Virus record (IMG/VR): IMGVR_UViG_3300030294_000130
Coordinates: 1-30,057 of that record
Source of the DNA: a virus
Direction: 5' to 3' (one strand)
Length of the DNA: 30,057 bases
The notes under the pieces were generated by a model. That model saw nothing but the letters and a program-made list of their open reading frames with translations, had not been told where the DNA came from and did no database searches. The translations under genes and the position numbers were made by a program. This document shows, piece by piece, positions 1 to 30,057 of this stretch. How positions within the stretch are numbered: the stretch's first letter is position 1; the number at the start of each line of letters is the position of its first letter.

Positions 1-645
1 TTGATATCTTAACGCGACTTTTTCTTGTTCTGACATCGAGCTTGTGGTCTTTCCAAAGCCATTTGCCAAGGCATATGCATCTAATGCATTTTGTGTCATT
101 ACAACACCAATATCTTTTAACGTTTCTGTCTCGCCAGAAAATACCGATTTTAATTTTGTATATGCTTCGTCTGCGGTAATATTATAAAATGATGATACAT
201 CGCCTGCGGCTCCCGCAAGCCCTGTGCTCATGTCATAGGCTTGTTGCGTTGTAAACCCAAATTGCTTTGCCATTGTGCCATACATACCGACATATTTTTT
301 AGCAGCTGTTTCGGATAATCCGAAATTATTTATAGCATTCTTGGCAAAGCTATCTACACTGGAATTCATACTACCAAACGTGACATCCACAATATTTTGA
401 ACCTCGGTAAGATTAGATCCCAGTTCCATGCATGATTTACCGAAAGTAACTATTGCGGTTATAGCAAACGCAGCCGCTGCTACTTTCGCAACCTTTTTAA
501 ATACCTCTGACATTTTACTTGTCTGTCTCGTTACTGAATCAGTTGCTTGCCTTGTTTGTGATTGTACCGCTTTTAATTGATCTGTAAATTGCTTTGTCTG
601 TGCTTCAATTATAACTTGAAGCTTTTCAAGGGTTACTCCTTCCAT
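1..645 (-). CDS. Tail tape measure protein, N-terminal part (cut by window edge)
   Basis: The reading frame is open from the ATG at 643-645 to base 1, giving the first 215 residues. A GGAGG lies just upstream of the start. The N-terminus (MEGVTLEKLQVIIEAQTKQF) is followed by a Q/T/S/K-rich helical stretch, then a short alanine-rich hydrophobic segment (KKVAKVAAAAFAITAIV). The downstream part, with GLSETAAKKYVGMYGTMAKQ and FSGETETLKDIGVVMTQNAL, is typical of the TP901-type tape measure N-terminal domain. Such proteins set tail length and act in DNA passage. Its place directly after the tail chaperone genes agrees with this. It overlaps the end of the upstream frame by 20 bases. The C-terminal part lies outside the window. 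Confidence 0.9.
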   Translation of the reverse strand, partial: MEGVTLEKLQVIIEAQTKQFTDQLKAVQSQTRQATDSVTRQTSKMSEVFKKVAKVAAAAFAITAIVTFGKSCMELGSNLTEVQNIVDVTFGSMNSSVDSFAKNAINNFGLSETAAKKYVGMYGTMAKQFGFTTQQAYDMSTGLAGAAGDVSSFYNITADEAYTKLKSVFSGETETLKDIGVVMTQNALDAYALANGFGKTTSSMSEQEKVALRYQ

Positions 646-1108
646 CTTCCTTCCTCCTTCCCTTTAGACTCAAATTGTGTTTATAGGCATATTCTTCCAT
701 GCGAGCCTTATTAAGAACTAAACGATTTTCGATTTCAACCGCTTCATCTACTTCTTTTTTAAACAGTTCTGGAAACAGTTCGTGAAGAGGTGTAATTACA
801 GCTTCATTGCTAAATTGTGCTCCAATAAATTCCCCTACTTGCCTTGCCAACACCGTATTTAAAACAATTGTTTCTTTTAACTCTAATTCACGTTCATCTG
901 ATTTGTTTTTTTGAATACGACGAAAACTTTCAATCAAATCCAATACTTCGCCTAATGAACAGTCCCAAAACAAAGAAGGGGTATACCCAGCATCTATAAA
1001 AACTGGATATACCTCATCTATTAATTCTGATACTAATTTAGGTTCTTCTATAGAGTCTGCTTCGCTTCCTCTAACGTCTTGTCCATACTCTCCGCTAGAG
1101 TCTCCGAG
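626..1108 (-). CDS. Tail assembly chaperone, GT frameshift extension
   Basis: This frame has no convincing start or ribosome site of its own. It is open without a stop from a slippery heptamer at 1114-1108 down to its stop at 626, giving 160 codons. It is therefore read as the T extension of a G/GT tail chaperone made by -1 frameshifting from the upstream gene; the fusion would be 269 residues. The extension contains SLFWDCSLGEVLDLIESFRR, a short aromatic and acidic segment typical of T domains, then a charged helical region. In lambda-like and SPP1-like siphophages, GT recruits the tape measure and tail tube protein during tail assembly. The next gene is the tape measure. A start only at the TTG near 973 cannot be excluded but has little support. 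Confidence 0.8.
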   Translation of the reverse strand, partial: LGDSSGEYGQDVRGSEADSIEEPKLVSELIDEVYPVFIDAGYTPSLFWDCSLGEVLDLIESFRRIQKNKSDERELELKETIVLNTVLARQVGEFIGAQFSNEAVITPLHELFPELFKKEVDEAVEIENRLVLNKARMEEYAYKHNLSLKGRRKEDGRSNP

Positions 1109-1434
1109 AAAAAACCACTCACCGTAAATATTTTCATATACACGTTCATGTAGAAATCTAGTTGTGAGCCACCTTCATCGATATACTTATCAAATATATC
1201 ATCTACCTCTTTAGGTTTTAAGCCACTATGAAATTCTTTCATGGCTACATGCGTCAAATCAAGCATAGTTGCCAGTGGTGGCATTCCCGCACCCGTTGGA
1301 CTACCCATTAAATTCAATAGATTTTGTTTATACTTTACTTCCAAGTCTTTGATACTTGATGTTTTAAGCTTTAATTTGTGTTCTTCATCACCTACGGTCC
1401 ATACTGCATAAGGTACTTTAATTTTCTCTGACAT
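1048..1434 (-). CDS. Tail assembly chaperone G protein
   Basis: This 128-residue soluble protein lies between the tail tube gene and the tape measure, the standard place of the tail assembly chaperone. It starts MSEKIKVPYAVWTVGDEEHK and contains a central low-complexity loop (GSPTGAGMPP). It ends in a helical stretch that overlaps the -1 frame used by the GT extension. The slippery run at 1114-1108 falls at codons 108-109, late in the gene, as expected if most ribosomes terminate as G and a minority make GT. It starts 17 bases after the tail tube stop, with a GGAGG upstream. No enzymatic motifs are seen. Confidence 0.8.
   Translation of the reverse strand: MSEKIKVPYAVWTVGDEEHKLKLKTSSIKDLEVKYKQNLLNLMGSPTGAGMPPLATMLDLTHVAMKEFHSGLKPKEVDDIFDKYIDEGGSQLDFYMNVYMKIFTVSGFFSETLAESMDKTLEEAKQTL
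1108..1114 (-). other. Programmed -1 frameshift slippery heptamer (T TTT TTC)
   Basis: On the minus strand the sequence is GG T TTT TTC TC, with the T of GGT, then TTT and TTC, in the zero frame of the 1048-1434 gene. This is the canonical X XXY YYZ form. After a -1 slip the frame stays open for 160 codons through the whole downstream tail chaperone extension, while the zero frame stops at 1048-1050. The mechanism is well established for siphophage G/GT pairs; efficiency cannot be judged here. Confidence 0.8.
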
Positions 1435-1451
1435 TATTTATTTCCTCCTCT

Positions 1452-1865
1452 TTACGCTACTGGATCAGTAGGTATAATTTCACTTTGTAAAGCCATTTTA
1501 AGTGTAAACTCCATCACACCATTTACCGCTCCGCTCGATAGCTTTACAGATACTTGTGCGTCCCACTCAAAAACAGTACCATCTGGATATGTTTCTTGAA
1601 AGCTCAATACTGTTTTTTCAGTTTCCGCATTTCTCATAACTCTGTATGGTGAAGTTGCACTTTTGTTCTCATATTTAAATTTAAATTCTAAGTCTCCCGG
1701 ATCTCCAATACCAAATTCGTATTGTTTTACCGAATCAGATAAACCTGTATTCTCAACTTTTTCTGGTTCATTTCCCATTTCTGGTACTTCTTTTAATCCA
1801 GCTAAAATAGTGTAGGTCGAACCACTTAATGGCCCATAGCCTAATGTAATTCCATTTGCTAACAT
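1452..1865 (-). CDS. Major tail (tube) protein
   Basis: This 137-residue protein is rich in beta-strand-like segments, for example LEFKFKYENKS and VFEWDAQVSVKLSSGAVNGVMEFTLKMAL. It starts MLANGITLGYGPLSGSTYTI, a style common to small phage tail tube proteins of Bacillota siphophages. It sits between the tail terminator-like gene and the tail chaperone, the expected position of the major tail protein, and would polymerise into the hexameric tail tube. The call rests on position, size and composition rather than a single diagnostic motif. AAAGAAGG precedes the ATG. Confidence 0.75.
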   Translation of the reverse strand: MLANGITLGYGPLSGSTYTILAGLKEVPEMGNEPEKVENTGLSDSVKQYEFGIGDPGDLEFKFKYENKSATSPYRVMRNAETEKTVLSFQETYPDGTVFEWDAQVSVKLSSGAVNGVMEFTLKMALQSEIIPTDPVA

Positions 1866-1882
1866 TCTTTCTACCTTCTTTC

Positions 1883-2242
1883 TTAATTATTGTGATATAC
1901 GAATTTTGTTTCAACATCAATAATGCCTTCATATCTCATAAGTTTGTGTTTAAGTCCACTCGGATCAGTTACATCTTGGCAAGCAATTCTCTTTAATCCA
2001 AGACTTGAAATATTTGCATCAACTAATAATGTTGCCTCTGACGTACTTCTATTGTTCCATATATCAATTTTATAACGCACATAAGCCTTATCTTCTTTAC
2101 CGTCGGTAAACTCAAATACACTGTTATCCTCTTCCACATATTGTATTGCCGGAAGAACTGCCCAGTCCGACGGATAACTGTCGCTAACATTGGTTGATAT
2201 ACCTTTGATAGCTTCATATACTTCATTTTTTACATTGATCAT
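1883..2242 (-). CDS. Tail terminator-like / minor tail protein
   Basis: This 119-residue protein starts MINVKNEVYEAIKGI and contains YPSDWAVLPAIQYVEEDN and YVRYKIDIWNNRSTSEATLLVDANI. This pattern is seen in tail completion or tail terminator proteins of the SPP1 gp17/DUF3168 kind, which cap the tail and join it to the head connector. It overlaps the upstream gp10-like gene by 4 bases (ATGA), implying translational coupling, and is followed by the tail tube gene. The family assignment comes from position and overall pattern, so it is tentative. Confidence 0.65.
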   Translation of the reverse strand: MINVKNEVYEAIKGISTNVSDSYPSDWAVLPAIQYVEEDNSVFEFTDGKEDKAYVRYKIDIWNNRSTSEATLLVDANISSLGLKRIACQDVTDPSGLKHKLMRYEGIIDVETKFVYHNN

Positions 2243-2670
2243 TTTCCTACCACTCTCTTAATCTCTTCCCTGAGTTGATTAGCAATATATGCTTTTAATT
2301 GTGCCTCATTATCTTTTAGCGCTGGGTATAAATAAGGTTGTGCTGGTATACCGACCCAATCCTGATTGTACGCTAGCGATACCTTGCTATTCTCATAGGT
2401 GCCTTCTCCTCGTTGGCCAGTCCCAAATTCTACGTATGCTCCATGATCACTATTTGTATATATCGTACTTCTAATAGAACCACCTACTATTTTTGTTTCA
2501 TGCTGAATGCTCTGCACCAAATCTCCCATATCAACCGGGCAATTAAGTTTTGCATCATCTTCAACAAATTTTCCACAGTATTCTATGGACTTTAAAAGTA
2601 CACCTTCTGCTGTTCCGCCTAAAGAATTCAATTTAGAAACTAAACTCATAATTCCAATTATTTTACTCAT
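2239..2670 (-). CDS. HK97 gp10-like tail component
   Basis: The 143-residue product has the hallmark order of HK97-gp10-like minor structural proteins. A helical N-terminus is followed by CPVDMGDLVQSIQHE (the conserved P-V-D-x-G-x-L motif, residues about 45-59). Next comes HGAYVEFGTG (about 87-96), then PAQPYLYPAL (about 120-129) and a charged C-terminal helix. These proteins lie in the head-tail joining region and act in tail completion. Its start overlaps the upstream stop as ATGA, so it is probably coupled to the 2667-3038 gene. Confidence 0.82.
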   Translation of the reverse strand: MSKIIGIMSLVSKLNSLGGTAEGVLLKSIEYCGKFVEDDAKLNCPVDMGDLVQSIQHETKIVGGSIRSTIYTNSDHGAYVEFGTGQRGEGTYENSKVSLAYNQDWVGIPAQPYLYPALKDNEAQLKAYIANQLREEIKRVVGK

Positions 2671-3038
2671 ATTTTTTCTAGCTCCAATACTAAATGGCCA
2701 TATGGCTTAATTGATATTATTTTATAATCGGGTTCACCACTAGAAGATACATATATACAAACGCCTCCACCTTCGCAGAACTCTACCTTTCTATCCTGTG
2801 AAATATAATAAAGGACTTTGTCTCTAACTTCTGTGATATATGAATCATCATAGAGCATATTGAGAATGTAATTTAATCGTTCCCCATATATTTCAGCTTG
2901 TAGCTTTCCACCTGCAGGGAATATATTGGCCTTAACCTCAACTGGTGTTACTGAATAGCCTGGATACTTGCCACCTTCCCCGTCAGTTATTATGGTTTTG
3001 GTTTTAAGATAGTAAGTCTTTTTATTTTTCAACCGCAT
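2667..3038 (-). CDS. Head-tail joining protein (stopper-like)
   Basis: This 123-residue protein begins MRLKNKKTYYLKTKT and has a beta-rich composition with a long glycine turn (FPAGGKLQAEIYGERLNYIL). It ends YKIISIKPYGHLVLELEKI. Small beta-barrel proteins of this size between the gp6/gp15-like connector and the gp10-like protein usually are head-tail stoppers (SPP1 gp16-like), closing the connector after packaging. It overlaps the upstream connector gene by 17 bases and the downstream gene by 4. No strong single motif is visible, so the role is inferred from gene order. Confidence 0.65.
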   Translation of the reverse strand: MRLKNKKTYYLKTKTIITDGEGGKYPGYSVTPVEVKANIFPAGGKLQAEIYGERLNYILNMLYDDSYITEVRDKVLYYISQDRKVEFCEGGGVCIYVSSSGEPDYKIISIKPYGHLVLELEKI

Positions 3039-3336
3039 TTGCTATACCCACCACCTTTAATCGCCTGTATGCGTTCAATCTTGATTTAATACTTTCGGAT
3101 ATCTCAGTTGAATAGGAAACAGATACGCCTCCTTCACTCCTGGATGATTCACCCTCAGAACCTTTGCGATTGTAATATATAATGGCAAGTTCCCTTTGCA
3201 GGCCTTCCATTTTCGTCAATAGGACGTCTCTATTACAATAATCAAGGATTTCATCCTGCGCATCCTCTAGGAGTTGGCTGATTAGCATATCGTCCACACC
3301 AGGGATTCTTGCTTTTAATTTTTCTATTTGAGCCAT
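3022..3336 (-). CDS. Head-tail connector protein (phage_connect/QLRG type)
   Basis: This 104-residue, mostly helical protein contains RIPGVDDMLISQLLEDAQDEILDYCNRD, the pattern of the gp6/gp15-like adaptor family: a helix with acidic residues followed by a tyrosine/arginine turn. A second part reads LQRELAIIYYNRKGSEGESSRSEGGVSVSY and ends SIKSRLNAYRRLKVV. Such adaptors form a ring under the portal. It follows the capsid genes after an intrinsic terminator and leads the connector and tail block, so its expression needs read-through or another promoter. Confidence 0.8.
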   Translation of the reverse strand: MAQIEKLKARIPGVDDMLISQLLEDAQDEILDYCNRDVLLTKMEGLQRELAIIYYNRKGSEGESSRSEGGVSVSYSTEISESIKSRLNAYRRLKVVGIANAVEK

Positions 3337-3351
3337 GCCATACCTCTTTCT

Positions 3352-3384
3352 AAATAAAAGAGAGTACCTTATTCGGCACTCTCT
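3352..3384 (-). terminator. Intrinsic terminator after the capsid block
   Basis: On the minus strand AGAGAGTGCC (3384-3375) pairs with GGTACTCTCT (3368-3359) around a 6-base loop. This gives 10 bp with one G·T pair, followed by TTTATTT. The stop codon of the 69-residue gene lies in the loop. It would reduce transcription from the capsid genes into the connector and tail genes. Confidence 0.8.
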
Positions 3385-3578
3385 AATAATTTAAGTAAAT
3401 CTTCTTTCTTGATTCCTGTATCAAATTGAATATATTTTGAAGTGGCTAAAGCTCTTAATTCGTCAATTTTCAAAGTCTTTAACTCTACTTTAACCTCTTC
3501 CCATCCATCTGTAATATACTTGTCTTTTGCAGTATCATCAACTACTCTTTCAATATTATTCTTTTTTACTCTTGCCAT
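3369..3578 (-). CDS. Small head-region protein, Rho-N/SAP-like
   Basis: This 69-residue protein starts with AGGAGG 7 bases before its ATG. It has a basic N-terminus (MARVKKNN) and a C-terminal segment LKIDELRALATSKYIQFDTGIKKEDLLKLLESAE (about 36-69). That segment resembles the short helix-extended-loop-helix (Rho N/SAP-like) repeat often seen in small phage proteins next to the major capsid gene. The function is unknown; nucleic-acid or capsid contact is possible. Its last codons are part of a terminator hairpin. It begins 10 bases after the capsid stop, in the same unit. Confidence 0.7.
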   Translation of the reverse strand: MARVKKNNIERVVDDTAKDKYITDGWEEVKVELKTLKIDELRALATSKYIQFDTGIKKEDLLKLLESAE

Positions 3579-3588
3579 TTGGCACCTC

Positions 3589-4503
3589 CTATTTTGTGTT
3601 TAACCAGATAGATGATTCCTGGTTTTTCTTAACCCATAGTTCGTGATATCTGCGATAATCCATAGACCAACCACTAAAACTTTGATTAACTGTTGGATCA
3701 AAAATTCTCAAATCATCCTGCTTAGATACTGCAATAGGCGTAGTAGTAGGAAGAATTACAAAATTAATATCACTTGCGGTTGAACCTTTTACATATCCGC
3801 CAACTTCCTGTCCAGCTGTTTTACCATCATATAACTGAATTGCAGTATACATTCTATTGTCTGGTACCGGAATCATTGGAACGCCATCAATTGTATTAAC
3901 TTTTGTATTAAAGCCACCTGCCGAAAAATCTTGTGCCGTTAATTTACCAGCCATAGCAAGTTCAAGTTCCATCTGGGCATCATAGGAAATTAGGATTACA
4001 AGGCTTCCATTATATCCTTGTTTCCTGATATTTTTAATACCTGTCTTGATTTTAACCACAACAGTTGCATTCGCAGGTGTATAACCCGTTTCAACCATAG
4101 TTCCCTTTGTGGATGCTATTGTTGCAACTCTCGAAATACGATAAGCATCTATTTCAGGTATTACATGTTCTCTCTGAAATTCTCCCATAATAGTTGAAGC
4201 AGTCAAAACAAAATTCGTTTCATCTACATCATTCTTATCAATGTTGAATTTTCTACCTCTGTCCTGCGTCATAGTATAAGTATTGTATTTGAAGTCAACG
4301 GCTCCATTTACAAATCCCGCATTACCGGTTCTTTGATAATCAGCTAATCCATCCATTGCTACGGTTGGTATTTTAACCTCATTACCGCCATTATATTTTA
4401 CTTGCCCTGCGTTTGCATCCATCCAGCCAGTGCATGCTTCTTGAATAGCTGCTTTATCTAATTCACTCTGAATTATTGTTGCAAATTGTACTGTATTTGC
4501 CAT
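3589..4503 (-). CDS. Major capsid protein
   Basis: This 304-residue protein starts MANTVQFATIIQSELDKAAI and contains NEVKIPTVAMDGLADYQR, GRKFNIDKNDVDETNF and MGEFQREHVIPEIDAYRIS. It ends with beta-rich segments and DYRRYHELWVKKN. This is the pattern of HK97-fold major capsid proteins of Bacillota siphophages, in which the E-loop region (YTMTQDRGRKFNIDKND) is followed by a long spine helix around VIPEIDAYRISRVATIAS. It follows the DUF4355 scaffold-like gene by 18 bases, the standard arrangement. No prohead protease is seen between portal and capsid, so maturation probably does not use one encoded here. Confidence 0.88.
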   Translation of the reverse strand: MANTVQFATIIQSELDKAAIQEACTGWMDANAGQVKYNGGNEVKIPTVAMDGLADYQRTGNAGFVNGAVDFKYNTYTMTQDRGRKFNIDKNDVDETNFVLTASTIMGEFQREHVIPEIDAYRISRVATIASTKGTMVETGYTPANATVVVKIKTGIKNIRKQGYNGSLVILISYDAQMELELAMAGKLTAQDFSAGGFNTKVNTIDGVPMIPVPDNRMYTAIQLYDGKTAGQEVGGYVKGSTASDINFVILPTTTPIAVSKQDDLRIFDPTVNQSFSGWSMDYRRYHELWVKKNQESSIWLNTK

Positions 4504-4521
4504 TCTATTTTACCTTCTTTC

Positions 4522-5148
4522 TTAAATTTGACCTCTGATTGCCTTTGCAATCTGGTCTTGTAAATTAGTTCCTGTTCCTTGCGCCCCACCTGGAGTTCCA
4601 TTTCCTCTTAATTTTTCGTTTACCGCTTTCTCAACAGCTGACTGGAAGGCCTTTGAAACTGATTCAATACTTTTATTGCATGTATCAGCGCTTTCATAGT
4701 TGAGAATTTCCACGAGGTCCTTAGGGAGTCCTTTTTCTGCTAATGTTTCATAAGCCTGTGCTTTGAGCTCTCTGGTTGTAATATTCTTTTCTCTACCAGT
4801 GAGTTCATCAATCTTTTTTTGTGCTTCATATGCTGCTTTTTGATCTGCATTCATCTTTGCCAGCTTTTCAGCTTCTGTCTTAGCTGTTTCAATCTGTAGC
4901 TGTGTTTCTGATGCCCACTTGCCCTTTGCAGTTTCTAAAGCTTTTGCAACCTTCTTATCAAATTCTGATTGATATTTGCTATCCTTGAGGATATCATCGA
5001 AGGTTTGTGTACCGCCTCCCGAACTACCACTTGCTCCTTCGACCTTTCCTGCTCCATCACCATTGCTATTATCAGCCCCAGCACCTTCACCTTCTTCAGC
5101 AAAAAATTGTAGTTTGTAAGGTAATAATCTTGATCTAAAATTTTTCAT
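4522..5148 (-). CDS. Scaffold-like protein, DUF4355 family
   Basis: This 208-residue protein has a short basic start (MKNFRSRLLPYKLQFFAEE), then a Gly/Asn/Ala/Ser-rich acidic linker (about 20-46). A long charged coiled-coil region follows (DDILKDSKYQSEFDKKVAKAL to about 130). The end is glycine-rich with LQDQIAKAIRGQI. The LQFFAEE start and coiled-coil core are typical of DUF4355 proteins, which act as capsid scaffolds and always lie directly before the major capsid gene, as here. The AAGAAGGAG ribosome site is strong. It is the first gene after two terminators. Confidence 0.85.
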   Translation of the reverse strand: MKNFRSRLLPYKLQFFAEEGEGAGADNSNGDGAGKVEGASGSSGGGTQTFDDILKDSKYQSEFDKKVAKALETAKGKWASETQLQIETAKTEAEKLAKMNADQKAAYEAQKKIDELTGREKNITTRELKAQAYETLAEKGLPKDLVEILNYESADTCNKSIESVSKAFQSAVEKAVNEKLRGNGTPGGAQGTGTNLQDQIAKAIRGQI

Positions 5149-5236
5149 AACTTTTATTCTCCTTCTTAGCCCCTAGCATTGCGTCTGCCCCACTAGATTC
5201 ATTGATTTGGTTTAGTTTAATGTCTTTTCGGACATA

Positions 5237-5259
5237 TAAAAAGCCGCATTCCTGCGACT
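5237..5259 (-). terminator. Second of two consecutive intrinsic terminators
   Basis: On the minus strand AGTCGCA (5259-5253) pairs with TGCGGCT (5248-5242) over a GGAA loop, with one T·G pair, followed by TTTTTA. It lies about 20 bases beyond the terminator at the end of the putative immunity gene, so the two act in series. Confidence 0.8.
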
Positions 5260-5271
5260 TGATTTTGAGTA

Positions 5272-5305
5272 TAAAAATACCACCTACCTGTTTAGATAAG
5301 TGGTA
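5272..5305 (-). terminator. First of two consecutive intrinsic terminators, at the end of the putative immunity gene
   Basis: On the minus strand TACCAC (5305-5300) pairs with GTGGTA (5283-5278), possibly extended by G·T pairs, and is followed by TTTTTATA. The left arm and loop contain the last codons and stop of the 5292-5561 gene, so terminator and gene end are fused. Confidence 0.75.
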
Positions 5306-5561
5306 CTTTACATTTTTCCATTATTTTTGTGGCTTCTTCTTCTGAAATTTCATTAACCCTTGAAAGCATATCCGTATTACCAATCGCATAAGGAGAATCT
5401 TTTGGCTCACTTTCATCATAGCCAATAAGTCTGTCGGCTAAAAGATGTTTACCATCCGGAATCCATCCTTCATTTTTGTCATACAAGTAATAAGTATAAT
5501 CATCCATTTTTCCAACTATATTTAAATCATTGATTAAAAAGTAATATACTATTCCATCCAT
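5292..5561 (-). CDS. Unrecognised 89-aa protein; candidate immunity protein for the MuF toxin
   Basis: The ATG follows the TAG stop of the MuF-RelA/SpoT gene with no base between, and GAAAGGGTGA within the toxin's last codons supplies a ribosome site, so the two are translationally coupled. The protein is small and acidic. Its first part is aromatic-rich and beta-like (YYFLINDLNIVGKMDDYTYYLYDKNEGWIPDGKHLLADRLIGYDE). A helical end follows (SRVNEISEEEATKIMEKCKVPLI). I recognise no family. It is not part of the usual siphophage head gene order, in which the MuF gene is followed directly by the scaffold. Two terminators follow. An immunity role is inferred from position, size and the partner's toxin-like domain; an unrelated head accessory protein is the alternative. 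Confidence 0.75.
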   Translation of the reverse strand: MDGIVYYFLINDLNIVGKMDDYTYYLYDKNEGWIPDGKHLLADRLIGYDESEPKDSPYAIGNTDMLSRVNEISEEEATKIMEKCKVPLI

Positions 5562-7307
5562 CTATTTCACCCTTTCAATATCCTTAGGTATTATTACACC
5601 CTTATAGCTATCAAACATTTTACGATTCAACTCTTTTGCTCTTTCAGATCCTTCAGGAAGAATCCTCCAATCTTCATACATATCATGAATTTTATCTTTT
5701 ATTTTGTAACTTTCTAAGGTGTGATACTGCAGTTCAAATTTCTGGCCATTCGGCGTACTTACAATTGTATTTATACCATTGTACGGATTAAACTTTTTAA
5801 CCCAATAGTTTTTAATCTCAATTGTATTGTAATCCAATTTACTATGAATATCAATAGATTTTAAGGTCTTGTCAACTAATTCTTCGGGTCCTGCAGTATA
5901 GGTATAACGGATAATATCTTTTATTTCATACTCATTATCGCTAGGCTTATATTTTCTTCGTATTTTATCCAAATACGTATCTTTACCTTTAATTCTATAC
6001 TTTAAACCAGCCATATCCATACCAGATATTTCTGCAACTTTTTTTACCTGCTCCGTAATAATAGGCTCATTCATAACAGCCTGATTATAATAACCCAGAC
6101 CTTTTACTTGGGTCTTTATAATTGCATATTCATTATCATCACCATATTTGATGTTTTGGAAATCATCTCTAGATGTTGGAAGATATTCTTTTCCCAGTAT
6201 GTCTTTGTAATTATCATATTGTTTCTGATCAGCGTTTAAGTTTCTAGCCTTCTTTTCTGCCAATACGGCTTTCGGATCACTTTCTACGAACCGCTTATGC
6301 CAGTCGTCATACTTCATATCCGCAGGTACTTTGTAATTCTTTCCTGTTGCAGGATCTCTTGCAAGTCGTGTCTTGTGTTCCAATCCCTCAATTATATCAA
6401 TCGTACAGCTACGGCAGAAGCAATGTAGCGGCGGAATGTTTTCACCAGGCGCGGCCTTATCAACTTCAATAATGTTACCATCATGTTCCTGGCATTCCTT
6501 TGATGTTCGGCTATCAAGTGTGGCCTTAAACATGATCCTCTTAGTTCCTCTTGCTTTGGAGCCTTCTAAGTCGGCCATATTCACAACATATGTTGTTTCT
6601 GTACGAATAAGTCTTTCTGATACAAATTTGCCTACATCGGCATATTCTGCTAGCTCCTTAGCCATTCTTATCGAATTCTTACCTGACATCATTCCACCAG
6701 TAATTATATTCTCTAGCTTAGATGCAAACACATCTGAATTATCCCAAATTCGACTGGAGTAATGTTTACCACTCCAATTATTCTTAAGGATCTCCTCAAT
6801 TTGTTTATCAGGAATCTTCGCAAAATCAAAAACATACCCAACTGCCTTCTGGCTGTCAAATATGTTCCTGTAGTATGTATCTTTAATTGTCTTAAAATAT
6901 TGGTTCGTATTCTTTCTCAACTCTATATCTGCTATCTGTTTACTATTAATGTAAGTACTTTCCTTAAGTGCTTCTAATCGTGTGATACGTGCCTTATACG
7001 CTTGTGCATTGAGCTTATTAATAAGCTTTCTCTTAACTTCTCCATCCTCGAGTAATTTTACTTTAGCACGAATATCATTAATCGTTTTCTGCGATACTCT
7101 TTCATTTAGAAGTTCCATTGCCTTGGCTTTGTCCATTCCCTCTGAGATAGAAAAATTAGTGAAGATGTTATTAATATCGTCTTTTATGCTTTTGATAGCA
7201 TTATCATAGGCTTTATTGATCTCCTGGATGGTTTGATCACTATCCTTGTGAGCTAAAGCCATTCTTTCATCGGCTCTAGCTACCCAATACGATTCTTTCT
7301 TTGCCAC
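5562..7307 (-). CDS. MuF/SPP1-gp7 minor head protein fused to a C-terminal RelA/SpoT-like synthetase domain
   Basis: The protein has 581 residues, much longer than an ordinary gp7-like head protein (about 300-350). Residues 1-190 are charged and helical. The MuF core spans about 190-305, with RLIRTETTYVVNMA (232-245), LDSRTSKECQEHDG (264-277) and PPLHCFCRSCTIDI (292-305). A standard gp7 tail follows to about 345 (YDDWHKRF). From about 395 to 550 there is a RelA/SpoT-type series: YRIKGKDTYLDKIRRK (R438, K440, K442), EIKDIIRYTY (D464, R467), YNGINTIV (Y509, G511), FELQYHT (E525, Q527, T530) and H541. These match the RxK substrate-binding segment, the metal-binding Asp, the purine-stacking Tyr-Gly and the catalytic ExQ-x-x-T of (p)ppGpp synthetases. 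MuF proteins enter the virion with DNA, so the domain may be delivered into the recipient cell. The start is GTG with GGTGGAG upstream. The exact product (ppGpp, ppApp or a tRNA-modifying activity) is unknown. Confidence 0.87.
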   Translation of the reverse strand: MAKKESYWVARADERMALAHKDSDQTIQEINKAYDNAIKSIKDDINNIFTNFSISEGMDKAKAMELLNERVSQKTINDIRAKVKLLEDGEVKRKLINKLNAQAYKARITRLEALKESTYINSKQIADIELRKNTNQYFKTIKDTYYRNIFDSQKAVGYVFDFAKIPDKQIEEILKNNWSGKHYSSRIWDNSDVFASKLENIITGGMMSGKNSIRMAKELAEYADVGKFVSERLIRTETTYVVNMADLEGSKARGTKRIMFKATLDSRTSKECQEHDGNIIEVDKAAPGENIPPLHCFCRSCTIDIIEGLEHKTRLARDPATGKNYKVPADMKYDDWHKRFVESDPKAVLAEKKARNLNADQKQYDNYKDILGKEYLPTSRDDFQNIKYGDDNEYAIIKTQVKGLGYYNQAVMNEPIITEQVKKVAEISGMDMAGLKYRIKGKDTYLDKIRRKYKPSDNEYEIKDIIRYTYTAGPEELVDKTLKSIDIHSKLDYNTIEIKNYWVKKFNPYNGINTIVSTPNGQKFELQYHTLESYKIKDKIHDMYEDWRILPEGSERAKELNRKMFDSYKGVIIPKDIERVK

Positions 7308-7325
7308 AACTCCACCACCTTAATT

Positions 7326-8762
7326 TTAAGCAGTCTTAATAACGTCTTTGACATTTCCGTCAGTAACCACATTATCTTTATTAGTCTTTTCATTGCCTGT
7401 ATCTCCATTCTTGAAATCATATGATCCAAATGCTTTCTGTTGAGTCTCAATATCAGCTTTCTTCTCTTCTTCCAGACGTTTCTTCTCTTCTTCAACATCA
7501 AGTTCTGAATTAAAGTTCTTAACCCTTGTTTCCCATGATATGAACCCATTTGTTTCCTGTGCAATCTTAGCTGCAAGTTCATCATCAACTGGAAGTGAAC
7601 GTTTCATTGTAATATCAAGCTGTGTTAGATTCGCATTCTTTGCCTTAATTAGATTAATATTACTTGTTAATTGAAGTCTTTGGCGTAATCCTTTTTTAAA
7701 GTAGCGTTCTTTTGTCTTTCCTAACTGCTCTAATCCCAAAAGTTTATACTTCATAGCAACACCTGAAGCATTAGAAGCGAAGTTTTCATCTGTCAGGCAA
7801 GGAACCTTTGAGAATTCATGGATATCATCTTTTAGTGATTTCTTAAGAACTTCTACCTCTGTTTCATTCATATTCTTAACTAACCACTCAGCAGAGCCAC
7901 CATCAGGTAGTTCTAATATTTTCATTTTCTTTAATAACTTAGCTGTAGCACACATTTCTGTTTCATCATCACCAAAGCTTACACCAGTCACTGCAAGTAA
8001 CGCATCAATCAGTTGCTCTTTATCATTTACTCTATCTGATTGTAGCTTATTATAAGCATCTATTAGGGTAATAACAGATTCGAAGTCTCCCTTTTCGCGC
8101 TTATTATTTTGATATTCCACAATAGGCACCCCACCAAAGAAGTGCTCTCTTGTTTTATCATCTTGCATGATATATGTATCACTTGTTATTAAAATGGTAT
8201 GATACTTCAGTTCTTGCATATCTGAATAAACCGTTATGTCCCAGCCTTTTTCATTACCATCAATATCAAATACTTGGTAATAACTGCAGGCAAATATCTT
8301 ATTATGATTAATACTAGTATCTACTACAAGGAAACTGTTTAATGGACTCAAACATGCCAGCAATGGTTCAGGTACTTCAGCATCACTCATATACTGATAT
8401 TCAAGTCCATACCCATATATCGAAATATCTAGTGCTAATTCATTGTTATGACTATCTTCGTCAATGGTAGTGTAATGAGCATTCAATTCTTCTGCCCCAT
8501 CACCACTATATTGTATTGGAACACCAAATACGTATCCCGTGGCCATGTCAGTGATATAAGCAGCATGATTACATACAAGCCTATTATTTGGCATTGACTC
8601 ATCGCTGAATTTTCTTGTTAATATTTCATGACGTTCATCATAATAATCATCCAGCTTGCTAAGCCTTGTTAGCTGAACCTGATGTTCTAGAATACATTTT
8701 TGCAATAGTTTGTTTGGTATTGTTCCATCTTCATTTAAGAAGCTTCTGTCTTTAATTATCAC
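7326..8762 (-). CDS. Portal protein (SPP1 gp6-like)
   Basis: This 478-residue protein has the SPP1-family portal pattern. An N-terminal part reads LQKCILEHQVQLTRLSKLDDYYDERHEIL. NRLVCNHAAYITDMATGYVFGVPI lies at about residues 58-81, with a long body and EVLKKSLKDDIHEFSKVPCLTDENFASNASGVAMKYKLLGLE at about 305-345. The C-terminus is highly charged (about 410-478, many E/K). The portal forms the dodecameric DNA entry ring at one capsid vertex and binds the terminase. It starts with GTG after GAGGTGA, 4 bases after the large terminase stop. Confidence 0.92.
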   Translation of the reverse strand: MIIKDRSFLNEDGTIPNKLLQKCILEHQVQLTRLSKLDDYYDERHEILTRKFSDESMPNNRLVCNHAAYITDMATGYVFGVPIQYSGDGAEELNAHYTTIDEDSHNNELALDISIYGYGLEYQYMSDAEVPEPLLACLSPLNSFLVVDTSINHNKIFACSYYQVFDIDGNEKGWDITVYSDMQELKYHTILITSDTYIMQDDKTREHFFGGVPIVEYQNNKREKGDFESVITLIDAYNKLQSDRVNDKEQLIDALLAVTGVSFGDDETEMCATAKLLKKMKILELPDGGSAEWLVKNMNETEVEVLKKSLKDDIHEFSKVPCLTDENFASNASGVAMKYKLLGLEQLGKTKERYFKKGLRQRLQLTSNINLIKAKNANLTQLDITMKRSLPVDDELAAKIAQETNGFISWETRVKNFNSELDVEEEKKRLEEEKKADIETQQKAFGSYDFKNGDTGNEKTNKDNVVTDGNVKDVIKTA

Positions 8763-8766
8763 TTTA

Positions 8767-10065
8767 TCACCTCAATCCTAATTTTGCTTTGCTGCTGACT
8801 TTAATCTTGTTCTTTGGATTAATAATTGTATAACAAAAATATCTAACTGCATCCATTGCATGGTCGTGCTGCTTTATTGGTTTATCGTCACCATGCTTTG
8901 AGGCCTTGGCATCCCATATATATGAATTAAACTCCGAGATAGTATTCTCACATATCTTTGAAAACGCTATCTTTTCCTGGATAAGAAGAGTAGCCACATA
9001 TCTAATGCCATCCAATACGTCATTATCAGCTTTTTGTATTTTATATCCTCGTTGCCTTAGTTCTGCAATAAATGATGCCGCACTGGGATCTATTATTATT
9101 GCCTTGGGGCTTATGCCACCTAAAAATAGCTTTAAATCATCTGCATATTGTGTATCAGTCTTTTGTGAGTCTTCATCACGACCTGAATAATAATATTCTT
9201 TTACGCATATCCATTTGCCCTGAAGGTTTTTACACCATAGTAGGAATACTGTTGCATTCTGGGTACCATAATCACAGCTGACATAATAATTATCTTTTGA
9301 CAGATCTGCGATTGTTTCAAGGGTATGCTTAACTTTATCAAACATATCATAAATGACGCCCTCTGCAACAACCCACAATCCTCTTATATATCTGTCATAG
9401 AAAACACCACTGTACATTGACTTATAACGGGCTTTAATCTTCTCTGACAGACTCAAATTATCGTCCATAGTGAAATGCAGATAAAGAAGATTCTTTTCAT
9501 GCAACTTATCAATCCAATTGACCTTAAACCAATGATATGGTCCATCAGGATTACAGTTGAACCAAAACTTAGATCCATCTACTGAACAACGCCCTGTTGC
9601 CTGATTGACAAACGATTCAGGCATTAATGCAACTTCATCAAAAAAACAGCCTGCAAGAGTGATACCTTGTATCAAGTCTTGTGACCGTTCATCTTTACCA
9701 CCAAATATATAAAAATAATTACTTACTTCACCTTTTGTTACAATAACCAGATTGTCAGCTCTATGATCAGCGACGCCATAACCTCTTGATCGGAGCATAA
9801 GCTTAAGCCAAAACAATACATTGCGTCGAAAGGATCCTATTGTCTTACCACACATTCCAAAACTCTGTCCAGTGAAGCTGGTCATTGCCCATATTACATA
9901 TGATAATGACATAGACAATGTTTTACCTGAACGGATTGCTCCGTCTGCAATGACACCGTCTTTATCCTTCACAGGTGAATTATCCATCCACCAGGTAAGT
10001 ACTTTTAACTGTTTATTTGAGAAGGGCTTGAATTTGAATATAGCTTGTCTTATTCTTCCTGCCAT
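8767..10065 (-). CDS. terL: Terminase large subunit (PBSX/Terminase_3 type)
   Basis: The 432-residue motor has a Walker A motif GAIRSGKT (42-49) and a Walker B motif GCFFDEVALM with D143-E144. The C-terminal RNase H-like nuclease domain shows CDYGTQNATVFLLW (Asp265), AIIIDPSAASF and a final acidic HDHAMDAVRYF segment. It cuts concatemeric phage DNA and pumps it through the portal. It overlaps the small subunit gene by 16 bases and is followed at once by the portal gene. Whether this phage is a cos or pac type cannot be told from the motifs. Confidence 0.95.
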   Translation of the reverse strand: MAGRIRQAIFKFKPFSNKQLKVLTWWMDNSPVKDKDGVIADGAIRSGKTLSMSLSYVIWAMTSFTGQSFGMCGKTIGSFRRNVLFWLKLMLRSRGYGVADHRADNLVIVTKGEVSNYFYIFGGKDERSQDLIQGITLAGCFFDEVALMPESFVNQATGRCSVDGSKFWFNCNPDGPYHWFKVNWIDKLHEKNLLYLHFTMDDNLSLSEKIKARYKSMYSGVFYDRYIRGLWVVAEGVIYDMFDKVKHTLETIADLSKDNYYVSCDYGTQNATVFLLWCKNLQGKWICVKEYYYSGRDEDSQKTDTQYADDLKLFLGGISPKAIIIDPSAASFIAELRQRGYKIQKADNDVLDGIRYVATLLIQEKIAFSKICENTISEFNSYIWDAKASKHGDDKPIKQHDHAMDAVRYFCYTIINPKNKIKVSSKAKLGLR

Positions 10066-10775
10066 ATACCATCAATCCTTCCTGCGAGAGCCTCAATAAA
10101 GCCATCATCCTCTGTTATTCCTTCATCACCCAAATTAGTCTTAGCTTTCAGTACCGCTATTCTAGCTTTCTGCTCTTCAGTAGCGAGATCCCAGTTTTTA
10201 TGCAGCAAATCATCATACTGCTTTAACATACTTTCTAATGTTCTCATTGCCCTGGACTGGGCATTTAAGAATGTTGCATGCTTATCCCATGCTTGCTGTA
10301 TCTCCCACTTTTCACTACCACCATTCTTACTAAAGCCTTCTCCAATTTTGGTAGATGACATATCGCCCTGGTCTTTAACATACATAAGCTTCTGGGCTCG
10401 TATAATTGCCGTGTACTGCAGTTGTATATTATCCCATAACAGATCTAGAGGATTAGATGATTGAATTGCTCCCATGATCAACATTGTTTCTTCCGGAAGC
10501 CACTTAGAAAAGAAGCCATGCTTTTCAGCATTTAAGTTTGCCTTTGGGGCTCCATGACCAACCGCGTTTGCATTATTTAAGGGTGCACCCTTTTTCTTTC
10601 GGGGTGCACCCTCTCCCTTTGCCTCCTTAGTCCAACCATATCTTTTGATCCAGGACTTAACGGTATTAATACTAATATTGTATTTTTCAGACAATTCCTT
10701 TGGTTTAATGCCCCCCAGGTAGTCTGCTTTTATCTTATCTTTATCAGGAGCTCTTACTTCATCCAATACCACCAC
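10050..10775 (-). CDS. terS: Terminase small subunit
   Basis: The 241-residue protein has an N-terminal helix-turn-helix, LSEKYNISINTVKSWIKRYGW (about residues 28-48), for binding the packaging site. A basic Gly-Ala-Pro linker follows (GAPRKKKGAPLNNANAVGHGAPKANLNAEKHGFFSKW), characteristic of PBSX-type small terminases. A helical oligomerisation region makes up the rest. It directly precedes terL. The start is uncertain: GTG at 10775, the following GTG, or TTG a few codons later, all behind AAGGTAGG. The gene carries two copies of the palindrome GGGTGCACCC. Confidence 0.9.
   Translation of the reverse strand: MVVLDEVRAPDKDKIKADYLGGIKPKELSEKYNISINTVKSWIKRYGWTKEAKGEGAPRKKKGAPLNNANAVGHGAPKANLNAEKHGFFSKWLPEETMLIMGAIQSSNPLDLLWDNIQLQYTAIIRAQKLMYVKDQGDMSSTKIGEGFSKNGGSEKWEIQQAWDKHATFLNAQSRAMRTLESMLKQYDDLLHKNWDLATEEQKARIAVLKAKTNLGDEGITEDDGFIEALAGRIDGIWQEE
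10579..10611. repeat. Two 10-bp palindromes spaced 21 bp apart inside terS
   Basis: GGGTGCACCC occurs exactly at 10581-10590 and again at 10602-10611. The first copy extends to a 14-bp perfect palindrome, AAGGGTGCACCCTT (10579-10592). Centres are 21 bp apart, two helical turns. Both encode Gly-Ala-Pro in the terminase linker. Packaging sites of several phages lie in or next to terS, so a TerS binding role is possible, but the repeat may simply reflect repeated GAP codons. Confidence 0.45.
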
Positions 10776-10794
10776 CTACCTTATTTTGTAGTAT

Positions 10795-10823
10795 GAAAAA
10801 AGCACCCAAATTAATGAGTGCTC
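10795..10823 (-). terminator. Intrinsic terminator before the terminase genes
   Basis: On the minus strand AGCACTC (10822-10816) pairs with GGGTGCT (10807-10801) over an 8-base loop, with one T·G pair, followed by TTTTTTC. It ends the 11146-11754 / 10837-11121 unit, 20 bases upstream of terS. The stem is short, so read-through is likely. Confidence 0.7.
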
Positions 10824-10836
10824 TTAATTATTATTA

Positions 10837-11121
10837 TTATTCTAACGCACCTTCTCCAAAAATTGTAATTAGTCGCTCTAATATCTGTGTTTCATCAAGC
10901 TCTTCATCGCAACAGAGTTGTACAATTTCATCACCTCTCATGTCTTCGGAGTCAACATCAAACATGATGCATACACATTCAATTAATCGTTCTCTTGCAG
11001 AAGTAATGCTATTTTCAGTAATATCAATTCCAATTTTTCTTAAAGCATCCTCAGCTAGCGTTATTTCGTGGCATGAAGAAATTATCTTATTTAGTACTCT
11101 TTCAGTCTTTTGTTTATTCAT
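10837..11121 (-). CDS. Hypothetical 94-aa acidic helical protein
   Basis: I do not recognise a family. The protein is predicted to be almost entirely helical. It has a basic N-terminus (MNKQKTERVLNKII), three central cysteines (CHE, ECVC) and a very acidic second half (FDVDSEDMRGDEIVQLCCDEELDETQILERLITIFGEGALE). It has AAGGGTGA before the ATG. It lies 24 bases after the 202-aa gene and ends just before a terminator, so the two form one transcription unit. It could be a small regulator or the partner of the 202-aa protein; nothing in the sequence decides this. Confidence 0.65.
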   Translation of the reverse strand: MNKQKTERVLNKIISSCHEITLAEDALRKIGIDITENSITSARERLIECVCIMFDVDSEDMRGDEIVQLCCDEELDETQILERLITIFGEGALE

Positions 11122-11145
11122 ATGTTCACCCTTTTTTGTTTTATA

Positions 11146-11754
11146 CTAAAAATTAATAATATCTTCACCTTGTAGAGCGGTTACTAATCGATCAAACACA
11201 AGGTGGCGTACAGTTTTACCTGGATTTTGATTATTAATATCATCTAGTATATTATTAATTGTTGTATTATATTTACCAATAATAGTATTAATACCTTTAA
11301 TACTTTGAATGGATGGACTACAATTTCTATTTTTTTCAATCTGATCTTTTATCTTAAATATTGGTGTGCCTGGTTTCATCTCATACTGTGTTACTAATAC
11401 CATTATTGCATTATGCAACTGTTTTGCTGTAGTATTCCAAGGCACCTTATCCCCAAGCGAATTTCCACCTCCTCCTACTGGGCCTCCATTTTCATTATGG
11501 AAAATATCAAATCCTATTGGCGGTTGTTTTCCAGTTAATTCAAGGAAATCCTTTGCTGCTTTGTTTCCACAATATATTAATTCTTTTGAACCATATTTTT
11601 TATTTATACAAGAAAATATGTAATATTTATCCTTTATATCTTTTCCAGCATCTCCCTGCATAATTCTATTATTAACTAATTGTACTATTGCAACTGGTTC
11701 TACTTCATATTCACTAACTATTCTCTCTCTTAGCTGATGTGTCCTGCATTTCAT
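11146..11754 (-). CDS. Hypothetical 202-aa protein with its own promoter (moron-like)
   Basis: I do not recognise this protein. It has a conserved-looking core, DKYYIFSCINKKYGSKELIYCGNKAAKDFLELTG (about 42-75), where a beta hairpin with two cysteines is followed by a helix. A glycine/asparagine loop follows (FHNENGGPVGGGGNSLGDKV). The helical second half has an NNILDDINNQNPG stretch and ends DRLVTALQGEDIINF. No membrane segment or known catalytic motif is seen. The start is supported by GGAGGGG 4 bases before ATG. A TTGTAA-17-TATAAT promoter lies about 50 bp upstream and a terminator lies before that, so it is transcribed apart from the early operon. This suggests expression in the lysogen, perhaps a host-benefit or superinfection function (inference only). 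Confidence 0.7.
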   Translation of the reverse strand: MKCRTHQLRERIVSEYEVEPVAIVQLVNNRIMQGDAGKDIKDKYYIFSCINKKYGSKELIYCGNKAAKDFLELTGKQPPIGFDIFHNENGGPVGGGGNSLGDKVPWNTTAKQLHNAIMVLVTQYEMKPGTPIFKIKDQIEKNRNCSPSIQSIKGINTIIGKYNTTINNILDDINNQNPGKTVRHLVFDRLVTALQGEDIINF

Positions 11755-11805
11755 TTATCCCCTCCATATATACTTTTTCTATTATTTACCATAATTTATT
11801 TTTCT

Positions 11806-11834
11806 ATTATATTACTTCTTAATGTCGCTTACAA
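11806..11834 (-). promoter_or_regulatory. Sigma-70-type promoter for the 202-aa/94-aa cassette
   Basis: On the minus strand TTGTAA (11834-11829), a 17-base spacer and a perfect TATAAT (11811-11806) lie about 50 bp before the ATG at 11754. There is no other gene between the promoter and that start, and an upstream terminator isolates it from earlier transcription. Confidence 0.7.
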
Positions 11835-11850
11835 TATAAATATTTGCAAT

Positions 11851-11889
11851 TAATAAAAAGACATCCTACCGAGGGGTGTAGGGTGTCTT
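11851..11889 (-). terminator. Strong intrinsic terminator of the early/middle operon
   Basis: On the minus strand AAGACACCCTAC (11889-11878) pairs with GTAGGATGTCTT (11869-11858) over an 8-base loop. This gives 12 bp with one C-G to T·G change, followed by TTTTTATTAATT. It follows the 11982-12209 gene by about 90 bases. Confidence 0.9.
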
Positions 11890-11981
11890 AAAGGGGGTCT
11901 ATATATTTAATAAGGGAATACATTTCGTCTCTTCGACTTGTACTTATTATAACACTTTAAAATGGGAATTGTGGGAAAGTT

Positions 11982-12209
11982 TTATTGATCTGATAATCCG
12001 AGTAATTCTTTATTCATTTCGACAAGGCTTATTGAAAATCCGTCTTTTGGATTACCTGCCTTAAAGCTGTCAAAATCAAGGAATACAAGTTTTGATTTAT
12101 CGAAGTCTGACTTGTCTACCATGATTCCAATAACCGTATTTGATTCTTTTAATGTTTTCGCTAATAGATCCATTTGAATATGTATTGTTTGTTTCGTTTC
12201 TTCTCTCAT
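11982..12209 (-). CDS. Hypothetical 75-aa protein
   Basis: This small protein has a strong ribosome site (AAAAGGAGA, 7 bases before the ATG). Its N-terminal helix (MREETKQTIHIQMDLLAKTLKESN) is followed by beta-like segments (TVIGIMVDKSDFDKSKLVFLDFDSF) and GFSISLVEMNKELLGLSDQ. No family is recognised. It stands alone between a 186-bp divergent intergenic region shared with the rightward membrane peptide and the terminator at 11889-11858. I found no consensus promoter for it in that region. Small acidic proteins at this position of Bacillota prophages are common and uncharacterised. Confidence 0.65.
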   Translation of the reverse strand: MREETKQTIHIQMDLLAKTLKESNTVIGIMVDKSDFDKSKLVFLDFDSFKAGNPKDGFSISLVEMNKELLGLSDQ

Positions 12210-12308
12210 AATATCTCTCCTTTTGTTGTTTTATTTTAATTAAAATTTAAAAAAAATATGTCTTGACTTATTCCTTTACCTTGTAAGACAATTCTTTTAT
12301 AGATTTCA

Positions 12309-12362
12309 ACTTCACTTGTTTATATTAATTCTTATAAATAGCATTTAAATTAGTAGTGAAGT
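12309..12362. repeat. Inverted repeat in the leader of the rightward membrane peptide
   Basis: ACTTCACT (12309-12316) and AGTGAAGT (12355-12362) are perfect 8-bp inverted repeats 38 bases apart, in the AT-rich 186-bp stretch between the divergent genes starting at 12209 and 12396. They could fold the leader RNA upstream of the AGGAGG at 12381-12386, or be a binding site. No clear -35/-10 pair was found in this stretch in either direction. Confidence 0.4.
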
Positions 12363-12395
12363 TTCTGTAATTACAAAAGAAGGAGGTATGCGTCC

Positions 12396-12521
12396 ATGGA
12401 ATTTCTTGACAAGGCTAATAATAGCCTTCAAACTTTTACAATAACAGTGCTAATTTTAGTACTAGTTATTGTCGTAATCGGGACAATTGGTGTTGGCTTA
12501 TATAAATCTAAAAGAAAATAA
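12396..12521 (+). CDS. Small single-span membrane peptide (41 aa), rightward
   Basis: A strong AAGGAGG lies 9 bases before the ATG at 12396. The product has an 11-14 residue polar start (MEFLDKANNSLQTFT), one hydrophobic helix (about 15-35, ITVLILVLVIVVIGTIGVGL) and a basic end (YKSKRK), implying a cytoplasmic C-terminus. Size, single span and basic tail resemble small holin-like peptides and the toxins of type I toxin-antitoxin pairs in Bacillota prophages, but I see no antitoxin RNA that I can define. It runs against all neighbouring genes, with a long leader and a stable hairpin just after the stop. An overlapping 18-codon frame from the ATG at 12388 is less well spaced and was not chosen. 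Confidence 0.75.
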   Translation: MEFLDKANNSLQTFTITVLILVLVIVVIGTIGVGLYKSKRK

Positions 12522-12530
12522 GTCCAAATG

Positions 12531-12563
12531 TTTTGCAGCTGCTACCTTTTAGCGGCTGCAAAA
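12531..12563. repeat. Strong hairpin between convergent small genes
   Basis: TTTTGCAGCTGCTA (12531-12544) pairs with TAGCGGCTGCAAAA (12550-12563) over a 5-base loop, with one wobble in 14 bp. The A/T ends of the stem pair with each other, so there is no free T-run in either direction beyond the stem. It sits between the rightward 41-aa gene and the leftward 48-aa gene, and may stabilise or end both transcripts. Confidence 0.6.
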
Positions 12564-12569
12564 CAAATA

Positions 12570-12716
12570 TTAGTTTATTTCATCAAAATCAACTGATACA
12601 AATTCATTACAATTGGAAACTGTAAACTTTTGATATCCTTCTGAATAGTCCGAAATAATATACCCTGCTTGTTCTAAAGCTTCTGAACAAATTGCCATAA
12701 TACTGTCAATATCCAT
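12570..12716 (-). CDS. Hypothetical 48-aa protein
   Basis: The ATG at 12716 follows GGAGG by 8 bases, and the frame runs 48 codons to a TAA at 12570-12572. The product (MDIDSIMAICSEALEQAGYI...NEFVSVDFDEIN) is acidic, with an N-terminal helix and a beta-like second half. I recognise no family. It lies 25 bases after the sigma-like regulator and probably shares its transcript. It ends against the hairpin facing the convergent membrane peptide gene. Confidence 0.65.
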   Translation of the reverse strand: MDIDSIMAICSEALEQAGYIISDYSEGYQKFTVSNCNEFVSVDFDEIN

Positions 12717-12741
12717 TTTATTATCCTCCACTAACTTTTAA

Positions 12742-13164
12742 TTAATCACCTAAATATTTATTGATCCTTTTTCCAACAGAACTTCTGTCCATATGAATTT
12801 TCTTTGCTACCTGCTCCTGGGTTAATTCATCTATGAAGGTCATCGTGAATATTATCCTGGTACAGCTATCAGATATACTATTTATGTACTCCTGAATCTC
12901 AAGTAGCTCTTCTTCACATTCTTCTATTTTCTTATCTAACATAGTATTAAGCTTCTCTACTCTCAGAATCTTCTTTGCATCCGCTAGTACATAATACCCA
13001 GACACGTGAAAACTCTTTGGCTCATATGGAAAATCCGGATTAGATCCTTTTACAAATGCATGCTCAATACGTGATGGGGTAGAATGTAATCTTTTAAGTC
13101 TCTGCTCAAGAATATATACTTCTTTTTTTAATGATCCATATTGTTCTAACCGTTGTCTATCCAT
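12742..13164 (-). CDS. Sigma-70 region 4-like regulator, probable late-gene activator
   Basis: This 140-residue protein has a long coiled-coil N-terminus (LEQYGSLKKEVYILEQRLKRL), a YYVLADAKKILRVEKL middle and a second coiled coil (LDKKIEECEEELLEIQEYINSI). The C-terminal helix-turn-helix, ELTQEQVAKKIHMDRSSVGKRINKYL (about 113-138), is like sigma-70 region 4. This is the layout of ArpU-like and related phage late transcription regulators, which sit between replication and terminase genes, as here. It overlaps the upstream gene by 8 bases. It is the best candidate for switching on the late genes, which lack obvious sigma-70 promoters. Confidence 0.8.
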   Translation of the reverse strand: MDRQRLEQYGSLKKEVYILEQRLKRLHSTPSRIEHAFVKGSNPDFPYEPKSFHVSGYYVLADAKKILRVEKLNTMLDKKIEECEEELLEIQEYINSISDSCTRIIFTMTFIDELTQEQVAKKIHMDRSSVGKRINKYLGD

Positions 13165-13933
13165 TCTTCCTCCTGTTCTCCCTTAAATTCATCTCAGGAT
13201 TATTTAGTAATTCTATTTTTCCTCTGCAGCTCTGCCCTGTTCTTCCTAACTTTGCACCAATCTTTTCTAAACTCCAGCCATCATCATACATAAATATAAG
13301 TATAGCGGTCTCTTCCGGTGTCCATACCTTATTCTTAGCTCTTAGGGGTGGTATATCTATAGCTAACTCCCATATACGTCTTCTGATTGCTCCTTCGCTT
13401 CTCTTCAACTCCGCTGACAAATCCGTATACGTATATCTATGCTGCATAATCATTCTCTCAAGTTTGATATCCTCTGATTTCGTCCAGGGCGTAGTTTTGA
13501 ATCTACATTCGAAGTCAATCATTCTTTTCTTCTTTACCCATTCAGGCTCTGCACCAAGAATATTCTCCTGCATCTTAGAAAAATCAATTTTTCGTTTATT
13601 TTCCTTAGCCCAATCCCAAAATTCAATAAGATATACAACTTTAAAACTATTATTAAATACTTTCTTCTTTTTGATAGGGAAGTCTTCCCACGTCTTGAAT
13701 TGATAATATGCATTACGGGGTGACTTAGATCCGTACAGAGCCATAAGAAGTTGGCTATATGTAACATACTCACCACTTTCAAGAAAACGCCCTAATCCAC
13801 ACCTTACCTTTCTTACTAGAATGCTGTTTTCACTTCTATCAAGATTTTTCGCTAATGTCTTAATACTAATTGTTCCGTAATTATCTGATAAATAAGTTTC
13901 GTCTTGCTGACTCCATGTTCTACCTAATCCCAT
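13157..13933 (-). CDS. DNA-binding protein with three Myb/SANT-like segments
   Basis: I chose the ATG at 13933, 9 bases after GGAGG; an in-frame start 8 codons earlier (13957) lacks a site. The 258-residue product has three related tryptophan-led helical segments. They are TWSQQDETYLSDNYGTISIK near the start, TPWTKSEDIKLERMIMQHRY in the middle and KVWTPEETAILIFMYDDGWS near the end. Each is followed by an LAKNLDRSENSI-, LSAELKRSEGAI- or IGAKLGRTGQSC-type recognition helix. Between the first and second lies a basic stretch (FPIKKKKVFNNSF) and WDWAKENKRKIDF. This suggests a sequence-specific DNA-binding protein. It lies just before the sigma-like gene and overlaps its start, so a joint regulatory role is plausible. 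Confidence 0.75.
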   Translation of the reverse strand: MGLGRTWSQQDETYLSDNYGTISIKTLAKNLDRSENSILVRKVRCGLGRFLESGEYVTYSQLLMALYGSKSPRNAYYQFKTWEDFPIKKKKVFNNSFKVVYLIEFWDWAKENKRKIDFSKMQENILGAEPEWVKKKRMIDFECRFKTTPWTKSEDIKLERMIMQHRYTYTDLSAELKRSEGAIRRRIWELAIDIPPLRAKNKVWTPEETAILIFMYDDGWSLEKIGAKLGRTGQSCRGKIELLNNPEMNLRENRRKNG

Positions 13934-13937
13934 ATTT

Positions 13938-14126
13938 TCAACCTCCGGTGTAAGCACAATCCGTATGAATAAATATATGCGTATTACGTTTTGTCTTTAC
14001 GTACTCAATATTTACATCAGATGTTCTTATTTGCTTCTTACATACTTGGCAATTGCATTCCCCCGGTAGATACTTCCATTCAGGGGATCCTTTTATTTCT
14101 TCTCCACTACTCGATTTCAATGGCAT
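13938..14126 (-). CDS. Hypothetical 62-aa protein with a Cys-x2-Cys motif
   Basis: An AGGAGG lies 7 bases before the ATG, which overlaps the end of the helicase gene by 20 bases. The short protein contains WKYLPGECNCQVCKKQIRTSD (cysteines in C-x-C-x2-C spacing) and a final HTDC. These could bind a zinc ion, as in small treble-clef-like phage proteins. No family is recognised. Its stop overlaps the ribosome site of the Myb/SANT-like gene, so the genes are translated together. Confidence 0.7.
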   Translation of the reverse strand: MPLKSSSGEEIKGSPEWKYLPGECNCQVCKKQIRTSDVNIEYVKTKRNTHIFIHTDCAYTGG

Positions 14127-15487
14127 ATCTAATCCTCCTTGCTTTTACTGCTTCTAATAATGCTGCTTGTCCAGCATCCTTTCTTTCAAGGGCTTTCATG
14201 ACATCCTCATCCACGGTACCTTCAGTTATCAGGTGATGAATAATTACTCCTTTTTGCTGCCCTTGTCTGTACAATCTTGCATTTGCTTGTTGATATAATT
14301 CCAGGCTCCAATTAAGTCCAAACCAAACAATTACATTGCCACCTGCTTGTATGTTAAGTCCATGTCCAACACTCGCTGGATGCGCTAACAGAAGTCTTAT
14401 TTTCCCTTCGTTCCAATCGCTTATGTCTTCAGAGGTTTCAAGTGTTCTTGGTTTCAATTCTTTAAAATGTTTCTTCAATCTGTCAAAGTCATGTCTGAAA
14501 TTATAAAACACAAGTACTGGATCCGGATTGAATTCCAGAATTTCTTCCAGGGCTTCAAGTTTTCGATCATGAATTTCAATCGATTTTCCATTACTGTCAT
14601 ATACAGCTCCATTGGCCATCTGCAGTAATTTGTTTGACACTGTTGCTGCAGTTAATGCAATTACACTGCTGTCTTCATCTATCTGCATGAGTTGTTCTTT
14701 TTCAAAGTCATCATATTTTTTCTTCTCAGATGCAGAAAGCTTAACGCTAATTACGTTATCAATTCTTTCAGGAAGTGTAAGATAATCAGTTGCAGACATG
14801 CTAATACATATATCTGATATTTTATTTTGTATTGCCTCTTCAGCTCCGGGCTTTAAATCCCAATCAAATACCGTATAACCATTTCGTCTGCCCGGTGTAA
14901 AATATCTTTCTCTAAATCCGGTAATTGTTTTACCCAGCCTTTCTCCCCGATCAAGTAAATATAGTTCTGGCCATAAATCAAGATATCCATTTGGTGCAGG
15001 CGTTCCTGTAAGCCCTATAACTCTTTTCACAAGGGGCATTATAACTTTAAGTGCTTTAAATCTTTGCGAACTGCTTGATTTAAAGCTGGATAATTCATCT
15101 ATAACTATCATGTCAAATGGCCATTTCTTTAATACCCTAAAATAATCAATCAACCATTTGACATTTTCTCTATTGATGGCATATATGTCTGAATCCGTTT
15201 CAAGCCCTTCGATTCTTTGCTTCTCGGTACCCAGTACTTTTGAAACTCTCATGTGCTTTGTGTGATCCCACTTAACTGATTCTTTACTCCAGGTATCTTC
15301 TGCCACACGTTTAGGTGCTATAACTAATACCTTTGAAACTTCAAAACTGTTAAACATCAATTCGTTAATAACGCTTAATGTAACAACAGTCTTACCCTAA
15401 GCCCATATCTAAGAAAATACCTGCTCTTGGGGTTTTAATAATAAAGTCATGTGCGGTTTTCTGATATTCATGTGGTTTAAATAACAT
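14107..15487 (-). pseudogene. SNF2-type DEAD/DEAH helicase, frameshifted inside the Walker A motif
   Basis: Two frames joined by one base would give a 459-residue phage SNF2-family helicase. The first frame starts at the ATG 15485-15487 (MLFKPHEYQKTAHDFII) and reaches FLDMGLG, then a TAA at 15394-15392. Omitting the T at 15394 continues as KTVVTLSVINEL and on to the stop at 14107. The later frame has motif II VIDELSSF, motif III GLTGTPAPNG and motif VI QANARLYRQGQQKG. Ordered SNF2 motifs and family-like length show the parent gene was intact. The extra base splits the P-loop GLG-KT. It may be a mutation, a sequencing error, or +1 recoding at GGG UAA (Gly slipping to GGU). Without the shift, only a protein lacking the P-loop is made (428 codons, or from TTG near 15360). 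Confidence 0.85.
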
Positions 15488-15941
15488 TGGGCTTTTTCAC
15501 CTCCTCGTCGTGTTTCTTGTGCCATCTTGCATGCTCTGCCTGATTTCTAAAAATCATCAAATTATCAGGATCATTATTTCTCTTTTTTCCATTGATGTGA
15601 TGAACTACCTCTCCGGGTAATAATTTTCTGCCTAATTTGTTTTCAGCATTTAACCTATGCGTATGTATTCCAAATGTTTTTTCATAAGATTTTCCTTCAC
15701 CCGTCCCTAGTCTTGCTATCCTCAACTTTGTCCTCGTTTCAAAAGTCATTCTTTCGGGATTCAATCTCTTATTCATTTCTGATACATCAGGTCTTTTATG
15801 GATAGGCCTGTCTTCAGGATTAAATCTCTTTGATCTATAATTAGCCAGACACTGACGGCTGCAAAAATTATTTACTTTAATCTGTGACTGGTATCGAAGA
15901 ATCGTTTTACTGCACCACAAACAATTAATCTTTATTTTCAT
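15477..15941 (-). CDS. HNH endonuclease, homing-type
   Basis: The 154-residue protein has an N-terminal zinc ribbon (INCLWCSK, then NFCSRQCLANY; cysteines at 7, 10, 27, 31) and basic NUMOD-like repeats (KRPDVSEMNKRLNPERMTFE). The C-terminal HNH core reads LLPGEVVHHINGKKRNNDPDNLMIF followed by HARWHKKH. The pattern is that of free-standing phage homing endonucleases. AAAGGAG is 7 bases before the ATG. It overlaps the VRR-NUC gene by 17 bases and the helicase gene by 11, so it is wedged between two genes that often adjoin in related phages (from memory). Confidence 0.88.
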   Translation of the reverse strand: MKIKINCLWCSKTILRYQSQIKVNNFCSRQCLANYRSKRFNPEDRPIHKRPDVSEMNKRLNPERMTFETRTKLRIARLGTGEGKSYEKTFGIHTHRLNAENKLGRKLLPGEVVHHINGKKRNNDPDNLMIFRNQAEHARWHKKHDEEVKKPNVI

Positions 15942-16230
15942 TCTTCAACTCCTTTACAAAATCCTTTGCTTGATCCATACCTTTCACAATTCTTACATCT
16001 GCTCCAAGCTTCCCGTATCTTTCCCTTTGCCACTTCTGAATATTGGAAAGACTTCCCCAAGTAGCTTTAAGCTCTACAAAGTATATCTTTCCATTCGGCA
16101 TCACTATCAACCTGTCTGGCACACCTGGATTAGCCGGACTTACAAACTTATCCGCTATTCCACCCATCAACTTTATTTGATTGACGAGCCATTCTTCTAT
16201 TTTTGATTCTGCGGTTTTATCTTTAACCAA
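15925..16230 (-). CDS. VRR-NUC domain nuclease
   Basis: The 101-residue protein is a minimal VRR-NUC (PD-(D/E)XK superfamily) nuclease. An N-terminal helix (ESKIEEWLVNQIKLMGG) is followed by GVPDRLIVMPNGKIYFVELKA, with the acidic residue Asp39 and the E53-L-K55 catalytic pair. SNIQKWQRERYGKLGADVRIV follows, where Gln65 fits the conserved Q. VRR-NUC proteins cut branched or flap DNA during replication or recombination. It starts with TTG 5 bases after AGAGG. It lies immediately beyond the putative origin and is followed by the HNH and helicase genes. Confidence 0.9.
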   Translation of the reverse strand: MVKDKTAESKIEEWLVNQIKLMGGIADKFVSPANPGVPDRLIVMPNGKIYFVELKATWGSLSNIQKWQRERYGKLGADVRIVKGMDQAKDFVKELKNENKD

Positions 16231-16311
16231 TTAATCCTCTCCTTTAGGGGTGTAACTAGAAACTGTCTCGCACGCGTATGGGCATATATTGCGCTTTCGT
16301 GCATTATTACG

Positions 16312-16526
16312 CGCTTTTATTTATATGTATCTATCCTATTATTATAAATATAAATATTAGTTACCTTAGTTACCTTTAGTAGTTTTAGTAAGCAAATTAC
16401 TGACTTTTTAATGGTAACCACAGTGGTAATTAATTTCGTAACTAATTATTAGTTACTTTGACACCGTTTTGGAATTTTAGTTACCCTTTAATTAGTTACC
16501 CCACTTAATTACCTTATTGAGTTACC
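16312..16526. other. Iteron cluster with AT-rich tract: putative phage replication origin
   Basis: The 283-bp gap between primase-helicase and VRR-NUC genes holds TTAGTTACC four times on the plus strand: 16357-16365, 16366-16374 (in tandem), 16477-16485 and 16492-16500. Near copies are TTAGTTACT (16449-16457), TTAATTACC (16505-16513) and TGAGTTACC (16518-16526). The inverted pair GTAACTAA/TTAGTTAC lies at 16438-16456, and TGGTAA occurs at 16412 and 16424. The last near copies run into the 3' end of the primase-helicase gene. An almost pure A/T stretch (about 16319-16356) adjoins the first tandem copies, as an unwinding element would. Initiator binding is inferred. Confidence 0.65.
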
Positions 16527-18925
16527 CTTCGCCAGCCTTTTGCTGCTCCATATTTATTAAATTTCTTTGCGCCTTGCATCTTTTCCCAAGTATTAATTTT
16601 TGCCATTATCGCGGCTATTTCATTTGAATCCTGACGTTTAAGCGAACCTAGATCCCTACCAAAACATTCGTTCCATATTTCAGCTACGCATATTCGCTCT
16701 CTTAAAATAGTTCCTATCTGCGTTTCAAATTCATCATTACGAATAAATGCCCTGCGTTCAAATACGCTTCTGGATATCCAATCTTCGGGAAGCAAGATAT
16801 TAAGATATTCTTCAACAAGACCTTCTCTTTCATCAGATTCCATGGCTTCACGTTGCTCCCATTCAGCCAACTTGGATAATTCCTTATCAATAAAGAGCTC
16901 TTCTCCCTGTTCGTATAAAAACTTGATTTCCGCCCAAATCTGAACAATATCATTAACAGTTAAATTCCATACTTTTTTGGCAGTACTTCCAGGTACCTTC
17001 ACTGGCCAAAATCTTCTATTTCCTGTTGTATCTCGTAAATAGCCATTTTCTGCATTTGTGGTGCCTATAAATATGCACTGTCTCATATGTGGGACAGTTC
17101 TACGCCCAAATGCAGCCCTATAGATGTCATTTTGCTTTGATAAGAATCCTTTTAATGTATCAACTTCTGCTTTCTTAAGTCCTGCTAGCTCACCTATTTC
17201 AATAACCCAATAGCCCTGTAATTTTTCAGCCGCAGTCTTATCCTTTGTATCATTTAAATGCAGGCTGTCAGAAAACCAGTCACCACCAAGCTTTGATATT
17301 AAAGTGCTCTTACCTATGCCTTGTGGACCATTTAAAACAAGCATGGTATCAAACTTGCACCCTGGGTGCATAACTCTTGCTATAGCACCACACAATGTCT
17401 TCCTAGTAACAGCTCTTACGTATTCATTGTCTGTTGCACCCAGGTAATCAATTAGCAGCGTATCGACTCTTTCCACGCCATCCCATTCAGGAAGATTTTC
17501 TAAATATTCTCTGATTGGATGGTATGATCTATCATCCGTAACTCTTGTAACGGCCACGTCATAATTGATTTTTGAAAAGGTACCGTAACATTCATCTATG
17601 TAACAAATGAGTTGTGCATCGTCTGCATCTCTCCAAAACTTACTTGGATGCTTCCATGGAATATTTCCTATTACTTCGAGTCCATCGCTAAGCTGATTAA
17701 AAACGATCCCTTTAAGTCTTTCATCATTTCTTAATATTAGAGTTAAATTTTTAAGATTATTTTCAAGAAATCCTCTATTGTTGTATTCCAGTTTTGCAAG
17801 CCAATTTTCATCTTCTTCGATATCAAACTCTTCTTTAGCATTACTTAATTTTTCCTGTCCCAGCGTAAGCTTTGTATTATCATCACCTTGTATTAATTCA
17901 AGCATGCCCTTGTAACTAGGTAGCTTTGTACCTTCTGTATCACCGGCAACGTCTTCATCTAGATCTGCAAACTTATGAAGCCTAACAAGATCAAATGCAT
18001 TACAAAGCTTTCCACTCGCTGGATCAGTACCGTGATTACTATAAGCAAACTTTTCATCTTCATAGATTACAAGCCCTGCAGCTGTTGAACCACCTGAATA
18101 TGTATAGCGCCCTGGTATATCACATTTAAGATATGCATCCGGAATAAATTGATCTATTGCTTCAGGTATTGAATAAGTTCTACAAAAGGCTCCAATGAGT
18201 CCTGATTTCAAACAAGGATCTCCTTGCTTATCTGCTAACTTCTTTCTGCTTACAGCTGCTCTTGATGATTCCGGCCAAAAGCTTGTATCCGTCCAATCCC
18301 CATATTTACTGAGTATTTTATCAGCATTCATAAAGGGATTTTCTAAATACTTATAATAATATTGTCCATCTGCGCTGCAGCTTGGCCAGTACATCAATCT
18401 ACTAGGTTGGTATGTAGTATCATCAAAATAATCGATACCTGTTTCACTCGCTATCATTCTTGCAATGGCTTCGTATTCATCTGCAGATACTTCTCTATCT
18501 AATGGAATAAGCAATCTAAATCTAGGTGTATCAAGGCTATGCTTGTGTGTACTGTAAACACAGCAAGCATAATCTGCTAACATCTCTAAGGCATCAAAGA
18601 AATCAATGGGTGCAAAGTCCAGATCTAATGTAATTATCTGTCTGCATTGCACATTACCAGCTTTTCTGTGACCGTTCTTTAATGCTCCGCCAACGTAACC
18701 ACCTACATCTTTGATCTTGTCCTGATCAGTCTTACTCATTTTCTTATATTCCTGATAGGTCTCAGGAGTTATTACAGGAGTAGCAAGTTTGGCTACCAGG
18801 TTAGACCAAAGCATCTTTTTATTTTTCCAACTCTTTTCAAATCTGCTTTTTCCAGTTGATATGGCTACCTGGCCATCGTATTTAAGTTTAATTTTATATT
18901 CTTCAAGGTTGGCAACTTCTTTCAA
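16514..18925 (-). CDS. Primase-helicase, VirE/VapE type
   Basis: The 803-residue protein joins two modules. The N-terminal part (about 90-180) has QIITLDLDF (D101, D103), YSTHKHSLDTPRFRLLIPL and SRLMYWPS, matching the hhDhD and sxH motifs of archaeo-eukaryotic-type primases. The C-terminal part (about 470-650) is a VirE-type P-loop ATPase with WDGVERVDTLLIDYLG, Walker A GPQGIGKST (533-541), YWVIEIGELAGLKKAEVD and FIGTTNAENGYLRDTTGNRRFWPV. It would unwind and prime the origin lying just downstream. The start is TTG, 7 bases after GGAGG. The C-terminus has another ~150 residues of helical content, perhaps DNA-binding (EIWNECFGRDLGSLKRQDSNEIA). Confidence 0.92.
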   Translation of the reverse strand: MKEVANLEEYKIKLKYDGQVAISTGKSRFEKSWKNKKMLWSNLVAKLATPVITPETYQEYKKMSKTDQDKIKDVGGYVGGALKNGHRKAGNVQCRQIITLDLDFAPIDFFDALEMLADYACCVYSTHKHSLDTPRFRLLIPLDREVSADEYEAIARMIASETGIDYFDDTTYQPSRLMYWPSCSADGQYYYKYLENPFMNADKILSKYGDWTDTSFWPESSRAAVSRKKLADKQGDPCLKSGLIGAFCRTYSIPEAIDQFIPDAYLKCDIPGRYTYSGGSTAAGLVIYEDEKFAYSNHGTDPASGKLCNAFDLVRLHKFADLDEDVAGDTEGTKLPSYKGMLELIQGDDNTKLTLGQEKLSNAKEEFDIEEDENWLAKLEYNNRGFLENNLKNLTLILRNDERLKGIVFNQLSDGLEVIGNIPWKHPSKFWRDADDAQLICYIDECYGTFSKINYDVAVTRVTDDRSYHPIREYLENLPEWDGVERVDTLLIDYLGATDNEYVRAVTRKTLCGAIARVMHPGCKFDTMLVLNGPQGIGKSTLISKLGGDWFSDSLHLNDTKDKTAAEKLQGYWVIEIGELAGLKKAEVDTLKGFLSKQNDIYRAAFGRRTVPHMRQCIFIGTTNAENGYLRDTTGNRRFWPVKVPGSTAKKVWNLTVNDIVQIWAEIKFLYEQGEELFIDKELSKLAEWEQREAMESDEREGLVEEYLNILLPEDWISRSVFERRAFIRNDEFETQIGTILRERICVAEIWNECFGRDLGSLKRQDSNEIAAIMAKINTWEKMQGAKKFNKYGAAKGWRRVTQ

Positions 18926-18948
18926 GCGTCTGCCTCCTTCCTATTATT

Positions 18949-19212
18949 TTAAGTTCTTTTCATATCTTTTAATGCCTTTTGAAACTCTGTGTTTGGTATC
19001 GCAGGTGCACCAAAGAATTTTAATGTTTTCTTAAGACATTCTAAACATAGATGTTTATCTTCCACCAACTCAAAGAGTTCATCCGATACTTCATCGGGAA
19101 TACCAAATGTAGATTCTCCGTCTGCATCCAGCACGACAGGTACAATTGTATAAATCCACTTATCATCTATTTGTTTTCCGCATCTATTACATACATAATT
19201 AATCACTTTCAT
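18949..19212 (-). CDS. Hypothetical 87-aa protein with a zinc-ribbon-like N-terminus
   Basis: I take the ATG at 19212, 5 bases after AGGTGA, rather than longer frames running back into the methyltransferase gene. The product begins MKVINYVCNRCGKQID (Cys8, Cys11) and later has KHLCLECLKKTLKFFGAP. The CxxC...CxxC spacing fits a small zinc ribbon. No family is recognised; such proteins often accompany phage replication genes. Its start lies within the second copy of a 23-bp direct repeat that also spans the polymerase/methyltransferase junction. Confidence 0.75.
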   Translation of the reverse strand: MKVINYVCNRCGKQIDDKWIYTIVPVVLDADGESTFGIPDEVSDELFELVEDKHLCLECLKKTLKFFGAPAIPNTEFQKALKDMKRT

Positions 19213-19232
19213 ATACTCACCTAGTCTTTCTT
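19210..19232. repeat. Direct repeat copy 2 (methyltransferase 3' junction)
   Basis: This 23-bp stretch covers the end of the methyltransferase gene and the start of the next. It matches 19677-19699 at 22 of 23 positions (C instead of T at the seventh). On the minus strand the shared core is AAGAAAGACTAGGTGA followed by TATATG, so it contains codons for KKD, the stop, a ribosome site and the next ATG. Confidence 0.8.
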
Positions 19233-19679
19233 CATAAATACTAACCAATGTGTTTTTTGTCTTTTTTGTCCGAATAATGGTTTTTGTGGTGCGCACTTTA
19301 AAACGTCTTTTAACGGAATCTGTGTCTCGTTCCATTTGAATACCAAAGTACCATTGGGTTTTAAAACTCGAAAGCATTCTTCAAAACCTCTTTTAATGTC
19401 ATCTGGCCAAGTTTCCTTTAATTCACCATATTGAGCTCTCATAATTGATTTTTTTCCTGCCCATCGTAGATGAGGTGGGTCGAACACTACCAGGTAAAAG
19501 GAATTGTCTGAAAACGGCATATATCTAAAGTCTCCTAACGTTGTTGGCTTTACACAAACATGTTTATCATATATGTCAAATTCCTCTTCACGAATATCCA
19601 TGAATTCCACATCCACGTTTTCTTTATCAAAATAAAACATTCGGCTACCACAACACGCATCAAGAATTGGTTTCATCAT
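19221..19679 (-). CDS. Class I SAM-dependent methyltransferase (DPPH motif), probable DNA methyltransferase
   Basis: The 152-residue protein has a SAM-binding motif LDACCGSRMFYFD (6-18) and a motif IV FDPPH (66-70), the place of the (D/N/S)PP(Y/F/W/H) catalytic motif of amino-methyltransferases. RVLKPNGTLVFKWNETQ (104-120) follows, like the later beta strands of the fold. With no target-recognition domain and such a small size, it is probably a phage orphan enzyme; N6-adenine or N4-cytosine DNA methylation is inferred, other substrates are possible. Both ends carry the same 23-bp repeat, suggesting it was inserted as a unit between polymerase and downstream gene. The start could be the first or second ATG. 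Confidence 0.82.
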   Translation of the reverse strand: MMKPILDACCGSRMFYFDKENVDVEFMDIREEEFDIYDKHVCVKPTTLGDFRYMPFSDNSFYLVVFDPPHLRWAGKKSIMRAQYGELKETWPDDIKRGFEECFRVLKPNGTLVFKWNETQIPLKDVLKCAPQKPLFGQKRQKTHWLVFMKKD

Positions 19680-19699
19680 ATATTCACCTAGTCTTTCTT
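19677..19699. repeat. Direct repeat copy 1 (polymerase/methyltransferase junction)
   Basis: This stretch covers the last codons (KKD-stop) of the polymerase gene and the start of the methyltransferase gene. It matches 19210-19232 at 22 of 23 positions. The repeat offset is 467 bp and the unit between contains exactly the methyltransferase gene. Confidence 0.8.
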
Positions 19700-21709
19700 A
19701 TAAAACGGAGTCTGATAGGTGTCACCCTTTAAAGGTAATCCTGGCGCCCATGAAATTGATTGACTCATAATGCCTGTAATTATTCCAGCCGCAGCTTCAT
19801 CCACGTTAGGAACATCAACTATCATTTCATCGTGCACGTGCATTACGATGTCATACCCTGCGGCTTCGACTCTCATCATGGCCACAGCCAAACAATCTCT
19901 TGCAACTGCTTGTACAATGTTTTCCACAAGCTTTCCACCATAGGTGTCTAACCGTCCCCATTTCTTAGTCGTTTGTTCAACTCCGGCATAGGTTATTGCA
20001 TCTTTACCCTTTGCATTTTCTTCTAATTTCGCATCATAGTAAGCAAGCTTTCTTCCACCAGGTAGCTGGATAAATAAAATATGGTTTATATAACTAAAGG
20101 AAAGTCCGTACTGAATCTTGACCGTTCTGTGCTCCTGTATACAAGTTTTTGCAGCCGCCTCAACTATGTACCAAAATTTACATATCTTAGGATTTGCGGC
20201 TCTCCAGTTGCTTACAAGCATTGGTATTTCGTCATCGGGGATACTTCCGTCCTTGTCCATGACCTTTATAGCTCCGAAGCTTCCCTGGTACCCAAGTGCA
20301 AGCTCTGCGATTTTTCCCTGCTGTCTTAATTTAGATCCTTTTTTAATGCTATCTAGTGGCACATGAAACATCTGACTAGCTGAAGCTTCATATATCTTTC
20401 CATGAGTATTAAAAACGTCAAGTCGCCATTGCTCTCCTGCTAACCAAGCAATTACTCTTGCCTCAATCGCACTAAAATCTGAAACAATAAACCTGCAGTT
20501 CTCGCTGGCCACAAAAGCGGTTCTTATTAATTGGCTGAATACAAATGCTGTTTCACCGAAGGCCATTTCAACAATATCAAATTCTTTAGCAGCAACAAGC
20601 TCCCTTGCAAGATCAATGTCTGGTATCTTATTTTGTGGAAGGTTATGGACCTGTACAATTCTACCCGCCCAGCGCCCGGTCCTATTTGCCCCATAGAACT
20701 GTAAAATACCTCTGAGGCGACAATCGTGCCCTACTCCTATTTTCATTGCCTGGTACTTCTTTGTGGAAGTCTTACCAAGGGCTTGTCTGATCTGTAACAT
20801 GCGTTTAACTTTCCCCGCAGTTTCTTCCATTCCCTCTCTAATAGGATTTGTATCAATCCGGTCTAACATGACATTAACTGTATCTTTCGTAATCGATGTC
20901 ATAGGGCACTGCATCTTGCCCATCCACTCCTTTAATTGGGCCAAACTGTTAGGATTGGGAAGTCCTGTAATTTTCTTTGCTTCCATCATCAGCTTTTCTG
21001 TACTTATATCATCGTAGGCGATAATGCCCTCCACAAAATCAATATCAACTTTAATTCCTCTGTCGTTTGATCTCTGGTCAAAGCACCAAAGCTTATGTTC
21101 ATCATCAGTTATCTTATAAGGACTTAACTTCTCAAGTATGGCCTGCTCTGCAACAACATCTTGCTTACAGTAGCCTTTAAACAATTCCCATTTTTCAATA
21201 TCATGTGCCGGATAGTTTCTTATGCGTCCTTTATTAGTCTTTGTTGCCTTACATGGCTTACAGAAGAAATCTATCAGTGATTTACCCACTTTATCCTTAA
21301 CCTTATCAGCTGGAAGTCCTAGCGCCTCACCTACCTCACCAAGGCTTCTTGGAAGTCCAAGAGTTGCTGCGTGAACTGCAGTACAAAACCATTCTTCAGG
21401 TGGAATTGGTGTATCAAAGTACTTCGCTAAACAAGTTCTTTCAAAATTAGCATTGAATGCCGTTTTGATTACTTCCGGATCAATAAGAGCTTTCCAAAAT
21501 TCAGGATAGAACTCTTGTACAAAATGTAAATCCATTAACCTATTCTTTTCACCGCCATCGCATAGATCTATTATGTCTGTCTCACCATTTTCAAATTTAT
21601 AGCCAATGAGTAATATCTCAAAATCAGGCGCATCCACATATGCGTATACGCCTGATTCTCTGATATCAACACTGCTATAGGTTTCTATATCTATTGCAAG
21701 TGTTTTCAT
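19688..21709 (-). CDS. Family A DNA polymerase with 3'-5' exonuclease domain
   Basis: The 673-residue protein begins with the exonuclease motif AIDIET (D7, E9) and has YCKQDVVAE (Y180, D184) as Exo III. The polymerase part has RTGRWAGR (343-350), motif A SDFSAIEARVIAWLAGE (D411), motif B RQQGKIAELALGYQG (R462, K466, Y474) and motif C MHVHDEMIVDV (H626-D627-E628). It is the replicative polymerase of this phage. At the motif B position that is aromatic in Pol I and T7 polymerase the residue is Leu470, which I recall as usual in this phage clade. There is no 5' nuclease domain. The gene follows DUF2815 by 4 bases. Confidence 0.95.
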   Translation of the reverse strand: MKTLAIDIETYSSVDIRESGVYAYVDAPDFEILLIGYKFENGETDIIDLCDGGEKNRLMDLHFVQEFYPEFWKALIDPEVIKTAFNANFERTCLAKYFDTPIPPEEWFCTAVHAATLGLPRSLGEVGEALGLPADKVKDKVGKSLIDFFCKPCKATKTNKGRIRNYPAHDIEKWELFKGYCKQDVVAEQAILEKLSPYKITDDEHKLWCFDQRSNDRGIKVDIDFVEGIIAYDDISTEKLMMEAKKITGLPNPNSLAQLKEWMGKMQCPMTSITKDTVNVMLDRIDTNPIREGMEETAGKVKRMLQIRQALGKTSTKKYQAMKIGVGHDCRLRGILQFYGANRTGRWAGRIVQVHNLPQNKIPDIDLARELVAAKEFDIVEMAFGETAFVFSQLIRTAFVASENCRFIVSDFSAIEARVIAWLAGEQWRLDVFNTHGKIYEASASQMFHVPLDSIKKGSKLRQQGKIAELALGYQGSFGAIKVMDKDGSIPDDEIPMLVSNWRAANPKICKFWYIVEAAAKTCIQEHRTVKIQYGLSFSYINHILFIQLPGGRKLAYYDAKLEENAKGKDAITYAGVEQTTKKWGRLDTYGGKLVENIVQAVARDCLAVAMMRVEAAGYDIVMHVHDEMIVDVPNVDEAAAGIITGIMSQSISWAPGLPLKGDTYQTPFYKKD

Positions 21710-21713
21710 ATGT

Positions 21714-22283
21714 TTAACCTAACATTGCATCAACGTCATCATCTTCAAATTCTTCTGAGAAGTCATCTTCAGCAGATTGTCTAGCACCACCAAGAGGCTC
21801 ACCATCCGTAATCTTTTGGATGTTGTTAAGACCTACAGCAACTCCTTTACTACCATTTGAGTTATAAGGAAAGAAATTAATACTAGCTCGTCCAAAACAA
21901 CCGCTATAAACTTCTGTTGGATCTAAAATTTCATTTCTGAAATTATCAATAATGCCAGGCTTCTGATTACTATTAGCATTGAGAAAATACATACCAACAT
22001 ACTCTTCAGCTTCATCAGCTCTTTCACCATCACCGTCACGAAGAGGCAATTTTAAGTTAGCTGGAAGCTTACCACCCCATTTATCTGCGACGCCTTGTTT
22101 CTTTGCTGCTTCAATAGCTGCTTTGATTTTTGTAAGAGTAGCTTTGTCATTCTTTGGAATTAATAAGCAGATGCTGAACTTTTCATCTTGACCTGTCTGA
22201 AAGCTTCTTGCCTTAAATACATTTACGTAAGAAAATCTTACCTTTCCTGTTACTACCTTTGTTATGTTTTCTGTTTTTGCCAT
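21714..22283 (-). CDS. DUF2815 family protein, ssDNA-binding-like
   Basis: The 189-residue protein has the DUF2815 pattern: VRFSYVNVFKARSFQTGQDEKFSICLLIPKND near the start, LPLRDGDGER in the middle and SGCFGRASINFFPYNSNGSKGVAVGLNNIQKI toward the end. It finishes with a very acidic tail (DDFSEEFEDDDVDAMLG), like the acidic tails of SSB and T7 gp2.5 that contact other replication proteins. The role as a single-stranded DNA-binding protein for the adjoining polymerase is inferred from this and from the DUF2800-DUF2815-polymerase gene order seen in many Bacillota phages. AGGAGG precedes the ATG. Confidence 0.87.
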   Translation of the reverse strand: MAKTENITKVVTGKVRFSYVNVFKARSFQTGQDEKFSICLLIPKNDKATLTKIKAAIEAAKKQGVADKWGGKLPANLKLPLRDGDGERADEAEEYVGMYFLNANSNQKPGIIDNFRNEILDPTEVYSGCFGRASINFFPYNSNGSKGVAVGLNNIQKITDGEPLGGARQSAEDDFSEEFEDDDVDAMLG

Positions 22284-22284
22284 A

Positions 22285-22584
22285 TTAATGGTCCTCCTTT
22301 AAAATTAAATCAATTATGTGTTTCCAGTTACAATGCTCTATCTCTGGCCGAATACTTTCATCGTCCGTAATAAAAACCCTAGCACCCGTAGTTAAATCAC
22401 CTAAATCTATGCAACTTACTTTTGCGCTAGGTAGCAGCAAAGCTTTTATAGCCTCGTCAAGGCTTTTAGCCTCTTTTACTTTAATATAGATATCACTATC
22501 CTTTATTCCCTTAACATAGCGCCTAATTAATGCCATGTTTAAAGGATTTGAATCAGGGTGTAATTTCCTCTGCAAAATCGTCAT
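22285..22584 (-). CDS. Hypothetical 99-aa protein between DUF2800 and DUF2815
   Basis: No family is recognised. The protein has an N-terminal helix (MALIRRYVKGIKDSD), an alternating segment (LPSAKVSCIDLGDLTTGARVFITDDE) and ends HCNWKHIIDLILKEDH. The start is unclear: the first ATG (22584) lies 32 bases inside the DUF2800 gene and a second ATG at 22536 follows that gene's stop; neither has a good ribosome site, so re-initiation after DUF2800 is likely. The stop is 1 base before the DUF2815 start region. Its place suggests a part in replication or recombination, without direct evidence. Confidence 0.7.
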   Translation of the reverse strand: MTILQRKLHPDSNPLNMALIRRYVKGIKDSDIYIKVKEAKSLDEAIKALLLPSAKVSCIDLGDLTTGARVFITDDESIRPEIEHCNWKHIIDLILKEDH

Positions 22585-23725
22585 GTGCTGATTGTACAGA
22601 GTTTAACTCTGGTCGTTTATCACTGGCATCTACTAATGTAGGTTTACCTTGAGGTTTTTCTATCAGCTCATTAAGCAGCTGTGTGAAATTCTTTTTGCCT
22701 ACAAGTTTTTCCATTGCAGTAATGCCATATAATTTCTTTTCAAATAGAATAGCTTCGTCATAACCTGCAGTCTTTAAAGTATCAACGACTTTAATTTCAT
22801 CTGTATACTTACGATTGCTTCTACCTTCAACTAACTTCCAGCCATCCCATTTCTTACCGTTAATAGCTTCTTCAAGTGCATACTCCGTAATATCCTTTAC
22901 CCAATCAGCTAAATATCCAGCTTGTTTGAGTACTTCTCCAATTTCTTCATCCGAGAGAATATCCGGATTAGCGAACTCCATTTTTGTAAGTTCAAGATTA
23001 GCTTCAGCTCTTGCACGACATGTGGCTCTTGCCTTACAAAATTTACAATGATCACCGGCAACAAATTCACCTTCACCTATCATGGCAAGTCTAGCCAAAG
23101 GCTTAACGATATTCTCACCCCAGTTCTTAAGTTCACTTACAGTTAGAAGTTCACTAGAAACATTCTCAAGTCTTGGTTGGATAATTGTTGTTTTTACCTT
23201 GTCAAAGCTATAGATCATATCGAATGCTGCAACAGCGCCAAGTCCGTATAATCTCAACTGTGGATTTTCTTCTGCAGATACACCAACGCCTTTTCCATAT
23301 TTAAGATCTATGATATGTATTTCATCATCTGCAACAATAACAACATCACCGGTACCAAACCCTTCGGGAACATAATCACTAAAATCAAGTCTCTGCTCTG
23401 TAAGTAAAATTACATCTTTGCATTTAGCTTTTGATTCATTTACAAATTCCCACACCTTTATGGTGTAATCTTCAACATAATCTTGAAGCTCCTGGTTATA
23501 ATATTCGTTTTCCTTCAGCTTATTAAATAGCTTTGTGTATGCAGTCTTTTTGATTGTCCCGGCATTATAATTAATTATTAATTCTGCAAGACTGTGTGCG
23601 AATGTTCCTTCAGCTGCATACGTACTACTCTTTTCTTCAAAACCTTCCTCTAATCTTACGGAAGGTGTGCAACACATCCAGCGCTTAGCACCTGATGCAC
23701 TTAACCTTGCATGAACATCAGGCAT
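22553..23725 (-). CDS. DUF2800 protein, predicted RecB/Cas4-like nuclease
   Basis: Counting from the GTG at 23734 (393 residues; the ATG at 23725, 5 bases after AGGTGA, is preferred), the protein begins with LSASGAKRWMCCTPS. It has AAEGTFAHSLAE (E42, H47), GFGTGDVVIV (D130) and IIDLKYGKGVGV (D143, K145), the acidic and D-x-K residues of PD-(D/E)XK nucleases of the RecB family. HCKFCKARATCR gives cysteines 230, 233 and 239, which with Cys21 or Cys22 would form a Cas4/AddB-type four-cysteine Fe-S site. It is probably a 5'-3' exonuclease for phage recombination, working with the nearby ssDNA-binding protein. The family label DUF2800 is from memory. Confidence 0.88.
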   Translation of the reverse strand: MPDVHARLSASGAKRWMCCTPSVRLEEGFEEKSSTYAAEGTFAHSLAELIINYNAGTIKKTAYTKLFNKLKENEYYNQELQDYVEDYTIKVWEFVNESKAKCKDVILLTEQRLDFSDYVPEGFGTGDVVIVADDEIHIIDLKYGKGVGVSAEENPQLRLYGLGAVAAFDMIYSFDKVKTTIIQPRLENVSSELLTVSELKNWGENIVKPLARLAMIGEGEFVAGDHCKFCKARATCRARAEANLELTKMEFANPDILSDEEIGEVLKQAGYLADWVKDITEYALEEAINGKKWDGWKLVEGRSNRKYTDEIKVVDTLKTAGYDEAILFEKKLYGITAMEKLVGKKNFTQLLNELIEKPQGKPTLVDASDKRPELNSVQSAHDDFAEEITP

Positions 23726-24149
23726 TAACTTCACCTACAACCTTACCGATAAGTGCAGCCTTTTCCATAACAGCAGCATAATCTTCTACCTTAACTGAAG
23801 AGATGTTCTCAGCTTCAAAAGATGTAAGTAATGCTTTAACTTCCTTTTGCTTTCCAGTACGTGTGAGTTGCACTAACTTGGCTCTTACTTCTTCTAGCGT
23901 ATAAGACTTAACCTCTCCTTCAAATCCAGAAGTATCGTCACTGATTGATTCAGCTGCTCCGTCGTTAGATACGGCAGAATTTTCTGCAAATTCTTCAGCT
24001 GGTTTATTACCTCTGGGTATCTTTTTTTCTTCCTTAATTTCTTTTACTACATTACTTAAATCTTTGGCATTATTGCCACCCTTGGATACAAGCTTTTCTG
24101 CAAAAGCTGTCATTTCCTCAAAATCTTTAAATTCTACATTAATTGTCAT
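23718..24149 (-). CDS. Hypothetical 143-aa recombination-module protein
   Basis: The protein has an N-terminal helix (VEFKDFEEMTAFAEKLVSKG), a long charged, Ala/Ser-rich low-complexity linker (about 43-80), and a C-terminal helical domain (YTLEEVRAKLVQLTRTGKQKEVKALLTSFEAENISSV). The C-terminal pattern is common in small proteins next to DUF2800 in Bacillota phages; their function is unknown. It is 2 bases after the PC4-like gene and overlaps the DUF2800 gene start. It may be an accessory of the exonuclease/ssDNA-binding pair, which is only an inference from position. Confidence 0.7.
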   Translation of the reverse strand: MTINVEFKDFEEMTAFAEKLVSKGGNNAKDLSNVVKEIKEEKKIPRGNKPAEEFAENSAVSNDGAAESISDDTSGFEGEVKSYTLEEVRAKLVQLTRTGKQKEVKALLTSFEAENISSVKVEDYAAVMEKAALIGKVVGEVNA

Positions 24150-24151
24150 TT

Positions 24152-24367
24152 CTATTTTTCCTCCTGGATTATTTGTTTTAATGCAATGAACTCTACTTCA
24201 GTAAGTGTTATTCCTTTTGTCATTTTTGTGTGATCCTTAGCCCAACCACGAATGTCATAAACTGGATCACGTCCATCCCAACTGATTTTGTTAACTTCTT
24301 TGGTCCATTTCCCATTTGCCGGTAATGTAATAAGATGTTCAACTATTTCAAACTTAACTTCGCCCAT
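24152..24367 (-). CDS. PC4/YdbC-like ssDNA-binding protein
   Basis: The 71-residue protein reads KFEIVEHLITLPANGKWTKEVNKISWDGRDPVYDIRGWAKDHTKMTKGITLTEVEFIALKQIIQ. The order (E-I-x-x-H, W-x-K-E-x-x-x-x-x-W-N/D-G-R-x-P-x-Y-D-I-R-x-W, and G-I-T-L-T-x-x-E) is that of the YdbC/PC4-like family, a short beta sheet plus helix that binds single-stranded DNA. It lies at the head of the recombination genes. GGAAGATAAAG precedes the ATG. It overlaps the upstream zinc-ribbon ORF. Confidence 0.82.
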   Translation of the reverse strand: MGEVKFEIVEHLITLPANGKWTKEVNKISWDGRDPVYDIRGWAKDHTKMTKGITLTEVEFIALKQIIQEEK

Positions 24368-24446
24368 CTTTATCTTCCTCTCTGCAATCGCATTTTTCGT
24401 CTGGATCTAAATTAGCACCGCAGTAAGGACATATTTTATAAGCCAT
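24354..24446 (-). CDS. Tiny zinc-ribbon protein (30 aa)
   Basis: GGAGG lies 10 bases before the ATG at 24446. The 30-residue product, MAYKICPYCGANLDPDEKCD followed by CREEDKDGRS, has CPYC and CDC cysteines that could hold a zinc ion. It overlaps the start of the PC4-like gene by 14 bases, so the two are probably translated together. Such short zinc ribbons are frequent in phage early operons; no specific role is known to me. Confidence 0.65.
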   Translation of the reverse strand: MAYKICPYCGANLDPDEKCDCREEDKDGRS

Positions 24447-24500
24447 TTGACTTAATCCTCCTTATTTGATATATTTACTTTATAATTGTTTTACTTTTGG

Positions 24501-24526
24501 GCCCAAACCTCTGCGAAAGGTTGGGC
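24501..24526 (+). terminator. Hairpin followed by T-run, reading rightward
   Basis: GCCCAAACCT (24501-24510) pairs with AGGTTGGGC (24518-24526) with one bulged A, then TCATTTTTG on the plus strand. On the minus strand, the direction of the neighbouring genes, the hairpin is followed by A-rich sequence, so it is not an intrinsic terminator for them. It may stop antisense transcription or protect an RNA 3' end. Confidence 0.4.
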
Positions 24527-24766
24527 TCATTTTTGTATTTCAACTTGGTACTTCTGCCATTTTGTTGCTTCATAGCTATCCTTGGATGTTGGTGTAGTTA
24601 ATAATTTCCAAGTAATTGCCACTAGTATTGCAGTAATTGCCATTGCTATAGCAAACCACTGCAGCCATTCTCTTATGAATTTTAATAACTGCATCCTGCT
24701 TATTTGCCTATAAGATAACCGAAAGTTATAAAAAGCTATATCCATTGTGTTAAAGAACTTCTTCAA
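24527..24766 (-). CDS. Small membrane protein (79 aa)
   Basis: The start is TTG, 8 bases after AAGGAGA. The product has an amphipathic, Arg/aromatic N-terminal half (FNTMDIAFYNFRLSYRQISR), one hydrophobic span (about 42-61, WFAIAMAITAILVAITWKLL) and a polar C-terminus (TTPTSKDSYEATKWQKYQVE). Nothing shows a specific function. The upstream 53-aa gene ends 4 bases before this start, so the two are in one transcript. Confidence 0.65.
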   Translation of the reverse strand: MKKFFNTMDIAFYNFRLSYRQISRMQLLKFIREWLQWFAIAMAITAILVAITWKLLTTPTSKDSYEATKWQKYQVEIQK

Positions 24767-24770
24767 AATT

Positions 24771-24932
24771 TTATCTCCTTTCTAGCTTGTACATATTTGC
24801 ATCAAATTTCTTTTTCAGATTACTAGCCTGGTTTACTGCATCATCTGAACTAGAAGCCATTATGTCGGCGATTCCTGTCTCTCCTACTTTATATAAAGTA
24901 ACTTTGTAGGAAATTAATTTGTTAATTATCAA
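24771..24932 (-). CDS. Hypothetical 53-aa protein
   Basis: A TTG start at 24932 lies 9 bases after GGAG, directly after the stop of the 35-aa gene. The product (MIINKLISYKVTLYKVGETG ... ) has a short beta hairpin followed by a helix (SSSDDAVNQASNLKKKFDANMYKL) and a basic end. No family is recognised. Its last codons carry the AAGGAGA used by the next gene. The coding call rests on the ribosome site and the tight chaining with neighbours. Confidence 0.55.
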   Translation of the reverse strand: MIINKLISYKVTLYKVGETGIADIMASSSDDAVNQASNLKKKFDANMYKLERR

Positions 24933-24933
24933 A

Positions 24934-25041
24934 CTAAAGTTCTCCTTCCATAAACAATGACTCTTGGACGTATTCTAAAACTCTTTTAGCTAAATCAGCT
25001 TTAAGTTCTTCGACATAATTTTTTTCAATTATATTTTTCAT
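24934..25041 (-). CDS. Hypothetical 35-aa peptide
   Basis: The ATG at 25041 follows GGTGGAGAG by a few bases, and the frame gives 35 residues (MKNIIEKNYVEELKADLAKR then VLEYVQESLFMEGEL), an amphipathic helix with alternating acidic and basic residues. Its last codons hold the GGAG for the next gene. The function is unknown. A short peptide of this type could bind a host protein, but nothing in the sequence says which. Confidence 0.55.
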   Translation of the reverse strand: MKNIIEKNYVEELKADLAKRVLEYVQESLFMEGEL

Positions 25042-25064
25042 ATCTCTCCACCTTCCCCCGATAA

Positions 25065-25184
25065 TTATTTTTTTACCAGTACCGTGTGGCCATCATTTAT
25101 TTCAACTTCATAATCTAATAATTCATTAAGTAACTGAACTGTACGAATATCCAATAAATCCGCATTTCTTAATTCTTTGTGCAT
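25065..25184 (-). CDS. Hypothetical 39-aa peptide
   Basis: A very strong AAGGAGG lies 7 bases before the ATG at 25184. The peptide (MHKELRNADLLDIRTVQLLN then ELLDYEVEINDGHTVLVKK) has an N-terminal helix and a C-terminal beta-like hairpin. It is unlike anything I recognise. It is the first leftward gene after the small rightward gene's promoter, whose -35 element lies 18 bases away. Confidence 0.6.
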   Translation of the reverse strand: MHKELRNADLLDIRTVQLLNELLDYEVEINDGHTVLVKK

Positions 25185-25201
25185 ACGATTCCCTCCTTAT
25201 A

Positions 25202-25230
25202 TTGGTGTATTTTGTAAATAGTGGTATAAT
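25202..25230 (+). promoter_or_regulatory. Extended -10 promoter for the small rightward gene
   Basis: TTGGTG (25202-25207), a 17-base spacer, then TGG-TATAAT with TATAAT at 25225-25230; the TGn before the -10 is the extended form that compensates for a weak -35. The start of the gene at 25278 with AAGGAG follows about 48 bases later. Confidence 0.65.
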
Positions 25231-25277
25231 CTCCCTATCAGCTTGCGGTTGAAATACTAATGGAAGGAGAAACCTAT

Positions 25278-25448
25278 ATGAAATTAACTTCTGAATTATG
25301 TAATGCAGTTTTAGATACTTATTCAAAGAAATTTCTTAATGAAAACGATGGAAAAGACATGCATATGCATTTTGCTCAAATAGTATTAGACGTTCTTCAA
25401 ATTACTTTTGAGGAACTTGACAAGGATAATTGCCCTTCCATCCAATAG
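25278..25448 (+). CDS. Hypothetical 56-aa protein, rightward within the leftward early region
   Basis: AAGGAG lies 7 bases before the ATG at 25278; an in-frame ATG at 25260 lies before the ribosome site and was not chosen. The product (MKLTSELCNAVLDTYSKKFL then NENDGKDMHMHFAQIVLDVLQITFEELDKDNCPSIQ) is acidic and helical. Its last 47 bases overlap the 3' end of the convergent 25402-25683 gene. It has an extended -10 promoter, so it is expressed apart from the lytic operon, perhaps in the lysogen, and transcription from the lytic promoter would read it antisense. No family is recognised. Confidence 0.7.
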   Translation: MKLTSELCNAVLDTYSKKFLNENDGKDMHMHFAQIVLDVLQITFEELDKDNCPSIQ

Positions 25449-25683
25449 CTTTAAGCGCTTTTTCCATTTCCAAGATACTACTTTGCTGACTTTGAACTTG
25501 TACTTCGAGGTCGGCAATTCTTTTATTCATCTCCAATATATTTCTTTTCTTATCCACTTTTTTACCCTTCCGCTCTAATCCTCTCTCAAGGCTTTCGCAT
25601 ATTTTCTCAATAGATTGCTGACAAGCGGAATACTTAAATCGAAAATCTTTTTCCATGGATTTTACATCTTCATCCTTATTCAT
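25402..25683 (-). CDS. Hypothetical 93-aa coiled-coil protein
   Basis: The protein is strongly helical and charged (MNKDEDVKSMEKDFRFKYSA, CESLERGLERKGKKVDKKRN, ILEMNKRIADLEVQVQSQQS) with heptad-like leucines in residues 48-80. It ends WKGNYPCQVPQK. GGAAGGTG precedes the ATG, and its start overlaps the stop of the small membrane protein gene by 8 bases. No family is recognised. Confidence 0.7.
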   Translation of the reverse strand: MNKDEDVKSMEKDFRFKYSACQQSIEKICESLERGLERKGKKVDKKRNILEMNKRIADLEVQVQSQQSSILEMEKALKAIGWKGNYPCQVPQK

Positions 25684-25804
25684 AAATCACCTTCCATATA
25701 AATTTAGTAGATATCCATAGGTAATGTGTTAATCTGCATACCAAAAATGTAAGAGATATATAGACTAAGTCTAAAAGAATAATAAAAATCGCAAAACCAA
25801 TCAT
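25676..25804 (-). CDS. Small membrane protein (42 aa)
   Basis: AGGAGG lies 10 bases before the ATG at 25804. The product starts MIGFAIFIILLDLVYISLTF (about 2-23, one hydrophobic helix) and ends with an aromatic, weakly basic tail (RLTHYLWISTKFIWKVIYE). It lies between the excisionase-like gene and the coiled-coil gene, overlapping the latter. No family is recognised. Small membrane peptides in early phage operons may affect the host membrane, but this is only a possibility. Confidence 0.65.
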   Translation of the reverse strand: MIGFAIFIILLDLVYISLTFLVCRLTHYLWISTKFIWKVIYE

Positions 25805-25841
25805 TTTTATAGAACCTCCTATTTGATATTCTTTCTAATCC

Positions 25842-26021
25842 TTATCTCGATTTTATACATGCTTCTTCCGGCATAAGTTCCTTGACAGGTATTAAAATTT
25901 TCCCCGACCACTCTACCTTTGACAAGGTACCGTCTCTGATGCGTCTTCCTAATGTACTGTACGATAATCCGGTTATTTCAATTGCTTCCACGAGTGTTAC
26001 ATACTGCCTTGTAATTATCAC
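25842..26021 (-). CDS. Excisionase/AlpA-like small DNA-binding protein
   Basis: The frame starts with GTG at 26021, 10 bases after AAAGGAG. It gives 59 residues: YVTLVEAIEITGLSYSTLGR, then RIRDGTLSKVEWSGKILIPVKELMPEE. This is the winged helix-turn-helix pattern of excisionase and MerR-like DNA-binding domains (ITGLSYSTLGRRIRDGTL, then the K-I-L-I-P wing). Its position next to the Cro-like gene and in an early operon opposite the integrase fits an excisionase, or a regulator of early genes. A 16-bp operator copy lies 27 bases upstream. Confidence 0.75.
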   Translation of the reverse strand: MIITRQYVTLVEAIEITGLSYSTLGRRIRDGTLSKVEWSGKILIPVKELMPEEACIKSR

Positions 26022-26047
26022 TACCTGATCACTCCTTTCTTAAATAT

Positions 26048-26063
26048 GTGTCTTTTACGACAC
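26048..26063. promoter_or_regulatory. Operator copy 2 (between the Cro-like and excisionase-like genes)
   Basis: GTGTCTTTTACGACAC is a 16-bp imperfect palindrome (GTGTC/GACAC arms) differing at one position from the core of the copy at 26314-26331. It abuts the Cro-like gene's stop and lies 27 bases before the excisionase-like start. Confidence 0.65.
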
Positions 26064-26285
26064 TTAGTCATTAAAAAAAATAGACATTATTTCTTCGTCT
26101 GACATCCCCAATACTTCTGCTAATGCTAATATCTCTTTTCTATCAAATTCACTTTTTCCATTCATCTTTCTATAAAAGGCGCTTTTACTTATCTTCATTC
26201 CTTTTATATTTTCTAAATCAGCTATAACATCATCAACCGTCTTTTTATTTATTGTTATTTTCGCTTTTAATGCGTAGGCATTCAT
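26064..26285 (-). CDS. Cro-like XRE-family repressor (73 aa)
   Basis: The product (MNAYALKAKITINKKTVDDV onwards) has an XRE helix-turn-helix: VIADLENIKGMKISKSAFYRKMNGKSEFDRKEILALAEVLGM, with ISKSAFYRKMNG as the recognition region. It is divergent from the larger repressor at 26463 and read from the strong leftward promoter at 26363-26335, with an operator lying over the expected transcription start. This arrangement is that of Cro, which represses the lysogeny promoter and lowers early transcription. AAGGAAGGAG lies before the ATG. Confidence 0.82.
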   Translation of the reverse strand: MNAYALKAKITINKKTVDDVIADLENIKGMKISKSAFYRKMNGKSEFDRKEILALAEVLGMSDEEIMSIFFND

Positions 26286-26313
26286 AAATCACTCTCCTTC
26301 CTTATATGTTAAA

Positions 26314-26331
26314 AGTGTCTTATACGACACT
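26314..26331. promoter_or_regulatory. Operator copy 1, at the leftward promoter start
   Basis: AGTGTCTTATACGACACT is an 18-bp palindrome with perfect 6-bp arms (AGTGTC/GACACT). It lies just downstream of the -10 of the leftward promoter, over the expected start. Single GACACT half-sites lie at 26372-26377 and 26413-26418, the latter inside the spacer of the rightward promoter. The copy at 26048-26063 shares 15 of 16 bases. Confidence 0.75.
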
Positions 26332-26334
26332 GTC

Positions 26335-26363
26335 ATAATATCATTTATTTTGTCGATTGTCAA
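26335..26363 (-). promoter_or_regulatory. Leftward early (lytic) promoter
   Basis: On the minus strand TTGACA (26363-26358), a 17-base spacer and TATTAT (26340-26335) give a near-consensus promoter reading into the Cro-like gene. Operator copy 1 begins 4 bases after the -10. Confidence 0.8.
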
Positions 26364-26402
26364 CACTAAAAGACACTTTTTTCAATATTTACAATATTTT
26401 AG

Positions 26403-26431
26403 TTGCATAAATGACACTTTAATTATATAAT
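26403..26431 (+). promoter_or_regulatory. Rightward repressor promoter
   Basis: TTGCAT (26403-26408), a 17-base spacer and a perfect TATAAT (26426-26431) lead to the repressor ATG at 26463. A GACACT half-site at 26413-26418 lies in the spacer, allowing repressor or Cro to control it. Confidence 0.75.
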
Positions 26432-26462
26432 AAGGAAAATTAAGCAAACGGGGTTTGAATTA

Positions 26463-26951
26463 ATGGATGACAAATTAAGACAACGAAGAATCGAATTAGA
26501 TTTAACACTAGAACAAGTCGGCGATATATGCGGCGTAGGAAAAAGTACAGTAAGAAAATGGGAAAATGGAATGATTAATGATATTGGTCGAAGCAAAATA
26601 GTGCTTCTTGCTAAAGCTTTAAAGGTTTCTCCTCTTTTTATTTTGGACCTTGATAATTATGATGTTAATTTAACAAATCAAGAAAAAAGTTTGCTAACCT
26701 ACTATAGAAAAATGAATGACATTGGTAAGCAAAAAGCATTTGGTAATATAGAAGATTTATCAAGGATATATTCCATAGATGTGGTATCATACGATAATTA
26801 TTTATATAATTCCAATAATAGCCATAATCTATTCGTTGCAGAACCAAGATCAGAATATAAATGCGAAGTCAATGCTGCACACGCTAATATAAATGCTAGC
26901 ACTGAAGATATAAAGCACGATGAAGATATTATGAATGATCATAACTTTTAA
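26463..26951 (+). CDS. Lysogeny repressor, XRE/CI-like, without a self-cleavage domain
   Basis: The 162-residue protein has an N-terminal XRE helix-turn-helix (about 5-60): LRQRRIELDLTLEQVGDICG, then VGKSTVRKWENG and LAKALKVSPLFILD. The C-terminal half has SLLTYYRKMNDIGKQKAFGNIEDLSRIY, an oligomerisation-like helix. There is no S24/LexA-type serine-lysine peptidase domain, so induction would not go by RecA-stimulated self-cleavage. The adjacent ImmA-like gene suggests ImmA/ImmR-style removal instead. GGGG lies 9 bases before the ATG. It is divergent from the Cro-like gene and co-directional with the integrase. Confidence 0.87.
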   Translation: MDDKLRQRRIELDLTLEQVGDICGVGKSTVRKWENGMINDIGRSKIVLLAKALKVSPLFILDLDNYDVNLTNQEKSLLTYYRKMNDIGKQKAFGNIEDLSRIYSIDVVSYDNYLYNSNNSHNLFVAEPRSEYKCEVNAAHANINASTEDIKHDEDIMNDHNF

Positions 26952-26968
26952 TATACAGGGGGACAATA

Positions 26969-27433
26969 TTGAATTACGAGGAATTATTAATAGAAGCAGA
27001 TAAAAACGGATTGATTACTAAAGAAAAAAATTTAAAAGCTAATGACGGTAGGATTAAGGGAAACCTTATCGCTATAAAAAAAAATATGTCAGAACTAAAA
27101 AAAGCATGTGTACTTGCTGAAGAACTAGGACATTACTACACTTCAACGGGCAATATAATGGATTTAATTGATACGAAAAATAGAAAGCAAGAATACAGAG
27201 CTAGAATATGGGCTTATGATAAGCAAATAGGATTACAAGGAATAGTTAAATCTTTTAATGCTAGATGCATTAGTATAAATGATATGGCTGAATATTTAAA
27301 TGTTACAGAAGATTTTTTAATAGAGGCTCTGGAATGTTATAGACATAAATATGGAATGGCAACCAAATTAGACAATTATGTAATCGGATTTGAACCAACG
27401 CTATATGTAATGGAATTATTTGAGGGCATATAA
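26969..27433 (+). CDS. ImmA/IrrE-like protein, degenerate metal motif
   Basis: The 154-residue protein begins with TTG after GGGGG, 17 bases after the repressor stop. CVLAEELGHYYTSTGN at 47-62 is the place of the HELGH zinc motif of ImmA/IrrE peptidases; here the first His is Glu (E51-E52-L-G-H55). I recall this EELGH form as usual in the short ImmA-like proteins of Bacillota phages. A second half, RKQEYRARIWAYDKQIGLQGIV and INDMAEYLNVTEDFLIEALECYRHKYG, matches that subfamily. It probably acts with the repressor in control of induction, whether by proteolysis or by binding. Confidence 0.82.
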   Translation: MNYEELLIEADKNGLITKEKNLKANDGRIKGNLIAIKKNMSELKKACVLAEELGHYYTSTGNIMDLIDTKNRKQEYRARIWAYDKQIGLQGIVKSFNARCISINDMAEYLNVTEDFLIEALECYRHKYGMATKLDNYVIGFEPTLYVMELFEGI

Positions 27434-27461
27434 TAGAGCACCCTATTTATATAAATAAAAA

Positions 27462-27486
27462 CAGTCACTGCTACCAACAGTGACTG
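27462..27486. terminator. Hairpin terminator between the ImmA-like and integrase genes
   Basis: CAGTCACTG (27462-27470) and CAGTGACTG (27478-27486) form a perfect 9-bp stem with a 7-base loop. Outer AGAGCA (27435-27440) and TGCTCT (27485-27490) may pair further. On the minus strand TTTTTATTTATA follows the stem, a strong terminator reading leftward; rightward it is followed only by CTCTTATAG. It would separate the repressor operon from the integrase and stop leftward transcription into the repressor. Confidence 0.7.
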
Positions 27487-27581
27487 CTCTTATAGAAACT
27501 AGTAACCACGAGTGATTAATAATGCTCTTAACAAGCTATATTATATCATTCAGGCGTGGTTTTGTAAACTGCGCTATTTTA

Positions 27582-27595
27582 TTGCGACGTCGCAA
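27582..27595. promoter_or_regulatory. 14-bp GC-centred palindrome upstream of the integrase
   Basis: TTGCGACGTCGCAA is a perfect 14-bp palindrome lying 18 bases before the integrase start, just before its AGGAAGG. It stands out in AT-rich surroundings. It could be a protein binding site or a hairpin that controls integrase translation. No second copy was noticed. Confidence 0.45.
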
Positions 27596-27613
27596 CAGGA
27601 AGGATGATGTAAA

Positions 27614-28798
27614 ATGAGAGGATCTATTTATTTAAAGAAAACTAATAAGAAATATTACCCTTATATCTATGATAAGGAAACAAATAAAAAGAAATGGGGT
27701 ACTGGGCATACCAATAAACGCGATGCAGAAACAGAGTTAAGAAAAATGTTATCTGCTTATGATGATGATAGCCTTGTCTTTGGCCGAGCTGAAAGATATA
27801 AAACAATATTAGACCAATTTATTAATATAGTTATTCCTGAAAAGTATAAATCTGAGACAGAAAGAAAGTCTTGTGAATGCATGTTAAAAAAACACACACA
27901 AGGTTTTTATAAAATTCGTATCGATAAAATCAGCACCAAAGACATCCAGCGACTATTACACACAATGCGTATTTATAAAAGTAAAGATAAACCCGAAGAG
28001 ATTCCAACCGCTGCTACAAAAAAGAAATTATATAATTATCTTAATGCGCTATTTAAAACTGCCGATGAATGGGGATTGATATCACAAAACCCTTGTACCG
28101 GAATAACTTTAAAATCTGCTTCTATCGAAACACCCGATACGTGGGAAAGCGAAGATGTTAACTATTTTCTTACCATTGATTATGTAATGCAATCAGAATG
28201 TTATTTAGGCTTCTTAATTATGGCCACAACTGGAATATCAAGAAGTGAAGCATGCGGATTGCAGTGGAAAGATTTTAGGGGAGATTATTTTCTTCTGGAG
28301 CAAGGTAAGGACATCTATATGAATGAAACTAATCTCAAGACATCATTTAGAAGACGTAAGGTTGAACTAATGCCCGTGGTCCGTACAGTAATTGAAGCGC
28401 ATAAAGAAAGACAGGACATAATCAGAAAGATGCTTGTATCTGCGCCTGATATAAATATTTGGATACTTACAGATAATTTCAATCAACCAATGCATCCTGA
28501 TAGATATACTAAGACATTCAAAAAATATTTGGTTAGAAATAATAAAGCTAGTTCAAGACTACTTCCTGTAATACCACTCAAGAATCTTCGACACACGTTT
28601 GCGACATTATTGATCAATGATGATGTAAATATTAAAATTGTACAAGAGGCACTTGGGCATTCTAAGGCGTCTACCACACAAAACTTTTACCAGGGTGCTG
28701 CGCAGAAAACAATGCACAGGTCTGCAGTTCTTAATCTACAAAATGCTATTTTTAATAAATCGGTAGAAAAATCGGTAGAAAAAGAAAAAAATGCATAA
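27614..28798 (+). CDS. int: Tyrosine-type site-specific integrase
   Basis: The 394-residue phage integrase has an N-terminal arm-type binding segment (MRGSIYLKKTNKKYYPYIYD, then KKKWGTGHTNKRDAETELRKML) and a core-binding domain (about 60-160). The catalytic domain has Arg210 (ATTGISRSEACGLQW), Lys242 (LKTSFRRRKVEL), Arg326 (PLKNLRHTFATLL), His349 (ALGHSKASTTQNFY) and the nucleophile Tyr359. At the box II His position of HxxR the residue is Lys323. The C-terminus has a SVEKSVEKEK repeat. Its gene ends 58 bases from tRNA-Gly, the likely attachment gene. AGGAAGG lies before the ATG; the -35/-10 are not clear. Confidence 0.93.
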   Translation: MRGSIYLKKTNKKYYPYIYDKETNKKKWGTGHTNKRDAETELRKMLSAYDDDSLVFGRAERYKTILDQFINIVIPEKYKSETERKSCECMLKKHTQGFYKIRIDKISTKDIQRLLHTMRIYKSKDKPEEIPTAATKKKLYNYLNALFKTADEWGLISQNPCTGITLKSASIETPDTWESEDVNYFLTIDYVMQSECYLGFLIMATTGISRSEACGLQWKDFRGDYFLLEQGKDIYMNETNLKTSFRRRKVELMPVVRTVIEAHKERQDIIRKMLVSAPDINIWILTDNFNQPMHPDRYTKTFKKYLVRNNKASSRLLPVIPLKNLRHTFATLLINDDVNIKIVQEALGHSKASTTQNFYQGAAQKTMHRSAVLNLQNAIFNKSVEKSVEKEKNA

Positions 28799-28800
28799 TA

Positions 28801-28847
28801 AAAAGCCAGTATCAAAGTCATTGAAATAGGCTTTAATACTGGCTTTT
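28801..28847. terminator. Terminator between integrase and tRNA-Gly
   Basis: AAAAGCCAGTAT (28801-28812) and ATACTGGCTTTT (28836-28847) form a perfect 12-bp stem with a 23-base loop. The A/T ends make it usable in both directions: for the integrase rightward and the tRNA leftward. Confidence 0.8.
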
Positions 28848-28855
28848 AACCTTTA

Positions 28856-28927
28856 AGCGCGAGACGGGAATCGGACCCGCGACCCTCTCCTTGGCAAGGA
28901 GATGCTCTACCGCTGAGCCACTCGCGC
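28856..28927 (-). tRNA. tRNA-Gly (anticodon GCC), likely attachment gene
   Basis: The minus strand folds as a tRNA: acceptor GCGCGAG/CTCGCGC (7 bp), D arm GCTC-AGCGGTA-GAGC, anticodon arm TCTCC-TTGCCAA-GGAGA with anticodon GCC at 28895-28893, T arm GCGGG-TCCGATT-CCCGT, and U73 as the discriminator base, usual for bacterial tRNA-Gly. No CCA is encoded. Its 3' end faces the prophage, so the attachment core probably lies in the 3' half and the integrated phage restored the gene. The T-loop starts TCC rather than the usual TTC. Confidence 0.93.
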
Positions 28928-28970
28928 ATTCTACATATAATTTTATGTGCTGTTGTTTCGCACTTATAGT

Positions 28971-28999
28971 AATATATTATATGCAGGTTATTTTGTCAA
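28971..28999 (-). promoter_or_regulatory. Promoter of tRNA-Gly
   Basis: On the minus strand TTGACA (28999-28994), a 17-base spacer and TATATT (28976-28971) lie about 45 bases before the mature tRNA 5' end. This is host DNA beyond the attachment site. Confidence 0.75.
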
Positions 29000-29079
29000 T
29001 AGAATTCTGTATTTTTTACAAACAATTTATATTTTTATAATTTACGTTGAATCATTTTATGGTTTTCACTAGTCAAATT

Positions 29080-30057
29080 CTACTTTAGATATTGCTCGAA
29101 CTCATCCAACAATCCTTCAAATACTTTGAGTGCTTCCTTCACTGGCTCTGGCTTTGACATATCTACGCCACAAAGTTTCAATAGATCAATTGGATGCATC
29201 GAGGAACCACCACTTAAGAACTGGAAGTAACCATCAATTGTTTTTTGATCGCCTTGAAGTATTTTTGTTGAAATTGCAATTGCCGCTGAGAATCCGGTTG
29301 CATATTGATATACATAAAACGGTGTGTAGAAATGTGGTATTCTAGACCATTCAAGTTCTATCTCGTCATCCATTTCCATATCTGGTCCAAAGTACTGTTC
29401 ATTTAATTTACGGTATGTCTTGCAAAGTAGTTCAGAGTTCAAGATTTGTCCGTCTTCAGCCATCTTGTGAGTTATCATTTCATATTCAGCAAACATAGTC
29501 TGTCTAAATAAAGTGCCTTTAAACTGTTCTAAAAAATGATTAATTAGGTACATTTTCTCTTTGACTTCTGTACAGTTTTTTAGCATATAGTTAATCAACA
29601 GTGCTTCGTTACATGTTGATGCGACCTCTGCTACGAATATCTGATAACCAGCATAGACATGAGGTTGGTTCTCATTTGAATGATAGGTGTGAATTGCATG
29701 ACCCATCTCGTGAGCTAACGTAAACACGTCATTCAAGCTGTCTGAATAATTCAAAAACACATATGGGTGCGTTCCAAATGTTCCCCAAGAAAATGCTCCA
29801 TTTCGTTTACCAGCGCTTTCTCTTACATCCACCCAACCACTGTTGTATCCCTCTTCTAAAATATCAATATATTTTGCACCCAAGGGAGCCATTCCATTTT
29901 TCACAATATCCTTAGCTTCTTCATAAGTAACTTTCATCTTATAATCACTTACCATAGGCGCATAGACATCATAAAAATGAAGTTTCTCAACGCCCAGCGC
30001 TTTCTTACGAATAGATACATATTTGTGCATCAAACCCATATTGTCGTGAACTGTCTG
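29080..30057 (-). CDS. pepF: Oligoendopeptidase F, C-terminal part (cut by window edge)
   Basis: The frame is open to the right edge (reading QTVHDN before the ATG at 30039), so only about 325 C-terminal residues are present. It has LHFYDVYAPM, GKRNGAFSWGTFGTHPYVFLNY, and the M3 peptidase zinc site TLAHEMGHAIHTYH. It ends with PFYVYQYATGFSAAIAISTKIL and the GGSSMHPIDLLKLCGVDM signature of PepF. The enzyme is a cytosolic zinc peptidase cutting short peptides. It is host DNA beyond the prophage end; no start is visible. Confidence 0.93.
   Translation of the reverse strand, partial: QTVHDNMGLMHKYVSIRKKALGVEKLHFYDVYAPMVSDYKMKVTYEEAKDIVKNGMAPLGAKYIDILEEGYNSGWVDVRESAGKRNGAFSWGTFGTHPYVFLNYSDSLNDVFTLAHEMGHAIHTYHSNENQPHVYAGYQIFVAEVASTCNEALLINYMLKNCTEVKEKMYLINHFLEQFKGTLFRQTMFAEYEMITHKMAEDGQILNSELLCKTYRKLNEQYFGPDMEMDDEIELEWSRIPHFYTPFYVYQYATGFSAAIAISTKILQGDQKTIDGYFQFLSGGSSMHPIDLLKLCGVDMSKPEPVKEALKVFEGLLDEFEQYLK

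Follow-up and report, generated by a model that had tools for sequence, protein, structure and literature searches.

The window, meaning the whole stretch of DNA that we analysed, is an IMG/VR virus record of 30,057 bases. It encodes terminase large subunit, portal, major head, minor head, neck and major tail proteins, along with a replication module, an integrase and a tRNA gene. The element is a temperate phage or prophage. It is not a satellite of the SaPI/PICI kind, which would have no full structural gene set and would depend on a helper. The tRNA gene (28856-28927) adjoins the integrase gene and probably serves as the prophage attachment site. A tandem 12-bp repeat, AAATCGGTAGAA (28757-28783), at the 3' end of the integrase gene encodes KSVEKSVEK. 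We also observed copies of AAGTGTC/GACACTT at 26313-26418, in the divergent region between HTH genes, and these are probable repressor operators of the lysogeny switch.

A gap at 16231-16513 separates two genes on the minus strand. The gene at 16514-18925 encodes a VapE-family primase-helicase of 803 aa, which is the proposed origin-binding initiator, and its stop codon lies at 16514-16516. On the other side lies a VRR-NUC-like nuclease gene (15925-16230; phrog_93) that closes the gap on this side in most relatives (a homolog was present in 109 of 121 loci). A family-A polymerase and a Gp2.5-like ssDNA-binding protein are also encoded by the phage near the putative origin. An HNH endonuclease gene (15477-15941) is situated between the VRR-NUC gene and a helicase gene; it is probably a mobile insertion, since only 13 of 121 loci had a homolog. 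The reading frame of this SNF2-type helicase (14107-15470) is broken at the Walker A motif, with the N-terminal part in another frame, and this may be a real break, an assembly error or frameshifting.

An earlier note on this DNA had described a short repeat, TTAGTTACC, occurring exactly four times, two of them in tandem. We located these four copies at 16357 and 16366 (the tandem pair), 16477 and 16492. The iteron is 9-10 bp long, and TTAGTTACC reads GGTAACTAA in the direction of the gene. At full length, the tandem pair adjoining the A/T tract reads TTAGTTACCT (16357-16366 and 16366-16375) and the other two exact copies read TTAGTTACCC (16477-16486 and 16492-16501), all on the plus strand. 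The three near copies that had been noted are also on this strand: TTAGTTACTT at 16449-16458 (near copy TTAGTTACT, from 16449), TTAATTACCT at 16505-16514 (near copy TTAATTACC, from 16505) and TGAGTTACCC at 16518-16527 (near copy TGAGTTACC, from 16518). Three inverted copies are on the minus strand, namely GTGGTTACCA at 16412-16421, TTAATTACCA at 16424-16433 and TTAGTTACGA at 16436-16445. The inverted pair GTAACTAAT/ATTAGTTAC was found at 16438-16456, and TGGTAA occurs twice near 16411-16429. The last near copies had been thought to enter the 3' end of the primase-helicase gene; this is true of the copy at 16518-16526 and of none of the others. The listed copies were thus all present, and two had been missed: GTGGTTACCA and a minus-strand copy, CTAGTTACAC, at 16250-16259. 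The latter lies beyond the A/T tract, by the start of the VRR-NUC gene, and therefore iterons flank the tract, with ten copies on one side and one on the other.

As a total over the 30 kb, matches to TTAGTTACC at one mismatch or less were unremarkable (11 found, 7.7 expected). Nine of the 11 fall within the 170 bp at 16357-16526, where about 0.04 would be expected. An independent two-strand motif search found 11 copies with a score of 78, the maximum in 532 coding windows being 55. The strongest repeated 6-mer of the whole record was likewise in the 400-bp window starting at 16251.

The A/T tract at 16314-16363 is the proposed unwinding element. By nearest-neighbour energies, no other 50 bp of the record is less stable, and it flanks the first copies as previously described. 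A further element, which we call the CG box, is located at 16258-16289 (family consensus near TATACGCGCGTATAGGGATTTTT); it matches on both strands, and the three best matches of the window are all within this segment. In the relatives, the box is about 190 bp past the primase-helicase stop, and it exceeded 99% of the null in 117 of 136 loci. Its core is an alternating pyrimidine-purine palindrome that is kept while the iteron word changes, and because of this the box is probably recognised by something unchanging, be it an invariant portion of the initiator, a host factor or the structure of the DNA itself.

We also looked for other signals. No promoter-like site was found in 15800-16900 (3.5 expected in shuffles), and no terminator-like site in the gap region. 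A DnaA box (TTWTNCACA, at one mismatch or less) was absent between 15687 and 17364, which does not fit a DnaA-dependent iteron plasmid origin. The GC-skew check proposed earlier was uninformative. Over the whole window there was no inflection at 16.3 kb, and the only clear switch was near 26.5 kb; as this coincides with a change of gene direction, the skew neither supports nor refutes an origin.

Searches with the primase-helicase yielded 231 loci in which its C-terminal part is encoded; of these, 136 differ from one another in the sequence of the gap. By motif search, the gap had a repeat cluster above 95% of the null (coding windows from the same loci) in 119 of the 136, and above 99% in 109; the remaining 17 did not exceed the null. 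Whole-locus and whole-genome scans, with intergenic DNA included, agreed with this result. An initial 112 loci were scanned for over-represented 6-mers, and in 85 of them the strongest one of the whole locus fell in the 400-bp window that follows the gene. In 115 of the 119 relatives the A/T tract ranked within the 1% of the locus with the lowest stability, as did 7 of 355 coding windows; its median position was 125 bp past the stop codon. At least two iterons before the tract and at least one after it were seen in 115 of 119, and a close pair stood at the position of the tandem pair in 93 of 119. Three loci (L019, L021 and L113) had no clear iteron cluster after the gene; here the origin may have moved, or the word may be degenerate.

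The layout recurs in phage isolates of Staphylococcus, Enterococcus, Clostridioides, Corynebacterium, Gardnerella, Streptococcus and Acutalibacter, each with a word of its own, and the hosts of the relatives that have it belong to two bacterial phyla. When the complete phages phiFL4A, Fontainebleau and IPLA35 were taken whole, the gap was the top repeat window of the genome. In IPLA35 it was not the least stable part of the genome (stability rank 3915).

The repeat word itself varied from phage to phage. Among the words in relatives were GGAACA, GTAAC, GGCAAC, GTGACAA, TAAACAAG, GCAATTA, GGATAC, GGAACAAG, GTGACAAC and GATGCAACA. When aligned, most share the frame G-N-N-A-(A)-C-A and vary chiefly in its 5' part. 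The word of the window was found only in its nearest relatives, L002 and L022 (GTAAC with similar flanks), and the record of L002 had no close pair of exact GTAACTAA. A search of all viral contigs for such pairs was discarded, the pattern being too short and the matches listed mostly chance. The earlier note had taken non-conservation of the repeat in relatives as grounds for refuting an origin. Taken literally, this criterion would mislead, since what nearly all relatives retain at this position is a cluster whose sequence varies, the word itself being kept only in L002 and L022.

On the tree of the protein core, we counted at least 38 changes of word class over 115 tips (about 60 for shuffled labels), and 20 when limited to the larger classes (at least 4 members); some of the small classes may be noise of motif finding. 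Two phages of one IMG genome (2829729602), L073 and L177, differ in their words (TAAACAAG and GGAACA); this is compatible with avoidance of cross-talk but no demonstration of it. Where iterons enter the 3' end of the gene, they translate as VP, VT or VA repeats in the protein tail. Such tails were seen in L062 (VAEVAEVAEVA), L054, L105 and others.

We further examined the primase-helicase, which matches PF05272 (6.5e-78) and also phrog_256. In the model, an AEP primase is followed by a VapE helicase and a winged helix. The N-terminal model (pLDDT 92) matches the PrimPol of cyanophage S-2L (6zp9, Z 10.0). The helicase part matches the SaPI Rep protein (7PDS) by sequence, with phmmer at 1.6e-75 and with a profile at 1e-102. 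The C-terminal winged-helix part (about aa 698-803; 16517-16834, minus strand), with its wing strands at about aa 780-800, was modelled by AF2 with a pLDDT of 87.7. With this model, 7PDS was first in Foldseek (E 2.7e-6), and VIA-align gave a Z of 12.6 (rmsd 3.5, 106 aligned), the next entry being at 6.0. The primase-helicase is therefore related to the self-loading Rep helicase of SaPIs, and this was observed in both sequence and fold. By family homology, the initiator would be a self-loading AAA+ helicase of the VapE/Rep type.

If this protein reads the iterons, the word should be expected to go with its C-terminus. The nearest neighbour by C-terminus predicted the word better than the nearest neighbour by core (p 2e-6 below 70% identity) or by VRR-NUC (p 3e-5 and 1e-3). 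With no limit on identity, the plain comparison with the core gave the C-terminus no advantage (p 0.87), since near relatives have everything in common; the effect emerged once identity was below 80%. For disjoint pairs with no such limit, the tail gave a significant result and the whole C-terminus did not (p 0.17). Among tree-independent pairs, wing residue 794 was the first of 519 columns, 785 and 797 being among the first five, and residue 795 ranked first by mutual information with the iteron word. The other of the two tree-independent pair tests, of GTAAC/GGCAA words against residue 795, was not significant (9 pairs). An example is given by L078 and L127 compared with L139 and L158, where the cores are 84-86% identical, the words differ, and the wings are only 44% identical. 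Overall, the word agrees better with the C-terminal winged helix than with the remainder of the protein or the nuclease next to it, and this observed association is moderate (partial r about 0.3-0.5, among related sequences that are not independent). Several windows of the core scored nearly as high as the C-terminus, or higher, in single settings. With an effect of this size and these rival windows, the association points to the wing and does not prove it.

Two candidate binders had been suggested earlier. The primase-helicase is the better supported, as the word tracks its C-terminus and it is homologous to SaPI Rep. The Myb/SANT-like protein did not hold up as a general binder: among the 121 loci with enough flank, a homolog was seen in one, which is the window itself, and in no relative tested.

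Taken together, we consider it highly probable that 16250-16527 is the replication origin of this phage, with about 11 iterons and an A/T tract, to which the primase-helicase binds through its winged helix before opening the strands and priming. The iteron-type origin with an unwinding element proposed earlier is, in the light of the conserved cluster, its A/T tract and the homology to SaPI Rep, the best-supported reading. We infer the following course of events. The primase-helicase, encoded directly upstream in the direction of the gene, would bind the iterons by its C-terminal winged helix, form a helicase ring at the A/T tract and melt it. The N-terminal AEP domain would then prime, and the phage family-A polymerase and the Gp2.5-like ssDNA-binding protein would extend.

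The repeats could instead serve the copy-number control or incompatibility of the phage, the primase-helicase binding them as at the crr of satellite P4 and the strands opening at another site. P4 does have two iteron regions, ori and crr, and eleven copies could titrate an initiator. However, the word forms no other cluster in the window, the gap ranks first for repeats in the three whole phage genomes, and the cluster itself carries the tract of lowest stability, so that we give this possibility little weight. An operator array, on which a transcription factor would control the downstream VRR-NUC and helicase genes with replication starting elsewhere, might be suspected from the copy that adjoins the VRR-NUC gene start and from the HTH and Myb-like proteins that the phage encodes. 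Such an array appears very unlikely, as the region has no promoter-like site and most copies are by the 3' end of the primase-helicase gene, one of them running into it. The tie of the cluster to the A/T tract in 115 of 119 relatives, the tracking of the primase-helicase C-terminus by the word, and the lack of a Myb homolog in any relative tested also argue against it.

A neutral minisatellite, or a recombination scar at the module boundary, would have no function; words that differ between phages, and copies that are partly in tandem, are what it might leave. It would hardly be kept at the same place with an A/T tract in 115 of 119 relatives from two phyla, have copies in both orientations and on both sides of the tract, and have a word that correlates with a protein domain. 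We attach practically no likelihood to it. The reading that fits best is an iteron origin of the SaPI/PICI type, here in complete phages, to which the phage's own primase-helicase would bind.

To our knowledge, the origins of most temperate Gram-positive phages are unmapped, and in the literature that we searched, with partial coverage, no description of these phage origins was found. With the present layout, sequence alone is enough to locate an origin and its probable initiator in more than 100 phages, and this type of origin appears widespread in complete phages. As changed words occur with changed wing residues, the specificity between initiator and origin is directly testable by swaps. 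A broader proposal, which we put forward tentatively and with somewhat more doubt than confidence, is that many temperate phages of Bacillota and Actinomycetota, as one large group, share one chassis (the A/T tract and the CG box, at fixed places) in which only the word and the initiator wing change together. They would have done so many times, as a readable protein-DNA code that allows re-pairing of origin and initiator, and this may limit cross-replication of co-resident prophages.

When compared with known systems, the locus resembles the origins of iteron plasmids and of lambda O, in which several short repeats stand by an A/T-rich unwinding element and are bound by a cognate initiator. 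Those origins rely on host DnaA and/or on loading of DnaB, whereas here there is no DnaA box and the helicase is within the initiator. The alpha protein of P4 combines primase, helicase and C-terminal origin-binding parts in one polypeptide, and its type I iterons are 9-bp. The present protein, as judged by homology and fold, has the same three parts fused, and the iterons here are also 9-bp. In P4, ori and crr are separate iteron regions; here a single cluster is located by the gene, and the likeness drawn is one of architecture. In the SCCmec element, the Cch2 helicase uses its C-terminal domain to bind direct repeats that closely follow its gene (PMC7581432). The pairing of a helicase C-terminus with repeats at this position is shared by Cch2 and its putative origin; that helicase is of another family, with only three 5-bp iterons and a separate polymerase-primase.

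The closest likeness is to the Rep-ori systems of SaPI/PICI elements (SaPI Rep, 7PDS; SaPI5 PriRep). SaPI origins sit 3' of rep, and the C-terminal domain of Rep reads the iterons (PMC7581432, PMC6092414). Shared features are the position of the origin, directly past the 3' end of the initiator gene, an A/T-rich region with iterons to either side, and a homologous VapE-type helicase with a matching C-terminal winged helix. The present loci differ in belonging to complete phages with head, tail and terminase genes and not to satellites, in the uneven split of the copies (10 and 1), and in having an extra conserved CG box and a phage family-A polymerase and SSB nearby. The kind of origin is thus already known from the SaPI/PICI and P4-like initiator-iteron origins. 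What appears to be new, in the literature searched, is how generally it occurs among the complete temperate phages of a large group, on a common chassis and with many words.
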